From NCBI GenBank assembly GCA_001270045.2, contig DF970690.1, forward strand, positions 158,369 to 222,368: a DNA stretch of 64,000 nucleotides, read 5' to 3'. The notes under the pieces are model-generated. The model saw only the letters and a program-made list of their open reading frames with translations. It was not told the origin of the DNA and searched no databases. A program made the translations under genes and the position numbers. Below are positions 1-64,000 of this stretch, piece after piece. The DNA is from Bacteroidales bacterium 6E (GTDB taxonomy: Bacteria > Bacteroidota > Bacteroidia > Bacteroidales > Prolixibacteraceae). How positions within the stretch are numbered: position 1 is the stretch's first letter; every line of letters starts with the position of its first letter.

Positions 1-57
1 CTTTTAATAGACACTAGTGTTTTCCTTTCATTGTTTTTCTATTTCAATATTAAATGA

Positions 58-672
58 TTATTCGCTAAAATACTTTTCCATCAACTCCTGCCCTTTCCTG
101 GTACAGATACCCCGGAAATATGGCAATAAGATAAAACTCAGAATATCAACTTCTTTCAGGTTCATTAACCTGATCCGATCACTGTTATGAAGAAAGATGA
201 TTAATTCATGAAGAAAATTATCGACAATTTCAATATTTAAGTCACTCCTGAATACGCCCTCTCTTTTACCTTTCTCAAGCAAGGCATAGGATGCAGAAAA
301 CTCCTTAAGCTTCTCATTGTCTTGATAAAAACATTCGTTAATTCGGGGGAAATATTTTTTTAAGTCTTCCTTGTAAATGGGATTTATAGTCTTGAATCGC
401 TCGTGTTCTTTTCGGATTATCAAGAAAAGAGCTTCAATAACATCCCCTGCCGCAGAAATAATCTCCAAAAAAGATTTGTTGTTTGTGATGATCTGGTGCT
501 CAATTACCTGAATTACCAAATCATCTTTATCCCTGAAATGTTCATAGATTGTCCTTTTAGAAATACCAAGATCAACTGCAAGCGCATCCATGGTAACATT
601 CTTTATCCCTATGGAAGAAAAGAGTTCTCCTGCGCGTTCCTTTATTCTTTCTTTTGTTTCCATCAATTCCAT
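58..672 (-). CDS. TetR/AcrR family transcriptional regulator
   Basis: One-component repressor-type regulator of 204 residues, normal length for the family. The N-terminal helix-turn-helix lies at about residues 26-46 (VTMDALAVDLGISKRTIYEHF), with the family signature of a Gly in the turn and a Y-x-H-F recognition helix. The remaining 150 residues form the all-helical ligand and dimer domain, which is too variable to name a ligand. Met1 and Met4 are both possible starts. It is divergent from the calcium/sodium antiporter operon at 870, with about 200 bp between them. Members often control an adjacent efflux or transport gene, so that operon, or a gene before base 1, is the likely target. That is inference. 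Confidence 0.9.
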   Translation of the reverse strand: MELMETKERIKERAGELFSSIGIKNVTMDALAVDLGISKRTIYEHFRDKDDLVIQVIEHQIITNNKSFLEIISAAGDVIEALFLIIRKEHERFKTINPIYKEDLKKYFPRINECFYQDNEKLKEFSASYALLEKGKREGVFRSDLNIEIVDNFLHELIIFLHNSDRIRLMNLKEVDILSFILLPYFRGICTRKGQELMEKYFSE

Positions 673-869
673 TTAGACCAACAAAACTAGAAAACTAATT
701 TGGTTTTAAAGTTTTACCCTTGAAAATTATTCACTTTATTCACATAAAATAAATATGGAAGCCTTTGGATTTTTCCATTTGCCATTTCAATGCTTCATGG
801 TGACAGGTAATAAGTACTTGGTTGAGGTGAAAATTACTATTTTAGCAATAGAAATTTAAATATTTAAAT

Positions 870-1853
870 ATGCCTTTATTAAGTATTCTTCTCTTACTGG
901 CTGGATTTATTTTATTGATATTAGGAGCTGACAAACTGGTCGAAGGGGCTTCATCACTGGCAAAACGCTATAAGATTCCGGAAATAGTCATAGGCCTTAC
1001 AATCGTGGCATTCGGGACATCTGCACCTGAACTGGCAATCAATATCGTTGCCGCAATTAATGGCAGTACGGATATTGTTCTTGGCAATGTATTAGGCAGT
1101 AATATATTCAATGTTCTATTAATCCTTGGCGTAGCTGCGATGATCAACCCACTGAATGTCAAAAAAAATACTGTCAAGTATGAAATCCCATTCAGTGTTG
1201 TTGCGGCAATATTGCTTTTGCTACTGACCATGGACACATGGTTTGGCCTGGGTAAAAACCAACTTGAATCGAGAGATGGAATCATATTGTTGGTCTTCTT
1301 TGGTTTTTTCCTCTATTACAATTTTCTGTTGGTAAAATCCAATCCCGACGAGATGGAGGTCCACACAAAAAACTTACCCTTGTGGAAATCACTTACATTC
1401 ATGGCACTAGGACTTGCAGGGCTTATTTTGGGAGGTCGCCTCATTGTTGACAATGCCGTGAAAATTGCTGAAATCTTAGGAATATCACAAAGGGTAATTG
1501 CACTCACGATAGTTTCAATTGGCACTTCACTGCCTGAACTGGCAACATCTATCATGGCCGTTAGGCGGAAAGAAGCAGACATTGCCATTGGCAATGTTGT
1601 GGGATCCAATATTTTCAATATCTTTTTAGTGCTGGGATCTTCCATAACCATAAAAAATACCTGGATTTCTGATGCCTCACTCACTGACATATGGGTAAAC
1701 ATCGGTGTAGGATTGCTCCTTGTCGGGTTTGTTTTCCGAGGTGGTGACAGGACAGCGGGAAAATGGCAAGGTTTAACCTTGGATTTTTGGGAAGGCCTTG
1801 CATTCGTAATTCTTTATGCAGGCTACCTTACCTATCTGGTTATACAAAATTGA
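870..1853 (+). CDS. calcium/sodium antiporter, CaCA superfamily (YrbG-like)
   Basis: Inner-membrane cation exchanger of 327 residues with about ten hydrophobic segments. The two inverted alpha repeats are plain: GTSAPELAIN near residue 49 and GTSLPELATS near 219, each followed by an ion-site motif, GNVLGSNIFN near 72 and GNVVGSNIFN near 241. The Glu in each PEL motif is the expected cation ligand. Length matches YrbG/CaxA proteins. The hydrolase start follows the stop by 5 bp, so the two genes are probably co-transcribed. It exchanges Ca2+ for Na+ or H+, and the coupling ion cannot be told from sequence. Confidence 0.93.
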   Translation: MPLLSILLLLAGFILLILGADKLVEGASSLAKRYKIPEIVIGLTIVAFGTSAPELAINIVAAINGSTDIVLGNVLGSNIFNVLLILGVAAMINPLNVKKNTVKYEIPFSVVAAILLLLLTMDTWFGLGKNQLESRDGIILLVFFGFFLYYNFLLVKSNPDEMEVHTKNLPLWKSLTFMALGLAGLILGGRLIVDNAVKIAEILGISQRVIALTIVSIGTSLPELATSIMAVRRKEADIAIGNVVGSNIFNIFLVLGSSITIKNTWISDASLTDIWVNIGVGLLLVGFVFRGGDRTAGKWQGLTLDFWEGLAFVILYAGYLTYLVIQN

Positions 1854-1858
1854 CCAAT

Positions 1859-2677
1859 ATGAAAAATTATCATGTTCAACTACTTTGGTTTGTACTCATT
1901 CTTTTTCAGTTTTCACTCGCTGCCCAGGAATCTGAGACTGGCCATCAAATACATAAGGATATACCTTATTATGAAGATAATGTGACAGATCCCTACATTC
2001 GTGAAAGATGTAAGCTGGATTTGGCAATCCCCAGGGAGGCAAAAGGCTTTTCAACAGTAATATGGTTTCATGGCGGGGGACTGACGGGCGGAGAAAAATT
2101 CATTCCGGAGCGTCTTATGGGCAAAGATATTGCCATTGTTGCTGTCAATTACAGGTTAAATCCCAATGTGACAAGTCCTGCTTATATTGAAGATGCTGCA
2201 GCGGCAACTGCATGGGTATTCAACAATATCGAAAATTATGGAGGTAACAAAAACCGTATCGTTTTGGCAGGACATTCAGCCGGTGGTTATCTTGTCATGA
2301 TGATTGGCCTTGATAAACAATGGCTGGCCAAATACAACATTGACTCGGACATGATAAGGTTACTTGTGCCTTTTAGCGGTCACACAATCACACATATGAC
2401 GATCAGGAAAGAGAGAGGAATTCCGGATACACAACCTATTGTTGACATGATGGCTCCATTATACCATGTAAGGATAAATGCCCCACCTTTACATCTGATT
2501 ACAGGTGACCGAAACCTCGAAATGTTAGGCCGTTATGAAGAAAATGCATATATGTGGAGAATGATGAAAACAGTTGGACATGCAAATACGTATCTTTATG
2601 AATTGCAGGGATTTGACCATGGATCAATGGCTGAACCCGGATTTGACTTACTGTTAAAAATTATACATAATCTTTGA
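1859..2677 (+). CDS. secreted alpha/beta hydrolase (esterase/lipase-like)
   Basis: Start placed at the ATG at 1859, because it gives a clean signal peptide (MKNYHVQLLWFVLILFQFSL then AAQ) and avoids a long overlap with the antiporter. The mature protein has an oxyanion-hole HGGG at about residues 71-74, a nucleophile elbow GHSAG with Ser140, and a likely acid and base at Asp217 (TGDRN) and His254 (GFDHG). This is the hormone-sensitive-lipase/BD-FAE-like carboxylesterase layout. It lies 5 bp after the antiporter gene, so it probably shares that transcript. The substrate is unknown, and the pairing with an ion antiporter gives no clue to function. Confidence 0.85.
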   Translation: MKNYHVQLLWFVLILFQFSLAAQESETGHQIHKDIPYYEDNVTDPYIRERCKLDLAIPREAKGFSTVIWFHGGGLTGGEKFIPERLMGKDIAIVAVNYRLNPNVTSPAYIEDAAAATAWVFNNIENYGGNKNRIVLAGHSAGGYLVMMIGLDKQWLAKYNIDSDMIRLLVPFSGHTITHMTIRKERGIPDTQPIVDMMAPLYHVRINAPPLHLITGDRNLEMLGRYEENAYMWRMMKTVGHANTYLYELQGFDHGSMAEPGFDLLLKIIHNL

Positions 2678-2758
2678 CTAATTCGATACATTTCAACACT
2701 TGTCAAATAAATAAAATGAGATCTGACATATTTTCTTAAAATATTTCAATCAAAAGTA
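2678..2758. other. short intergenic stretch
   Basis: AT-rich spacer after the hydrolase stop. It contains GATCTGACAT at 2720-2729, repeated at 2810-2819 inside the candidate small RNA. No coding potential was seen. Confidence 0.5.
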
Positions 2759-2788
2759 TTGTTTGAATCAATTCTACTGTTATCTTTG
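2759..2788 (+). promoter_or_regulatory. Bacteroidetes-type promoter for candidate small RNA
   Basis: TTG at 2759-2761, a 19-base spacer, then TATCTTTG at 2781-2788. This fits the -33 TTG / -7 TAnnTTTG consensus of Bacteroidetes primary-sigma promoters. No open reading frame follows; an intrinsic terminator begins 60 bp downstream. Confidence 0.6.
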
Positions 2789-2794
2789 TAGTAC

Positions 2795-2873
2795 TTCACG
2801 TCAGATAATGATCTGACATTGTGTGTTTGAGGGTTAACATTTGAAAAGGGGAGCTGTTGAGCTCCCTTTTTTT
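2795..2873 (+). ncRNA. candidate free-standing small RNA (about 80 nt)
   Basis: The stretch runs from just after a consensus promoter to a strong intrinsic terminator and contains no usable reading frame. It holds a first hairpin, TCAGA-taatga-TCTGA (2801-2816), a single-stranded middle with AGGGTTAA (2830-2837), and the terminator stem GGGAGCT/AGCTCCC (2848-2865) with a run of seven T. Promoter, hairpin and terminator are read directly; the RNA is inferred. A unit with similar layout and the same AGGGTTAA lies at 30840-30955. It could instead be a chance promoter beside a shared bidirectional terminator. Confidence 0.45.
2848..2873. terminator. bidirectional intrinsic terminator
   Basis: Seven-bp stem GGGAGCT/AGCTCCC with loop GTTG. 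On the plus strand it is followed by seven T and then TATT. On the minus strand it starts directly after the epimerase stop codon (2872-2874) and runs into TTTT. It can therefore end both the candidate small RNA and the epimerase operon. Confidence 0.8.
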
Positions 2874-4020
2874 ATTCAAACAATTGATTGCCGGGCTCCA
2901 AATTCACCCCAATTCCCGGCCTATCGGGTAAAATTACTTTTCCGCCAATCACTTTAACTCCGTCAAAAATATCATTCGAAATAAGTAAATTTCCATCCAG
3001 ATCGCCCCATCTGGCCATAGGAGACAATTGTGATGCAGCTGAAACCGCGCATGAGGTCTCGGTCATACATCCAACCATAATTTCCATTTTCATGGCATTT
3101 GCAAGAGTCACCATTTCCCGTGCGGCCTTCAAGCCTCCACATTTCATGAGTTTAATGTTAATCCCAGAGTAGACACCATATAGTGGCAAAACATCTTCCC
3201 TCGTTTGCACTGCTTCGTCAGCTATAACAGGCAAAGGACTGTTCTGGGTAAGCCATGCAATATCGTCCAATAATTCTTTTGGCATCGGTTGTTCAACGAA
3301 AACCACACCCTGCTCCTTTAACCAGTAAATCATGTCCAGGGCCAATAAACGATCGGTCCAGCCCTGATTAACGTCAACACAAAGGGGTACCTGAGTCACT
3401 GACCTGACAGTCGAAATCATTTCACGGTCATTCTCCCGGCCAAGTTTGACTTTCAAAATGTTATACTCTTCAGCTTCCTTCACTTTAGTTCGTACAACAT
3501 CCTCTTCATCTATTCCAATCGTGAAACTTGTGTCCGGTGTATTCTCAGGATTAAGCCCCCATAAGCGATATAATGGCTGTCCTACCAATTTTCCCACAAG
3601 ATCGTGCAGGGCAATGTCAACAGCAGCCTTGGCAGCATAATTTCCGGGAGCTACATTGAAAACATAATCCATGATTTCTTCTAAAAGAAAGGGGTCATGA
3701 AATTGTTCCAAATCAAGTGAAGCCAAAAACTTCATCACACTGTCTTGCGTTTCCTCAAGATATGGTGGCAGACTGGCCTCCCCGTATCCAATGAATCCAT
3801 CGTAACTCAGCTGAGTAATGACAACCGGAGTGGTTGTTCGCGAGTTCCCTGCGAGAGTAAAAACATGTTTCAGTTGCAAATCATAGGGCCTGAATGTCAA
3901 TTCGAGTTTACTTCCACTCGTTGTGGAACTGTTTCCACCGCAACCGCTTCCTGTTGCAGAAATGAGAAATGAGCCTGCTGCCATGCCTGTGTATTTTAAA
4001 AAATCGCGACGCTTTTGCAT
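2872..4020 (-). CDS. exported L-Ala-D/L-Glu-type dipeptide epimerase (enolase superfamily)
   Basis: Enolase-superfamily protein of 382 residues. The catalytic set for an Ala-Glu epimerase is complete: K190-x-K192 (ILKVKLG), metal ligands Asp216, Glu243 (VEQP) and Asp268 (IADEA), Lys290/Lys293 on the opposite face (NIKLMKCGG), and the specificity motif Asp340-x-Asp342 near the end. The reaction interconverts L-Ala-D-Glu and L-Ala-L-Glu from murein stem peptides. The N-terminus carries a twin-arginine motif, KRRDFLK at 3-9, then a hydrophobic stretch and a Cys at 27 in a weak lipobox (GSGC), so it appears to be exported, possibly as a Tat-dependent lipoprotein. The E. coli and B. subtilis enzymes are cytoplasmic. 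It is the last gene of the operon with NlpC/P60 and the transglutaminase-like protein. The exact dipeptide preference is inferred. Confidence 0.88.
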   Translation of the reverse strand: MQKRRDFLKYTGMAAGSFLISATGSGCGGNSSTTSGSKLELTFRPYDLQLKHVFTLAGNSRTTTPVVITQLSYDGFIGYGEASLPPYLEETQDSVMKFLASLDLEQFHDPFLLEEIMDYVFNVAPGNYAAKAAVDIALHDLVGKLVGQPLYRLWGLNPENTPDTSFTIGIDEEDVVRTKVKEAEEYNILKVKLGRENDREMISTVRSVTQVPLCVDVNQGWTDRLLALDMIYWLKEQGVVFVEQPMPKELLDDIAWLTQNSPLPVIADEAVQTREDVLPLYGVYSGINIKLMKCGGLKAAREMVTLANAMKMEIMVGCMTETSCAVSAASQLSPMARWGDLDGNLLISNDIFDGVKVIGGKVILPDRPGIGVNLEPGNQLFE

Positions 4021-4083
4021 TTCAATTTGTTTAGTCTGGTTAATGAGTTAATTCACGTATTCAAAAATATGGATTTCAGTTAT

Positions 4084-5265
4084 TTAATACCATGGATGAT
4101 CTTTTATTCTAATAAAACCGACATCTGAAGATTGACCAATCAATCTGCGGCTTTCAATATAAGTATCCGACAAATATGAACTGAAATGATCTCCATTATC
4201 AATTATTGATTCTATTTTCACCATCCCTGAAGCATGAACTACCTTATGTTCCCCTGTCCATATCCCAGTATGAATGATCCGGTAAGGAATTTTGGAACCA
4301 AAAAAAAGCAGATCACCCGGAAGATGATTCGAAAAGGTTGTATCGGAGGGAACAACCAAACCATGTTTAACTTGCTGGGAGGCATCTCTCTCGGTTATTA
4401 AACCGTTTAAAAAATATACTGTTTTGGTAAATCCGCTACAATCAAAAAACTTTGACGAGGTTCCGCCCCACATATATGGTATCCCCATGAACTGAATGGC
4501 GCAGTCCACTATTGCGTTCTCACGAGGAACTATAGTGTCGGCCCAAGCTTGAAAATGGTACCAATCCTCAGAAACGGTATAACCCCTTCGTCCATCCGGT
4601 AATCGCACAAAATGATAACGATCTCCAGGTTCCTCTGCAACAATAATAGAACCAGCAACCACATCGCTGACCGGATTTCCATTTTCTGAATGAACCATAC
4701 CCTGTACCCCTGTGAAGATAATTCGATTCTCCTGATTCCAACCTTGAAGCTCAGATTCTGTCATTCCTTTTACTGCAGAATTGTTGGTCCATCCCAGATA
4801 TCGGTCAGGTGTCCTGATTAATAGCCAGTCCTTCTCTTTTTTAAGTATTTCAACAGGAGTTCCCATAACGGCTTGTGTACTTAGTTCTGCTGAATGCAAT
4901 GGTTTTACACGGATATTAGCAACGCTTACACACACGACTCCATAAGTTTCCATTCCAGGTAAAGATAAAGGCAACATTTTAAGGCTATCAACGATTTTGT
5001 AACCAGTCTGGCTAATCATTTCAATTATGGCATCTTTGGCTTTCAAAAGAGTAGTCTCTCCCTTAAGGATCACCCTTTGTGGGCTATCCTTTTGAATGTG
5101 CACATTATAAATTTCTGTCCTGCTATCCGGTACAAACTTATTGCCTATCTCTGAAATCATTGCCTCCAGTTCTTCAGGCCTAACCTTCGTACACGATAAA
5201 AGGTTCATGCAAGAGATCACTATTACAATCTGGACGAAACATCTAAAAGACCTATATGATTTCAT
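4084..5265 (-). CDS. NlpC/P60 murein endopeptidase lipoprotein with SH3 domains
   Basis: Lipoprotein of 393 residues: a hydrophobic N-terminus ends in the lipobox LLSC with Cys25. Bacterial SH3-like domains occupy about residues 105-240, including a YLGWTNNS motif typical of murein-hydrolase SH3 repeats. The C-terminal NlpC/P60 domain has Cys276 (FFDCSGF), His332 (HTGIW) and a third-site His344. This is the architecture of gamma-D-glutamyl-L-diamino-acid endopeptidases such as YkfC, which release L-Ala-D-Glu from stem peptides. Its product would be the substrate of the epimerase 63 bp downstream. Expected to sit in the periplasm on a membrane anchor. Confidence 0.9.
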   Translation of the reverse strand: MKSYRSFRCFVQIVIVISCMNLLSCTKVRPEELEAMISEIGNKFVPDSRTEIYNVHIQKDSPQRVILKGETTLLKAKDAIIEMISQTGYKIVDSLKMLPLSLPGMETYGVVCVSVANIRVKPLHSAELSTQAVMGTPVEILKKEKDWLLIRTPDRYLGWTNNSAVKGMTESELQGWNQENRIIFTGVQGMVHSENGNPVSDVVAGSIIVAEEPGDRYHFVRLPDGRRGYTVSEDWYHFQAWADTIVPRENAIVDCAIQFMGIPYMWGGTSSKFFDCSGFTKTVYFLNGLITERDASQQVKHGLVVPSDTTFSNHLPGDLLFFGSKIPYRIIHTGIWTGEHKVVHASGMVKIESIIDNGDHFSSYLSDTYIESRRLIGQSSDVGFIRIKDHPWY

Positions 5266-5293
5266 ACCTTAATTAATTAGTCACCTAAATAAT

Positions 5294-6751
5294 TTACAAC
5301 CAATCCACCTTCATTCGGTACTTCCACAAATTGAAATATAAATTTCTGGTATCAGTCTCTAACTCACCGCGCTGAAAATCCCATGGCTCGCTTCTGAAAT
5401 GGTACTTTCCAGGATAGAAATTACCACCAATTCCTGAATTAACTGTAAGACGGAAAGCATCCAAACCACTGATATAAAACTCCTTTTCCCTTATAACATC
5501 CGAGGGCATTAACCCGAATGATACATCAACCGGCACCCAACCATATCCTTCGTAATAGACTTCACACCAATCATGCAGGTTGATTTCATCCGGAAATAAC
5601 ATCCAACCACTCTGCCATCTTACTGGAATACCATTATATCGCACCAAAGTCATAAATAGAAGAGTTTTCATTCCACAATCTCCTCTGAAATTATCAAGAA
5701 CATATCTTGGGATATCGGGAATAACTCCGTATTCCAGTGCACCAGCCCAGGGTATTGAACCATCAATCCAATAAAATATTCGTCGTACTATCTCATAGGG
5801 ATTGGTTTCATGTCCTATCACTTCATCCGAAATATCATTGATCCTCTCATTAAATACTATATGGGGAGGCTGTTGCGAGGTATATTCCCGATAAACTGGA
5901 GATGTAGTATCATATGGAAGTATTTCTGCTCCATACAGATCAAACCATACGGCATGCGTATTTAACTCAATTCTCTCACTAAATAAAGCACTACCTGCAG
6001 AATCAGCCTTTTGTTCCATAAATACACTCCGATGGACAACTTCGTCAGAAGAGATAATCTCATGCCCCGGGAAAAAATCTCCTGCCTTAATCAATTCTTG
6101 TCGTCCGGGAATTTCCTTTGGAAATGGGAGCCAGCATCTGATCATTTCACCAGGACCTACAGATCCGGCTTTTAGCTCAATACTATATTCCAGTTGCATT
6201 GGAGTAGGAACTACCGGCTCACCCCTCCCTGAAGACAATGACAAAACTTGTCTGACATGTTTAAGTTTTAAAGTGTCCTCATTAATAATTTCAGGATTTC
6301 GCAGATAAGTCAAATGACCGTAATGTTTCAACATTAAGAGGAGGTTGGAGACCGTCCGTTTAAAATATTTCTTTTCACCATCGATAATCATAGTCTCCAA
6401 CCAGTTCGATTTTTCCCAACGCAATTTATCATCCGCAGAAAATTGTGTCAATACGACATTTAACTGTGAATCAACTTGATCAACCGTTAGAGGAAATTCC
6501 AGTCTTATCCGATTCGACATATCAAGCAGTGAATCGATGATTCTTTTTTGATCAGGTTCGACTGTAAGCCCTTTAATCCTATCAGCCTTGCGGATAAACA
6601 AAGAAAAATTACCCGACTGATAGTCATGCATAAGATCATCCATAATAGATTCTTGATTTTTCGGGGTCCTACAACCAAAAGTTTGTATAACCATCCATCC
6701 CGCAATCAAAAAAATCATCAACGCAGTGATGTTATTCCATTTAATTTGCAT
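5294..6751 (-). CDS. transglutaminase-like (papain-fold) lipoprotein
   Basis: First gene of the operon, 485 residues. The signal peptide ends in a lipobox-like FGC with Cys27. A transglutaminase-core domain sits at about 315-415 with the full triad: Cys359 (FRGDCGMKT), His393 (NLHDWCEVYY) and Asp409 (VPVDVSFG). The first 300 residues are of unknown fold and probably bind substrate. Bacterial members of this superfamily are more often thiol peptidases than crosslinkers. The operon context (NlpC/P60 28 bp downstream, then a muropeptide epimerase) suggests that it trims cell-wall peptides, but this is inference. Met1 is the only convincing start. Confidence 0.85.
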   Translation of the reverse strand: MQIKWNNITALMIFLIAGWMVIQTFGCRTPKNQESIMDDLMHDYQSGNFSLFIRKADRIKGLTVEPDQKRIIDSLLDMSNRIRLEFPLTVDQVDSQLNVVLTQFSADDKLRWEKSNWLETMIIDGEKKYFKRTVSNLLLMLKHYGHLTYLRNPEIINEDTLKLKHVRQVLSLSSGRGEPVVPTPMQLEYSIELKAGSVGPGEMIRCWLPFPKEIPGRQELIKAGDFFPGHEIISSDEVVHRSVFMEQKADSAGSALFSERIELNTHAVWFDLYGAEILPYDTTSPVYREYTSQQPPHIVFNERINDISDEVIGHETNPYEIVRRIFYWIDGSIPWAGALEYGVIPDIPRYVLDNFRGDCGMKTLLFMTLVRYNGIPVRWQSGWMLFPDEINLHDWCEVYYEGYGWVPVDVSFGLMPSDVIREKEFYISGLDAFRLTVNSGIGGNFYPGKYHFRSEPWDFQRGELETDTRNLYFNLWKYRMKVDWL

Positions 6752-6919
6752 TAGTAGCGATAATTAGATAAGCTAAAGTTAATTTAATTATATATCAATT
6801 GCTTCAGGCCAATTCATTTCACGCTTACCTTTTTCAATTTTTGATCCAACAACCTTAGAATGATAAATTATTGCCAGTATTCCAAAACATTGTCACTTAG
6901 ACTCTTGTATAATGATGAT

Positions 6920-6948
6920 TTGAATCCGGGGTAAATTTACCGAATCAA
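6920..6948. promoter_or_regulatory. candidate operator (imperfect inverted repeat)
   Basis: The centre is the 12-bp palindrome GGTAAATTTACC, and outer arms TTGAATC/GAATCAA pair with one mismatch. It lies about 130 bp before dapL and 170 bp before the divergent transglutaminase gene. The size and symmetry fit a dimeric regulator, but no regulator is identified. It could also form a hairpin in a long dapL leader. Confidence 0.35.
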
Positions 6949-7011
6949 GGTGAATTGCATTCGCAAACCATGGCAAAGGATTAAACAAGACAAAAAACAG
7001 TTAAACCTTTA

Positions 7012-7019
7012 TATATTTG
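7012..7019 (+). promoter_or_regulatory. -7 promoter element for dapL
   Basis: TATATTTG matches TAnnTTTG and lies 32 bp before the chosen ATG at 7052. No clear TTG is found at the -33 spacing. Confidence 0.45.
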
Positions 7020-7051
7020 CGTTTTTACAAAATATTAAATTCAAAATAAAG

Positions 7052-8281
7052 ATGGCAAGCATTAATGAGCACTATTTAAAACTGGCTGCAGGATATCTAT
7101 TCCCGGAAATAGGTCGAAGAGTGAACGAATTTGTCTTGGCAAATCCAGGGAAAAAGGTAATCCGAATGGGAATAGGCGATGTAACACAACCTCTTACACC
7201 AACTGTAATCAAAGCATTTCATGAAGGTGTGGAAGAAATGGCCCATGCAGATACCTTTAAAGGATATGGGCCGGAACAGGGTTATAATTTTCTGAGGGAT
7301 GCCATTTCCGAGCATGCGTACAAGAGCCGTGGGATTGACATTCAGGCTGATGACATCTTTATTTCGGACGGATCAAAGTGTGACACAGGCAACATACAGG
7401 AAATTTTTGGAAATGAAAACAAAATTGCGATTTGCGACCCAGTATATCCTGTTTATGCCGACACAACCGTAATGAGTGGCAAGACAGGCACTATCAAGGA
7501 TAATGGATACTATGAAGGAATTATTTATATGCCCTGTACTGCAGAAAACAATTTCATCCCGGAATTGCCAATTGAAACTCCGGATTTGATATTCCTTTGT
7601 TACCCCAATAATCCTACTGGTGCTGTGGCAACCAAAGAAGAGTTAAAAAAATGGGTAGATTATGCAACAAAACATAAGAGCATCATACTTTTCGATGCCG
7701 CTTATGAAGCATTTATCCAGGATGAATCGATCCCAAGATCAATTTTTGAAATTGAGGGAGCAAAGAAAGTTGCCATTGAATTCCGCAGTCTTTCAAAAAC
7801 AGCAGGATTCACTGGGACAAGGCTTGCCTACACTGTTATACCTTCGGAGCTAATGGCATATGACAGTCAAGGCAATCCAGTTCAGGTTAAGAAACTGTGG
7901 AATCGCCGTCACACTACCAAGTTTAATGGCGTGTCATACCCGGTACAGAAAGCAGCAGCGGCCATTTTTTCAGAAGATGGCAGGAAAGAGGTTGAAAAGA
8001 CAGTAAAATACTATATGGAGAATGCCCGGATCATGAAAGAAAGCTTGAAAGAGACAGGCTTCACCGTTTATGGTGGTGATAACGCCCCTTATATTTGGGT
8101 AAAGACACCTGATGGCATGAAGTCCTGGGATTTTTTCGACAAATTGCTGAATCAAGCGAATGTTGTAGGAACACCAGGATCAGGTTTCGGACCAGCAGGA
8201 GAAGGTTATTTCAGGTTTTCAGCATTTGCTAATCGTGAAAATGTCCTGGAGGCAATGGACAGGATCAGGGCACTTAGTTAA
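7052..8281 (+). CDS. dapL: LL-diaminopimelate aminotransferase
   Basis: PLP-dependent class I/II aminotransferase of 409 residues that converts tetrahydrodipicolinate directly to LL-diaminopimelate, with glutamate as amino donor, for lysine and murein synthesis. The start at 7052 gives [20 protein letters not shown], the typical DapL N-terminus; an upstream in-frame extension of 34 codons has no family similarity. Visible motifs are [12 protein letters not shown] near 71, YPNNPTG near 184 and the Schiff-base Lys249 in SLSKTAGF. Length is standard. It is divergent from the murein-peptide operon, which fits a shared link to diaminopimelate metabolism. Confidence 0.95.
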
Positions 8282-8460
8282 CCCATAACTGGCAGGAATG
8301 GTTTTACTCAGGAATAAGTTATTCAATTACAGAGCTTAACAAATAGGTAACATAGTTTATATAAATACCGTATGTTTCAAAAAAACTACTTTTCTTTGTG
8401 ATTGTTATAATGTTAACAACCTGAATAGCTGGTTGAAAATTTAAATTATTAGTTTATACC

Positions 8461-8769
8461 ATGAGCATTAAAAAGCAATTCCTGAAATCGAAACCTGTTT
8501 GCAAAGTTGGTTTCAAGTTATCCAAAGAGCTTGCTGCCGGAGCTACCAAAGCCAACATCGTTGGAGATTTTAACGGCTGGGATGAGTCATCTCTCGAAAT
8601 GAATGCACTAAAAGACGGTTCCTTTTCATTATCAGCTGATTTGGAAACAGGCCGTAGCTACCAATTCCGCTACCTGCTTGACGGCAATATGTGGATCAAT
8701 GATGAGTCGGCTGACGCTTATCAGCCAAGTGGCTTTGGTGACGCACAGAATTCTGTCATCAATCTGTAA
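8461..8769 (+). CDS. small glycogen-binding (CBM48/isoamylase early-set) protein
   Basis: 102-residue cytoplasmic protein consisting of one immunoglobulin-like CBM48/AMPK-beta glycogen-binding domain. The signature VGDFNGWD occurs near residue 38, followed by a YQFRYLLDGNMWINDESAD strand pair typical of the fold. There is no catalytic domain and no signal peptide. Stand-alone copies of this size are known in Bacteroidetes, and a role in targeting to glycogen is usually assumed. The neighbours here do not belong to glycogen metabolism; the GH77 enzyme lies at 27.9 kb. A strong terminator follows. Confidence 0.85.
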   Translation: MSIKKQFLKSKPVCKVGFKLSKELAAGATKANIVGDFNGWDESSLEMNALKDGSFSLSADLETGRSYQFRYLLDGNMWINDESADAYQPSGFGDAQNSVINL

Positions 8770-8810
8770 AAAGAACCAGATCCAAAAGGGATCAGATCTA
8801 CCAATAAAAA

Positions 8811-8847
8811 AAAATCCACCCGTAAAGTTTACGGGTGGATTTTTCAT
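8811..8847. terminator. bidirectional intrinsic terminator
   Basis: Perfect 16-bp inverted repeat: AAAATCCACCCGTAAA at 8811-8826 and its complement at 8828-8843. The A and T ends give U tracts on both strands. It separates the convergent CBM48 and GH78 genes. Confidence 0.9.
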
Positions 8848-8862
8848 TTTTGAAATTTTGTA

Positions 8863-11565
8863 TTAATCCACTTTGAATTGATAACTTCCAGCTAAAACCT
8901 CCAATGAGCCATCCTCCAAAACTTTTATTCCAGGTATGGATGTAGTATTTACATTTTCCCCTCCTTCATACACTGAGCTTGAAGGTGATAAATTGGGCAT
9001 TGTCAACTTCGCTGAAGAGTTCGCAGGTACCGTTAAATTCATGGTAAACGCTGACCCCTCTACTTTCCAGTCAACTAACACATTTCCATAATTAGTCTCA
9101 TAACTGGCTTTCACCCAACCAAGATCTCCAACCGGCTGAGGTTTGATGATAATCTCTTTAAATCCCGGATTCTCGGCAGATATATTTATTCCCGCAAGGG
9201 TATTCCACATCCACTCACCTATACATCCCAATGCGAAATGATTTCGAGAATTCATTCCCTCAGGTCGCTCCGTATCTGAATTCCATAGTTCCCAGATTGA
9301 GGTAGCCCCCTTCTCAACCATATAACCCCAGGAAGGATATGATGTCTGGTTAATCATACGATAGGCAAGATCATGATGACCATATTTTGAAAGCATTGGT
9401 AAAATGTACCCTGTGCCCAGAAATCCTGTTGTTGGATGTACATCCCTTTCGCGAACCTTATCGACCAGGTTTCTTACAACTTGTCCTTTGAGTTCTTCAG
9501 GCGTAATTTCGAATGCCAGCGGCAATAAATTTGCAGTTTGGGTGGCTCCGGGATAAGTTTTTGTGCCATTATCCCAATACTTATCCTGGTAGGCATCCGC
9601 AATCCGTTTAGAAAGATCAGCAAAATAGGCAGCCTCATCAGTTTTACCCAGGATATTTGCCATTTTTGAAAGCAGACTGGCTGTATATGAGAAGTACGCA
9701 GTACCAATAGGCTCTGAAGGTGTCGGTTCCACTGCAATCCAATCACCATAACCATTCCATTCACCCTTTTTCCCCCATATATATATAAGGTCATTACTCT
9801 GGCTATGCATATAATTGACCCATCGTTTCATTTGATCATAGTTCTCCTCAATAATACGGGTATTACCAAAGTATTGATAAGTCATCCAGGGTATGATTAC
9901 ACACGCATCTCCCCAACCGGGTTTGGAGGGTCCGCCAACAACAATTGCAGGACTTACATCCGTAACCCATCCCGCAGAATCCTGTGCGTCAAAAATATCG
10001 TACATCCATTTGGTCCAGTATCGGTCAAGATGCATATTAAAATTGGCCGTTGGGGCAAAAATCTGAGCATCTCCCATCCATCCAAGCCTTTCATCTCGCT
10101 GGGGGCAATCGGTAGGAACAGTAAAAAAATTGCCTCGTTGGCCCCATGTAATATTTTTGTTGATTTTATTGATCAATTCATTTGATGTTTCCAAATGACC
10201 AATGAATGGTTGATCAGTGTGGATTACCTTACCGACCAAATCCGTCTGATTGGGCTTCTGCTTTAAGCCTGAGACCTGTACATATCTGAAACCATGATAT
10301 GTAAACATCGGCTCCCAGGCAAATTGAGTCCCATTCCCAATAACTTGATCCGTAGCTTTTGCGCTTCTCAAGTTCTCCTGTGCAACAGTGCCATCATCAT
10401 GAAGCAATTCCGCAAAACGTAAAGTTATGGTATCCCCTTGCGAGGAATTAATCATGAATTGGGCCCAGCCTACCATATTTTGCCCCAAATCAAACACATA
10501 CTCGCCAGTAAGCGGTTCAGTCAGTTTTACTGGTGTGATCTGCATTTGTTCCTTCAAAGCAGGGAACCTTGGACCAACCAATATTCCATCATAAGATGCC
10601 GGCTCCACAGAAATCCATTCGGCATCATCAATACCGACAGTGTTCCATCCCGGAATTTCCAGATTCTTATCAAAAGTTTCTCCATGGTAAATGTGGTCAG
10701 AAACAATAGGGGAATTGTGCCATTTCCAGCTATTATCGGTACCAAACCACTCCATTTCGCCATTGTTATATTCAATTTCAAGCTGGGCAAGCAGCATCAA
10801 CGGCCCGTTTGAGTATTTCGCACCTCCTTGCCAACCAAGACCACCAGACCACCACATACTACCTAATATTGCTCCCATGGCATTGGAACCCAATTCAACC
10901 AAGTCGGTTACATCATAAACCTGATACTCAAGCCTCTTGGGATAATCCGTCCATCCGGGAGTCAGTAAATCGGTGCCAACCCGATTCCCGTTGATGAAAA
11001 AAACATAATTTCCCAGACCCGTAACATAAAGCCTGGCCTTCGAGATTTCATTTCCTGAAGTGGAAAACTCCTTTCTCATATACACAGACCTTACCGGTTC
11101 ATCACCATTCCTTGCAATCCACTGTGCCTGCCAATCTGACTTTTTCATTTTGCCCATCTCCCAACTTGCAACCTCACTCCAGGGAGATAAATTTCCATCG
11201 TGGTCTCGTATACGGACTTTCCAAAAATATTCATTTCCAGATTCAAGCTGACTTCCGGCATATTTTATGTGAACTGACTCAGATGAATCAACCTCTCCGG
11301 AATCCCATACATCGCCATTATCCTTTTTCAACAATGCTTCTGAAGAAGCGACCAGTATCTGATACGAAGTTTGTGCTGCGCCCCTTCTGGCATCATCAAT
11401 TTTCCACTTAAACAAAGGATTGGGCCTATCAATACCCATTGGATTTGTTTGGTTCTCACACTGAAGGCTGATTACCTTCGAAGGAGAGTTGGCGGGACCA
11501 CAAGAATAAAGCAATCCAGCCAATACGAAATACGTAAAATACAAGAAAAGTCTAGATTTTTCCAT
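8863..11565 (-). CDS. GH78 alpha-L-rhamnosidase, lipoprotein
   Basis: 900-residue secreted glycosidase that removes terminal alpha-L-rhamnose from plant or microbial glycans. The signal peptide ends in LLYSC, a lipobox. The domain order is that of the family: N-terminal fibronectin-like region with a YQILVAS strand, two beta-sandwich domains around 145-470, the (alpha/alpha)6 catalytic barrel with the hallmark CPQRDERLGWMGDAQIF near residue 487, and a C-terminal beta-sandwich with a FKEIIIKPQP motif. The acidic catalytic residues lie in the barrel, and I do not assign numbers. No SusC/SusD pair, regulator or other glycosidase is adjacent, so it is an isolated rhamnosidase, not part of a full polysaccharide-utilisation locus. 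Confidence 0.93.
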   Translation of the reverse strand: MEKSRLFLYFTYFVLAGLLYSCGPANSPSKVISLQCENQTNPMGIDRPNPLFKWKIDDARRGAAQTSYQILVASSEALLKKDNGDVWDSGEVDSSESVHIKYAGSQLESGNEYFWKVRIRDHDGNLSPWSEVASWEMGKMKKSDWQAQWIARNGDEPVRSVYMRKEFSTSGNEISKARLYVTGLGNYVFFINGNRVGTDLLTPGWTDYPKRLEYQVYDVTDLVELGSNAMGAILGSMWWSGGLGWQGGAKYSNGPLMLLAQLEIEYNNGEMEWFGTDNSWKWHNSPIVSDHIYHGETFDKNLEIPGWNTVGIDDAEWISVEPASYDGILVGPRFPALKEQMQITPVKLTEPLTGEYVFDLGQNMVGWAQFMINSSQGDTITLRFAELLHDDGTVAQENLRSAKATDQVIGNGTQFAWEPMFTYHGFRYVQVSGLKQKPNQTDLVGKVIHTDQPFIGHLETSNELINKINKNITWGQRGNFFTVPTDCPQRDERLGWMGDAQIFAPTANFNMHLDRYWTKWMYDIFDAQDSAGWVTDVSPAIVVGGPSKPGWGDACVIIPWMTYQYFGNTRIIEENYDQMKRWVNYMHSQSNDLIYIWGKKGEWNGYGDWIAVEPTPSEPIGTAYFSYTASLLSKMANILGKTDEAAYFADLSKRIADAYQDKYWDNGTKTYPGATQTANLLPLAFEITPEELKGQVVRNLVDKVRERDVHPTTGFLGTGYILPMLSKYGHHDLAYRMINQTSYPSWGYMVEKGATSIWELWNSDTERPEGMNSRNHFALGCIGEWMWNTLAGINISAENPGFKEIIIKPQPVGDLGWVKASYETNYGNVLVDWKVEGSAFTMNLTVPANSSAKLTMPNLSPSSSVYEGGENVNTTSIPGIKVLEDGSLEVLAGSYQFKVD

Positions 11566-11757
11566 ATTGGTTTATTTTAGATATTGCCATTAGATAAGTC
11601 AACCTGCCTGGCATGAATTAATGGTAGAGATTGATAACTTACAAGAAATCCATTGAACCAGATTAGCTTTCTAAAGATAAAGAAAATCATTTTGCATTAG
11701 TTTATTTATCCTGTACTATCCTGTATATTTACAGAAAATCGCACATAAATCAATCTA

Positions 11758-12396
11758 ATGAAAATACTTGACCTGACACATCCTATACATAATGGCATGC
11801 CTGTATATCCGGGGAAGAATCCAGTCAGAGTTGAAATAGCTGCCACCATTAATAAAGACGGATATAGGGAAAAACACCTTTCAATCGATGGACACACTGG
11901 TACACATATGGATGCTCCGGCACACATGTTAGCAGATGGCCATACGCTGGACAGCTATCAAATCTCAAAATTCTGTGGCACAGCAATTATTCTAAAAATT
12001 CTGGAAAAACAAATCAGCTTGGATTTTCTAATGTCACATGCAGTTGAATTAAAGAATGTGGACTTTATACTTTTCAATACCGGATGGAGCAAATTCTGGG
12101 GCAAGGATGACTATCTGAATTCTTTTCCGACACTGACCATTGAAGCCGCCCATTATCTAAATCAGTTTACCATCAAAGGTATAGGCTTTGACACCATATC
12201 TGTTGACCCAATAGACTCCAAGGAGTTCCCCATCCATCACACCCTGTTTGAAAGGGATATGGTTATAATTGAAAACCTAAAGTTCCCTGAAGAGATTTCT
12301 CTAACCTATGGTTTTCTCCATGTTTATCCATTGCCAATAGCCGATGCAGATGGATCCCCAGTTCGGGCCGTTATCTTCTTGGAAGATTCCCATTAA
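11758..12396 (+). CDS. cyclase/kynurenine formamidase-like metal hydrolase
   Basis: 212 residues, cyclase family (PF04199 type). The metal-binding signature HTGTHMDAPAH sits at 46-56, preceded by the conserved DLTHPIHNGMPVYPG start. These enzymes hydrolyse amides or lactones, for example N-formylkynurenine. No other kynurenine-pathway gene is near, so the substrate is open. The start at 11758 fits the family exactly. The stop codon overlaps that of the convergent glycosyltransferase in the shared TTAA at 12393-12396, and no terminator separates them. Confidence 0.88.
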   Translation: MKILDLTHPIHNGMPVYPGKNPVRVEIAATINKDGYREKHLSIDGHTGTHMDAPAHMLADGHTLDSYQISKFCGTAIILKILEKQISLDFLMSHAVELKNVDFILFNTGWSKFWGKDDYLNSFPTLTIEAAHYLNQFTIKGIGFDTISVDPIDSKEFPIHHTLFERDMVIIENLKFPEEISLTYGFLHVYPLPIADADGSPVRAVIFLEDSH

Positions 12397-13859
12397 AGAT
12401 TTAACTCCTGTCGTGCGAATAGCTCCAGGGTACGGATCCTGTCCTTGTAAAGATTATGCTGGTTTAATTTTTCGATAGAAAGTGCAGCATCTGAATTTTC
12501 ATCCCATCTTCTGCATAGATAAAGTGATTCATAAATTCTGCCAATTCTAAAATCTCTGGAAATTCTCAATCCGACAGCATAATCTTCCCCATAACTTACA
12601 TTTGGAATTTTTACCTCACGAAGAACTGGCGTATAAAATGCCCTGGGTGCACCAAGTCCGTTGATGCGTAAAGCATTGTTACGACCATTATCCGGCGTCC
12701 ACTCCTTATGGTCAATCAATCCGGGAGGAATCTCTTCAAGCTTAAAATTTACCATTTGATATGATCCAACAACCATGGCACAATTCTCGCGATAAAACGT
12801 TTCCACAATCTTGCCGACAACATGGTTATCTATATATATGTCATCGCTGTCCAGTTGAATGGCAAAACGTCCACACCGGTGATCCATAATAGCAAGAGTC
12901 CAGCAACCTCCTATCCCCAAATCATTTCTCTCGGGAATAAGGTGGATAAGTCTCTGGTCTTCTGCTTCAATTTGTTTTAAAATATCAGTGGTGCCGTCGG
13001 TACTATGATTGTCTACAACAATTATATTAAATGGAAAATCCGGAGTTTGTGATAAAACTGACCTGACAGCATCACCAATGGTGCGAGCCCTGTTCCTGAC
13101 AGGAATAATAACCGATGCTTCCACCGGAAATTTTTCAAAGCTTAAGTCAATTTCACTGAATTTAGGTTTTAGCCACCCGCCAATATCCTTCAAATGCCGA
13201 GTACATGCCTTTTCCATCTCAACCTGCACTTCCCTGTTTTTGGGATCCACATAATCGAATTGTTTTTCACCAGAATTACGCAAATCAGTTTCCACTTCAG
13301 TATATAAATACTCCGGCAATCTGATAATCCGATGGTTTTGTGAAACTTTTAAGCGAATATCATACAATCCTGCAAACTGAAAATCATCACTTATCAGGGA
13401 AACGCTTTCTTTAAAGTATTGAGCCCTGAACAAAAGACATGAACCGAAATTAAAATCATCACGAAGGCTTCCGTGTTGGTAATCAATCACGGGATTAGGC
13501 AATAAATGTTCATCGCGTAACACATAATGATCAGAATAAACCATACCGGCATGAACATCATTTGCAGCCTGAACCATTCTCTCTATTGCCCAGGGACCCG
13601 GCTGAAGCATATGTGATTTTGTATATAGAAAAATGAAATTTCCATCTGCTTTGTCGGCAATTTTCCGCATTGTCAAAGTGGAGGTCAGTCTGTCTGTTTC
13701 AATAATTTCAATACCTTCCGGGATCTCGGTCCTGACCGTTGCATGAGTATGCAAGACAAAAATCTTTCTGACCAATTCAGATTTTCTCAACTCACTTATC
13801 GTTTTAACAAGATCTGTATACCTGCCTTCTGCAATAAAACAGTAAACTTCTGATTTCAT
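12393..13859 (-). CDS. two-domain family 2 glycosyltransferase
   Basis: 488 residues from the ATG at 13859; an upstream in-frame extension reads as untranslated leader. The C-terminal half, about 250-488, is a classical GT-A family 2 domain: EASVIIPVRNRARTIGDAV, then VVDNHSTDGT, the DxD-type QLDSDD and a GEDYA motif. The first 240 residues also look like a GT-A fold (FIFLYTKSHMLQPG, MVYSDHYVL) but lack a clean DxD, so they may be a degenerate or acceptor-binding domain. No membrane segment is seen, so it is a cytoplasmic enzyme. The acceptor is unknown. The gene is divergent from the MurNAc kinase-like gene at 14016. Confidence 0.82.
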   Translation of the reverse strand: MKSEVYCFIAEGRYTDLVKTISELRKSELVRKIFVLHTHATVRTEIPEGIEIIETDRLTSTLTMRKIADKADGNFIFLYTKSHMLQPGPWAIERMVQAANDVHAGMVYSDHYVLRDEHLLPNPVIDYQHGSLRDDFNFGSCLLFRAQYFKESVSLISDDFQFAGLYDIRLKVSQNHRIIRLPEYLYTEVETDLRNSGEKQFDYVDPKNREVQVEMEKACTRHLKDIGGWLKPKFSEIDLSFEKFPVEASVIIPVRNRARTIGDAVRSVLSQTPDFPFNIIVVDNHSTDGTTDILKQIEAEDQRLIHLIPERNDLGIGGCWTLAIMDHRCGRFAIQLDSDDIYIDNHVVGKIVETFYRENCAMVVGSYQMVNFKLEEIPPGLIDHKEWTPDNGRNNALRINGLGAPRAFYTPVLREVKIPNVSYGEDYAVGLRISRDFRIGRIYESLYLCRRWDENSDAALSIEKLNQHNLYKDRIRTLELFARQELNL

Positions 13860-13962
13860 ATGTATCAAATTTGATGCTGTGACGACCAAAAAAAACTTTT
13901 TTTTACAAATGAACCAATTTGCAAAAATCAATACGAAGATAGCGCAATAGAATCACCTTTCT

Positions 13963-13970
13963 TATCTTTG
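13963..13970 (+). promoter_or_regulatory. -7 promoter element for the kinase-murQ operon
   Basis: TATCTTTG, followed by ACCAAT, 46 bp before the ATG at 14016. The same element-plus-ACCAAT pattern occurs at 18208. Confidence 0.5.
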
Positions 13971-14015
13971 ACCAATCAAAAAGGAAAAAGTTGACGGCTA
14001 AAAAAAAGCGAAATC

Positions 14016-14858
14016 ATGATTATCATTGCCGATAGCGGATCGTCAAAAACACATTGGAGCATCATTTGGGAATCCAAATTATCACCAGAGACGATATATA
14101 CATCTGGAATCAATCCTTATTATCAAGACTCCCAGACTATATTAAAAACTTTGGAGTTGGAATTTCCGGTTAAAGCATTAAGACCCGACACTATCTTTTT
14201 TTATGGGGCCGGATGTGCAAACATTCGGGTAAACAGTATTGTTTCCAAAGCACTTCAAGAATTTTTTGGCACCTCCAGCATAGAGGTAGAAAGCGATCTA
14301 ATGGCTGCCGCCAGAGCTTTATGTCAAGACAATGAAGGCATTGCCTGTATCTTGGGGACAGGATCCAATTCCTGTTATTATGACGGAAAAATCATTAAAG
14401 AACAGGTTTCTCCTCTTGGATTCATTCTGGGTGACGAAGGAAGCGGGGCAGTCTTGGGGAAACGTTTATTGGGTGATCTGCTTAAAAACCAGCTACCAAA
14501 AGAGATTGCCAATATTTTTTTCGACAAATACAAATTAACAAAAGAGGATATCCTCGATCACATTTACAAGAAACCATTCCCTAACCGATTTGCGGCTCAA
14601 TTCACACATTTTATTTCTGATAACATTGATGATTCTTTTTTACATGGTTTGGTTTACGATGAATTTTCAAGGTTTCTTTCGAGGAATGTATTGCAATATC
14701 AATACTCAAGCATACTGCCCGTAAATTTTACAGGAAGTATAGCCTGGCATTTTCAGGAAATTCTCAGAAAAGCTGCATCATCTCTGGACCTTACAACTGG
14801 CCAAATTTTTCAATCCCCAATGTCAGGGCTGCTGCAATTTCATGGATCGAAACAATAA
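14016..14858 (+). CDS. BadF/BadG-type sugar kinase, probable MurNAc kinase
   Basis: 280-residue ASKHA-fold kinase. The phosphate-1 loop is ADSGSSKTHW at 5-14, phosphate-2 is ILGTGSNSCYY near 112-122, an LGDEGSGAVLGKRLL motif lies near 138-152, and Asp94 (ESDLMAAARA) is the likely catalytic base. Eukaryote-type N-acetylglucosamine kinases and the Tannerella forsythia MurNAc kinase MurK share this fold. It is 33 bp upstream of murQ, whose substrate is MurNAc-6-phosphate, so MurNAc is the likely substrate. GlcNAc kinase activity cannot be excluded. No MurT-type transporter is in the window. Confidence 0.85.
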   Translation: MIIIADSGSSKTHWSIIWESKLSPETIYTSGINPYYQDSQTILKTLELEFPVKALRPDTIFFYGAGCANIRVNSIVSKALQEFFGTSSIEVESDLMAAARALCQDNEGIACILGTGSNSCYYDGKIIKEQVSPLGFILGDEGSGAVLGKRLLGDLLKNQLPKEIANIFFDKYKLTKEDILDHIYKKPFPNRFAAQFTHFISDNIDDSFLHGLVYDEFSRFLSRNVLQYQYSSILPVNFTGSIAWHFQEILRKAASSLDLTTGQIFQSPMSGLLQFHGSKQ

Positions 14859-14891
14859 CGAGTTAGAAGCAAAGATAAAACCAAATATTAT

Positions 14892-15743
14892 ATGGCTGAG
14901 AATAGCAAGAACATCAGTGTGACTGAAACACCTTCCAAATTTAAGAATCTGGACAAGATGTCACCTGGCAAGATATTGGCTGCGATAAACAGGGAAGATG
15001 CCAGAGTTCATAAGGCTGTAAAAATGACCTTACCTCAGATTGAAAGATTGGTTATTCAAATAATCGAACGTATGCAAAATGGTGGCCGTGTTTTTTATTT
15101 GGGGGCAGGAACAAGCGGCAGATTGGGTGTACTTGATGCTTCAGAGCTTCCTCCCACTTTTGGTGTCCCCGACAATATGGTAATAGGTCTGATTGCAGGA
15201 GGGGATGTTGCACTTCGCAAGGCTGTTGAAAATGCAGAAGATGACCCGGAAATGGCTTGGAAGGAATTACAAAAATTTTATATCTCCAGCAAAGACACTG
15301 TTATTGGAATTGCTGCTTCCGGAACTACCCCATACGTGATTGGAGGGGTAATAAAGGCAAGGGAAGCTGGTTTACTAACGGGGTGTATTACCTGTAATCC
15401 AGGAAGCAAAATCGCCGCAGTGGCAGAATACCCCATTGAAGCCATCGTGGGACCTGAGATTGTAACAGGAAGTACAAGACTGAAAGCAGGAACTGCCCAA
15501 AAGATGATCCTGAACATGATTACAACAACCATCATGATTAAACTGGGTCGTGTCAAAGGAAATAAAATGATCAATATGCAACTGACCAATTCAAAATTGG
15601 TTGACCGCGGTACCCGAATGCTGATGGAAGAACTTCAATTGCCTGAAGAGGAATCCCGACGACTTTTATTGGAATTTGGATCAGTAAATAAAGCCATGGA
15701 AGGATATTACCAAAGTACAAAAAGGAAATCGAATGGAAATTAA
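14892..15743 (+). CDS. murQ: N-acetylmuramic acid 6-phosphate etherase
   Basis: 283-residue SIS-domain lyase that splits the lactyl ether of MurNAc-6-phosphate to GlcNAc-6-phosphate and D-lactate in murein recycling. The SIS signature GAGTSGRLG lies at 71-79, followed by DASELPPTFG with the expected catalytic Glu85, and a second acidic cluster ENAEDD near 113. Family length is about 300, so this copy is complete. It follows the kinase gene by 33 bp, forming a kinase-etherase pair. Its stop overlaps the stop of the convergent PBP4 gene in TTAA at 15740-15743. Confidence 0.95.
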   Translation: MAENSKNISVTETPSKFKNLDKMSPGKILAAINREDARVHKAVKMTLPQIERLVIQIIERMQNGGRVFYLGAGTSGRLGVLDASELPPTFGVPDNMVIGLIAGGDVALRKAVENAEDDPEMAWKELQKFYISSKDTVIGIAASGTTPYVIGGVIKAREAGLLTGCITCNPGSKIAAVAEYPIEAIVGPEIVTGSTRLKAGTAQKMILNMITTTIMIKLGRVKGNKMINMQLTNSKLVDRGTRMLMEELQLPEEESRRLLLEFGSVNKAMEGYYQSTKRKSNGN

Positions 15744-17170
15744 TAATTCGATCTGAGATACATTAGAAACCTGCGAATCTCCGTAAAAACATCCTGTTGA
15801 GTTCCTGAAAAATTGTTGATGATTATAGAAAAGGCTACCTCTCTGCCTGATGTACATTGCAAATATCCGGCATATGAGCGAACCCGGGTCATCGATCCGC
15901 TTTTTGCTCTCAATGTTTTACCTGGAAAATCTTTCGGAGAAAATGACGCCAGGGTACCATTACCTGCGACTGGCAGCGAATTTTTAAACACATCCCTGTT
16001 AGGACTATTTTGCATATAGAGAAGCAATGCATTCATCTGTTGCGCCGACAAGGCATTAAATCTTGAAAGCCCGCTCCCATCCTCCAAAAAGAAAGAATCA
16101 TTTATCACACTACTTTTGAGAAATTGCCTTACAAGAATCATCCCTTCTTCATGGCTTCCGATACCAGTCTTGCGATATGCTATTTGGCTTACGAGAGATT
16201 CAGCGATCAGATTTACACTTTCATGATTCAACAATGAACATACTTCCGACAATTCAGGAGATTTGTGCCATTCAATTACTTTGCCTTCTAATGGATCAAG
16301 GGAAACCAAAACCTCTCCGTCGAATCCGGGAAATTCAGATTTCAATTCTGTCTTGAAACCTTCGCCAAACAATATTTCCGGATCAGGCATTGAAGCTTTC
16401 ACAACAAAGTTTTTTCGATTAACAGGTATTGAGCCACGAATTATCCTTGTCTTGTCCCACGGGCTTCCAAACACATAAGCTAGATCACGATTCACCTGAG
16501 AAGCCTCCACTTCACTTGACCACTCAACACCAGGTGCAGTGTAGTCGGTATGGGTGAGAATTGCCGGCATGCCTGCGATAGAGGGAGAGTCGAAATATAA
16601 TCGAATGGTATTATCGGCATAATTAATGGCCGAAGGACCGGCACCATAATAATTACCCAGGTCATCCCAAGCCCAGGATGCTGGCACATCCCAACGCTGA
16701 AATGCCGAAATGTCCAACAAAATGTCACTCCCGATGTAATCAATACCCAATGTTTTTAGTGCCACAATCCATTTTTCGAATGGCCACAAATCTTTACGGT
16801 CATTTCCAAACAATGAGGAAGCCATTGTAGGATCCCCCCCACCCTTTACAATCAAGTTATCACGAAGCAAGCCATTTACAATTTCACCTTTTCCCTGAAT
16901 AGCCAACGAAGTTTCAAACCTGAAATCTATTCCCAAAAGTTCAAGTGCAACAGCCGAAAGGACCAATTTTACAGTTGATGCCGGGGCCAGAAGAAGATCA
17001 CCATTCAATGAATATAGAGTGGTTCCATCATTCACATCTGAGACAATTGCTCCTATTGCAGCTCCTTTCAAAGTACCGCTCATATCAAATCGATACTCTG
17101 GCACTTTTTGACTGAAAGCATCAAAGACGAGGGAATATAATGATATAAGAAATACAATTCGTAACAGCAT
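15740..17170 (-). CDS. dacB: D-alanyl-D-alanine carboxypeptidase/endopeptidase, PBP4 (DacB) family
   Basis: 476-residue periplasmic class C penicillin-binding protein with a cleavable signal peptide (FLISLYSLVFDAFSQK). All three active-site motifs are present: Ser65-x-x-Lys68 (ASTVK), Ser318-Val-Asn320 and Lys423-Ser-Gly425, the last in its common KSG form. The long insert between the first and second motifs is typical of PBP4. It trims the terminal D-Ala or cleaves D-Ala-mDAP crosslinks, and so would feed murein turnover. It is convergent with, and touches, murQ. Confidence 0.93.
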   Translation of the reverse strand: MLLRIVFLISLYSLVFDAFSQKVPEYRFDMSGTLKGAAIGAIVSDVNDGTTLYSLNGDLLLAPASTVKLVLSAVALELLGIDFRFETSLAIQGKGEIVNGLLRDNLIVKGGGDPTMASSLFGNDRKDLWPFEKWIVALKTLGIDYIGSDILLDISAFQRWDVPASWAWDDLGNYYGAGPSAINYADNTIRLYFDSPSIAGMPAILTHTDYTAPGVEWSSEVEASQVNRDLAYVFGSPWDKTRIIRGSIPVNRKNFVVKASMPDPEILFGEGFKTELKSEFPGFDGEVLVSLDPLEGKVIEWHKSPELSEVCSLLNHESVNLIAESLVSQIAYRKTGIGSHEEGMILVRQFLKSSVINDSFFLEDGSGLSRFNALSAQQMNALLLYMQNSPNRDVFKNSLPVAGNGTLASFSPKDFPGKTLRAKSGSMTRVRSYAGYLQCTSGREVAFSIIINNFSGTQQDVFTEIRRFLMYLRSNY

Positions 17171-17280
17171 ATCAGTTCATGATAATTTAAAGACAAATGT
17201 AACATCTTCAGGAAAGTTTTAACAAAGCTGCACAGGTCAACTTAAATTTGATGTAAATTGCCCTGCAAAAACAAATTTTA

Positions 17281-17661
17281 ATGCTTCGAAATTTATTGAT
17301 TGTAGGGACTGGAGGTCTAATTGGAACTGTCATGAGATATCTTGTCCAGGTGCATATTGAAAAGCTTATGGGCAGTACCTTCCCATTGGGAACATTTCTC
17401 ATAAACATTTTAGGAAGTTTTATAATCGGAGTAGTCTATGGATTAGTGGACAAAGGGAATATTATGGGTCCTGAGTGGAGGCAATTTCTTGCTGTCGGAT
17501 TATGCGGAGGATTCACTACCTTTTCCACCTTTTCTGCAGATACCTTGAATCTCATTAAAGACAACTCATTTGTCCAAATGCTATTATATACCGGAGGCTC
17601 GGTATTGTTTGGACTTCTTGCGGTTTATTTTGGAATAATACTTGCAAGAACGATATTATAA
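17281..17661 (+). CDS. crcB: fluoride efflux channel CrcB/Fluc
   Basis: 126-residue inner-membrane protein with four hydrophobic segments. The signatures are GTFLINILGSF at 37-47, with the pore Asn42, and GLCGGFTTFSTFS at 73-85, with the phenylalanine box and Thr/Ser track. These are diagnostic of dual-topology fluoride channels. Only one crcB is present, consistent with a homodimer. A DUF190 gene follows 78 bp downstream, a frequent neighbour of crcB. I found no fluoride-riboswitch core in the 110 bp upstream. Confidence 0.95.
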   Translation: MLRNLLIVGTGGLIGTVMRYLVQVHIEKLMGSTFPLGTFLINILGSFIIGVVYGLVDKGNIMGPEWRQFLAVGLCGGFTTFSTFSADTLNLIKDNSFVQMLLYTGGSVLFGLLAVYFGIILARTIL

Positions 17662-17739
17662 TGTTCTGCAATTCAAATGAAAGCTAAAGTATTCGTATTT
17701 TTAGTCATAATTCTTCTCCAAACCTAAGAATCAAAAAAG

Positions 17740-18126
17740 ATGAGTATAATGAATTCAATGAGGCTTGAAAAAAATACATATCTGCTTAAGGTTTTTCTTG
17801 GAGAATCAGACAAAATTAATGGTCGTCCTCTTTATGAAGAAATTGTATTCAATGCAAGAAAGGCAGGATTGGCTGGCGCAACGGTTTGTAAAGGCATTAT
17901 ATCCTTCGGTGCAAGTCATTCCATACATACCATGAAAATTTTTGCTCTATCTTCTGATTTACCTGTAACGATAGAAATTGTTGACAATCGTGAAAATCTT
18001 GACAAATTCATGCCTGAACTTTATGAACTATTGAATACAGCAAAACGTGGCGGCCTGGTCACAATTCAACAGGTTGAAGTCCTTCATTACATTCAGGGAG
18101 AAAAGTACAGGAATCCTGAACAATAA
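17740..18126 (+). CDS. DUF190 (PII-like) protein next to crcB
   Basis: 128-residue soluble protein. The pattern KVFLGESDKINGRPLYEEIV and AGLAGATVCKGIISFG is typical of DUF190, a PII-like ferredoxin fold that trimerises. It regularly neighbours crcB and is thought to have a regulatory or fluoride-related role, but its biochemical function is unproven. Alternative starts at Met4 and Met7 exist. It probably shares the crcB transcript. Confidence 0.88.
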   Translation: MSIMNSMRLEKNTYLLKVFLGESDKINGRPLYEEIVFNARKAGLAGATVCKGIISFGASHSIHTMKIFALSSDLPVTIEIVDNRENLDKFMPELYELLNTAKRGGLVTIQQVEVLHYIQGEKYRNPEQ

Positions 18127-18207
18127 ATGATCATTTCATTTACCGAGAGATATTTTCCAAACTTAGGGAGAATTGTATTATAATATCCGGCCATAAAAAT
18201 AGTTTTC

Positions 18208-18215
18208 TATTTTTG
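18208..18215 (+). promoter_or_regulatory. -7 promoter element
   Basis: TATTTTTG followed by ACCAAT, 21 bp before the ATG at 18236, giving a short leader for the phosphatase-like gene. Confidence 0.5.
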
Positions 18216-18235
18216 ACCAATTAAAGACTCAGACG

Positions 18236-19867
18236 ATGGCCCGATCTTATTTTCTTATATACCTTCTGATTTTATTGTTGATCTCCAAGGCAACAATATC
18301 CCAGAATTACCGTCAGGTTGATCCTCCCAAAGTAGTAATTGGAATCATCGTGGAAAATATGCGACCTGATTATGTTGACCGATATTGGGATAAATTTGGA
18401 GCTGATGGTTTTCGCAAACTTTATTCAAAAGGAGCCGTGATTTCAAATATGAAAATTACCCAACATGTTCAGAATTACGCTTCAGGAACGGCAACCCTTT
18501 TTACCGGTGTACCTCCCTCTGTCCATGGTATTGTTGATAATGCATGGTATGACAGACTTCGGTCAAAGGTTACCAATTGTATAACCGATGATTACTATTT
18601 CACTGTAGGTGCCGATTCAAAAAGTGGCAATGTTTCACCTCGCAAATTAATGGCTAACACAGTGGGTGATAACCTGAAGGTTTTTTCAATGAATAAATCC
18701 AAGGTTTTCAGTATAGCCATGAATCCTGAATCAGCAATATTCGCAGCTGGTCATTCGGCGGATGCTGCCTGGTGGTTTGATACAGAATCTGGCCGGATGG
18801 TCTCAGGATCCTTTTATGTCAGTACCTTTCCCGAATGGGCAAGAGATTACAATATGGTGAGCCAGGGTGAAAAATACTCCGGTAGAAACTGGGTGACATT
18901 GTTCCCCGAAACCCAATATTCAGAAAGTCTTCCCGACAATTATTATCTGGAAAAAGGATATGGCGAAAAAAGTAACACCTTCCCGCATTCCATGAATAGA
19001 CTGGTTAAAGCAGCGGGATCATTTCAACCCATAAAGACATCTCCATTCGCGAATACCATAATTAAGGAATTTACTAAAGCTCTTCTCGACAATGAACCTG
19101 TAGGTCAAGATGATATACCCGATCTTGTCACAGTTTTCTTTTCTTCAATGGACTATGCACATGGAAGTTTTGGTCCGGCATCCCTGGAGATGCAGGACAC
19201 CTATTTACGGCTAGATCAGGAAATCGCCGAATTAATTACTTATGCTGAAAACAAATATGGCTCAGACAAAATTCTGATTTATCTTACAGCCAATACATCT
19301 GCATCGTACCCTGCAGAATACCTAAAGCAGGAATTCAACATGCATGCAGGTGAGTTTCAACCCGAAAGTGCCTTGGCATTGCTAAATTCATTGCTAAATA
19401 TTACTTACGGTGAAGAGAAGTGGATCGAAAATATTACAGGACATCAAATCTATCTCGACCATAAACTAATCAAGGAAAAAAACATTGATCTTATTGAAAT
19501 GAGGAACTTGGTTGCCGACTTCATCACCCAGTTTGAAGCGGTAAAAGTTGCTCTTCCCTCTCACATTCTTGATCAGGGAGGATCAGACAATGGCTCATTG
19601 ACAGGCTTATATAAAACCTATATGATTAACCGGTCAGGAGATATCCTGTATGTTTTAAACGAAGGTTGGATTCCAACCTATAAATATGACCGAGTTAATT
19701 ATACCGACCAGATTCATATTCCGGTAGTGTTCTATGGGGCGAGGGTTAAACAGACATTGATTAATGAACCCTATGAGGCAACAGATATTGCACCTACTCT
19801 TTCAGAGATTCTTCATATCCCTGTCCCCGATAAAAGCAGAGGGAAAATAATCACCGGGATTCAATGA
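18236..19867 (+). CDS. PafA-like alkaline-phosphatase-fold protein, predicted pseudoenzyme
   Basis: 543 residues with a signal peptide; aligns along its whole length with PafA-type alkaline phosphatases (for example MRPDYVDRYW, GVPPSVHGI, DTYLRLDQEIAE, PYEATDIAPTLSEIL). Judged against the Elizabethkingia PafA sequence from memory, most catalytic positions are changed: Glu40 for metal ligand Asp38, Tyr81 for nucleophile Thr79, Asn163 and Glu165 for Lys162 and Arg164, Gly310 for His309, and Asn353-Thr354 for Asp352-His353. Asn102, Asp306 and His494 are kept. Canonical phosphatase activity is therefore unlikely. The open reading frame is intact, which suggests a retained non-catalytic role. Its last 66 bp overlap the convergent DUF4249 gene. 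Confidence 0.85.
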   Translation: MARSYFLIYLLILLLISKATISQNYRQVDPPKVVIGIIVENMRPDYVDRYWDKFGADGFRKLYSKGAVISNMKITQHVQNYASGTATLFTGVPPSVHGIVDNAWYDRLRSKVTNCITDDYYFTVGADSKSGNVSPRKLMANTVGDNLKVFSMNKSKVFSIAMNPESAIFAAGHSADAAWWFDTESGRMVSGSFYVSTFPEWARDYNMVSQGEKYSGRNWVTLFPETQYSESLPDNYYLEKGYGEKSNTFPHSMNRLVKAAGSFQPIKTSPFANTIIKEFTKALLDNEPVGQDDIPDLVTVFFSSMDYAHGSFGPASLEMQDTYLRLDQEIAELITYAENKYGSDKILIYLTANTSASYPAEYLKQEFNMHAGEFQPESALALLNSLLNITYGEEKWIENITGHQIYLDHKLIKEKNIDLIEMRNLVADFITQFEAVKVALPSHILDQGGSDNGSLTGLYKTYMINRSGDILYVLNEGWIPTYKYDRVNYTDQIHIPVVFYGARVKQTLINEPYEATDIAPTLSEILHIPVPDKSRGKIITGIQ

Positions 19868-20845
19868 TCCGGGAAGTTCGGCGCCAGGAAAAAGTGAGTC
19901 GATTAATGCACGATTAATATATACGATCGAATCCACAGAAAAACTGTATCCCCCCAGGATACCGGCACCGTTTTTCACATTGGTATATATCTGAACCGGC
20001 TCATTGAAAGGATTTGAAGCGGTTTGGCTTTGCTGCATAACCGTGCGCAAATAATAAAAGTAGTCTTTTGATATTGATTGCAAATAAATCTTTCGATTTA
20101 CACCCAATACACTGTCTGTCCTAAAATAATCCATCTCCAATTCCAGACGCATATCCTCTCCCTCAATATGCCTATCGCTGAATATATTAAACTGGTTTCC
20201 TGCCCAATCATGGAATTTGTCAGACTTCCCATAATACCCCATACCGCGTAATAACCAATTATTGTCTGAATAAACCCGGGCAGGAATTCTCAGAATTCTG
20301 ATTCGGATATCCTTGTTGGCAGCCATATAGGGAACAAAGACTTCATCAACCAATTCAAGACGGTAATAATTATCTGTGCCCAAAGGCTCTGCGAATTGGA
20401 CGGTAACTATGATCCTTCTCTCTCCCTGGGTAAATCGATAGGTTGTATCCAAGCGAATAATTTGCACAGGTTGGGGTACATTGGTTTCACTTGAGGCTTC
20501 CTCATGAGTTCCGTCACTTATACTAATTGAATACGTATTCCCAGCTGATATATCAAATTGGTCACTGTAATATCTTCCCTTTCCCAGATGTGTCAAATCA
20601 CCCAAATAAGTATTTCCTTTGAAAAAGGCTACCGTTTTACCCGTCAAATGAACGAATCCCAGGGTATCAAAACGGTTTATTGACCTGGATAGTCGAATAT
20701 CAACCGCCTTATCAGGTGAAAGAATTCCGGAGACCACAATGACCTTGTTGACAGAATCCTCATCATATTCCAGTATCTCCTTACAAGCAATTGCAAGGTA
20801 AAACAGAGCAACAATTAAACTAATATATTTGATTCCCTTCATCAT
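19802..20845 (-). CDS. DUF4249 lipoprotein, partner of TonB receptor
   Basis: 347-residue lipoprotein; the lipobox is LAIAC at the end of a clear signal peptide. It begins with a beta-rich domain (VIVVSGILSPDKAVDIRLSRS, typical of DUF4249) and ends the conserved part with NPFNEPVQIYTNVKNGAGILGGY. The final 35 or so residues are an extension encoded partly inside the overlap with the phosphatase-like gene. DUF4249 genes regularly follow a TonB-dependent receptor, as here with a 1-bp overlap, and are taken to be surface partners in uptake. The ligand is unknown. Confidence 0.85.
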   Translation of the reverse strand: MMKGIKYISLIVALFYLAIACKEILEYDEDSVNKVIVVSGILSPDKAVDIRLSRSINRFDTLGFVHLTGKTVAFFKGNTYLGDLTHLGKGRYYSDQFDISAGNTYSISISDGTHEEASSETNVPQPVQIIRLDTTYRFTQGERRIIVTVQFAEPLGTDNYYRLELVDEVFVPYMAANKDIRIRILRIPARVYSDNNWLLRGMGYYGKSDKFHDWAGNQFNIFSDRHIEGEDMRLELEMDYFRTDSVLGVNRKIYLQSISKDYFYYLRTVMQQSQTASNPFNEPVQIYTNVKNGAGILGGYSFSVDSIVYINRALIDSLFPGAELPGSLNPGDYFPSAFIGDRDMKNL

Positions 20846-23208
20846 TAAAAATTAACCGTATAAGATACCGATGGCAGAATCGGGAAAATGCTGACCTGTT
20901 TAATTACAGGACGGTTTACCTCCCAACCTACATAGAGATAAAATGGATTGTGCTGATTATAGGCGTTAATAAATCCGACCCTCCAAATTCTGGTGCTTTT
21001 CTCCCTGACCTTATTAAAATTAACCCCCACATCAAGCCGATGGTAATTAGGTAATCTGTAATTGTTACGCTCGCTGTAATATCCAAGTACATGAGTCTGT
21101 CCAATCCCGACCGGCAAACCCTCAAGTCTGATCTGCTGGGTCGGAAGCGTTGCGGCACTGCCACTTCCAAATACCCAAACCACGCCGGCATCAATATTTG
21201 AAGTGATTTGATGTGTTAATGTAACGCTGATATCATGTCTTCGATCATATTTCGCGTAAAAATATCGGCCACCATTGAGGTTATCGAATTTTCTACGGGT
21301 CCATGACAAGGTATACCCTATCCATCCTGTTGTCCTTCCTTTATCCTTTCTAAGCAGCCATTCAAATCCTTCTGAATATCCTATGCCCGTCTCAACTTTC
21401 TCTTCCCAGTCTTTTTTATTCTCGAAAAAATTGACACCTTCCTTATACTCAATCAAACCCCTCATGTCCTTACGAAAGGCATCAACATTCATGGAAATAC
21501 CCTTTCCCAAATCCATCCTGCCGCCAAATGAAAATTGGTTTGCCTGAGGTGGTGGAATTTTTGCAGTTGAAGGAAGCCACAGATCACTCGGCATTGAAAA
21601 AGTAGAGCTACTCAACAGGTTAATATATTGGGTCATTTTTGTAAATGCCCCGTTAATTGAAAATTTGTCTGACAGTTGGTAGATAATCGATGATCTGGGC
21701 TGATAGCTACTGAAATTCTTTTCATCCGTCATGTAATATGATGCATGCAATCCGGCATTGATGTGCAATCGTTCGGCAATTTTCAAATCACTCTCAACAT
21801 ATACCTCATGCAACCAAGGTTTGCCCAAATCAAACCTACCGCCTACAAAACTTCTTAGGTTGGCCCTTGTATAGGTTTGTTTTTGATCAGTAAAGGCGTA
21901 GTAAAACCCCTGGTCAGTAAAATGATATCCATACCGCATCGTAAATCCGGGAAGTATAAAATGCTCCAAATCGAATCTTAATCCAATATCCGAGATTCGT
22001 GAACCATAAAAAATCTCAAAATCATCATAATAGCCTGCCTCTTTCGATTCCTTTGTATATCGATGATCGGCAGCAAAATTATAACTGGTCGAGAACAAGG
22101 TAAAATTGGCAAATAACCTCTGTGAAACCACATAATTCCACCGTAGAGAAGTTACCATATTGTCCCATTCCAAACCAAAGACATTTTGCTCTCGCCAACG
22201 GTTTGAGGACTGCAAATAACTGTCATAAATACTGGTACTAACATCGTCATACCCATAATAACTACTAAAAAACAGTCTGCTTCGATCCGAAAATATATGA
22301 CTTAGCTTCAGGTTAACATCATAAAAATAGTACTCGGCGTAATTATTTTCATCGAACAACTTCTTTGCGACTGGTTTTGAAAACAGGTCGATATAGGATC
22401 TTCTGGCGGAGAAGTTTATGGATGTTTTACCTTTAATGATAGGTCCTTCCAGGTTAATCTTTGAAGAAATCATTCCAACGGTAAAGCTTCCCTTCCAATC
22501 ATGCAGATTACCATCTTTCGAAGTAATATCAACTACCGAGGAAAGCCTACCACCGTACCGTGCAGGGAATCCTCCTTTATAAAGCTCGATGTTCTTAATC
22601 ATATCAGGATTGAACACTGAGAAAATTCCAAAAAGATGTTCAGCATTATATACCGGAATTCCATCCAAAAGGATCAGGTTCTGATCAGGGCCTCCTCCAC
22701 GTATATATAATCCACTTTGTCCCTCATTGCCACTTTGCACACCAGGCAAAAGCTTTAACGTCTTATATACGTCAGCCTCACCAAGAAATGCAGGCAAGGA
22801 TTGGATTTTTTCAACCGGAACATTCAACTGACTGATAAGTAACCGATAACGTTCTGCCTCAGGATCAGTGGCAGTTACACGAATTTCCTCCAGTTCCTTC
22901 AACCCACTCAACTCAATATTGATTACCGTATCACTTGCCAGTATGACCGAAACTAATTGAGTTCCATAACCAACATAGGAATAGCTCAGATTGTAATGAC
23001 CTGAAGGTAGACGAAAGCTGTAATATCCAAAAGCATTGGTAGTTGCACCTTTCAGAGAGCCCTTTTCAAAGATATTGGCCTGTACAAGTCGTTCGCCGGA
23101 ACCAGTTTCCGTAACATATCCGCTGATGGTATAACTTTGTGCCATCACGGAACCAACAATCAGCATTCCAATAATAAAAACCAAAAATCTTCCCATCCGA
23201 CTGCTCAA
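20845..23208 (-). CDS. TonB-dependent receptor with carboxypeptidase-regulatory N-domain
   Basis: 787-residue outer-membrane transporter. A signal peptide (ending VMAQ) is followed by a carboxypeptidase-D-like domain at about 25-110 (YTISGYVTETGSGERLVQAN), a plug domain at 125-230 with the PGVQSGNEGQSGLYIRGG signature and LLDGIPVYN, and a 22-strand-type barrel that ends in SVSYTVNF with the terminal Phe of outer-membrane barrels. It uses TonB energy to import a ligand that the sequence does not reveal. It is co-transcribed with DUF4249. No sigma/anti-sigma pair is adjacent. Confidence 0.93.
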   Translation of the reverse strand: MSSRMGRFLVFIIGMLIVGSVMAQSYTISGYVTETGSGERLVQANIFEKGSLKGATTNAFGYYSFRLPSGHYNLSYSYVGYGTQLVSVILASDTVINIELSGLKELEEIRVTATDPEAERYRLLISQLNVPVEKIQSLPAFLGEADVYKTLKLLPGVQSGNEGQSGLYIRGGGPDQNLILLDGIPVYNAEHLFGIFSVFNPDMIKNIELYKGGFPARYGGRLSSVVDITSKDGNLHDWKGSFTVGMISSKINLEGPIIKGKTSINFSARRSYIDLFSKPVAKKLFDENNYAEYYFYDVNLKLSHIFSDRSRLFFSSYYGYDDVSTSIYDSYLQSSNRWREQNVFGLEWDNMVTSLRWNYVVSQRLFANFTLFSTSYNFAADHRYTKESKEAGYYDDFEIFYGSRISDIGLRFDLEHFILPGFTMRYGYHFTDQGFYYAFTDQKQTYTRANLRSFVGGRFDLGKPWLHEVYVESDLKIAERLHINAGLHASYYMTDEKNFSSYQPRSSIIYQLSDKFSINGAFTKMTQYINLLSSSTFSMPSDLWLPSTAKIPPPQANQFSFGGRMDLGKGISMNVDAFRKDMRGLIEYKEGVNFFENKKDWEEKVETGIGYSEGFEWLLRKDKGRTTGWIGYTLSWTRRKFDNLNGGRYFYAKYDRRHDISVTLTHQITSNIDAGVVWVFGSGSAATLPTQQIRLEGLPVGIGQTHVLGYYSERNNYRLPNYHRLDVGVNFNKVREKSTRIWRVGFINAYNQHNPFYLYVGWEVNRPVIKQVSIFPILPSVSYTVNF

Positions 23209-23457
23209 TATATTTTCCCCTTTCCTGGATTGGCAGTACCTCGTTTCAGGGTTAACAGCAACCTCTGATCTTGAAAGGCCAGCGATCCAAAGGCTTTGAA
23301 AAGCGTTGCAATGTAACTCTTTTTTGGCAATGGAAAATTAGATTGCCACTTGAAATAGAATCAAATGGCAATCAATCAGGCAGTATTCCCTAAGCTTGAA
23401 AACTGCCAATATAAATCTGCCGGAAAAAGTTGCAGCAAAAGATGACGAATATAGATT

Positions 23458-23856
23458 TTAAGGTCTTTCAGAAGATGATGAAAGTGGCACGTCACTTAAG
23501 GGAGCATTTTTCAATCCGTCCCTTTTTAATCTGCGTGCCCTATCTTCAGCAGATAACAGCAAACTTGTATCGATCAAAGTATCCTGCCTTAACTCGAAGG
23601 TAACTTTCACCGGATGATGGGATATTCCTCCATACTGTATTTCTACAGTTCCTTTGTTCAATAAGAGGAAATAACTTCCATCATCATTGGTTATTGTTCC
23701 AATCGAAGACCGAACATCAACAACATTCACCTGCGCTACCGGAATATGAGTCAATTCATCGGTAACCTTTCCTGATACACTGAATCTCTGAGCCTCGGTA
23801 ATTAGAGGAGGCAAAACGAATAAAAGGACTAACATTAAAAAGAAATATGTTTTCAT
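23458..23856 (-). CDS. small secreted carboxypeptidase-regulatory-like domain protein
   Basis: 132 residues: a signal peptide (VLPPLITEAQ) and one CarboxypepD-regulatory-like beta-sandwich (RFSVSGKVTDELTHIPVAQV, TITNDDGSYFLLL), then a charged, Ser-rich tail. This is the domain that normally starts TonB-dependent receptors, but here it stands alone. The downstream DNA shows no remnant of a plug or barrel, so it is either a genuine short periplasmic protein or the stub of an old receptor. It lies 250 bp upstream of the receptor gene on the same strand. Confidence 0.7.
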   Translation of the reverse strand: MKTYFFLMLVLLFVLPPLITEAQRFSVSGKVTDELTHIPVAQVNVVDVRSSIGTITNDDGSYFLLLNKGTVEIQYGGISHHPVKVTFELRQDTLIDTSLLLSAEDRARRLKRDGLKNAPLSDVPLSSSSERP

Positions 23857-24222
23857 GGCAAAAGATAAAAAAGTACATGGCTATTAGTTAGACATAGATT
23901 GACACGAAAAAGTTGCGTTTTCCACATGGTTTATTCTTAAATAATTGTTAAATAAAAAAATTAGTAATCGAGGGAAAAATTGATATCAGGATATCTGACA
24001 TTCATCATAATTTCCGCCAGAATAGAGGTAATACACCTAAAAAACAGCAATAAATATGCTGTAAAACAGAATAATAAAGCTCAAAATTCATGGCATTTAC
24101 CGACTCATTCATGTAATTTTAAAAAGCAAAATCAATACCATCATTGATTTATATTAATGTTTCGACAGACATAAATTACATTTTTAAAAACCAACCACCT
24201 ATTAACTTCAAAACTGACCTTT
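23857..24222. other. intergenic region upstream of hydrogenase operon
   Basis: 366 bp without coding sequence between divergent genes. It contains the short inverted repeat ACAGCA-N7-TGCTGT (24044-24062), followed by a further ACAG, and GATATCAGGATATC near 23980. Either could be an operator for the hydrogenase genes. No Rex-type TTGTGA-N6-TCACAA site is visible. Confidence 0.4.
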
Positions 24223-24687
24223 ATGAGTCCAATACAATCACTGATCAAAGAATTGGCCGATAAGCATGGCAGAAGCAGGGAAAGTCTCCTGCCAGTCATG
24301 CAGGGAGTGGTCGAACAGGAGAATTACCTGTCTGAATATTCCATGGTAGAAATTGCCCGCGAGATGGATTTACCAGCCGCTGAGGTTTATGGCACAGCAA
24401 CCTTTTACTCCTTTCTGGAAGTAAAAAAAATGGGGAAATATATCATCAGGATGTGCAAAACGATTACATGTGCCATGAAAGGTAAAAGCCAGGTACTTTT
24501 CGCCATTCAGGATATGCTAAAAATCAAGGTAGGAGAAACTTCGGCTGACGGCCGTTTTTCTTTGCTTGAAACAAACTGTCTCGGATTATGCCATAAGGCA
24601 CCGGCAATGCTTATCAATCACGATATCTACACTGACCTGACACCCGAAAAAGTCAGGGAAATCTTAACCGAATACATGAGCAAATAA
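24223..24687 (+). CDS. hndA: [FeFe]-hydrogenase NuoE-like subunit (HndA type)
   Basis: 154-residue thioredoxin-fold [2Fe-2S] protein, homologous to NuoE and HndA. The four cluster ligands are Cys78, Cys83, Cys119 and Cys123 (CKTITC and CLGLC). It passes electrons between the flavoprotein and the hydrogenase subunit. It is the first gene of a three-gene operon, with 17 bp to the next gene. The length is standard for the family. Confidence 0.92.
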   Translation: MSPIQSLIKELADKHGRSRESLLPVMQGVVEQENYLSEYSMVEIAREMDLPAAEVYGTATFYSFLEVKKMGKYIIRMCKTITCAMKGKSQVLFAIQDMLKIKVGETSADGRFSLLETNCLGLCHKAPAMLINHDIYTDLTPEKVREILTEYMSK

Positions 24688-24704
24688 CCTAAACCCTGAA
24701 CAAA

Positions 24705-25889
24705 ATGGCAACATCCTATCAACTTAAAAGGGCTGATTTCATTTTTAAAAATGAAAATGACTGGGAAGAAATCCTCGATAAAATTCTGAAACAATCACCA
24801 CAAGACCTGATCAATGAACTGATAAGTTCTGAACTAAAAGGTCGGGGTGGTGCTGGATTTCCGACTGGCCTTAAATGGAAGGTGGCATCTGAAACCAAAG
24901 CCGACAAGAAATTTGTGATATGCAATGCTGACGAAGGAGAACCCGGTACTTTCAAAGACAGGGAGATTCTACAGCGGGTACCATATAAGGTATTGACAGC
25001 AATGGTAGCATGCGCACATGTTATCGGGGCCAAAGAGGGATTCATTTATTTGCGTAACGAATATTGGTTTCTGAGAGATGAACTGGAAAAAGTTATTGAC
25101 GAATTTGAATATTATTGCAAGGAGATAAAACTCGATTTCTCTATTCGCATATTTATGGGGAGCGGAGCCTATATATGCGGTGAAGAAACTGCACTGTTCG
25201 AATCAATGGAAGGTAAAAGGGGAGAACCACGAAATAAACCTCCTTACCCAACCACATTCGGATACATGGGGAAACCGACAGTCATAAATAACGTAGAAAC
25301 TCTGGCCCATACTTACACTATTTTTAAATATGGCGCCAAAAAGTTTTATGACCTTGGAGTTCAGTACTCCAGAGGCACGAAGTTATTTTCTGTTTCGGGA
25401 GATACACCAAAACCTGGTATTTATGAACTTGAACTTGGAATGTCTTTGCAGGACTTTGTCCACGAATTCGGTGACGGCGACACGAAAGCCGTTCAGGTTG
25501 GAGGGGCTTCGGGATTCCTGGTACCAAGAAAAAAATTTGCAGACACTGCCATTGGTTATCAGGGAAAGCTTACCGGAATTTCACTCCCGACTGGGGGATC
25601 CATGATGCTTTTCAACAGCTCAAGATCAATGTATAATGTGCTGGACAACTATCTCGAATTTTTCAGGGAAGAATCATGCGGACAATGTACTCCCTGTCGC
25701 GTAGGATGTCAGCAATTGCTGATTGGCATCAAAGCAGTGAAAAGAGGTGAAAAACCTGCAAGTTATCTCGACAAATTGCTTAGGCTAACCGAAACTATGC
25801 AATATACTGCCAAATGTGGATTAGGTCAGTCGGTTGCGAATTCTTTCTCATCCATAGTCGAAAATTTCAGGGAAGAAATGATTTATTAA
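24705..25889 (+). CDS. hndC: [FeFe]-hydrogenase NADH-binding flavoprotein subunit (NuoF/HndC type), compact form
   Basis: 394 residues. The FMN site is GRGGAGFPTGLKW at 46-58, the NAD site GSGAYICGEETAL at 152-164, and the [4Fe-4S] ligands are Cys325, Cys328, Cys331 and Cys371. The protein starts directly with the NuoF core and ends right after it. It lacks the N-terminal thioredoxin-like [2Fe-2S] domain and the C-terminal two-[4Fe-4S] ferredoxin domain of bifurcating HydB/HndC proteins of about 500-620 residues. By analogy with compact hydrogenases such as that of Syntrophomonas wolfei, this suggests NADH-linked, ferredoxin-independent activity. Confidence 0.92.
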   Translation: MATSYQLKRADFIFKNENDWEEILDKILKQSPQDLINELISSELKGRGGAGFPTGLKWKVASETKADKKFVICNADEGEPGTFKDREILQRVPYKVLTAMVACAHVIGAKEGFIYLRNEYWFLRDELEKVIDEFEYYCKEIKLDFSIRIFMGSGAYICGEETALFESMEGKRGEPRNKPPYPTTFGYMGKPTVINNVETLAHTYTIFKYGAKKFYDLGVQYSRGTKLFSVSGDTPKPGIYELELGMSLQDFVHEFGDGDTKAVQVGGASGFLVPRKKFADTAIGYQGKLTGISLPTGGSMMLFNSSRSMYNVLDNYLEFFREESCGQCTPCRVGCQQLLIGIKAVKRGEKPASYLDKLLRLTETMQYTAKCGLGQSVANSFSSIVENFREEMIY

Positions 25890-25908
25890 TCCATTAAATC
25901 CATCCACA

Positions 25909-27702
25909 ATGACAACAAAAAAAATGAATATATATATCAATGGTTTCGCCGCCCAGGTAGAACCCGGAATTACGATTATAGATGCTGCCCGTGATAATGG
26001 TTTTATTATTCCTACGCTTTGCTATCATAAAGACCTTTGCGTGGCTGGTAATTGCAGGGTTTGTGTAGTTGAGGTTGCCGGACAAAAACGCCTTTCCGCA
26101 GCCTGTGCCACCCCATGTGAAGAAGGAATGGAAATTTTCACTAATAGCCTGAAAGTCAGAAATTCCCGCAAACACATCATCGAACTTCTTCTTTCTGAGC
26201 ACAATTCTGATTGCACCAAATGCTACAGAAATGGCAGTTGCGAATTACAAGAGTTGGCTTCTGAATACAAAATAATGACTCAAGAGTTCATTGAATTGGT
26301 CCCCTACAAGACGTATACAATCGATATGTATTCACCCTCGATTATTAAGGATGACAGCAAATGCATCCGATGCCAGAGGTGTGTAAGAACTTGTGCCGAA
26401 TTACAAGGGGTTAATGCACTAACAGTAGCACATAAAGGGGACGAAATGAAGATTTCAACCTTCATGGAAAAATCAATGAACGCAGTGGTTTGCACTAATT
26501 GTGGACAATGCGTAAATCACTGTCCTACAGGAGCACTTGTTGAGAAAAACTACATTGAGGAAGTATGGGAAGCCATTGCTCAACCAGGCAAACATGTTGT
26601 AGTACAAACTGCACCTGCAGTTAGAATTGGCCTGGGTGAAGAGCTCGGATTTGAACCGGGCAGCAGGACCACCGGAAAAATGGTATCTGCATTGAAACGG
26701 TTAGGTTTTGATTCAGTTTTGGATACAGATTTTTCCGCTGACCTGACCATTATGGAGGAAGGCACGGAATTACTCAAACGGTTGAAAAAAGCCCTGGTTG
26801 ATAAAGATCCGGAAGTAAAGCTTCCAATGGCAACGAGCTGTTCTCCCGGATGGATAAAGTACATCGAACATATGTATCCAGAATACCTGGATAATCTTTC
26901 GACGTGTAAATCACCACAACAGATGTTCGGTGCATTGGTGAAAACTTACTATGCAAAAGCAAGAAATCTGGATCCCGACAGTATTGTTTCTGTATCAATA
27001 ATGCCATGCACCGCCAAAAAATTCGAGGCAAGCAGACCTGAAATGTTCGACAGTGGATATCGCGACGTGGATTATGTATTGACAACCCGCGAATTAGCCA
27101 TTATGATCAAACAGGCAGGAATAAATTTCAAATCGCTTGAGGAGTCGAAGTTTGACAGACTCATGGGAGAATCAACTGGTGCAGGTGTAATTTTTGGAGC
27201 TACCGGAGGAGTGATGGAGGCTGCCTTAAGAACCGCATATGAGATTGTAACAGGTCGTGAAATTCCATTCAAAAACCTCGACGTTACACCTGTCAGAGGG
27301 ATGGAAGGTGTTAGAGAAGCATCCATCAAAATCGAGAATCCAAAACCAGAGTGGGCATTCCTGGATGGAAAAGAACTCAAATGTGCTGTAGCTCATGGAC
27401 TTGTGAATGCCAAAATTGTTATGGATGCCGTCAAAAACGGATCATCGGCTTATCACTTTATAGAAATCATGGCATGTCCAGGGGGATGCCTTGGTGGTGG
27501 AGGGCAACCAATTCCTACTAGTCCTGAAATTCGAAAGAAACGGGCAGAAGCCATTTATGCAGAGGATGCTGGAATGCCCCTCCGAAAATCTCATGAAAAT
27601 CCGGAAGTGATTAAACTTTATAGAGATTTTCTAAAACAACCCCTCGGCGAACTATCGCATAAATTATTGCATACCAAATACCAACCCCGCAACAGATTTT
27701 AA
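25909..27702 (+). CDS. hndD: [FeFe]-hydrogenase catalytic subunit (HndD type)
   Basis: 597-residue catalytic subunit. In order: an N-terminal plant-type [2Fe-2S] domain (Cys38, Cys49, Cys52, Cys66), a His-Cys3 [4Fe-4S] site (His98, Cys102, Cys105, Cys111), two [4Fe-4S] ferredoxin motifs (152-162 and 195-205), then the H-cluster domain with L1 TSCSPGW at 309-315, L2 MPCTAKKFE at 365-373 and L3 with Cys523 and Cys527 (MACPGGC). A small-subunit-like tail ends near LLHTKYQ. L1 has Ser312 where the prototype reads TSCCPxW. It makes or uses H2 at the H-cluster. No HydE, HydF or HydG maturase gene is in the window. Confidence 0.95.
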   Translation: MTTKKMNIYINGFAAQVEPGITIIDAARDNGFIIPTLCYHKDLCVAGNCRVCVVEVAGQKRLSAACATPCEEGMEIFTNSLKVRNSRKHIIELLLSEHNSDCTKCYRNGSCELQELASEYKIMTQEFIELVPYKTYTIDMYSPSIIKDDSKCIRCQRCVRTCAELQGVNALTVAHKGDEMKISTFMEKSMNAVVCTNCGQCVNHCPTGALVEKNYIEEVWEAIAQPGKHVVVQTAPAVRIGLGEELGFEPGSRTTGKMVSALKRLGFDSVLDTDFSADLTIMEEGTELLKRLKKALVDKDPEVKLPMATSCSPGWIKYIEHMYPEYLDNLSTCKSPQQMFGALVKTYYAKARNLDPDSIVSVSIMPCTAKKFEASRPEMFDSGYRDVDYVLTTRELAIMIKQAGINFKSLEESKFDRLMGESTGAGVIFGATGGVMEAALRTAYEIVTGREIPFKNLDVTPVRGMEGVREASIKIENPKPEWAFLDGKELKCAVAHGLVNAKIVMDAVKNGSSAYHFIEIMACPGGCLGGGGQPIPTSPEIRKKRAEAIYAEDAGMPLRKSHENPEVIKLYRDFLKQPLGELSHKLLHTKYQPRNRF

Positions 27703-27708
27703 TTGGCA

Positions 27709-27744
27709 TGACACCCGGCATCACGTCCGGGTGTCAATTTTTTC
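27709..27744 (+). terminator. intrinsic terminator of hydrogenase operon
   Basis: Ten-bp stem TGACACCCGG / CCGGGTGTCA (27709-27718 and 27727-27736), an 8-base loop, then ATTTTTTCTC. It begins 6 bp after the hndD stop. Confidence 0.92.
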
Positions 27745-27859
27745 TCCCCAGCAGATACAACAGTTATTTTACTGTTGCTTTAATTGTTCTATTTTTCCAG
27801 CAAATGAAAGCCATCAGAATGAATAATTTATAATTTCATTGCCTGAAAAAGGAAAAAAA

Positions 27860-30598
27860 ATGCAGGTACAATTTCAGATTGAATACAGGACCTATTTCGG
27901 ACAGCAGGTAATGATTTCGGGTTCTCACAATGCACTCGGCAAAGGGGACAGAAATAAAGCTGTAACAATGCAAATAACTGATCCATTGGCAGGTATCTGG
28001 ACACTCACCATCGATGTTGTTCCTGGTGAAACATTTTCATACCGCTATTTTATAAAGGAGGGTCAGAATACAAAATTCATCGATGAATGGGGACCTGACC
28101 GAATCTTTCACGAACCATCATTGAAATGCCAAGCTAAACTTTGCATTGATTTTTGGCGTAGTATGTCAGACCCGGATTTCGCTCTGTTCTCATCGGCTTT
28201 CTCAGGCGCCATCTTTAATACCCAAAATCACAAGTATCAAAGAAAGCAACCAAAATTCTCCAAAAACCAGCCAATCACCCTACGATTCAGGCCTTCTGCA
28301 ATCAGGCTAAAATCCGAACATAAACTTGCAGTTGCCGGCAATGTTCGTACCCTAGGCACCTGGCACGATGACCAGGCGATTGATCTCGACAACCAGGATT
28401 TTCCATTCTGGCATGGTGAAGTCAATGTGAGTCCGTCTGATTTTCCAGTCTATTATAAATACCTGGTAAAAAACGAGGATGATAACACTGAATTCTGGGA
28501 AAAATCGGAAGAAAGGGTTTTATACTTGCCTCAAGGATTCGTACCGGAAATCATCGAAATAAACAATGAGAAATTTGATTATCCCCGTTATCCATGGAAA
28601 GGAGCAGGTGTGGCTATTCCAGTGTTTTCACTTCGCAGGGAGAATGGATCAGGAGTCGGTGAGTTTAGTGACATTAAATTATTGGTTGATTGGGCATCAA
28701 TGGTTGGACTTAAAATGATACAAATCCTACCGGTAAATGATACGGTTGCCACCCATTCATGGCACGATTCTTATCCTTATGCTGCTATTTCGGTTTATGC
28801 TCTTCACCCGATATATATAAATCTCACCCTGATCGGCACATTAAAATCGGACATCACTGCAAAGGTAATTGAAGCTCAAAGTTTATTTCTAAACTCATTG
28901 CATCAAATTGACTATGAAGCTGTCATGGCATTAAAGTCGAGATTTTTTAAATTAATCTACGACTTACAAAAGTTGGACTTATGGCATGATCCTGAATTTG
29001 TGTCTTTTTTTGAGACAAATCAATTCTGGCTTGAGCCTTATGCTGCATTTAGTTATCTAAGGGATCTTTTTAACACTGCTGATTTTAAGAGATGGGGTGA
29101 ATTCAGTCAGCCAGACAAAGAAATTATCCGATTAATCACGGCACATGATTCACCACATTTTGATGATATTGCCATTCATTATTTTATACAATTTCATGCC
29201 CATAAACAGCTTCTTGACGCATCGGAATATGCTCGATCAAAAGGAATTGCACTTAAAGGAGATATTCCTATTGGTATTTATCGAAACAGTGTTGATGCCT
29301 GGACAAATCCTGAACTCTTTAATTTAAATTGCCAGGCTGGTGCACCGCCGGATGATTTTTCTTCAAATGGACAGAATTGGCGTTTTCCTACTTACAATTG
29401 GGAAAAAATGGCACTGGACAATTATGGATGGTGGCAACAAAGGCTTAAACAAATGGCCAAATACTTTGATGCTTTTCGCATCGACCATATCCTTGGTTTT
29501 TTCAGGATATGGGAGATTCCTGAATCCCAGGTAGAAGGCCTTATGGGTTATTTCAACCCCAGCATCCCATATACCTCCTCTGAGCTTAATGATCGAGGGC
29601 TATATTTTGATGAATCAAGGATGTGTGATCCATATATAAGGGATTATTTTCTTGAAGAAAGGTTTGGACAATTAAAGGAATATGTCAAGCAGAATTTCCT
29701 GACTGAATACTCACCAGGCCAATTTACACTCAAACCTGAATTTGATACACAAAGAAAGATTGAGGACTACTTTTCGCCAGGCCCTGATACTTCAGCAGAT
29801 GAGATAAGTAAAATGCTTTATATTAAAAGAGGACTGTTCTCGCTCGTTTCTGAAGTTGTATTCATAAGGGCACCTCACGATCAGGAAGGTTACTTTCCTC
29901 GAAATGGCTTGCATGCCACGAAATCCTACCAAGATCTTGATCAAAGATTCCGCCAGATAATTGACAACATATACATCGAATACTTTTACAGGAGAAACGA
30001 AAATTTCTGGAGCGAGAAAGCCATGACCAAGCTCCCGGTTATTAAAAATTCAACAGATATGCTCCTGTGTGGGGAAGACCTGGGAATGGTTCCTGCGTGT
30101 GTCCCACATGTCATGAATAATCTGGGAATCCTGAGTCTTGAAATCCAGAGAATGCCCAAAAATCCCGATTTCAAATTTGGCAAGACAGAAAGCTATCCAT
30201 ACCTCTCTGTTGCCACACCTTCATCGCATGATACATCAACCATTCGAGCCTGGTGGGAGGAAAACAGAGATCTCACCCAAGAGTTTTTCAATCAAATTCT
30301 GGGAAATTCAGGAACCGCCCCTGAAAAGTGCGAACCATGGATTGTCGAACAGATCATTACCCAGCACCTTTTTTCACCTTCGATGTGGTCTATATTCCCA
30401 ATTCAGGACTTGTTTGGAATTAATAGCGATTTAAGAGTAGCAAATCCTCATACAGAAAGGATAAATCTTCCTTCCAACCCTAACCATTACTGGCGTTACA
30501 GGATGCATATCAGTTTGGAATCACTATTAATTCAAGACGCCTTGAACCAAAGAATAAGGGACTTGATAGAAACTTCTGGAAGACTGGACATATATTAA
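27860..30598 (+). CDS. malQ: 4-alpha-glucanotransferase (GH77) with two N-terminal CBM20 domains
   Basis: 912 residues from the ATG at 27860, chosen over an in-frame TTG 21 bp upstream. Two starch-binding CBM20 modules come first, about 1-105 and 130-245 (VAGNVRTLGTWHDDQAI). The GH77 barrel follows, with nucleophile Asp542 (FRIDHILGFFRIW), acid/base Glu739 (GEDLG) and the SSHDTSTIRAWW segment. It transfers alpha-1,4-glucan segments in starch, glycogen or maltodextrin turnover in the cytoplasm; no signal peptide is present. The CBM20-CBM20-GH77 layout is that of plant DPE2 and of many Bacteroidetes enzymes. No other glycogen gene is adjacent. Confidence 0.93.
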   Translation: MQVQFQIEYRTYFGQQVMISGSHNALGKGDRNKAVTMQITDPLAGIWTLTIDVVPGETFSYRYFIKEGQNTKFIDEWGPDRIFHEPSLKCQAKLCIDFWRSMSDPDFALFSSAFSGAIFNTQNHKYQRKQPKFSKNQPITLRFRPSAIRLKSEHKLAVAGNVRTLGTWHDDQAIDLDNQDFPFWHGEVNVSPSDFPVYYKYLVKNEDDNTEFWEKSEERVLYLPQGFVPEIIEINNEKFDYPRYPWKGAGVAIPVFSLRRENGSGVGEFSDIKLLVDWASMVGLKMIQILPVNDTVATHSWHDSYPYAAISVYALHPIYINLTLIGTLKSDITAKVIEAQSLFLNSLHQIDYEAVMALKSRFFKLIYDLQKLDLWHDPEFVSFFETNQFWLEPYAAFSYLRDLFNTADFKRWGEFSQPDKEIIRLITAHDSPHFDDIAIHYFIQFHAHKQLLDASEYARSKGIALKGDIPIGIYRNSVDAWTNPELFNLNCQAGAPPDDFSSNGQNWRFPTYNWEKMALDNYGWWQQRLKQMAKYFDAFRIDHILGFFRIWEIPESQVEGLMGYFNPSIPYTSSELNDRGLYFDESRMCDPYIRDYFLEERFGQLKEYVKQNFLTEYSPGQFTLKPEFDTQRKIEDYFSPGPDTSADEISKMLYIKRGLFSLVSEVVFIRAPHDQEGYFPRNGLHATKSYQDLDQRFRQIIDNIYIEYFYRRNENFWSEKAMTKLPVIKNSTDMLLCGEDLGMVPACVPHVMNNLGILSLEIQRMPKNPDFKFGKTESYPYLSVATPSSHDTSTIRAWWEENRDLTQEFFNQILGNSGTAPEKCEPWIVEQIITQHLFSPSMWSIFPIQDLFGINSDLRVANPHTERINLPSNPNHYWRYRMHISLESLLIQDALNQRIRDLIETSGRLDIY

Positions 30599-30839
30599 AA
30601 ATGGCTCTTGAGCGAAAAGAAACGAAAATTCGAATATGATCATTGGGAAAATATGGCACCTTCCAGTATTTCAATTTGATTATTTATCGTTAGCATACAA
30701 ATATGAATTTTTATATTTTAGTCCCATTATGGGAATTTATTTGCCATTTTGGGCACACTTAATGCATAACAAAATTCGTAAATATTTAATTTTCAACCCA
30801 TATCTCTTTTAGGATTGATTTTTGTTTTATCTTTAATGT

Positions 30840-30955
30840 CTTCAAACAATGACAAAAGAAATACAAGAAGACACCTCCTTTTGTTAGGGTTAAATGCAAA
30901 GTAAATTGGGACTATGGAAGATGGAATCTGGGATTAGGTTCCATCTTTTTTTTTA
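30840..30955 (+). ncRNA. candidate small RNA or attenuated leader
   Basis: Starts after TATCTTTA (30828-30835) and ends in a terminator 34 bp before the esterase ATG at 30989. It contains AGGGTTAA at 30886-30893, as does the candidate small RNA at 2795. A 12-codon frame (ATG at 30850 to TAG at 30888, MTKEIQEDTSFC) could be a leader peptide. Two readings are possible: a free-standing RNA, or a premature-termination leader controlling the esterase. The -33 element is poor (TTG only 10 bases from the -7 box). Confidence 0.38.
30919..30955 (+). terminator. intrinsic terminator upstream of esterase gene
   Basis: Stem AGATGGAA / TTCCATCT (30919-30926 and 30939-30946) with a 12-base loop and a run of nine T. 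It lies in front of the esterase gene, not behind a gene. Confidence 0.8.
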
Positions 30956-30988
30956 CTTTAGTTGCCAGTTTACCAAGCCTTACGATTT

Positions 30989-31957
30989 ATGCGATTAAAT
31001 TTGATTCAAAGCCTGTTTATGGGAGTAATGATCCTGTCCTCTTTTTCATTAAAAGCACAGGAAAGATACCTTGAGATTATTACTGATTCTGTCGAAGTTC
31101 AAACATTTACTTATGTTACCAAAAACGGTGAAAATCTCAATGTTGATGTATATCTTCCGTGGCTTGACGATGAAAATGAACGCCCCATGATCCTATATGT
31201 ACACGGCGGTGGATTCAGCGGAGGCCGCAGGGATGATCCGGGAAGTGTCCAATTTTGCAAAAACCTTGCTTCTCATGGTTATGTTGCAGCTTCAATGAGT
31301 TACCGACTTACAAGAAAAGATCAACCGACACAGTTTGGATGTGAATGCCCGGCCATAGACAAACTAAATACCTTTCAGGCAGCTGTTGAAGACGTTCAGG
31401 ATGCCACATTTTTTCTGATTGAAAACAGGGAAAGTCTGGGAATCGATCCACAAAAGATTATTCTTGCAGGCAGCAGTGCAGGTGCTGAAGCCATTCTAAA
31501 TGCAGGATATTCTCCACCCAATTGTTACGGACTTGATTCTGGGCCTGTTGCCTATGCGGGTATGATCTCAATGGCCGGTGCCATTCCCGATCTTGAAAAG
31601 GTATACGATGAATCGGCCATCCCTACACTTTTCTTTCATGGCACTTGTGATAATCTGGTTCCATACGGAACCGCCTCACACCATTATTGTGACCCAACAA
31701 AACCGGGACATTTGATCTTGTATGGTGCCTATCCGATTGCCAAAAAACTCGATCAGATCGGTATACCCTACTGGCTTCACACGACTTGTGGTGGCAGGCA
31801 TGAATTGGCTGGGACACCCATGACCGAGTATTTCGATATCATCCTTGAATTTTCTTATCGTTTTGTCCTAAACAATGAACAGGAAATAATCCATACCATC
31901 GTTCCTGGAAATGCAGGAGCATGTGATTATGAATCATTTGACTTCTGCAAACCATAA
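30989..31957 (+). CDS. secreted alpha/beta hydrolase (carboxylesterase-like)
   Basis: 322 residues from the ATG at 30989, which gives a signal peptide (MGVMILSSFSLKAQE); an upstream TTG would add nine residues before it. Oxyanion motif HGGG at 72-75, nucleophile Ser163 in GSSAG, a dienelactone-hydrolase-like HGTCDNLVPYG acid region, and a His in GGRHELAG near the end. The spacing resembles secreted carboxylesterases of Bacteroidetes; six or more Cys residues may form disulfides. A close EEP-family gene follows, possibly in the same transcript. The substrate is unknown. Confidence 0.85.
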   Translation: MRLNLIQSLFMGVMILSSFSLKAQERYLEIITDSVEVQTFTYVTKNGENLNVDVYLPWLDDENERPMILYVHGGGFSGGRRDDPGSVQFCKNLASHGYVAASMSYRLTRKDQPTQFGCECPAIDKLNTFQAAVEDVQDATFFLIENRESLGIDPQKIILAGSSAGAEAILNAGYSPPNCYGLDSGPVAYAGMISMAGAIPDLEKVYDESAIPTLFFHGTCDNLVPYGTASHHYCDPTKPGHLILYGAYPIAKKLDQIGIPYWLHTTCGGRHELAGTPMTEYFDIILEFSYRFVLNNEQEIIHTIVPGNAGACDYESFDFCKP

Positions 31958-32077
31958 AGTTCGGCTAATCTGATTAAGCAAATGCTCTTTCCGTCATCTG
32001 TAAAACTTGAAGGACCAGAAAGGCTGATCCGTGATTATAAATTTTTGAATTCTGCCTACAATTTAAAACATCTCAAA

Positions 32078-32911
32078 ATGAAACAGTTTCTTTTAATTAT
32101 TCTTACATTAACTTTTTTCCAAACTTCCGCACAGGATATGAACATTGTCTCCTATAATATCCGTTACAATACACCTAATGATGGAGTAAACGCATGGCCC
32201 AACAGGATTGAAATGGTCACAGGCTTATTGAAATTTCACGATGCAGATATTTTTGGCTTGCAGGAAGCACTTATCGGTCAAATCGAGGATATTTCCACAA
32301 GAATGCCTTCATTTAAGTGGTTTGGCACTGGCAGAGACGATGGCAAAATGGGTGGTGAATTTTCTCCGATTTTCTACAACTCAGAAAAATTTGAGCTAGT
32401 GGACAATGGCCAGTTCTGGCTTTCCGAAACCCCCGATAAACCATCCAAAGGTTGGGATGCTGCACTCAACAGGATCTGCACTTGGGGTAAGTTTAAATCA
32501 AAAGCAAGTGGAGCCCAATTCTTTGTTTTCAACACTCACTTTGATCATATTGGGGATACAGCCAGGGCAAATTCAGCCATTTTAATTCAGGATAAAATAA
32601 GTGAATTATCAGGCAACACAAAACTTCCGGTAATACTTACAGGTGATTTTAACCTTACTCCAGAAACGCTTCCTATTCAGCTAATGAAAAGAAAAATGCT
32701 GGATTCATATGAAGTTTCAGAAAATCCGGCATATGGTCCTGTAGGCACGTTTAATGCCTTCAAAAGGGACCATCCACTCAACGGTCGTATCGACTACGTT
32801 TTCGTTAACGACAAGGTGCGAGTACACAAATATGGGGCTCTCACTGATTCATGGGACAACCGTTATCCTTCCGATCACTTACCACTACTGGTAAAGATTT
32901 CATTCAAATAA
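32078..32911 (+). CDS. secreted endonuclease/exonuclease/phosphatase (EEP) family protein
   Basis: 277 residues from the ATG at 32078, with signal peptide FLLIILTLTFFQTSAQ; the 32-codon in-frame extension upstream is rejected. The EEP signature is complete: IVSYNIRYN near 23, LQEALI with the metal-binding Glu, THFDHIGD, GDFNLTP with Asp and Asn, and SDHLPLLV with Asp-His at the C-terminus. Family members hydrolyse phosphodiesters or phosphomonoesters (nucleases, sphingomyelinase, inositol phosphatases). Small secreted forms like this in Bacteroidetes have no settled substrate. Confidence 0.88.
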   Translation: MKQFLLIILTLTFFQTSAQDMNIVSYNIRYNTPNDGVNAWPNRIEMVTGLLKFHDADIFGLQEALIGQIEDISTRMPSFKWFGTGRDDGKMGGEFSPIFYNSEKFELVDNGQFWLSETPDKPSKGWDAALNRICTWGKFKSKASGAQFFVFNTHFDHIGDTARANSAILIQDKISELSGNTKLPVILTGDFNLTPETLPIQLMKRKMLDSYEVSENPAYGPVGTFNAFKRDHPLNGRIDYVFVNDKVRVHKYGALTDSWDNRYPSDHLPLLVKISFK

Positions 32912-32984
32912 TCATTTTTGTCATTACGAAATTTTATTGTTGATTTAGCAAGATTATTTCTTATACATTTCATGTTTTAAATAA

Positions 32985-33017
32985 AAAGAGGCTACCCGCA
33001 TGGATAGCCTCTTTACA
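32985..33017. terminator. bidirectional terminator between convergent genes
   Basis: Stem AAAGAGGCTA / TAGCCTCTTT (32985-32994, 33005-33014) with a 10-base loop. It separates the EEP gene and nifJ. The same AAGAGGCT stem recurs in the rho terminator at 38048. Confidence 0.78.
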
Positions 33018-33087
33018 TTATCTTAATTCCCTATGGTGGACCAATGAAGTTCAATACTTATTGATACTTACAGGTGAATCAGACTCC

Positions 33088-36000
33088 TTACTCAAACTGC
33101 ATGTTAGCCATTCGTTTATAGTAATTATATCTCCATTTTGCATTCTCTTCTGCAGAAGCGAACAATACTGCTGCCTCTTCAGGGAATGATTTCTTCAGTG
33201 ACGTATAACGAACCTCACCATTCAGGAACGACTGGAATTTTGACCAGTCAGGTTCTTTAGAATCAAGCTGGAATGGATTCTTTCCTTGTTCTTCAAGTCT
33301 TGGATCATAACGATAAAGTGACCAATAACCAGCTTCCACAGCTCTCTTCATTTCTTCCTGGGACTGTCCCATGCTGTTTTTCAGACCATGGGCAATACAA
33401 GGAGAATACGCTATTACAATCGATGGCCCGGGATACTCCTCTGCTTCGCGAATTGCTTTAAGATACTGCAGCTGATTAGCGCCCATCGCCACTTGTGCCA
33501 CATAGATATAGCCATATGACATCAGCATGGTTCCCAAATCCTTTTTACGGATTTTTTTACCTGATGCGGCAAATTTTGCCACGGCTCCAACAGGCGTAGA
33601 TTTAGATGACTGACCGCCGGTGTTGGAGTAAACCTCTGTGTCCAAAACAAGAACGTTGATATCCTGGCCACTTGCCAAAACGTGATCAAGACCGCCAAAA
33701 CCGATATCATATGCCCAACCGTCACCACCAAATACCCAGATCGATTTTTTGATCAGGTATTGTTTTAGGGAAAGTATGACTTTGGCATATTCTTCAGTCC
33801 TTCCATTCAGCACCTCTATAACCTTATTGGATGCCTCCTCTGATGTTTTTGCATCAAATTTAGTTTCAATCCATCTATTGAAAGCTGTTTCGACTTCTGC
33901 AGGCAGACCTTCCTTAAGGGCATTCTCCATAACCTGGGTGATTCGGTCCCTTTGGGCGGAAACACCTTCAGCCATACCAAATCCATACTCGGCATTATCT
34001 TCGAAGAGGGAATTTGCCCATGCCGGACCACGGCCTGAATCACTATTCTTCCTGTAGGGTGTTGCTGGAGCTGATCCACCATAAATTGAAGAACAGCCAG
34101 TTGCGTTGGCGACCATCATTCTTTCGCCAAATAGCTGAGTGACCAGTTTAACGTGAGGGGTCTCACCGCAACCGGCACATGCACCCGAAAATTCAAATAA
34201 CGGCTGGGCAAACTGTGAATTTTTCACATTCTGCATTTTGTCGGGCAGATTCTCCTTGGTTTTGACGTTTTTAACCATATAATCCCATCTTTCGATCTCA
34301 TCTCGCTGGGTATCCAATGCTACCATTTCGAGAGATTTAACCTTCGATGGACAAACATCAGCACAGTTTCCACAACCGGTACAGTCAAGTACGCTCACCT
34401 GGATCCGGAATGAAAGTCCAGGAAAGGTTTTTGAAGGTGTAGCTTCCCTAAGATCAGTTCCGGCAGGAACGTTTGCTGCCTCATCGGCTGAAAGAAGGAA
34501 TGGACGAATGGCAGCATGAGGACAAACATAGGCACACTGGTTACACTGTATACAGTTATCGGCATGCCAGGTTGGAACATTAACAGCTATACCACGCTTT
34601 TCATATTCAGCTGTACCAGCCTCGAATGTACCATCTTCATATCCTACAAACATGGAAACAGGAAGTTCATCTCCTTTCTGGGCATTGATAACGTCGACGA
34701 ATTTAGATATGTACTTCGGTCGCAATTTATCACTGACCTCGTCACCAGTCAATTCAATTTTTTTCCATTCGGATGGAACCTCTACCTTAACAACATTCTC
34801 ACCACCAGCGTCGATTGCCGCAAAGTTCATATTGACAACCTGTTCACCTTTAAGGCCATAACTTTTCACAACAGCCTTTTTCATTTCCTTAACTGCAAGT
34901 TCGTAAGGAATCACGTTGGTGATTTTAAAAAACGCAGACTGCATAATGGTATTGGTGCGTGTTCCAAGGCCAAGGTCCTCTCCCAGTTTGGTGCCGTTGA
35001 TGATATAAAAGTTGATATTATTCTCAGCAAGGTACTTCTTCATGTGGTCAGGAAGCTTGTTCTTGGTCTCTTCGACATCCCAAATGGAATTTAACAGGAA
35101 TGAACCACCCTTCTTAAGACCTTTCAGCACATCGTAAAGGTTAATATATGCAGGAACATGGCAAGCTACAAAATCAGGCGTGGTTACAAGGTATGTCGAC
35201 CTAATGGGTTGATCGCCAAAACGCAAATGTGAACAAGTAAATCCACCAGATTTCTTGGAGTCATACTGGAAATAACCCTGACAAAACTTGTCAGTCTCCT
35301 CTCCAATGATTTTGATAGAGTTTTTATTGGCACCTACTGTTCCATCCGAGCCCAATCCATAGAACTTGGCCTGATATGTCCCCTTTGGAGTGATGTCAAT
35401 TTCTTCCTTCAGAGGAAGTGATTTAAAGGTAACATCATCCACTATACCAATGGTAAAGCCATTCTTGGGCTCTCTCATTTCCAAATTTTCATATACGGCA
35501 AGAATCTGTGAGGGCGTGGTATCTTTTGAGCCAAGACCATATCGGCCACCAACAATTACAGGTGCCTTATCCCTTCCATAGAAAATCGACTTGATATCAA
35601 GATATAACGGTTCCCCTTCAGCACCTGGTTCTTTGGCCCTGTCAAGGACCGCAATTCTTTTAACGGTTCCCGGGAATACCCTGAAGAAATATTCACTTGA
35701 GAATGGACGGAACAAATGAACGGAAACAAGGCCAACCTTTTTACCTTGCTTTACGAGGTAATCAATTGTTTCGCGAATGGTTTCAGTCACTGACCCCATG
35801 GCTACAATAATATTCTCCGCATCTGGCGCTCCATAATAAGTGAATGGATGATATTGACGACCAGTGACTTTAGCCATTTCGTTCATATAATGCTCAACGA
35901 TATCAGGGACGGCATCATAGAACCGGTTGCTTGCCTCTTTTGCCTGGAAGAAAATATCCGGATTCTGGGCAGTTCCTCTTGTCACCGGGTGCTCGGGGTT

Positions 36001-36630
36001 CAGGGCCCTGTCACGGAAATCCTGAATAGCTTTCATGTCAACAAGTGGCATCATCTGCTCGGTAGTGAGCAGCTCAACCTTTTGCAATTCATGAGAAGTT
36101 CTGAATCCATCAAAGAATGCCAGGAAAGGCACCCTGGATTTCAAGGTTGCAAGGTGAGCAACTCCGGCAATATCCATTTCTTCCTGGACAGAACCTGCCG
36201 CAATCAGTGCAAAACCAGTTTGCCGTGCAGCATATACGTCGCTATGGTCCCCAAAAATGGAAAGGGCATGGCCTGCCAAGGCTCTGGCACTGACATGGAA
36301 TACGGTTGGGAGCAATTCACCTGCAATTTTATACATATTGGGGATCATCAACAACAATCCCTGGGATGCAGTATAAGTTGTGGTGAGTGAGCCCGATTGC
36401 AAAGCACCGTGTACAGCACCGGCGGCTCCACCTTCACTTTGCATCTCTGCAAGACGGATCGGACGACCGAACATATTTGTTTTTCCATAGGCAGCCCATT
36501 CATCGACATACTCCGCCATAGTCGACGAAGGTGTAATTGGATAGATACAAGCCACCTCACTGAACATGTAACTCATGTGCGCTGCAGCATAGTTACCGTC
36601 ACATGTAATGAATTTTTTCTCTTTTGACAT
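33088..36630 (-). CDS. nifJ: pyruvate:ferredoxin (flavodoxin) oxidoreductase
   Basis: 1180-residue single-chain PFOR that oxidises pyruvate to acetyl-CoA and CO2 and reduces ferredoxin, the central reaction of anaerobic pyruvate fermentation. Domains run in the standard order: alpha (YPITPSSTMAEYVDEW near 30), gamma-type region, two [4Fe-4S] ferredoxin motifs (CIQCNQCAYVCPHAA near 690 and CTGCGNCADVCPSK near 750), then the thiamine-diphosphate domain with CAGCGETPHVK near 815 and GGDGWAYDIGFGG. The length equals known homodimeric PFORs. It is a single-gene unit. Reduced ferredoxin must be used elsewhere if the hydrogenase at 24.2 kb is only NADH-linked. Confidence 0.97.
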   Translation of the reverse strand: MSKEKKFITCDGNYAAAHMSYMFSEVACIYPITPSSTMAEYVDEWAAYGKTNMFGRPIRLAEMQSEGGAAGAVHGALQSGSLTTTYTASQGLLLMIPNMYKIAGELLPTVFHVSARALAGHALSIFGDHSDVYAARQTGFALIAAGSVQEEMDIAGVAHLATLKSRVPFLAFFDGFRTSHELQKVELLTTEQMMPLVDMKAIQDFRDRALNPEHPVTRGTAQNPDIFFQAKEASNRFYDAVPDIVEHYMNEMAKVTGRQYHPFTYYGAPDAENIIVAMGSVTETIRETIDYLVKQGKKVGLVSVHLFRPFSSEYFFRVFPGTVKRIAVLDRAKEPGAEGEPLYLDIKSIFYGRDKAPVIVGGRYGLGSKDTTPSQILAVYENLEMREPKNGFTIGIVDDVTFKSLPLKEEIDITPKGTYQAKFYGLGSDGTVGANKNSIKIIGEETDKFCQGYFQYDSKKSGGFTCSHLRFGDQPIRSTYLVTTPDFVACHVPAYINLYDVLKGLKKGGSFLLNSIWDVEETKNKLPDHMKKYLAENNINFYIINGTKLGEDLGLGTRTNTIMQSAFFKITNVIPYELAVKEMKKAVVKSYGLKGEQVVNMNFAAIDAGGENVVKVEVPSEWKKIELTGDEVSDKLRPKYISKFVDVINAQKGDELPVSMFVGYEDGTFEAGTAEYEKRGIAVNVPTWHADNCIQCNQCAYVCPHAAIRPFLLSADEAANVPAGTDLREATPSKTFPGLSFRIQVSVLDCTGCGNCADVCPSKVKSLEMVALDTQRDEIERWDYMVKNVKTKENLPDKMQNVKNSQFAQPLFEFSGACAGCGETPHVKLVTQLFGERMMVANATGCSSIYGGSAPATPYRKNSDSGRGPAWANSLFEDNAEYGFGMAEGVSAQRDRITQVMENALKEGLPAEVETAFNRWIETKFDAKTSEEASNKVIEVLNGRTEEYAKVILSLKQYLIKKSIWVFGGDGWAYDIGFGGLDHVLASGQDINVLVLDTEVYSNTGGQSSKSTPVGAVAKFAASGKKIRKKDLGTMLMSYGYIYVAQVAMGANQLQYLKAIREAEEYPGPSIVIAYSPCIAHGLKNSMGQSQEEMKRAVEAGYWSLYRYDPRLEEQGKNPFQLDSKEPDWSKFQSFLNGEVRYTSLKKSFPEEAAVLFASAEENAKWRYNYYKRMANMQFE

Positions 36631-36690
36631 GATTCAAACTGATTGGTTATAATTTTATAATTTGCTCTGATTTAAAAATTTAGGTCTCTA

Positions 36691-37866
36691 TTAATAAAGG
36701 AAGCCAAACAACCATAAAGGAATTTTTTTGCCCTCCCCGATCTCGACCATATCTGCCGCTGCATAGGCAAGATCGCTGGCTTCGGTTTTTCGGCCTCCAA
36801 CTAAGAAATCATACCGGTGATTTACACGAAAATCAGCCACGCTGCTGCTTTTAATATCACATTTGCTTCCTACCTGATTATAGAAAAAAGTATGACGCAA
36901 ATTAACTGAATCCGTATTTTCAGGCATAATGGCATATAGCAGGTTCGTATTATTCATATATACCCGTTCAGGCTTTCTTGCTTCATCAAATTCCCCATTC
37001 TGATACAATAGCTGTATCAATCTGGCATTCCTGAGATATTTTAGGTAATTCATCACCGTAGCCCTGGATGTTTCGATTGCAGATGCCAATTTACTTACAT
37101 TCGGCGAGAAAGGTGTTTCAGAAGATATGATATAAAGCAGCTTTCGAAGTTTGGACAAATATTTTAGCTCAACCTGATTAATATATGGAATATCAATTTC
37201 AAGAGCAAGGTTAATATTTTTCAGAAGGGTATTTTCATAAAAACTTTGATTATCCATAAAATATGGATAATATCCATACTTCAAATAATCAGAAAAGAAG
37301 GCAAGTGGCTTAACTTGTTCAACAACTGAATGAGCAATTGCGACATGGTTTTCAAGAATCTCTTCAAGGGAATAAGACCTAAAGCTAAGACCTGTTTTAT
37401 AATTCAGAAACTCCCTGAATGAAAGACCATCGAGATGATAGAGTTTTACGATTCCATTCAGGTCAGGATTCTCATCAGCGACCCTTAATACGGGAGATGC
37501 AGTGAAAACAATTTTAAGTCCGGGAATTTCATCATAGCACTTTCGAAGCTCAGAAGACCATTCCGGGTATTTATTGATTTGATCCAGAAACAGTACCTGA
37601 CCTCCCCTTTTTGAAAATTCATCCGCAAAAGAAAAAAGACGTCTTTTGGTGAAGTAGAAATTATTGAGATTCAAATAAAGAACTGATCTGTCATTACCAT
37701 ATTCCTTACGGATATGATCAAGAATAAATGCGGTTTTACCCACTCCCCTAAATCCCTTGATACAAATAAGGGGGTACTCCCAGTCAATCAGGCTGTTTAA
37801 CTGTCTTTCCAGGTACTTGCCCGGGCTCTCCAGCAGAGTATTATGTAGATGATATAAAAAATCCAA
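36691..37866 (-). CDS. AAA ATPase with C-terminal DUF4143-like domain; Walker B Glu replaced
   Basis: 391 residues. Walker A GFRGVGKT at 38-45 and Walker B VLFLDQ at 91-96, followed by the family motif NKYPEW; a winged-helix region (SRATVMNYLKYLRNARLI) and a C-terminal nuclease-like DUF4143 region ending IPLWLFGFLY. This AAA_14/DUF4143 family is common and of unknown role, perhaps linked to mobile DNA or defence. Two features are odd. The Walker B catalytic Glu, usually LDE, is Gln96. The C-terminal segment after YDFLV seems to lack the short stretch containing the Glu of the usual FExGG motif. Both may impair activity. Confidence 0.82.
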   Translation of the reverse strand: MDFLYHLHNTLLESPGKYLERQLNSLIDWEYPLICIKGFRGVGKTAFILDHIRKEYGNDRSVLYLNLNNFYFTKRRLFSFADEFSKRGGQVLFLDQINKYPEWSSELRKCYDEIPGLKIVFTASPVLRVADENPDLNGIVKLYHLDGLSFREFLNYKTGLSFRSYSLEEILENHVAIAHSVVEQVKPLAFFSDYLKYGYYPYFMDNQSFYENTLLKNINLALEIDIPYINQVELKYLSKLRKLLYIISSETPFSPNVSKLASAIETSRATVMNYLKYLRNARLIQLLYQNGEFDEARKPERVYMNNTNLLYAIMPENTDSVNLRHTFFYNQVGSKCDIKSSSVADFRVNHRYDFLVGGRKTEASDLAYAAADMVEIGEGKKIPLWLFGFLY

Positions 37867-38040
37867 AACAGTAAATTTTTACATCAACAAAAATAATCAG
37901 CATTCCGGATTTTTTGTCATCCCCAGATAGCAAAATACGTTTTTGATTGCAATTTATAATTAGTAAAAATAAGCCCCTTCTTGATTCCGGGACATAGCAC
38001 CAAAACTTTCAGTAGTTAGTTTTTTTTAACTAAAATGCAC

Positions 38041-38077
38041 AAAAACAAAGAGGCTCCCCTAAGGAAAGCCTCTTCAA
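38041..38077 (-). terminator. intrinsic terminator of rho
   Basis: Stem AAGAGGCT / AGCCTCTT (38048-38055, 38067-38074). On the minus strand it is followed by TTGTTTTTGTG. It lies 20 bp after the rho stop. Confidence 0.78.
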
Positions 38078-38094
38078 TGAACATTATACTATTT

Positions 38095-40086
38095 CTAAGA
38101 GTCTGCGTTCATGGAAATCAGGAATTCTTCGATAGACCTGGTCTTCATTAACCTGTCTTTCATAAACTCCATGGCTTCAAGTGAATTCATCGCACCGAGA
38201 TAATTTCTGAGAATCCACATTTTATCAAGAATATATTTCGGGAACAAAAGGTCTTCACGACGAGTGCTTGATGCAGGAATATCAACTGACGGGAAGATCC
38301 TCTTATTGGAAAGTTTGCGGTCAAGCTGTAATTCCATGTTACCTGTACCCTTAAATTCTTCAAAGATGACATCATCCATTTTAGATCCTGTCTCAGTAAG
38401 AGCAGTGGCAAGAATGGTAAGTGAACCACCTCCCTCAATATTTCGGGCTGCGCCAAAGAATCGTTTGGGTTTCTGAAGTGCGTTTGCATCGACACCACCT
38501 GAGAGAACTTTACCAGAGGCAGGCTGTACGGTATTATAGGCCCGTGCAAGCCTTGTTATGGAATCAAGCAGAATAACTACATCATGTCCGCACTCAACCA
38601 GGCGCTTGGCTTTTTCGAGAACCATGCCTGCCACACGCACATGCCTTTCAGCAGGTTCGTCAAAAGTTGAGGAAATCACTTCTGCATTGACACTCCTTGC
38701 CATATCGGTAACCTCTTCCGGGCGTTCGTCAATTAAAAGGACAATCATGTAGACTTCCGGATGATTGGCTGAAATTGCATTGGCAATTTCTTTCAGCAGC
38801 ACTGTTTTACCTGTTTTGGGCTGAGCAACGATCAAGCCTCTTTGGCCCTTGCCAATAGGGGCAAACATATCCACAATTCTCGTGGAAACATTGTCGTGGC
38901 CTTTACCTGTCAACTCAAATTTCTCGTTCGGAAAAAGGGGTGTCAGATGATCAAAAGGAATCCTGTCCCTAATGAATTCAGGCGACCGACCATTAATTTC
39001 CTGTACCTTGATCAATGGGAAATACTTTTCGCCTTCTTTTGGAGGGCGTATCGTGCCCTTTATGGTATCACCCGTCTTTAAACCAAAAAGCTTAATTTGC
39101 GATTGTGACACATAAATATCATCAGGTGAATTAAGGTAGTTAAAATCTGCAGAACGCATGAATCCATAACCTTCCGGCATAATCTCAAGCACTCCTGCAT
39201 TCGTAACGATACCTTCAAATTCGTAATTTTTATCGACATGTTGTTGCTTCTCTGGCTGACGCTCTGGCTGCTTTTCTGGCGCTCGCTCTGTCTGCTTTTC
39301 ATTATTTCGTTCGATCGTCCGATCGTTCGGCTTCTCAAACTGCTTATTAGCTTTTGGTTGGTTATCACGCTGTGGGTTATCCCTTTTTATCTGCCAATCA
39401 GGTTGTTTAAGTCTTCTTTGATGTCCACCCTGCTGTTGGTTTGAGGAAGAAGTGTCACGTTTTTCAAAACGCTTTTTCTCATCCTGGCTTTTATCTTGAG
39501 GTGCTGTAACAGGTGTTTCCTGATCTTTTACTTCGCTTTTAACGGGTTCGGTAGCTTTCTGAATTTCAGTTTCTTTTGTTGAAGGGATGTTCTCACTCGA
39601 ATTTGTCCCTGTCTCTTGAATTATTGGTTCCACAGAAAGATTTGCATTTGGTTTTTCCTTTGTGTATTCCTGAATAATAGCCCGTAGCTGATCCCGACGT
39701 GATCGGGATTGCCCAGTTGCTGAAGTAGACGGTTCATTGCTGTCAGATGCATTATCACCCTTGGAATTGAGCATTACCCCCTTACTGGCGATAGAAGGAT
39801 CTATCCTGCGTCGACTTTTTTTCTGAGCTGAATCCGGGTTCAGGTCAGCAGGATCTACCTTGCTAAGCTTTGGAGTTTTATCACGCTTCAAAATAATCTG
39901 TTTTGATTTGATGTCTTCATTCTTTTCATTTTGCACCGCATTATGTATAGCCTGTGCATCGAGGATCTTATAAATAAGTTCTTGTTTTTTATAGGATTCT
40001 ACTCGTTTAATTTTCAACTCTTTACCCAACTCCCTCAACTCTGGAAGCAGTTTTTTGTTGAGTGCCTCAATATCGTACATACTCAA
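38095..40086 (-). CDS. rho: transcription termination factor Rho with long disordered insert
   Basis: 663-residue hexameric RNA helicase, far longer than the 419 residues of E. coli Rho. The N-terminal Rho-N domain is at about 1-45, then roughly 240 residues rich in Lys, Glu, Gln, Asn and Pro without predicted fold, including imperfect PEKQPERQ repeats near residue 268. After that come the cold-shock RNA-binding domain (about 285-370) and the ATPase with Walker A QPKTGKT near 424. Similar disordered inserts are typical of Bacteroidetes; in Bacteroides thetaiotaomicron the insert drives Rho phase separation (established literature). The leader upstream can fold into alternative hairpins. Confidence 0.96.
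39240..39300 (-). repeat. imperfect short tandem repeat inside rho (PEKQ/PERQ units)
   Basis: About five degenerate 12-base units encode [16 protein letters not shown] in the disordered part of Rho. Such units can change copy number by slippage. Confidence 0.55.
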
Positions 40087-40421
40087 TGTGATTATAACTT
40101 AATGTAATTCGGAATTAATCAGGAAAAATTTTGTGTGGATTGCTAATCATAGCCTTAGAGCCGGCAATATTAACTAAAAAGTTTTTAATCCACAAAAATT
40201 AGTCTAATTTAATAATAGTATTCGAACATTTTAACTGGATCAACCAATAAACAACTTCCTTACTGTTTCAGGCAAATTTATATACATAGAAAGAAATTGG
40301 TATTCAGCCAACTAAAAAAAACAACTTCTGAATAATGCAAGAGCAATTATCAGATTCTCAAAATTTTCGCTAAATTCGCAACTCCGGCAAAACACAAACA
40401 ATTTGCGCAACGCACTTAGTG
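40087..40421. other. divergent region between rho and primary sigma genes
   Basis: 335 bp. It contains a possible structured rho leader at 40134-40194 and the promoters of both genes; no consensus TAnnTTTG was confidently placed. No small reading frame is evident. Confidence 0.45.
40134..40194 (-). promoter_or_regulatory. candidate structured leader of rho mRNA
   Basis: TGTGGATT (40134-40141) pairs with AATCCACA (40187-40194). Inside, ATTGC (40139-40143) pairs with GCAAT (40164-40168), and GCC with GGC closer in. The two stems share bases, so they are alternatives. The position is 48-108 bp before the rho start on its own strand. Confidence 0.35.
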
Positions 40422-41288
40422 ATGAGGCAACTAAAAATTTCCAAACAAGTCACAAACAGGGACACTTTGTCACTCGATAAATATTTGCATGAGATCGGCA
40501 AGGTGGAACTATTGTCAGCCGACAGTGAAGTTGAAATGGCCAAAAGAATCAAAAAAGGAGACCGTCAGGCTTTCGAAATCCTCATCAAGGCAAATTTGCG
40601 TTTTGTTGTTTCAGTGGCCAAACAATATCAAAATCAGGGGCTAAGTCTTCCCGACCTCATCAATGAAGGGAATATGGGATTGATAAAGGCTGCTGAACGT
40701 TTTGATGAAACCCGTGGCTTTAAGTTTATATCATATGCCGTTTGGTGGATCCGACAGTCTATCTTGCAGGCTTTAGCCGAACAAGCTCGTATAGTAAGGC
40801 TTCCGCTCAACAAAATTGGATCGATAAGCAAAATTAACAAGACCTTCACTCTGTTGGAACAGGAATTCCAGAGAGAACCCACCAATGAGGAAATGGCCGA
40901 GATCCTGAATACAAGTACGGAATTGATTGAGGACTCCCTCTCCATCTCCAATTCCCATATGTCGATGGATGCCCCTGTAGGAGATGATGAGAGCAATAAC
41001 CTATATGATATTCTTCTCAACAATGATTCACCAAGTCCTGATGAGGAACTTATCACAGGATCATTAAGAAAGGAAATTGAACGATCATTGGCAACACTTG
41101 GTGAACGCGAAGCAGACATCCTTCGATATTATTTTGGATTAAACGGTTACCCTCCCTATACACTCGAAGAAATCGGAGATGAATTTGGATTGACCAGGGA
41201 ACGAGTACGACAAATCAAGGAAAAAGCCATAAAAAAACTCAAAAATCAATACAGGAACCGATTGCTGAGAAGTTATCTGGGTCAATAA
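40422..41288 (+). CDS. rpoD: primary RNA polymerase sigma factor (sigma70/RpoD, Bacteroidetes type)
   Basis: 288 residues from the ATG at 40422; a GTG directly before it is rejected because Bacteroidetes homologues start MRQLKI. Region 1.2 ([15 protein letters not shown]), region 2 ([49 protein letters not shown]), region 3 and region 4 ([20 protein letters not shown]) are all present. Region 1.1 is absent, as in the phylum. It directs RNA polymerase to TTG/TAnnTTTG promoters such as those listed here. Rpe follows 24 bp downstream on the same strand. Confidence 0.95.
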
Positions 41289-41312
41289 TCATAGAGAATC
41301 GATCAATAAATC

Positions 41313-41966
41313 ATGGAAAGAAGAATTATTGCCCCATCCATCCTGGCCGCCAATTTCAATAAACTGGGCGACGAAATTGAAATGCTCAACCAAAGTCAGG
41401 CTGAATGGATTCATTGCGACATTATGGATGGCGTTTTTGTACCGAATATCTCATTTGGAATCCCAATAATTGAGCACATTAGAAAAATTACTTTCAAACC
41501 TCTTGATGTGCACTTGATGATTATTCATCCGGATAATTTCATCCAACAATTCGCTGAGGCAGGTGCCAATATATTGACCGTTCATTATGAAATTTGCAAT
41601 CATTTGCATCGAACGGTGCATAGGATCAGGGAGGCTGGAGCCAGACCCTCTGTTTGCCTTAATCCACACACTCCGGTTTCTGTTCTTGAGAATATCATCA
41701 CTGACCTTGATATGGTTTTGTTAATGTCAGTAAATCCAGGTTTTGGGGGCCAGAAATTCATTGAAGGAACCTATGAAAAGGTAAGACAACTTCGCGACCT
41801 AATTGAGCGGAAGAATCCCGAATGCCTCATAGAAGTGGATGGAGGAGTAAATCTGGAAACCGGAAAACTACTTTTTGAAGCGGGTGCAAACGTTTTGGTT
41901 GCCGGAAGCTTTGTGTTCAATTCACCTACGCCCTCAAACGTCATCACAAAGCTTTATAGTCTTTGA
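41313..41966 (+). CDS. rpe: ribulose-phosphate 3-epimerase
   Basis: 217-residue TIM-barrel enzyme that interconverts ribulose-5-phosphate and xylulose-5-phosphate in the pentose phosphate pathway. Signatures: APSILAANF near 8, IHCDIMDGVFVPNISFG with the metal-binding His and catalytic Asp, LDVHLMI, VNPGFGGQKF (phosphate grip) and EVDGGVN with the second catalytic Asp. Complete and of standard length. Probably in an operon with rpoD, 24 bp upstream. It converges with the DJ-1-like gene, 12 bp apart. Confidence 0.97.
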   Translation: MERRIIAPSILAANFNKLGDEIEMLNQSQAEWIHCDIMDGVFVPNISFGIPIIEHIRKITFKPLDVHLMIIHPDNFIQQFAEAGANILTVHYEICNHLHRTVHRIREAGARPSVCLNPHTPVSVLENIITDLDMVLLMSVNPGFGGQKFIEGTYEKVRQLRDLIERKNPECLIEVDGGVNLETGKLLFEAGANVLVAGSFVFNSPTPSNVITKLYSL

Positions 41967-41978
41967 AAAAAAGGCTTT

Positions 41979-42527
41979 TTAAGCATACAAGATTTTTGAC
42001 GCAACAGTTAAGGCCAGTGCCTTTCCAACCAGAATCTCAACAACTTTAAGCGAAAATGCAATGGCGTAGGCAACACCCTGCCCGGTGAGCAAATGGCCAT
42101 CATAAACGACACCCTCATTGACAATTTCAGCACCTTCAAGATACTTTTCAAATCCCGGATAACAGGTAGCTTTCCGATTTGATAGGATTCCATTTTGTCC
42201 CAATACCAAGGGCGCTGCACAAATCGCACCTATATACTTGCGCTTTTCATGATAGTCTTTCAAAACTGATTTCAAACCCTGATGATCATTGAGATTCATG
42301 GCACCAGGCATTCCTCCCGGCAATATGATCATATCCTGCATGTTGAAATCAACCTTTGCAAATGGAAGATCTGCTTCAATGGATAAAAAATGCGAACCGT
42401 TGACTTTAAGCGATTTTCCAATACTGCAAGTAGTGACCTTGATCCCGGCCCTACGTAGAATATCAATGATTGTCACTGCTTCAATTTCCTCGAAACCTTC
42501 GGCAATTGGTACCACTACATTCTTCAT
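41979..42527 (-). CDS. DJ-1/PfpI family protein (YajL-like)
   Basis: 182 residues of the DJ-1/ThiJ fold. The nucleophile Cys103 lies in the elbow IGAICAAPLVLG, and the conserved Glu15 that tunes its pKa lies in EGFEEIEA. The match to E. coli YajL and human DJ-1 length is close. Members are linked to glyoxalase or protein-repair activity and oxidative-stress protection, and the precise activity is debated. No signal peptide, so cytoplasmic. Confidence 0.9.
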   Translation of the reverse strand: MKNVVVPIAEGFEEIEAVTIIDILRRAGIKVTTCSIGKSLKVNGSHFLSIEADLPFAKVDFNMQDMIILPGGMPGAMNLNDHQGLKSVLKDYHEKRKYIGAICAAPLVLGQNGILSNRKATCYPGFEKYLEGAEIVNEGVVYDGHLLTGQGVAYAIAFSLKVVEILVGKALALTVASKILYA

Positions 42528-42690
42528 GGTTTTAAATATTTATCAAATTAAAAAATGTCCATATGGTTAGGACCGCAGATATAAACCACTGTCTACCCAA
42601 AAGTAAAATTACTCAAAATATAGCAATTCAATAAACGTAAAATGGGTAGAGATTCACAATTCAATTCTTACAATTAGGCTGATATATAAT

Positions 42691-42724
42691 AAAAAAGGAT
42701 CCTTAAAAAAAAGGATCCTTTTAA
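42691..42724 (-). terminator. intrinsic terminator of ECF sigma gene
   Basis: Stem AAAAGGATCC / GGATCCTTTT (42693-42702, 42713-42722). On the minus strand it is followed by TTATTATAT. It begins 20 bp after the ECF sigma stop. Confidence 0.82.
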
Positions 42725-42742
42725 TAGAGCTATGTATAACTA

Positions 42743-43252
42743 TCAGTTTGGAGCATATTCCAAAAGTGTCTTTTCCAATTTCTTCCGTGTGAAGAAAATC
42801 CTGCTTTTCACAGTTCCCAAAGGGAGATTCAATTCATCAGCTATTTCTTTATATTTATAGCCTTCGAGAAACATGGTAAACGGGATTCGATATTCATCTT
42901 CAAGAGCCTGAATACTCTTGTTGATTTCCTGTGAACTATATACTGAATCCGGACCTGGATGTACTCCATCCTTTGTGGATGCAACCAAATGATCATTGGT
43001 TGAACCTTCAAATGTGTTTTTTGTTTTAACGTTACGTCTATAGTCGTTTATGAAGGTATTCTTCATGATTGTATAGATCCAGGCTTTGAAATTTGTATTC
43101 TGTGCAAATTTATCCCGGTAAGTCAATGCTTTAAGGAAAGTCTCCTGTAACAGGTCATTGGCTCTTTCGCTGTCAGATGTCAGGCTCAAGGCATAGTAAT
43201 GGAGCTTATCACTTAAACCAAGTAAAGCAGAATTGAATTGAACTTGAGTCAT
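42743..43252 (-). CDS. ECF-type RNA polymerase sigma factor
   Basis: 169 residues with region 2 (SERANDLLQETFLKAL, AWIYTIMKNTFINDYRR) and region 4 (MFLEGYKYKEIADELNLPLGTVKSRIFFTRKKL), and no region 3, as in extracytoplasmic-function sigmas. No anti-sigma (FecR-like or zinc-binding) gene is on either side: upstream, divergent, is a TonB receptor; downstream is the DJ-1-like gene. Its control is therefore not visible here. It has its own terminator. A TATTTTTG-like box on the minus strand at 43281-43288 could be its promoter. Confidence 0.93.
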   Translation of the reverse strand: MTQVQFNSALLGLSDKLHYYALSLTSDSERANDLLQETFLKALTYRDKFAQNTNFKAWIYTIMKNTFINDYRRNVKTKNTFEGSTNDHLVASTKDGVHPGPDSVYSSQEINKSIQALEDEYRIPFTMFLEGYKYKEIADELNLPLGTVKSRIFFTRKKLEKTLLEYAPN

Positions 43253-43493
43253 GGCGTTTTAGTTTTTAATTTTGTTTAAGCAAAAATACACAAAGCGCAA
43301 CAAGATAAAAAGATTTATAGGTGTTTTTATCGTTGATTTTATCTATAATTAATAGAGAATTCCTATCGCTTTAATTTCTATTTGATTATCAAATAATTAC
43401 AAAATCAATCACTATTCTGCTTCTGTAGACACCTTTCGATTTTTCTGCCATGATTTTCGACAATTTGTTTTCTCACGGAATTACCCAGGATGA

Positions 43494-43523
43494 TTGGATG
43501 CTTTTGAATGATCATTAGTTTTG
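43494..43523 (+). promoter_or_regulatory. promoter of TonB receptor gene
   Basis: TTG at 43494-43496, a 19-base spacer, then TAGTTTTG at 43516-43523. It matches the Bacteroidetes consensus at correct spacing, 17 bp before the ATG, so the leader would be very short. Confidence 0.6.
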
Positions 43524-43539
43524 CAAAAATTTCAAATTC

Positions 43540-45585
43540 ATGAAAACAATTCGGTTTAATTTGAATCCCAGCCTCACTTTCAGGCAGTGGTCAAGAAAGA
43601 GATATTCACTCTTCAACATTATCAGACGGTCAGTCAAGATAGCTGTGCTATCAATTGTATACCATAGTTCGACAGCCATGGTATCTGATTCCATTTCAGT
43701 TGTTGCCCCTGATAGCATAGGAAACATGATTAAGGTTGAACTTGATGAAATCGAGGTAGGTGTAGGCAGGGCTCCTGAACTTTTTTCCGAGTCAGCACGA
43801 ATCCTTACCGTGTTAACCAGCAATCAGTTAAAAACAATTCCTGCCACCAGTTTGTCGGATGCACTGAAATATGTGACCGGGGTAGATATCCGGCAACGAG
43901 GCCCTGAAGGCATTCAGGCAGACATTTCAATACGTGGCGGAACATTCGACCAAACCCTCATTTTACTCAATGGAATTAACATTACGGATCCACAGACTGG
44001 CCATCACAACCTGAATATCCCCTTAAATCTTACTCAAGTCAGTCGAATTGAAGTACTGGAAGGCCCGGCATCCAGGATATATGGGCCCAATGCTTTCTCG
44101 GGAGCCATTAATATTATAACTTCACCGGAAGATTCTCCCCCCCTATCCATAACCGCCTCCTACGGCAATTACAATTCATTATCAGTCAATATTTCAGGGC
44201 ATTTGAAAACCGGCCAATTCTCACACTTGATATCCACCGGACACAAAAGTTCTGACGGACACATCATCAACACGGACTTTAAGGTCTCCGACTTATTTAT
44301 ACACTCATCAGGCAATTTATATTCAGGAAAAATTGACTTCCAGGCAGGATATTCCATGAAAGACTTTGGAGCACAGGCATTCTATACTCCAAAGTATCCG
44401 GACCAATTTGAGGCCACCAGGACATTCCTGACGTCATTGAGGTTTACCACCGAAGGAAAAGTCAAACTGTCACCTTTTATCTATTGGAGGAAAAACTCAG
44501 ACCGTTTTGAACTATTCAGGAATGAAGCACCCGAATGGTATAAAGGGCACAATTATCACGTATCGGAGGTATTCGGATCCGGAATCAATGCCTGGTTTAA
44601 CCATCGTCTCGGAAGAACCAGCATCGGAAGCGAAATCCGTTCTGAAGGAATTATGAGCAATGTTTTGGGTGAACCAATGAATACTTCCGTGAAGGTTATG
44701 GGTGAACAGGCATTCTACACGAAATCTGCCTTACGCTCAAGTTTTTCAATGTTTGTCGAAAATCGATACAGGATTAACAGGATCAGTCTCTCATTTGGTT
44801 TACTGGCACAAAAGAACTCATCAATAAGTGAAAATTGGAGGCTTTATCCTGGAGTTGATGCAAGTTATCAAATCTCGCCCTTTTCCAGAATCTTTGTTTC
44901 AGGTGGTCAATCTTTAAGACTTCCCACTTTTACAGACCTATATTATTCAGGCCCAACCAACCAGGGAAATCCTCATTTGCGACCCGAGGAAGTTATCCAT
45001 TTCGAGATTGGATGGAAAGGTCAATCGCCAGGGATTCAAGCTCATGGGGGAATTTTCCATCAGAAAGGCAGAAACCTGATTGATTGGATCCGTGAAGCGG
45101 ATAACTCTATATGGAGGACAGCTAATCATACCAGGATTAACGGAACCGGATTTCAAACCAAACTTTCAGTTTTCCCAGATCGCTTGCTAAATAAAAACAC
45201 ACCAGTTATTTATTTGACAGTTGGATATCATTACAATTTTCAGAAAAAGAAAGATCAAGACCTAATATCTTATTATACATTGGATTTTGTTCGGCATAAG
45301 GGCACAGTGCAGTTAGAGCACAGGCTAATAAAAAACTTAAGTATCAATTGGGGCTTGTTGTTTCAGGACAGAAATGGAACATATACCGGATTCTCCAACA
45401 ACCTACCAGTTGAAATGGAATACCGCCCTTTTTGGCTCGCAGATTCCAAAATCACATATAGTCGAGGAAAAATCTCAGCAAACATTCATATCAGCAACCT
45501 TTTAGACGTTAAATATTATGATTTCGGCAACATAATCCAGCCTGGTAGATCTTTCAGGGGGACCATTTCCATAACCATGAATTAG
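43540..45585 (+). CDS. TonB-dependent receptor (BtuB-like size, no N-terminal regulatory domain)
   Basis: 681-residue outer-membrane receptor. An unusually long N-terminal stretch of about 50 residues, with basic residues before a hydrophobic core, precedes a TonB-box-like VELDEIEVGVGR. The plug domain follows at about 90-200 (LSDALKYVTGVDIRQRG, ISIRGGTFDQTLILLNGI), then a beta-barrel ending in GRSFRGTISITMN. There is no carboxypeptidase-regulatory or signal-transduction domain. Plug and size resemble vitamin B12 or small-siderophore receptors, but no cobalamin-riboswitch sequence is seen upstream and no transport genes are adjacent. It is divergent from the ECF sigma gene. The initiating Met could lie downstream of the given one. 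Confidence 0.88.
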   Translation: MKTIRFNLNPSLTFRQWSRKRYSLFNIIRRSVKIAVLSIVYHSSTAMVSDSISVVAPDSIGNMIKVELDEIEVGVGRAPELFSESARILTVLTSNQLKTIPATSLSDALKYVTGVDIRQRGPEGIQADISIRGGTFDQTLILLNGINITDPQTGHHNLNIPLNLTQVSRIEVLEGPASRIYGPNAFSGAINIITSPEDSPPLSITASYGNYNSLSVNISGHLKTGQFSHLISTGHKSSDGHIINTDFKVSDLFIHSSGNLYSGKIDFQAGYSMKDFGAQAFYTPKYPDQFEATRTFLTSLRFTTEGKVKLSPFIYWRKNSDRFELFRNEAPEWYKGHNYHVSEVFGSGINAWFNHRLGRTSIGSEIRSEGIMSNVLGEPMNTSVKVMGEQAFYTKSALRSSFSMFVENRYRINRISLSFGLLAQKNSSISENWRLYPGVDASYQISPFSRIFVSGGQSLRLPTFTDLYYSGPTNQGNPHLRPEEVIHFEIGWKGQSPGIQAHGGIFHQKGRNLIDWIREADNSIWRTANHTRINGTGFQTKLSVFPDRLLNKNTPVIYLTVGYHYNFQKKKDQDLISYYTLDFVRHKGTVQLEHRLIKNLSINWGLLFQDRNGTYTGFSNNLPVEMEYRPFWLADSKITYSRGKISANIHISNLLDVKYYDFGNIIQPGRSFRGTISITMN

Positions 45586-45686
45586 CCAACATCATCGTAT
45601 ATGAACGATTCAGGAGCAGCAAAATTTGCGGATTTTTTTACGGAAAATGCTGAATAGTGTATATTCGCACAAAAAAATAAATCTCT

Positions 45687-46118
45687 ATGTTGAAAGGAAT
45701 ATTAGCGATTGCCGGACAGCCCGGATTATATCGACTGGTTGCTGAAGCCAGGAGCAGGATAATTGTGGAATCATTGATTAATGGGAAAAAATTGCCGGTC
45801 AGTGCTTCAGCCAAAATCAGTTCACTTGAAGACATTGCCATTTATACCATCGAAAATGATGTCCCCCTCAAAGATGTGTTAAAGAGCATTCATGACCACG
45901 AAAACGGAGGCACGGCTTTAGATCCTAAATCGACTCCGGCGGAATTGAAGAAATATTTCAGGACAGTACTTCCAACCTATGACGAAGGAAGGGTTTATAT
46001 TTCTGACCTCAAAAAAGTGTTAACATGGTACAACATCCTTCAGGAAAATTCACTTCTTGATTTCACGCAGGAAGATCCGGATAATAACGAAAAGGAAGAT
46101 AACCCTGACTCAGAATAG
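45687..46118 (+). CDS. DUF5606 family protein
   Basis: 143 residues, conserved in Bacteroidetes; DUF5606 start MLKGILAIAGQPGLYRLV and a middle DVPLKDVLKSIHDHENGG. No signal peptide or membrane segment; the C-terminus is acidic. The fold is predicted to be small and Sm-like or SH3-like, and the function is unknown. The gene end overlaps the convergent exonuclease gene by 9 bp. It is a 100-bp neighbour of the TonB receptor but has its own leader. Confidence 0.85.
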   Translation: MLKGILAIAGQPGLYRLVAEARSRIIVESLINGKKLPVSASAKISSLEDIAIYTIENDVPLKDVLKSIHDHENGGTALDPKSTPAELKKYFRTVLPTYDEGRVYISDLKKVLTWYNILQENSLLDFTQEDPDNNEKEDNPDSE

Positions 46119-46646
46119 GATTTTTCTGACACCCGCAGACTCCTCTGTATAGGGATATCTCGACAATAATATTTTGAAAAGTTCGGTTGTAGCCAGTGCA
46201 TCGCCAGCAGCGCGATGCCTGGCTTCAATTTTGATACCTAGGTCATGACATATATTTCCGAGGGAATAAGAGCGGTGTCCGGGAAGCAATTTCCTTGAAA
46301 GTTGTACGGTACAAAGTTTTTTGCGGACAAATTCATATCCCAGCCGATTAAATTCCTCCTGAATAAATCGATAATCAAAATTAACATTGTGGGCAACAAA
46401 AATTTTACCTGCCGTCAACTCAACTATTTTCCGGGCAACCATATAAAACTTTGGAGCGCCCTCAACCATTTGATTATTGATACCTGTAAGTTGTGATATC
46501 CGATAAGGGATATCCATTTCCGGATCGATAAGAGTCTGGTACACATCAGTTATAGTAGTACCATTAAATGAGACTATGGCGATTTCCGTAATTTTCCCGT
46601 ATTTGTATAAATTTCCGGTCGTTTCTATGTCTATTACAGTGTACAC
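46110..46646 (-). CDS. DEDDh 3'-5' exonuclease (DnaQ/PolC epsilon-like), short form
   Basis: 178 residues. All five catalytic residues are visible: Asp6 and Glu8 (DIETTG), Asp91 (HNVNFDYRF), His144 and Asp149 (HRAAGDA). This is an exonuclease domain of the DNA polymerase III epsilon type. In many Bacteroidetes the same domain is fused to a C-terminal GIY-YIG nuclease in proteins of about 450 residues; here it ends right after the exonuclease fold. It overlaps the DUF5606 gene tail by 9 bp. A proofreading or repair role is likely, and the partner is unknown. Confidence 0.88.
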   Translation of the reverse strand: MYTVIDIETTGNLYKYGKITEIAIVSFNGTTITDVYQTLIDPEMDIPYRISQLTGINNQMVEGAPKFYMVARKIVELTAGKIFVAHNVNFDYRFIQEEFNRLGYEFVRKKLCTVQLSRKLLPGHRSYSLGNICHDLGIKIEARHRAAGDALATTELFKILLSRYPYTEESAGVRKILF

Positions 46647-46661
46647 AAGGAAAATTTTAAT

Positions 46662-46669
46662 TACTTTTG
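46662..46669 (+). promoter_or_regulatory. -7 promoter element for ompA-like gene
   Basis: TACTTTTG, matching TAnnTTTG, 125 bp before the ATG at 46794. This gives a long AT-rich leader, common for abundant outer-membrane proteins. Confidence 0.45.
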
Positions 46670-46793
46670 TGTTTAGTATTAGGTAAATATATTATATTCA
46701 AACCAAATTGCACGCAAGACTGTTTATTTAATCAGAATTAATGATATTTATTAATAACGGAAGAAATCACAATTCAACTTTAAATTCTTAGAT

Positions 46794-48131
46794 ATGAAAA
46801 GAACTACACTTTTTACTCTTGTCTTTCTGCTGACATTAGGTGTTTTTGCACAGAATGCAGATAACAAGTGGGCAATTGGTATCGGCGGTGGAGCTTACTT
46901 CACCAATGTAATAAACGCTACCAGTGATGTCTACGACAATGGGGTAGGATTCACTCCGGAATTGTACCTAAGCAGATATCTTAGCCCTTCGTTTGATGCC
47001 TATTTGAAAGGGAACTTAGGTCTCTGGAGCAGTACAACTGAAGTGAGCAAGCTGGATATCGCGAATTTTGCCTTGAACCTGAGGTACAAATTCTTCAATG
47101 ACAAAATCCTTGCCGCTGACAGCAAGGTCCAACCTTATCTTTTTGCTGGTGCAGGTCTTCTTAGCGACCATGGAACAGCCAATGCAGCCACTTATAACGG
47201 TGGTCTTGGGTTCAAATTCCCTGTATCCGATATGACTTCCCTCTATTTGGAAGGCGGTTACCTGCATGGTATTGAGCCTGAAAACCTGAGCCGTGACAGG
47301 GATGACTTTTTCAAAGCCACCATTGGCCTTGAATTTGCCCTTGGCAAAGGTAAAGACAGTGATGGTGACGGTGTGCCAGACAGAAAAGACAAATGTCCTG
47401 ACACTCCTGCTGGTGTAGCTGTCGATGCCGATGGCTGTCCACTTGACAGAGACGGTGACGGTGTACCGGATTATCTCGATGAATGCCCTGACACTCCAGG
47501 TTTGAAAGAGCTTAAAGGCTGCCCGGACAAAGACGGTGACGGAATTCCAGATCATAAAGATGATTGTCCAGATGTTCCCGGTCTTGCCAAATTCAATGGC
47601 TGTCCTGACTCAGACGGTGACGGTGTGCCGGATAACAAGGACGAATGTCCAAATACGCCTGCCGGTTGCCCTGTTGATGCAAAAGGTTGCCCGCTTGATT
47701 CTGACGGTGACGGTGTAATTGACTGTGAAGATGACTGTCCAAATGAAGCAGGTCCAAAAGAAAACAAAGGTTGCCCAGTTGGCCTTATTGAAATCGACAT
47801 GGGTCCTGTTTACTTTGACTTCGACAAATATGTCCTGAAAGATGAAGGTAAAGCTGAACTCGACAAACTCGTTTCTACACTGAATGCTTCCAAAAAGTAT
47901 GAAGTTGTCGTGAACGGACATACCTGTAATATTGGTTCAGAAAACTATAACCAGTCACTTTCTGAAAAACGTGCCCAGGAAGTTGTAAAATACCTGACTT
48001 CAAAAGGTATCAACAACGCTTATGTAGGAGCAAAAGGTTATGGTGAAACCCAGCCAGCACAGCCCAATACCTCGATTAATAACAGAAAACTTAACCGTAG
48101 GGCTGAATTTGATGTAAAAGTTCAGAAATAA
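46794..48131 (+). CDS. OmpA family protein with thrombospondin type 3 repeats
   Basis: 445 residues. Signal peptide (LTLGVFAQ), an eight-stranded outer-membrane barrel at about 25-185, five or so Asp-rich calcium-binding TSP3 repeats at 187-335 (DSDGDGVPDRKDKCPDTPAG type), and an OmpA C-terminal domain at 338-443. It probably anchors the outer membrane to murein. The peptidoglycan-binding loop reads NGHTCNIGSENYN, so the Asp that contacts diaminopimelate in most OmpA domains is Cys378; the Arg in LSEKRAQEV is kept. It has its own promoter and terminator, as expected of a highly expressed single gene. Confidence 0.93.
   Translation: MKRTTLFTLVFLLTLGVFAQNADNKWAIGIGGGAYFTNVINATSDVYDNGVGFTPELYLSRYLSPSFDAYLKGNLGLWSSTTEVSKLDIANFALNLRYKFFNDKILAADSKVQPYLFAGAGLLSDHGTANAATYNGGLGFKFPVSDMTSLYLEGGYLHGIEPENLSRDRDDFFKATIGLEFALGKGKDSDGDGVPDRKDKCPDTPAGVAVDADGCPLDRDGDGVPDYLDECPDTPGLKELKGCPDKDGDGIPDHKDDCPDVPGLAKFNGCPDSDGDGVPDNKDECPNTPAGCPVDAKGCPLDSDGDGVIDCEDDCPNEAGPKENKGCPVGLIEIDMGPVYFDFDKYVLKDEGKAELDKLVSTLNASKKYEVVVNGHTCNIGSENYNQSLSEKRAQEVVKYLTSKGINNAYVGAKGYGETQPAQPNTSINNRKLNRRAEFDVKVQK
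47345..47790 (+). repeat. thrombospondin type 3 repeat-coding region
   Basis: Degenerate direct repeats built on GACGGTGACGGTGTGCC and a Cys-Pro codon pair encode the linker of the OmpA-like protein, about 30 codons per unit. They are prone to recombination and also create long antisense reading frames that are not genes. Confidence 0.8.
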
Positions 48132-48433
48132 TCTAACTTATTGGATATTAAAAGTCCTTCCGAATATGGAAGGACTTTTTTTTTGCATTAATATCATTCC
48201 ATTTCATCATATCCATTTTTAAAACCTGATTGAAATAAATCCTTGACCATTTTCATAAACAAAGACATTTCCACTTAAATGTATCGGATCGATCTTAAAG
48301 AAACCGGTTTCGTAAAGAATAAAAAAAACAGTCAAGTTGCTGATTTTCTCATAATTTGTTTGTTATTTTACGATAACGTACCCTGTTGCCGTACGAAAAC
48401 ATTTTTATTTAATTTTTTGATGTCTTATTACCT
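48132..48433. other. intergenic region between ompA-like and RRM genes
   Basis: 302 bp. After the terminator there is AAACCGGTTT (48300) and the stem CGTAC-N8-GTACG (around 48378-48396) about 40 bp before the RRM gene start. That could be a leader structure of a cold-inducible RNA-binding protein. No reading frame was seen. Confidence 0.4.
48151..48185 (+). terminator. intrinsic terminator of ompA-like gene
   Basis: Eleven-bp stem AAAGTCCTTCC / GGAAGGACTTT with loop GAATAT (48151-48178), then a T run of nine to ten. Confidence 0.93.
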
Positions 48434-48766
48434 ATGAATGTATTTGTTGCAAAATTAAGTCCGGCTACCACTGCCCAGGATTTAGAAACACTCTTCGGAG
48501 TGTACGGAGAAATTGTTTCAGTCAAGGTTATTTTTGACAAGGAAACCGGGAACTCAAAAGGCTATGGATTTGTTGAAATGAAAAATGACAATGAAGCCAT
48601 TGCCGCAATAGAAGCGCTTAATGAAAAGGAAGTCGATGGAAGACAAATTGTAGTTAAAGAAGCACGTCCCAGGGAAGAACAACCTCCCAGACCACAACGA
48701 AAAACCTTTCAGAGGAGAGGAAACGACCAATCCAACAGAGGAAATTACGGAAACCGCAGATATTAA
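48434..48766 (+). CDS. RRM-domain RNA-binding protein
   Basis: 110 residues: a single RNA-recognition motif with RNP2 NVFVAKLS at the start and RNP1 KGYGFVEM near 45, then a short basic tail (RPQRKTFQRRGNDQSNRGNYGNRRY) rich in Arg, Asn and Gly. Such glycine-poor RRM proteins are common in Bacteroidetes and cyanobacteria, where some are cold-induced and act on RNA globally. It is a single-gene unit with a long leader and a strong terminator. Confidence 0.92.
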   Translation: MNVFVAKLSPATTAQDLETLFGVYGEIVSVKVIFDKETGNSKGYGFVEMKNDNEAIAAIEALNEKEVDGRQIVVKEARPREEQPPRPQRKTFQRRGNDQSNRGNYGNRRY

Positions 48767-48806
48767 AAATAAAGCTGCCTCCAAACGAGGCAGCTTTATT
48801 TTTTTG
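48767..48806. terminator. bidirectional terminator after RRM gene
   Basis: Stem AAATAAAGCTGCCTC / GAGGCAGCTTTATTT with loop CAAAC, flanked by A and T runs. It starts at the RRM stop codon. Confidence 0.9.
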
Positions 48807-48849
48807 GAATATTCCCGGTATTACTCCCGAGTAAGTTATTCCTTTGTAC

Positions 48850-48930
48850 ATATCTTCTGCATAACTTCAACATATCTTGTCCGTTATTATCTATACAAGA
48901 TATATTAAATATACGGAGAATATATGCAGA
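48850..48930. other. nested inverted repeats of unknown function
   Basis: Inner perfect 9-bp arms ATATCTTGT (48872-48880) and ACAAGATAT (48895-48903) with a 14-base loop; outer arms CTGCATA (48857-48863) and TATGCAG (48923-48929). No T run follows on either strand, so this is not a simple terminator. It lies between the RRM terminator and the 3' end of the isoaspartyl-peptidase gene. Confidence 0.45.
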
Positions 48931-48980
48931 TACACAGAACCTGAACCGACGTTACGCTGACGGTAAAGAGGAGGTGTGAA

Positions 48981-49970
48981 CTATCGCATATATGAATTTA
49001 CTTTAACTAAATCTGACACCAGGTCATTTTTAAGGGCATATTCAAAACCAGGCTGCATAGAAAAGCTACCAATATTTCCATGAATATCAAGTGCCAAATA
49101 ACCGATCTGATGTTGTTCGTACCCTTCAATTTTTGCAGCAATCCGATGAACAGCCTCCTTGCAAGCCTCTTCAGGAGACATTCCATTCCGCATCAACTCG
49201 ACCACGAGAAATGAACCGAGCGTTTTCATGACCAACTCCCCTGATCCGGTTGCAACCGCCCCTCCTATTTCCCCATCTACATATAGACCTGCACCAATAA
49301 TTGGAGAATCACCAACCCGTCCATGTAATTTATAGGCCATACCACTTGTGGTACAGGCACCACATAATCTGCCCTGGGCATCGAGTGCCAATATCCCGAT
49401 GGTATCATGGTTGGGCAATATTTCATTTTCGATATTGATTACCGGCTTGAAGGTCCTGTCCTCTTTTCGCCACTTTTTCCAGGCTTTTTTTGCCAGCGGT
49501 GTGATAAGGTTTTCCTTTTTGAATCCACTGGAAAGAGCAAAGTCTAGTGCCCCTTTTCCTGTCAGCATAACATGAGGCGTTTTTTCCATCACAAGACGAG
49601 CGACAGAGATGGGATGCTTTATATGTTCCAGAAATGCGACCGAACCAGCATTTCCCCGTTCATCCATTATACAAGCATCCAAGGTAACCTTTCCGTTGGC
49701 ATCAGGCAGACCTCCGTATCCGACAGTGATTACTTCAGGATCCGCCTCGGTTATCCTTGCGGCTGCCTCGGCAGCATCAAGAGCATAGCCCCCTTGCCGA
49801 AGCACGTCCCATGCCGCATCATTTGCCTTCAGACCATGATTCCATGTCGATACGACAACAGGCAACCTGCCCTGATTGTTAATCGCATAAACATCTTTCA
49901 CTCTTGATACCATAAATAAACCAGCCATTCCTGCACCCAGCTTTCCAATAAAATTCCTGCGACTATTCAT
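48981..49970 (-). CDS. Tat-exported isoaspartyl peptidase/glycosylasparaginase family protein
   Basis: 329 residues from the ATG at 49970; the 50 codons upstream in frame read as leader DNA. The N-terminus MNSRRNFIGKLGAGMAG has the twin-arginine motif, so export is probably Tat-dependent. Ntn-hydrolase of the asparaginase 2 family: the precursor would self-cleave before Thr190 (ILPNHDTIGILAL), and the substrate loop is GRVGDSPIIGAG followed by GGAVATGSGE. It hydrolyses beta-aspartyl or GlcNAc-Asn bonds, and the sequence resembles glycosylasparaginases more than EcAIII. No deglycosylation genes are adjacent. Confidence 0.9.
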   Translation of the reverse strand: MNSRRNFIGKLGAGMAGLFMVSRVKDVYAINNQGRLPVVVSTWNHGLKANDAAWDVLRQGGYALDAAEAAARITEADPEVITVGYGGLPDANGKVTLDACIMDERGNAGSVAFLEHIKHPISVARLVMEKTPHVMLTGKGALDFALSSGFKKENLITPLAKKAWKKWRKEDRTFKPVINIENEILPNHDTIGILALDAQGRLCGACTTSGMAYKLHGRVGDSPIIGAGLYVDGEIGGAVATGSGELVMKTLGSFLVVELMRNGMSPEEACKEAVHRIAAKIEGYEQHQIGYLALDIHGNIGSFSMQPGFEYALKNDLVSDLVKVNSYMR

Positions 49971-50204
49971 TTTAATGTTGAATTTGATGATGATCCACTC
50001 TTCACAAATCAGGCGAAAAAAGTGAAATTGAGAGAAATTTCCGACAGAAAAATACCTATTTTTACAAAAAGAACTCGATTTTACCGCGAATGAAATGTTC
50101 TTTTGACATTGTTCCAACACATTTCCCCAATATCAAAAAATCATGGTGTATACAAGTTACCAATCTTCCGGATCATTTGGGCCAGGTGAAATTCATAACT
50201 AAAG

Positions 50205-50789
50205 ATGTAAAAGATCCTGATCATACTTGCCCATCCTGCCATCCATAAATCCAGGGTTAACAAAAACCTAATCATGGCAGTCAATGATCTGGAAAATGTT
50301 TTTGTTAACGATCTGTATGACAACTACCCCGACTTTTTCATTAATGTCAAAAGGGAGCAAGAACTTCTAAAACAACATGATATCATCATTTGGCACCATC
50401 CTTTATATTGGTATAGTTGTCCTTCGATTCTGAAAGAATGGATGGATTTGGTATTGGAGCATGATTTTGCCTATGGCAGAAATGGGACCCGATTATATGG
50501 GAAAAAGGTATTAAATGCCATAACTACCGGCGGCAGCGCTGAAGTATATAGCGAAAAAGGAAAAAATCATTTCACCATACATCAGTTTTTGATTCCTTTT
50601 ATACAAACCGCAAACCTATGTGGAATGCAATACCTTGCTCCATTTGTCATCCATGGAGCGCACATGTTAAATAAAAGAGGGGTCGATTTTTATGCGCAGC
50701 GATACAAAAAGGCAATCATCGCCTTGCGTGACGGAAAGTTCACAACTGCACAACTATCTACTACCTCATATTTAAATGATCTAATATAA
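50205..50789 (+). CDS. KefF/KefG-like NAD(P)H quinone reductase subunit; start disturbed by in-frame stop
   Basis: Flavodoxin-fold oxidoreductase that regulates Kef K+/H+ antiporters. The conserved part runs from KILIILAHPAIHKSRVNKNL (codons from 50211) through WHHPLYWYSCPSILKEWMD and FAYGRNGTRLYGKK to 50789. The first ATG that fits the family is at 50205, but its second codon is TAA (ATG-TAA-AAG-ATC). The next ATG, at 50274, would omit the AHPxxxxSRVN flavin-binding strand. Either codon 2 carries a nonsense change (AAA to TAA), or translation begins at a non-ATG codon such as CTG at 50217. The stop is 6 bp before the antiporter ATG. Confidence 0.8.
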
Positions 50790-50795
50790 CTTATC

Positions 50796-52709
50796 ATGTA
50801 CGGACAGGATTTCTTTCTTCTGGCATTGATCTACCTTATGGCAGCTGTTATAGCCGTACCTCTTGCCCGAAGGTTAGGTTTGGGATCGGTTCTGGGCTAT
50901 CTGGTCGCCGGGGTTCTGATTGGCCCGTACGTTTTGGGGTGGGTTGGCAAAGACTCTGACAAGGTTATGCACTTTGCAGAATTCGGAGTGGTTCTCATGC
51001 TTTTCATTATTGGTCTTGAAATGCAACCCATGGTTCTCTGGAAAATGAGACGAACAATTTTTGGCATGGGTAGCACTCAAATGGTCCTATCGGTAATTGT
51101 TATTGGTGCTGCAGCTTTTCTGGCAGGATATCAAATCAATCAATCATTGTCGATAGGAATGATCATGGCACTTTCATCAACTGCAATTGTTTTACAGACA
51201 CTCGATGAGAAAGGACTGTTAAACAACTCTGGTGGACGATCCTCTTTCGCGGTGTTGCTTTTTCAGGACATCGCAGTCATACCCATTCTCGCATTGCTTC
51301 CATTGATGGCTGTATTGGGAGGAAATTCCAGGTCGGAAATCAATCATGAGGCCAATCAAACCCTATTCAGCACTTATCCCGAAGTTATTCAGATCCTTCT
51401 CATTATTTCCGTTGGAGCGGCAGTTATATATTTCGGGCGTATCGCAGCCCGTCATCTGTTCCGCCTGGTTGCTGAAACCGGAATGAGAGAGGTATTTACC
51501 GCATCCTCTTTATTATTGGTTATTGGAGCAGCACTGGGTACATCAGCGATAGGTCTCTCCCCTGCCCTGGGTACCTTTATTGCCGGCGTTGTGCTTGCCG
51601 ATAACGAGTACCGACATGAGCTCGAAACTACAATCGAACCCTTCAAGGGATTACTGCTCGGTCTTTTCTTCATTTCAGTAGGGGCAAGTATCAACTTCAC
51701 CTTATTGATGCAGCATCCATTTACAATTGCTGGATTTGTGCTGCTTCTGATATTTTTCAAATTCACCGTGCTTTGGATAACAGGGAAGATTTGGGGATTG
51801 AAACATGGGAGAGAGATGTTATTCGCTCTTGCATTGGCCCAAGGAAGCGAGTTTGGATTTATTCTAGTCTCATTTTCCAATCAAATCAGGATATTCGATG
51901 TGCAAACATCAGCGATGCAGATCATTATCATCATCTTCAGTATGGCGTTGACCCCATTCCTGCTGATGATTAATGAAAAAGTCATCAGACCGAGGTATAT
52001 TCGTAAAAGAAACCGGCAGGTTCCCGATGAACTTCCCGATACACGAAATAAAATCATTATTGCAGGATTCGGCAGGTTTGGTCTGGTGGTTGGGCGATTG
52101 TTAATGGCGAATGGTCATCAGGTCACCATCCTTGACAGCAACCCTTCGAACGTGGAAATCCTCAGAAAATATGGTTTTAAACTCTATTACGGAGACGTAA
52201 CAAGACCTGAAATGCTTGAAGCAGCCGGTGTTGCTGAAGCCAAATTACTGGTATTGACGATGGCCGAATACGATGAAGCCGTAAAAATTGCCGGATACCT
52301 TAAGAAGAATTATCCAAACCTAAAGATTGCGGCAAGGGCACGGGATACATTCCACGCTTTTGAATTTCATAAACTGGGATTAAACATGATTCAAAGGGAG
52401 ACCTTCAATTCCGCGGTTGAGCTGGGAGCCAAGATCCTCGAATATATGGGAATGCCAAGGTATCAGGCATTCAGGTCTGCCCGTACCTTCAAACATCATG
52501 AAGATGAAATCTTCGAAGAGCTTTATCAACACTGGCTTGAAGACGAAAACCGATTTATCCAGGAATCAAGACGTTTCTCTGAACAATTAAATGAATTGCT
52601 TCAGACTGAAAAAGAGTTTTCAATTCACGACACTGACTATGCCTGGGATTTGACTGCCATGAATGATGATGGACAAATGAAAACAAACTCTGACAGCAAC
52701 CAGGAATAA
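50796..52709 (+). CDS. Kef-type K+/H+ antiporter (CPA2) with RCK domain
   Basis: 637 residues: about twelve membrane segments (1-390), including the CPA2 core SSTAIVLQTLDEKGL and LAQGSEFGFIL, then a cytoplasmic TrkA-N/RCK domain at about 410-530 with nucleotide-binding IIAGFGRFGLVVGRLL, and a charged tail. In E. coli KefB/KefC are glutathione-gated and assisted by KefG/KefF. The upstream flavoprotein gene, 6 bp away, is the matching subunit. It protects against electrophiles by K+ efflux and cytoplasmic acidification. Glutathione gating is uncertain in this phylum. Confidence 0.93.
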   Translation: MYGQDFFLLALIYLMAAVIAVPLARRLGLGSVLGYLVAGVLIGPYVLGWVGKDSDKVMHFAEFGVVLMLFIIGLEMQPMVLWKMRRTIFGMGSTQMVLSVIVIGAAAFLAGYQINQSLSIGMIMALSSTAIVLQTLDEKGLLNNSGGRSSFAVLLFQDIAVIPILALLPLMAVLGGNSRSEINHEANQTLFSTYPEVIQILLIISVGAAVIYFGRIAARHLFRLVAETGMREVFTASSLLLVIGAALGTSAIGLSPALGTFIAGVVLADNEYRHELETTIEPFKGLLLGLFFISVGASINFTLLMQHPFTIAGFVLLLIFFKFTVLWITGKIWGLKHGREMLFALALAQGSEFGFILVSFSNQIRIFDVQTSAMQIIIIIFSMALTPFLLMINEKVIRPRYIRKRNRQVPDELPDTRNKIIIAGFGRFGLVVGRLLMANGHQVTILDSNPSNVEILRKYGFKLYYGDVTRPEMLEAAGVAEAKLLVLTMAEYDEAVKIAGYLKKNYPNLKIAARARDTFHAFEFHKLGLNMIQRETFNSAVELGAKILEYMGMPRYQAFRSARTFKHHEDEIFEELYQHWLEDENRFIQESRRFSEQLNELLQTEKEFSIHDTDYAWDLTAMNDDGQMKTNSDSNQE

Positions 52710-52713
52710 TACA

Positions 52714-53763
52714 TTACCTGACAGGTACAATGTTTTCCATGGTGGAATAAAAATCATTCATGATTGACTGCTGGTCAAAATATTCCCAAATACCAATCAT
52801 TCTGACATTTTCCGGCTGATCTCTCCACCCTTCACCTTCATAGAAAGGAGCAGGAATTTCCGTGTATTTTGCCCAGGCAGGATTCTTGACTATCGCAACG
52901 GCGGCCATATCAAACAAGGCTCGTGAAGGTGTTTCGCCGTGCAATTCTATGTGCTCAAAAAGATTTACCGAGTAATCACCAAAACAGTTAAATAATCCTC
53001 CATGTCTTCCGGTGATTGGTTGACTAATCTTTGGACCCTTACCCGGCATTTTTGTCCTGATTTCCTCAAGACTTGCCCTTACTGCATCGGTTCCCGTCTT
53101 GTAACCATATCGCACGGTAACCATTTCAAAAGGCACATTTTTCGAGAGTATGTAATTAAGGGCAGGTATATCATTAACCAGGTTATACTCGCCGGCATCC
53201 GGATAATTGGATCCGAGCCATACAACACGGATTTTGCCAGCAATCGATGGATCTTTCTGGAGTGCAAGTGCAACGTTTGTGAGTTTCCCGACTGGCAATA
53301 ATACCAGTTTACCCTGGCTGGTTGCATTTGCCTGGTCGATGATAAACCGGACAGCCTCCATACCGTCATACTTACCTGAGGACAGATAAGGACGAATTTC
53401 CTCAAAGGATCCGTTGGCGCCCCTGATCAAAGGTATTTTCCCAAAATGATTGCAAAGACGCATCACTCTTTCAGCCTCCTTGTATTGCTCTTCAATATCT
53501 CCTCCACTGGTGGTGGCATTGACAGTTACACCGATTACATCAAATACGCTTCCGTTAAACAGCAAGTAAGCCAGGGCATGCTGATCATCGAGCTCATTAT
53601 TGGCATCAGTGTCAAATAGAATCCTGATTTTTTGGCCCTGACCAGAACCCTTATCCTGAACCAAAGAGTGAGAGATCTCGTTTGACATGGGCTTGTTATC
53701 CTGGGGATACCCAGGTAGAGAAATGGCAAACATCATGAAGGCCAATTGAATTTTTTCTCGCAT
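52714..53763 (-). CDS. secreted nucleoside hydrolase-like protein
   Basis: 349 residues from the ATG at 53763; an in-frame TTG eight codons upstream is less likely. A short signal peptide (LAFMMFAISLPGYPQ) is followed by the inosine-uridine hydrolase fold. The calcium motif reads DTDANNELDD at 51-60, with two more residues than the classical DTDxGxDD loop; this variant is frequent in Bacteroidetes homologues. Other matches are LLPVGKLTNVALAL and the FDMAAVAIV segment with a C-terminal Asp. It would cleave ribonucleosides, or a related N-glycoside, in the periplasm. It converges with the antiporter gene, only 4 bp apart. Confidence 0.85.
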   Translation of the reverse strand: MREKIQLAFMMFAISLPGYPQDNKPMSNEISHSLVQDKGSGQGQKIRILFDTDANNELDDQHALAYLLFNGSVFDVIGVTVNATTSGGDIEEQYKEAERVMRLCNHFGKIPLIRGANGSFEEIRPYLSSGKYDGMEAVRFIIDQANATSQGKLVLLPVGKLTNVALALQKDPSIAGKIRVVWLGSNYPDAGEYNLVNDIPALNYILSKNVPFEMVTVRYGYKTGTDAVRASLEEIRTKMPGKGPKISQPITGRHGGLFNCFGDYSVNLFEHIELHGETPSRALFDMAAVAIVKNPAWAKYTEIPAPFYEGEGWRDQPENVRMIGIWEYFDQQSIMNDFYSTMENIVPVR

Positions 53764-53953
53764 ACTCCAGTTGTTGAATGTTCTCAAAAAAAACCAGGCA
53801 GAGCTGTTTCTTTTTGTTTTTTTGAATTACAAATATTAAAACAATTTTTCCAAAAGGTTATATTTCGTCTAAATATTTGTTTTTCAGCAACGACAATGTA
53901 CTAAAACAGGCATTATCCCGATTGAGCATAAATCTTCTACATCATTAAGCGTT

Positions 53954-53985
53954 TTGAATCAAAAAGAAAACATTTTCTATCTTTA
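53954..53985 (+). promoter_or_regulatory. promoter of CBM9-like gene
   Basis: TTG at 53954-53956, 21-base spacer, TATCTTTA at 53978-53985. The ATG at 54015 is 29 bp further on. Confidence 0.45.
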
Positions 53986-54014
53986 ATGAGCAATTGAAAA
54001 ATGGAAGTACCAAC

Positions 54015-54671
54015 ATGAAAAACAAGTCATTACATATCCGTGGAATCATGCCAGCAGAGCCATACGACATGAAAAGTCTGGCATATAGTCTTGAGAATCA
54101 AAGTGATCCCCATGCTATATCCACCATAAACTGGCCCTCGTTTCCTTACTGTCCTGATGTTTCATTTCGGATTGGCTATTGGGCTGACATGATCATTTTA
54201 AAGTTTGATGTCAGGGAACAATCGGTCAGGGCAGTAGAAACCCGAATAAATGGAGAAGTCTACAAAGACAGTTGTGTTGAATTCTTCGTTTCACTGGATG
54301 GGAAAAACTATTATAATTTCGAGTTTAACTGCATAGGGACAATACATGTAGCCCACGGAGAAGGCAGGCATAACCGAAAATTATTGCCTGAGGACGTTAT
54401 CAATAAAATAACTGTTGAATCAAGTTTGGGGAATTCCCCATTCGAAACGCGTATAGGGGATATTTCCTGGTCACTGACCTGTATGATACCTTCCACAAGC
54501 TTTATACATGATCCCGGATTCAAACCCAAAGGAAATACCATCAAGGCCAATTTCTATAAATGTGGCGATGAATTACCAGTTCCACATTTTGTCACATGGG
54601 CTCCTATTGGCACATCACAACCCGATTATCACAGGCCTGAATATTTTGGAGAGGTTATCATTGAAGGCTAA
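54015..54671 (+). CDS. cytoplasmic CBM9-like carbohydrate-binding family protein
   Basis: 218 residues from the ATG at 54015; a TTG 21 bp upstream is a weaker alternative. It has the DOMON/CBM9-like fold (INWPSFPYCPDVSFRIGYW, VYKDSCVEFFVSLDGKNYYNFEFNC). There is no signal peptide, which is unusual for a carbohydrate-binding module. Proteins of this kind occur singly in Bacteroidetes and their ligand is unknown. It is followed 87 bp later by cstA. Confidence 0.75.
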   Translation: MKNKSLHIRGIMPAEPYDMKSLAYSLENQSDPHAISTINWPSFPYCPDVSFRIGYWADMIILKFDVREQSVRAVETRINGEVYKDSCVEFFVSLDGKNYYNFEFNCIGTIHVAHGEGRHNRKLLPEDVINKITVESSLGNSPFETRIGDISWSLTCMIPSTSFIHDPGFKPKGNTIKANFYKCGDELPVPHFVTWAPIGTSQPDYHRPEYFGEVIIEG

Positions 54672-54758
54672 GCAAATTTCAGTAACGTTTTGCGGCATGC
54701 CAGATAAACAAATGCTGGCATTCGATTTCAGGATTTTATAAGATCAAACCAAACAAAG

Positions 54759-56201
54759 ATGATTACGCTCATCGTCGCTGTCCTGATTCTTATTTCAGGG
54801 TATGTATTTTACGGTCACTATATGGAACGGATTTTTGGAGCCGATCCCCAAAGAGCCACACCCGCAATGACGATGCCCGATGGGGTCGATTATATTCCAA
54901 TGTCGTGGCCAAAAATCTTCCTGATCCAGTTTTTGAATATCGCAGGCCTTGGGCCAATCTTTGGGGCGGTTGCCGGTGCTATGTGGGGTCCGGTTGCTTA
55001 CATTTGGATCATCATCGGATCTGTCTTTGGAGGTGCTGTACATGATTATTTCTCGGGGATGCTTTCAATCCAACACAAAGGGTTCAGCATTACCGAGATA
55101 GTTGGGATTTATATGGGAAATGGGGTAAAACAATTCATGAGAGGGTTTACCGTTTTTCTGATGGTTTTGGTGGGGGCGGTATTCGTGATTGGTCCGGCGA
55201 AAATATTATCAGGCCTATTCCCCCATTTTGGCACAATGACTTTTTGGATAACCGTGGTTTTTATCTATTATATTCTTGCAACACTGTTGCCTATCGACAA
55301 AATCATTGGCCGAATCTATCCAATTTTTGGTTTTGCCCTTTTCTTCATGGCTATCAGCCTCTTTATTTCCCTTTTCATTAATGGATTGGAAATCCCTGAA
55401 CTCACACCCCAAAACCTAAGGAATTTTCATTCAGGCGGGGAAAAATTTCCGGTCTTCCCTATGTTATTCATTACCATTGCATGTGGTGCCATTTCCGGTT
55501 TTCATGCAACCCAATCGCCAATGATGGCACGTTGTCTGACGAATGAAATGCATGGTCGTAGAGTCTTTTATGGCGCAATGATCACTGAAGGACTCGTTGC
55601 CATGATATGGGCTACCATCAGCATGAGTTTTTTCGGGGGCGTAGGCGAACTTAATACGATCATGAATGCGCACCAGGGAAATGCTGCCTGGGTGGTTAAC
55701 GAGATTTCAAACACTCTTTTGGGAAAATTCGGAGGCTTTCTGGCTTTGTTGGGGGTTGTGGCAGCCCCAATTACTTCGGGGGACACAGCATTTAGAAGCG
55801 CGCGATTAATTGTGGCTGACTTTCTGAAATTAAGGCAAAGCCCCATATTGAACAGGCTTCTTATAAGTATTCCCTTATTTGCCGCCGGTTATCTGATTAC
55901 CAAACTTAACTTCGATATTATCTGGCGGTATTTTGCATGGTCAAACCAGACCCTGGCAACCATCGTTCTTTGGACCATAACCGTTTATCTTGCCACCCGG
56001 AGAAAAAATTTCTGGGTCACACTGATTCCTGCCCTTTTCATGACCTCAGTGGTCACGACATATTTACTATTTTCTCCAGAAGGATTCTCTCTCAATAAGC
56101 AAACATCATATTTTATCGGATTCCTGGCAACTTTACTGGCTGGATTGCTTTTCTGGTATTTCAGCCAACAGTTAAATAAACACAAGAACAGAGATTATTG
56201 A
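54759..56201 (+). CDS. cstA: CstA family pyruvate/peptide transporter, short form
   Basis: 480-residue inner-membrane protein with about twelve hydrophobic segments. Family motifs: ATPAMTMPDGVDYIPMSWPKIF, the QFLNIAGLGPIFGA stretch, and GAISGFHATQSPMMARCL. E. coli CstA and BtsT are about 700 residues; this is the shorter version found in many anaerobes, lacking the C-terminal extension. It probably imports pyruvate, or peptides or amino acids under starvation. No LytTR two-component partner is adjacent. Confidence 0.9.
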   Translation: MITLIVAVLILISGYVFYGHYMERIFGADPQRATPAMTMPDGVDYIPMSWPKIFLIQFLNIAGLGPIFGAVAGAMWGPVAYIWIIIGSVFGGAVHDYFSGMLSIQHKGFSITEIVGIYMGNGVKQFMRGFTVFLMVLVGAVFVIGPAKILSGLFPHFGTMTFWITVVFIYYILATLLPIDKIIGRIYPIFGFALFFMAISLFISLFINGLEIPELTPQNLRNFHSGGEKFPVFPMLFITIACGAISGFHATQSPMMARCLTNEMHGRRVFYGAMITEGLVAMIWATISMSFFGGVGELNTIMNAHQGNAAWVVNEISNTLLGKFGGFLALLGVVAAPITSGDTAFRSARLIVADFLKLRQSPILNRLLISIPLFAAGYLITKLNFDIIWRYFAWSNQTLATIVLWTITVYLATRRKNFWVTLIPALFMTSVVTTYLLFSPEGFSLNKQTSYFIGFLATLLAGLLFWYFSQQLNKHKNRDY

Positions 56202-56259
56202 ACAGGTATCAAAAGCAGATCAATTACTTTTATATTTTCGTGGCGTCAATTACAAAAAT

Positions 56260-57942
56260 ATGATGTTTCAACAAAACAGGGTAATTTATAGCCAAATAAC
56301 AATTGTGTTGGGATCCCTGCTGCTGTTTCTCACCTTTAACGGAAATCTCCACCTGTTTGATTGGGATGAAATCAACTTTGCCGAATCTGCCCGCGAAATG
56401 ATCATCACTGGTGATTATTCAACAGTCATGATAAATTTCAAACCCTTCTGGGAAAAACCACCCCTATTTATATGGATGCAGGTCATATCCATGAAGATTT
56501 TTGGCATCAACGAATTTGCAGCCCGGTTTCCGAATGCCATAAGTGGAATGCTGACTCTGTTATTCATGTTTGAAGCGGGACGAAGGCGATATGGGATCAG
56601 GTTTGGATGGATATGGGTTTTATCCTTTGCAGGATCTTTCCTTCCATTTTTCTACTTTAAATCGGGAATAATCGATCCGTGGTATAACCTGTTTATATAT
56701 GGATCAATCTATACTCTCATCCGATACACTGATCCTCAATACAATGGCAACCGAATCCTGTTAACAATGGGAGGAGGTGTTTTGCTTGGACTTGCCATTC
56801 TCACCAAGGGACCAGCCGGTGTTCTTATCGCAATGCTGACAATTTTGATCATTCTGGTAATTAATCGTTTCAAGACACACATACAATTACGGCATGTTTT
56901 CATTTTCACAACAGCAACCATTTTGACAGGTGGTTCATGGTTTCTACATCAGTTATTGACCGGCAATGGAAAGGTAATCATGGATTTTATCGAGTATCAA
57001 ATCCGCCTTTTCAGCACAGAGGGTGCAGGTCATGGAGGATTTTTCCTTTATCATTTTGTTGTTGTTCTATTCGGGGTATTTCCAGCCTCTCTATTTGCCT
57101 TGCCTGCCTTAAAATTCAATAAAAACTTATTGCCTGGGCAAAAGCATGATGCTGTCTGGAATATCGTAATCCTGTTTACTGTACTTATTCTTTTTACGAT
57201 TGTCAAAACCAAGATTGTACACTATTCTTCCCTGGCCTACTTCCCGGTAACATTTCTGGCAGCCTTATATTTGCATAACCTTTTGGAGACGAGAAAAAAG
57301 ACCAGTAGAATTCTTGCCCTGGGAATTGGAATTATGGTATTTGTTTTTTTATCCATACTTCTGTTTCTTTCCAACCTTGATGCCATAAAACCTTATCTTA
57401 TTGAAAATGAATTAATAAAGGATTCATTTGCAAAGGCAAATCTCGAGGCGGATGGCGGATGGTCAAGAATGGAGTGGTTATCGGGAATGATCTTGGTTTC
57501 AGGTTTTCTAGGCTTTATCTGGTTCGAAAAACACTCACAAACATACAAAGCCATTATTTCCCTGTTTGGGGGCAGTCTCATGTATATTTATCTCAGCATT
57601 ATTCTTTTTGTACCGAAAATTGAATCATACTCGCAGAAAGCTCTGATCGAATATTGCCAATCCAAAGATCCAACTATCAGTTACATAGAAACTTTAGGGT
57701 TTAAAAGTTATGCCCCTTTGTTTTATGGACGAAGAGTTCCACCCACATTGCCCACAATTTCAGATCTGTCTGCCAATATCGAAATTCCTGAAAACCGGGA
57801 ATTATATATCGTGATGAAAATTACGAGAAAGCTGCAATACCTTGAAAAATACCCCCAATTGGAATATCTATATGAAAAGAACGGTTATGTGTTCACATAC
57901 TTAAATCCTAATAATTTGGAAGAAAGTACATTAACTCACTAA
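56260..57942 (+). CDS. GT39/ArnT-like membrane glycosyltransferase
   Basis: 560 residues with about eleven hydrophobic segments. The first periplasmic loop has the catalytic acidic motif FDWDEINFAESAREM near residue 33, as in ArnT and protein O-mannosyltransferases, and WEKPPLFIW follows. It uses a polyprenyl-phosphate sugar donor at the outer face of the inner membrane. The acceptor (lipid A, lipid or protein) cannot be told. Only a short spacer separates it from cstA; the downstream GNAT gene has its own -7 element. Confidence 0.9.
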   Translation: MMFQQNRVIYSQITIVLGSLLLFLTFNGNLHLFDWDEINFAESAREMIITGDYSTVMINFKPFWEKPPLFIWMQVISMKIFGINEFAARFPNAISGMLTLLFMFEAGRRRYGIRFGWIWVLSFAGSFLPFFYFKSGIIDPWYNLFIYGSIYTLIRYTDPQYNGNRILLTMGGGVLLGLAILTKGPAGVLIAMLTILIILVINRFKTHIQLRHVFIFTTATILTGGSWFLHQLLTGNGKVIMDFIEYQIRLFSTEGAGHGGFFLYHFVVVLFGVFPASLFALPALKFNKNLLPGQKHDAVWNIVILFTVLILFTIVKTKIVHYSSLAYFPVTFLAALYLHNLLETRKKTSRILALGIGIMVFVFLSILLFLSNLDAIKPYLIENELIKDSFAKANLEADGGWSRMEWLSGMILVSGFLGFIWFEKHSQTYKAIISLFGGSLMYIYLSIILFVPKIESYSQKALIEYCQSKDPTISYIETLGFKSYAPLFYGRRVPPTLPTISDLSANIEIPENRELYIVMKITRKLQYLEKYPQLEYLYEKNGYVFTYLNPNNLEESTLTH

Positions 57943-58016
57943 TTTCATTCATTCAAAAATTTATGCGAACCATGGGCGATCTTGGAACACCCAAAATATA
58001 TCATTAATAATAAATG

Positions 58017-58024
58017 TATATTTG
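58017..58024 (+). promoter_or_regulatory. -7 promoter element
   Basis: TATATTTG, matching TAnnTTTG, 65 bp before the GNAT-type gene. No convincing -33 element. Confidence 0.4.
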
Positions 58025-58089
58025 ACAACCCGGATATCATTCAAGACAACATTGGGACAAGAAGGAATAATCAGCAAAAATGATCAATT

Positions 58090-59214
58090 ATGATGATCGA
58101 TATCATTGAGGTTAATTCCCGAAAACTACTTCGCGATTTCATTTATCTTCCCTCATATATCCATGCGAACCATGCGAACTGGGTTCCTCCGATTTATATG
58201 GACGAATGGGATTACTTCAATCCGAAAAAAAACGATTCATTTTCGCATTGTGACACCATTATGTTGTTGGCATATAATGACAACCGTCCTGTGGGAAGGA
58301 TTATGGGAATCATTCAACGATCCTATAATCAACAGCATAATGAAAAACACGCCAGGTTTGCTTATTTGGAAACAGAAAATAATCAGATTATCCATAACGC
58401 ATTGATGGACGCCGTCATTGCTTGGGCTCAACATAAAGGAATGACCCATATTGTTGGACCGCTTGGATTTTCTGACAAAGATCCACAGGGTTTTATGATT
58501 GAGGGATTTGACGCCCCAGTGACAATCGCGACCAATTGTAACCAACCATATATGGTCGATCTGGTTGGAAACTATGGATTCGTGCCAAAACTTGATCTTG
58601 TGGTTTATAAAGTTCCTGTACCTGAGACAAAACCAGAAATTATCACAAGAATTGAAGAACGATTCAGAAATCGAAAAACTGACCTCAGAGTTATGGAATT
58701 TAGGGCCAGGCGACAGGTGCGACCCTATATCCGTCCAGTGCTTTCGTTGGTTAATCAAACATTTACTGACATATACGGCTTTATTCCATTTACGACCCGG
58801 GAAATGGATGAAATGGCCAACCGATACCTTTACCTGATCAATCCTGAATATATTAAAATTATTGTCAATGGAAAGAATGAGGTAATTGCATTTGTGTTAG
58901 GAATGTCAGATCTGAGTGAAGGGTTTCGAAAAAGTCGGGGAAAGTTATTTCCTTTCGGATTTATCCATTTGCTGAGAGCAGGTAAGAAATCAACTCAACT
59001 GAACCTGCTCCTGGGAGCAGTTCATCCCGATTATCAAGGTCGGGGACTTGACATGCTTATGGGTGCACGGTTAATTGAATCAGCCCGTAAAAACGGGAAA
59101 AAAGTAATGGACTCTCATCTGGAACTTGAAAGTAACCTGAAAGTCAGGGCTGAGATGGAAAGAATGGGTGGAAAAGTTTACAAGAGATTCAGGATCTTTA
59201 TAAAAGAACTGTAA
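58090..59214 (+). CDS. GNAT-fold acetyltransferase-like protein
   Basis: 374 residues. It begins IEVNSRKLLRDFIYLPSYIHANH and carries an N-terminal half of the kind seen in Bacteroidetes GNAT-like proteins of about 380 residues (VGRIMGIIQRSYN, ARFAYLETENNQ). The C-terminal half has an acetyl-CoA pyrophosphate loop VHPDYQGRGLDMLMGARLIES near 317. The double-GNAT layout suggests an acyl-CoA or aminoacyl donor. The substrate is unknown. Two adjacent ATG codons (58090, 58093) could start it. It precedes the YyaL gene by 48 bp, probably in one transcript. Confidence 0.85.
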   Translation: MMIDIIEVNSRKLLRDFIYLPSYIHANHANWVPPIYMDEWDYFNPKKNDSFSHCDTIMLLAYNDNRPVGRIMGIIQRSYNQQHNEKHARFAYLETENNQIIHNALMDAVIAWAQHKGMTHIVGPLGFSDKDPQGFMIEGFDAPVTIATNCNQPYMVDLVGNYGFVPKLDLVVYKVPVPETKPEIITRIEERFRNRKTDLRVMEFRARRQVRPYIRPVLSLVNQTFTDIYGFIPFTTREMDEMANRYLYLINPEYIKIIVNGKNEVIAFVLGMSDLSEGFRKSRGKLFPFGFIHLLRAGKKSTQLNLLLGAVHPDYQGRGLDMLMGARLIESARKNGKKVMDSHLELESNLKVRAEMERMGGKVYKRFRIFIKEL

Positions 59215-59262
59215 ACCAATCGATAAGAGAGATTGTTTCTATGATAGTCAAGAAATTATATA

Positions 59263-61287
59263 ATGCAAAATCATAGATTCTCCAACGAACTTATTCACGA
59301 AAGTTCGCCTTACCTACTCCAACATGCACACAATCCGGTTAACTGGCACCCATGGAATGAATCAACACTTTTAAAGGCAGAAAGAGAAGACAAACTGATG
59401 CTGGTTTCAATTGGTTATTCTTCTTGTCATTGGTGTCATGTCATGGAACAGGAGTCGTTTCAGGATGAAAATGTGGCCCATCTGATGAATGAAAGTTTTG
59501 TCTGTATAAAAATCGACCGTGAGGAGTTGCCCGACGTAGATCATTTCTTTATGACTGCAGTACAAATGACAGGCTCCCAGGGTGGATGGCCGTTAAACTG
59601 CATTGCTCTTCCTGATGGCAAACCGGTATGGGGAGGTACATATTTCAGAAAAGACCATTGGATGACCATCTTATCGGAAATTCACGCACTCTTTATCAAA
59701 AACAGAAAGGCAGTTTATGAATATGCAGAAAAACTCATGTCTGGAGTTCAAAATGAGCTTATAAGCCTTCCAAACACATCCATTCAGGATGCGAACGAAA
59801 ACAATATTAAATCCGCCATATACGGATGGAAGCGACTATTCGACACGGTCAACGGAGGCATGAAAGGGGCACCAAAATTCCCGATGCCTGTTAACCTGGA
59901 GTTTCTGCTTAGTTACGGTAAAACAAAACAAGATCAAGAAATTCTGGGTTTTATCGGGCTCACCCTTGAGAAAATCGCCATGGGAGGAATTTATGATCAG
60001 GTTGGTGGAGGTTTTTCGAGATATTCGGTGGATGATCACTGGAAAGTACCTCACTTTGAAAAAATGTTGTATGACAATGCACAGTTGTTATCTCTATATG
60101 CAAAGTATTATGTGACTTCCCCTAAAACCATCTGGAAAGAGATATACTATGAAAGTGTGGCTTTTCTTTCCCGTGAATTAGGCCATCCGACGGGATCTTT
60201 TTACTCCTCTCTTGATGCAGACAGCGATGGAATAGAAGGAAAATTCTATTTATGGAAATCATCAGAACTTAAAGATATACTTAGAGAGGAATACGAACTT
60301 TTTGCCGATTATTATGGGGTAAACGGAGCCGGACTTTGGGAAAACGACGATAATATTCTTGTAACACCTTATAAAAAGGAAGACTTTTGCCATAAAACCG
60401 GCCTCACTCTCCAGGAACTGAATTTTAAAATATCAAATTGGAAGAAAATACTGCTTCAAAATCGCGAAAAACGGATTCGTCCTGCACTTGACGATAAGTG
60501 TATTACTTCATGGAACGCTCTTGCTGCCATAGCATTTTGTGATGGAGCGAAAGCATTCAAGGATCCCAATCTAAAATCGATGGCATTATCCACAGGCCAT
60601 TTTCTTCTTAAGCATGCAATAGATAACAAGGGAAAACTTCATCGCATCTGGAAAAATGGGAAACAAACAATAACAGGCTATCTTGAGGATTATGCATTAG
60701 TTATAAAAGCCTTGATTTCACTTTTTGAAATTTCGGGTGAAATTCCCTGGATAAAAAAAGCATATGAATTGACTGCATATTTGCTTGAAAACCATTACTC
60801 CGAAAACCATGGGCTATTTTACTCAACTCAGGCAAATGGGAAAAGTATAATACCTACCCATTTCCCGGTTGAAGACAATGTAATCCCGTCAGGAAATTCT
60901 GTAATGGCCATGAATTTATTGCAGTTATCCCGAATATTTCTAGATATTGAAATGGAAAAACTAGCCATTTCAATGATATATAAATTGCAGAATACTACCC
61001 TGAAATATCCTTATGCATATGCACAATGGTTTTCCAACCTTCTAGCAATAGATGGAAACAATCTTTGGGAAGTTGTAATCGCAGGTCCTGATGCTTCAGA
61101 AATGGCCTTGGAGCTACAATCGTTCGGGTATGAAAATATAGTTTGGGCCATTACAGAAACAAATTCTGAGATTCCTATACTGAAAGGAAGAATAATACCA
61201 GGCAAAACAGCCATTTACCTTTGTAGCAATGGAACGTGCAGAATGCCAGTGTTCAACATACAGGATGCGACAAGTTTACTTAACTAG
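59263..61287 (+). CDS. YyaL/SPATA20-like thioredoxin-domain protein
   Basis: 674 residues: an N-terminal thioredoxin-like domain (about 5-165) with [28 protein letters not shown]-type start and Cys55-His-Trp-Cys58, then an (alpha/alpha)6 barrel related to N-acylglucosamine 2-epimerases ([30 protein letters not shown]). The family is widespread (DUF255) and its function is unproven. No signal peptide, so cytoplasmic. The length is near the usual 680. Confidence 0.9.
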
Positions 61288-61346
61288 TTCGATAAATAAT
61301 ATTGAATTTTGGGGTTCAAATTATCCATTTTCCTGAATAACCCTGA

Positions 61347-62081
61347 CTACAGCCGTATATACTTTAAAAACTCTTCTCTGGTAGCACGGTCATTGAATTT
61401 TCCGGAATATTCTGCGGTTACAGTGCTACTATGGTCATCCTGGATTCCCCTGCATGATACACACATATGCTTTGCATCAATTACAACCGCTATGTCCTCA
61501 GTCTGCAGCGCCTTTTTCAGCTCATTGGCAATTTGCACTGTCAATCGCTCCTGGACCTGAGGTCTTCTTGCGAAGTAGTCAACAATTCGGTTAATTTTTG
61601 ACAATCCGATCACTACCCCGTTTGAAACATACCCAACATGTGCCCTACCTACGATGGGCAGAAAATGATGCTCACAGAAAGATTGCACCTGAATTTCTTT
61701 TTCCACCAGCATTTCCTTGTATTTGAACTTATTGTCAAAAACCGAAATCTTTGGTTTGTTGTCAGGATTCAGTCCATAAAATATCTCCTTGACATACATT
61801 TTAGCAACCCTGTGGGGAGTACCCATTAAACTATCGTCTGTCAAATCCATTCCCAGCGTGGTAAGGATTTCCCTAAATTTCTCCTCAATGATCGCAACCT
61901 TTTCTTCATCACTGAGATCAAAAGCATCTTTGCGTAATGGAGTATCTATGGATGTTGCCACATGCATATCTCCGATATCTGAAGTATGGTCTGAACCGTT
62001 ATGGCTATGGTGATGGCCATTCAGCTTACCGTTCATTCTTCCATTACCATTCACGCCTAATAAAATTGGTTTTTCATTCAT
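61347..62081 (-). CDS. folE: GTP cyclohydrolase I with His/Asn-rich N-terminal extension
   Basis: 244 residues from the ATG at 62081. The C-terminal 190 residues are a complete FolE: GTPHRVAKMY, zinc ligand in SFCEHHFLP, GLSKINRIVDYFARRPQVQERL, and HMCVSCRGI. It makes dihydroneopterin triphosphate for folate. The first 50 residues are an extension rich in Asn, Gly and His (HHHSH at 23-27). It looks unfolded and could bind metal, but could equally be a neutral linker. It is convergent with the YyaL gene, 59 bp apart. Confidence 0.95.
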   Translation of the reverse strand: MNEKPILLGVNGNGRMNGKLNGHHHSHNGSDHTSDIGDMHVATSIDTPLRKDAFDLSDEEKVAIIEEKFREILTTLGMDLTDDSLMGTPHRVAKMYVKEIFYGLNPDNKPKISVFDNKFKYKEMLVEKEIQVQSFCEHHFLPIVGRAHVGYVSNGVVIGLSKINRIVDYFARRPQVQERLTVQIANELKKALQTEDIAVVIDAKHMCVSCRGIQDDHSSTVTAEYSGKFNDRATREEFLKYIRL

Positions 62082-62213
62082 GACTTTTGGATTTATAGCT
62101 TTAAAACACACCTAAAAGAATTTTGTTTAAGATAAGTGCAGTATTTTTTAAACAACAAATTGAATTGAGTTATATATGGCTTCGTTTCCCGAACAACAAA
62201 TAGTACAATTTGC

Positions 62214-62221
62214 TAAGTTTG
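62214..62221 (+). promoter_or_regulatory. -7 promoter element for the M3 peptidase
   Basis: TAAGTTTG, matching TAnnTTTG, 24 bp before the GTG start at 62246. Confidence 0.5.
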
Positions 62222-62245
62222 CACCTAATAAAAAAAAATAGCTCC

Positions 62246-64000
62246 GTGAAAAAATCATTACTCTTATTGGCATTGGCAGGTATTGTAATGTCCTGCAGCC
62301 AAACCGAAAACAAACAGAATATGAATCCATTTTTCGAAGTTTACAACACACCATTTGAGGTTCCGCCGTTCGACAAAATCCAAAACGAACACTATTTGCC
62401 AGCTTTTGAGGAAGGAATGAAGCAACACAGTAATGAAATTGTATCCATTACCAAAAACAGTGAAGCTCCTTCATTCAGCAATACCATTGAGGCATTTGAT
62501 GCCAGTGGCGATCTTCTTTCCAGAGTCTCTTTGGTGTTTTTCAATGTGAAGGAAGCCAACACAAATCCTGAAATGGACAAAATTGCGGAGGAAGTTGCCC
62601 CGAAATTATCTCAGCACTTTGATGCAATTTACCTGAATGAAAATTTGTTCAGTCGCGTAAAAGAAGTTTATGACAACATGGGAACGTTAGGACTGAACCC
62701 TGAGCAGGAACGCCTCCTAAAAGAAACCTATAAAAGTTTTGTTCGCGGTGGTGCCAACCTGGAACCCGACAAAAAGGAAGAACTGAAAAAGATCAATGAA
62801 CAACTTTCGCTTCTGGAACTAAAATTCAGCCAGAATATGCTGGCAGAAACCAATAATTTCCAACTTATTCTCGACAAAGAGGAAGATCTTGCAGGACTGC
62901 CGGAATCGATAATCAATTCAGCGGCTGAGGAGGCAAAAAATGCTGGACAAGAAGGCAAATGGCTTTTCACGCTGCATAAACCGTCCTGGATTCCTTTCTT
63001 GACCTATTCAGAAAGAAGAGACTTGCGGGAAAAGTTGTATAAAGCGATGTATAATCGTTCAAACAACAACAATGAATTCGATAACAAAGCGCTCATCGGA
63101 CAATTTGTAAACCTCAGAGTCCGCAAGGCACAACTCATGGGATTTAATAGCTGGGCAGATTTTGTATTGGATGATAACATGGCCAAAACTCCTGCCAATG
63201 TTTATGATCTTCTGAGGAAGGTATGGGAACCAGGTTTGGTCCGTGCCAAAGAAGAAGCAAGAGACATGCAGGCCATGATTGACCGTGAAGGGGGAAATTT
63301 CAAGCTCGAGAGCTGGGATTGGTGGTATTACGCTGAAAAAGTCAGAAAGGAAAAATATGATCTGGATGAAGAACAACTCAGGCCATATTTCGAATTGAAC
63401 AATGTCAGGGATGGCATGTTTGCAGTGGCAAATAAACTCTTTGGTTTAAATTTCACCCTACTGAACAATATGCCAGTTTTCCATCCTGAGTGTGAAGTAT
63501 TTGAAGTAAAAGATAGTGACGGTTCACATATCGGGGTTCTTTATATGGATTACTATCCAAGAGCTTCTAAGAGTGGTGGAGCCTGGATGACAAATTATCG
63601 CGAACAAAGCGTTAAGAATGGTAAAGAAATCAGACCAGTTGTTTCCATTACCTGTAATTTTTCAAAACCCACAGGCGGAAAGCCAGCCCTTCTTTCTTAT
63701 GAAGAGGTTGAAACACTCTATCATGAATTTGGACATGGACTTCACGGGCTTTTGTCAAAATGCACTTACCAATCCCTTGCAGGAACCAATGTGGCCCGCG
63801 ACTTTGTGGAACTGCCCTCCCAGATAATGGAACATTGGGCAGCAGAACCTGAAGTGCTTGCTATATATGCCCGTCATTTCGAAACAGGAGAATCCATTCC
63901 TCAGGAACTTGTTGACAAAATACAGAAAGCGAGCAAATTTAACCAAGGTTTCATAACCACGGAATTTATTGCTGCAGCAATTCTTGATATGGATTACCAC
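62246..64000 (+). CDS. dcp: M3 family metallopeptidase (Dcp-like peptidyl-dipeptidase) lipoprotein, truncated by window end
   Basis: Open frame from the GTG at 62246 to the last base, 585 codons without stop. The N-terminus is a lipoprotein signal, KKSLLLLALAGIVMSC, with Cys18. The body matches Dcp/oligopeptidase A (FDKIQNEHYLPAFEEGMKQH near 45), with zinc motif HEFGH at residues 493-497 (63722-63736). About 100-120 C-terminal residues, including the distal part of the catalytic domain, lie beyond the window. It would cleave dipeptides from the C-termini of peptides in the periplasm. No ATG in frame precedes the signal peptide, so GTG is the start. Confidence 0.9.
   Translation, partial: MKKSLLLLALAGIVMSCSQTENKQNMNPFFEVYNTPFEVPPFDKIQNEHYLPAFEEGMKQHSNEIVSITKNSEAPSFSNTIEAFDASGDLLSRVSLVFFNVKEANTNPEMDKIAEEVAPKLSQHFDAIYLNENLFSRVKEVYDNMGTLGLNPEQERLLKETYKSFVRGGANLEPDKKEELKKINEQLSLLELKFSQNMLAETNNFQLILDKEEDLAGLPESIINSAAEEAKNAGQEGKWLFTLHKPSWIPFLTYSERRDLREKLYKAMYNRSNNNNEFDNKALIGQFVNLRVRKAQLMGFNSWADFVLDDNMAKTPANVYDLLRKVWEPGLVRAKEEARDMQAMIDREGGNFKLESWDWWYYAEKVRKEKYDLDEEQLRPYFELNNVRDGMFAVANKLFGLNFTLLNNMPVFHPECEVFEVKDSDGSHIGVLYMDYYPRASKSGGAWMTNYREQSVKNGKEIRPVVSITCNFSKPTGGKPALLSYEEVETLYHEFGHGLHGLLSKCTYQSLAGTNVARDFVELPSQIMEHWAAEPEVLAIYARHFETGESIPQELVDKIQKASKFNQGFITTEFIAAAILDMDYH

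Follow-up and report, generated by a model that had tools for sequence, protein, structure and literature searches.

We identified the gene at positions 18236..19867 (+ strand) of the window, the 64,000-nucleotide stretch of Bacteroidales DNA analyzed here, as encoding a PafA-fold pseudophosphatase, and we propose with moderate confidence that its product is an exported, catalytically dead binding protein of the periplasm, most likely involved in lipoprotein maturation or export. In the proposed mechanism, a Bacteroidales-wide lineage bearing a conserved module at residues 370–440 would have split from true PafA, and its metal and phosphate site would have been lost, probably more than once. 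The periplasmic protein would then bind a protein or ligand through this module without hydrolysis, in the setting of lipoprotein maturation or export.

The gene was confirmed to be full length, as the original prediction had it, with an open reading frame running from ATG to stop and encoding 543 aa. A phmmer search matched the protein to PafA (PDB 5TJ3) over its whole length (residues 25–541, E = 2.6e-88), and the Pfam match was Phosphodiest. The score against the curated NCBIfam PafA family (NF042991) was 464.2 bits, below the cut-off of 650. An AlphaFold model built from a 43-row alignment (mean pLDDT 91.9) superposed on 5TJ3 with a Z score of 56.1 (2.4 Å over 511 residues), giving a predicted PafA fold within the alkaline phosphatase superfamily. 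The window protein therefore shares full-length homology, predicted fold and predicted export with PafA, the phosphate-irrepressible alkaline phosphatase, but differs from it in its replaced catalytic residues, its lower family score and the conservation of the 370–440 module. The next structural matches were PhoK (3q3q, Z 39.7) and the ENPPs (Z about 27). PhoK/SPAP of Sphingomonas (3Q3Q, 5XWK; Z about 39) belongs to the same superfamily but is an active alkaline phosphatase, with 20% identity to the window protein. A viral fold search with the full-length protein returned generic superfamily matches only.

Codons 1–22 (18236..18301, + strand) encode a predicted signal peptide, with cleavage before Gln23 at the putative site ATIS/QNY. 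The good signal peptide originally claimed is plausible from the sequence, and a similar A-x-A/Q-like motif recurs in 44 of 51 homologues. The good promoter claimed alongside it was not recovered, as a scan for the Bacteroidota-type consensus gave no match upstream of the gene; a lone TAnnTTTG-like TATTTTTG is located at about 18208. The upstream neighbors encode CrcB (PF02537; 17281..17661, + strand) and, between it and the PafA-like gene, a DUF190 protein (PF02641; 17740..18126, + strand), both assigned by family match. A DUF4249/TonB receptor pair and hydrogenase genes are convergent to the PafA-like gene, and the convergent DUF4249 gene (19802–20845) overlaps its 3' end by 66 bases. An RNA element or riboswitch near crcB was considered and rejected, as an Rfam search of the window gave no match.

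We take the PafA active site to comprise ten residues, D38, T79, N100, K162, R164, D305, H309, D352, H353 and H486, with D38, D305, H309, D352, H353 and H486 presumed to be the zinc ligands and T79 the nucleophile. PafA numbering was anchored at T79, after which all ten expected residues matched, and the title of entry 5TOO confirms T79, N100, K162 and R164. Site-by-site alignment revealed that eight of the ten are replaced in the window protein (coordinates all on the + strand): Glu40 stands in place of zinc ligand Asp38 (18353..18355), Tyr81 in place of the nucleophile Thr79 (18476..18478), Asn163 and Glu165 in place of Lys162 and Arg164 (18722..18730), Gly310 in place of zinc ligand His309, Asn353-Thr354 in place of zinc ligands Asp352-His353 (19292..19297), and Asp485 in place of zinc ligand His486 (19688..19690). 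The only two left are Asp306, equivalent to Asp305 (19151..19165 for the stretch from Asp306 to Gly310), and Asn102, equivalent to Asn100 (18539..18541), which is variable among relatives and not retained in the nearest ones. All three histidine ligands are gone, and a His sits one position before Gly310. The substitutions that the original prediction had listed, at the sites of D38, T79, K162, R164, H309, D352 and H353, were all correct by this alignment, as was the retention of Asn102 and Asp306. Its statement that His494 remains was mistaken: this residue belongs to the HIP motif, as its His, and corresponds to PafA His495, which is no zinc ligand. The true ligand H486 lies in TTHSVW, and since it is lost as well, the site is more degraded than was first stated.

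To place this loss in context, homologues were aligned across the order. Of the 37 genomes in the window's family, 35 have the gene, almost always once, and the site is lost in all 35 aligned copies. The family profile matched 153 of the 245 genomes sampled from the order, a few of these matches being true PafA. Among 142 aligned homologues, 40 have 9–10 catalytic residues and 102 have 0–5 (the dead set), with none having 6–8; sampled rows from outside the order all have 10/10. Judged by these residues, a dead PafA-like lineage spans the order Bacteroidales, usually as a single copy. In true PafA the ten columns vary hardly or not at all, whereas most of them are at least as variable as the average column in the dead set; chance is not an issue here, because the same columns that are (nearly) invariant in true PafA are scattered across 102 relatives. 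In one relative (G020, C54:53927-55571), two overlapping frames together make up a second PafA-like copy, possibly a disrupted paralogue. We also considered whether the protein is a cargo or component of the type IX secretion system (T9SS), and rejected this, as the PorV family is above cut-off in 236 of 245 genomes, near-universal in the order, and the PafA-like gene also occurs in genomes with weak PorV-family matches (e.g. families f26 and f142).

In a phylogenetic tree computed after removal of the ten catalytic columns, the true PafA proteins of the whole phylum grouped together, and four intact copies (L104, L105, L108 and L114) nested inside the dead lineage. An AU test rejected a single clade of all intact rows (p-AU 0.029, 41.8 log units worse), which we regard as moderate evidence for repeated loss; with a p value of only 0.029 and four intact rows, the losses may be fewer than they appear if the tree or alignment errs. 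Gene order was also compared, with most neighbor names read from the sequence rather than from a family search. The intact copy L104 (locus L171) precedes a gene run of clusters c22 and c23 followed by GGGPS-, GldD-, GldE- and SSB-like genes, and the same downstream run was found, in whole or in part, at the dead copies L065, L154 and L182. CrcB likewise precedes both the intact copy L172 (G341) and several dead copies (L175, L183, L186 and that of the window). The simplest reading suggested by these sequences is that catalysis was lost repeatedly from an active ancestor, because regaining all ten residues is unlikely.

Conservation in the dead set is concentrated in an alpha/beta module at codons 370–440 (19343..19555, + strand), identified by column entropy and a residue signature, which true PafA conserves less strongly. 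At matched sample sizes, columns of the dead set are on average less conserved than those of true PafA (mean entropy difference −0.38 bits), residues 360–450 being the exception. Of the 30 columns whose conservation in the dead set most exceeds that in true PafA, 22 fall within 370–440 (hypergeometric 1e-14, a guide only, because columns are non-independent and the region was picked after seeing the data). A 17-residue module signature, derived with the four nested intact copies excluded, gave medians of 13.5–15 in the dead groups and 5 in true PafA, and is present at 17/17 in each of those four copies. Three true PafA rows (L073, L076 and L043) carry 12–14 of the 17 residues, so the lineage may have kept the module instead of acquiring it, and the signature may be partly ancestral. 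The module corresponds to an alpha/beta subdomain matching PafA 372–447; in sequence and fold searches PafA itself was the sole match above noise, and a Pfam search of the window's module gave no match, so a named-domain identity was rejected. The binding protein suggested in the original prediction is plausible: the part most strongly kept is this module, away from the catalytic columns. Binding rather than catalysis is probable, since the dead protein has been kept and is well preserved across the order, often beside Lnb and in one case fused to it.

The genomic partner of the lineage is Lnb of Bacteroidota (NF051878; PF13387 + PF25221), a lipoprotein N-acyltransferase identified in Bacteroides in 2024, according to a citation in PMC13103446. 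Judged by coordinates, at least 39 genomes from 15 families have lnb immediately before the PafA-like gene, the neighbor being identified by its Lnb_N and 5TMH_Lnb domains and by NF051878. The two genes overlap by 4 bases in several loci, secA lies downstream of the PafA-like gene in the seven loci first examined, and in one genome (G323, L190:3137-5911) a single open frame of 924 aa encodes Lnb fused to a dead PafA-like protein. The two proteins are unrelated, Lnb being an enzyme and the PafA-like protein its neighbor. Because the gene follows, overlaps or is fused to lnb, and precedes secA, in much of the lineage, lipoprotein maturation or export is its most likely setting. Across the 245 genomes, 98 contain Lnb only, 112 Lnt only, 27 both and 8 neither, and these two unrelated N-acyltransferases are nearly mutually exclusive across Bacteroidales. 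The PafA-like gene is present in 93% of Lnb-only, 74% of Lnb+Lnt and 36% of Lnt-only genomes (raw counts, which include shared ancestry); its absence from 7 of the 98 Lnb-only genomes means that it is not strictly needed. In family f11, lnt lies just upstream of the PafA-like gene, and the two are within 18 kb of each other in 9 of the 59 genomes containing both (uncorrected for shared ancestry).

The window's gene has no such neighbor. Its genome contains Lnt, and a search for Lnb there and in two other near relatives found none. Against a lipoprotein role, the gene lies beside crcB-DUF190, the TonB receptor pair and hydrogenase genes, none of which is for lipoproteins. The link to lipoproteins is therefore carried over from relatives, which is the weakest step of the argument. 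Phosphatase inactivity, action through binding and the lipoprotein role are what we infer from these comparisons, above all for the window's genome. Tentatively, the protein could be a non-catalytic, PafA-derived subunit of lipoprotein N-acylation, serving Lnb, or Lnt where there is no Lnb, with its second binding module fixed while the protein was still active and several parallel losses of the site following. A possible but somewhat doubtful alternative is a periplasmic protein with a general binding or scaffolding function in the envelope and no special tie to N-acylation, the lnb-secA operon being a later and local arrangement. Such a protein would account for the retention of the gene in 40 of the 112 Lnt-only genomes, that of the window among them, and for neighbors that vary by branch (GldD/GldE/SSB, YchF, CrcB and hydrogenase), but not readily for two unrelated N-acyltransferase genes directly upstream, in 15 families for Lnb and in f11 for Lnt, nor for the overlapping genes and the Lnb fusion.

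Another alternative, which we consider unlikely, is that the old site was rebuilt into a different working site, in which Glu40, Asn163 and Asp306 could hold another metal or substrate. The absence of known residues is no proof of inactivity, and within the window's family Glu40 (33/35 rows), Asn163 (34/35) and Asp306 (33/35) are kept while the other catalytic columns vary, so that a changed site is conceivable. Outside that family, however, the three positions are not fixed, and the nucleophile column is scattered among Tyr, Pro, Ser, Cys, Ile and Gln. Together with the missing histidine ligands, and with the strongest gain in conservation lying elsewhere, at 370–440, this argues against a rebuilt site.

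The further suggestion of the original prediction, that the protein regulates an active PafA paralogue, appears very improbable, and so does a decoy role. Dead and live copies do occur together in a few genomes of the order (G038, G340, G395 and G483), but the majority of dead-copy genomes show a single match, and a search of the window's genome (99.97% complete) at E 0.01 recovered no further PafA homologue, which leaves an active paralogue without support there.

That the gene is a decaying pseudogene is scarcely credible, for although the catalytic residues are lost, it is carried by 35 of 37 family genomes with full-length frames open in nearly all relatives, its module is strongly conserved, and its pN/pS is about 0.1. 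Comparison of the window's gene with its nearest relative gave pN 0.069 and pS 0.72, in keeping with the original prediction that decay is unlikely, and other pairs gave dN/dS of about 0.03–0.13 where dS was unsaturated; because dS is near saturation, these ratios are rough, but they exclude decay. The gene is under purifying selection. With the site missing family-wide, the predicted fold kept and a signal peptide predicted, the secreted pseudoenzyme proposed at the outset is well supported, insofar as inactivity can be judged from sequence.

A literature search, mostly of papers outside subscription, found no description of PafA pseudophosphatases or of a dead lineage. An earlier PafA survey filtered on key residues and kept 423 of 468 isolate ORFs (PMC8812569); the ORFs that it dropped may include members of the dead lineage, which were discarded rather than described as a lineage. 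Another survey, which may have counted dead copies too, gave a PafA frequency of 78.7% among Bacteroidetes (PMC8115612). Homology-based PafA counts in Bacteroidales may thus take in dead proteins, which matters for surveys of phosphorus cycling. How lipoproteins mature in Bacteroidota is known only in part, and one genome has a PafA-like protein fused to Lnb. Collectively, these observations place what seemed a single odd gene in a pseudophosphatase lineage that spans the order and has a testable partner.
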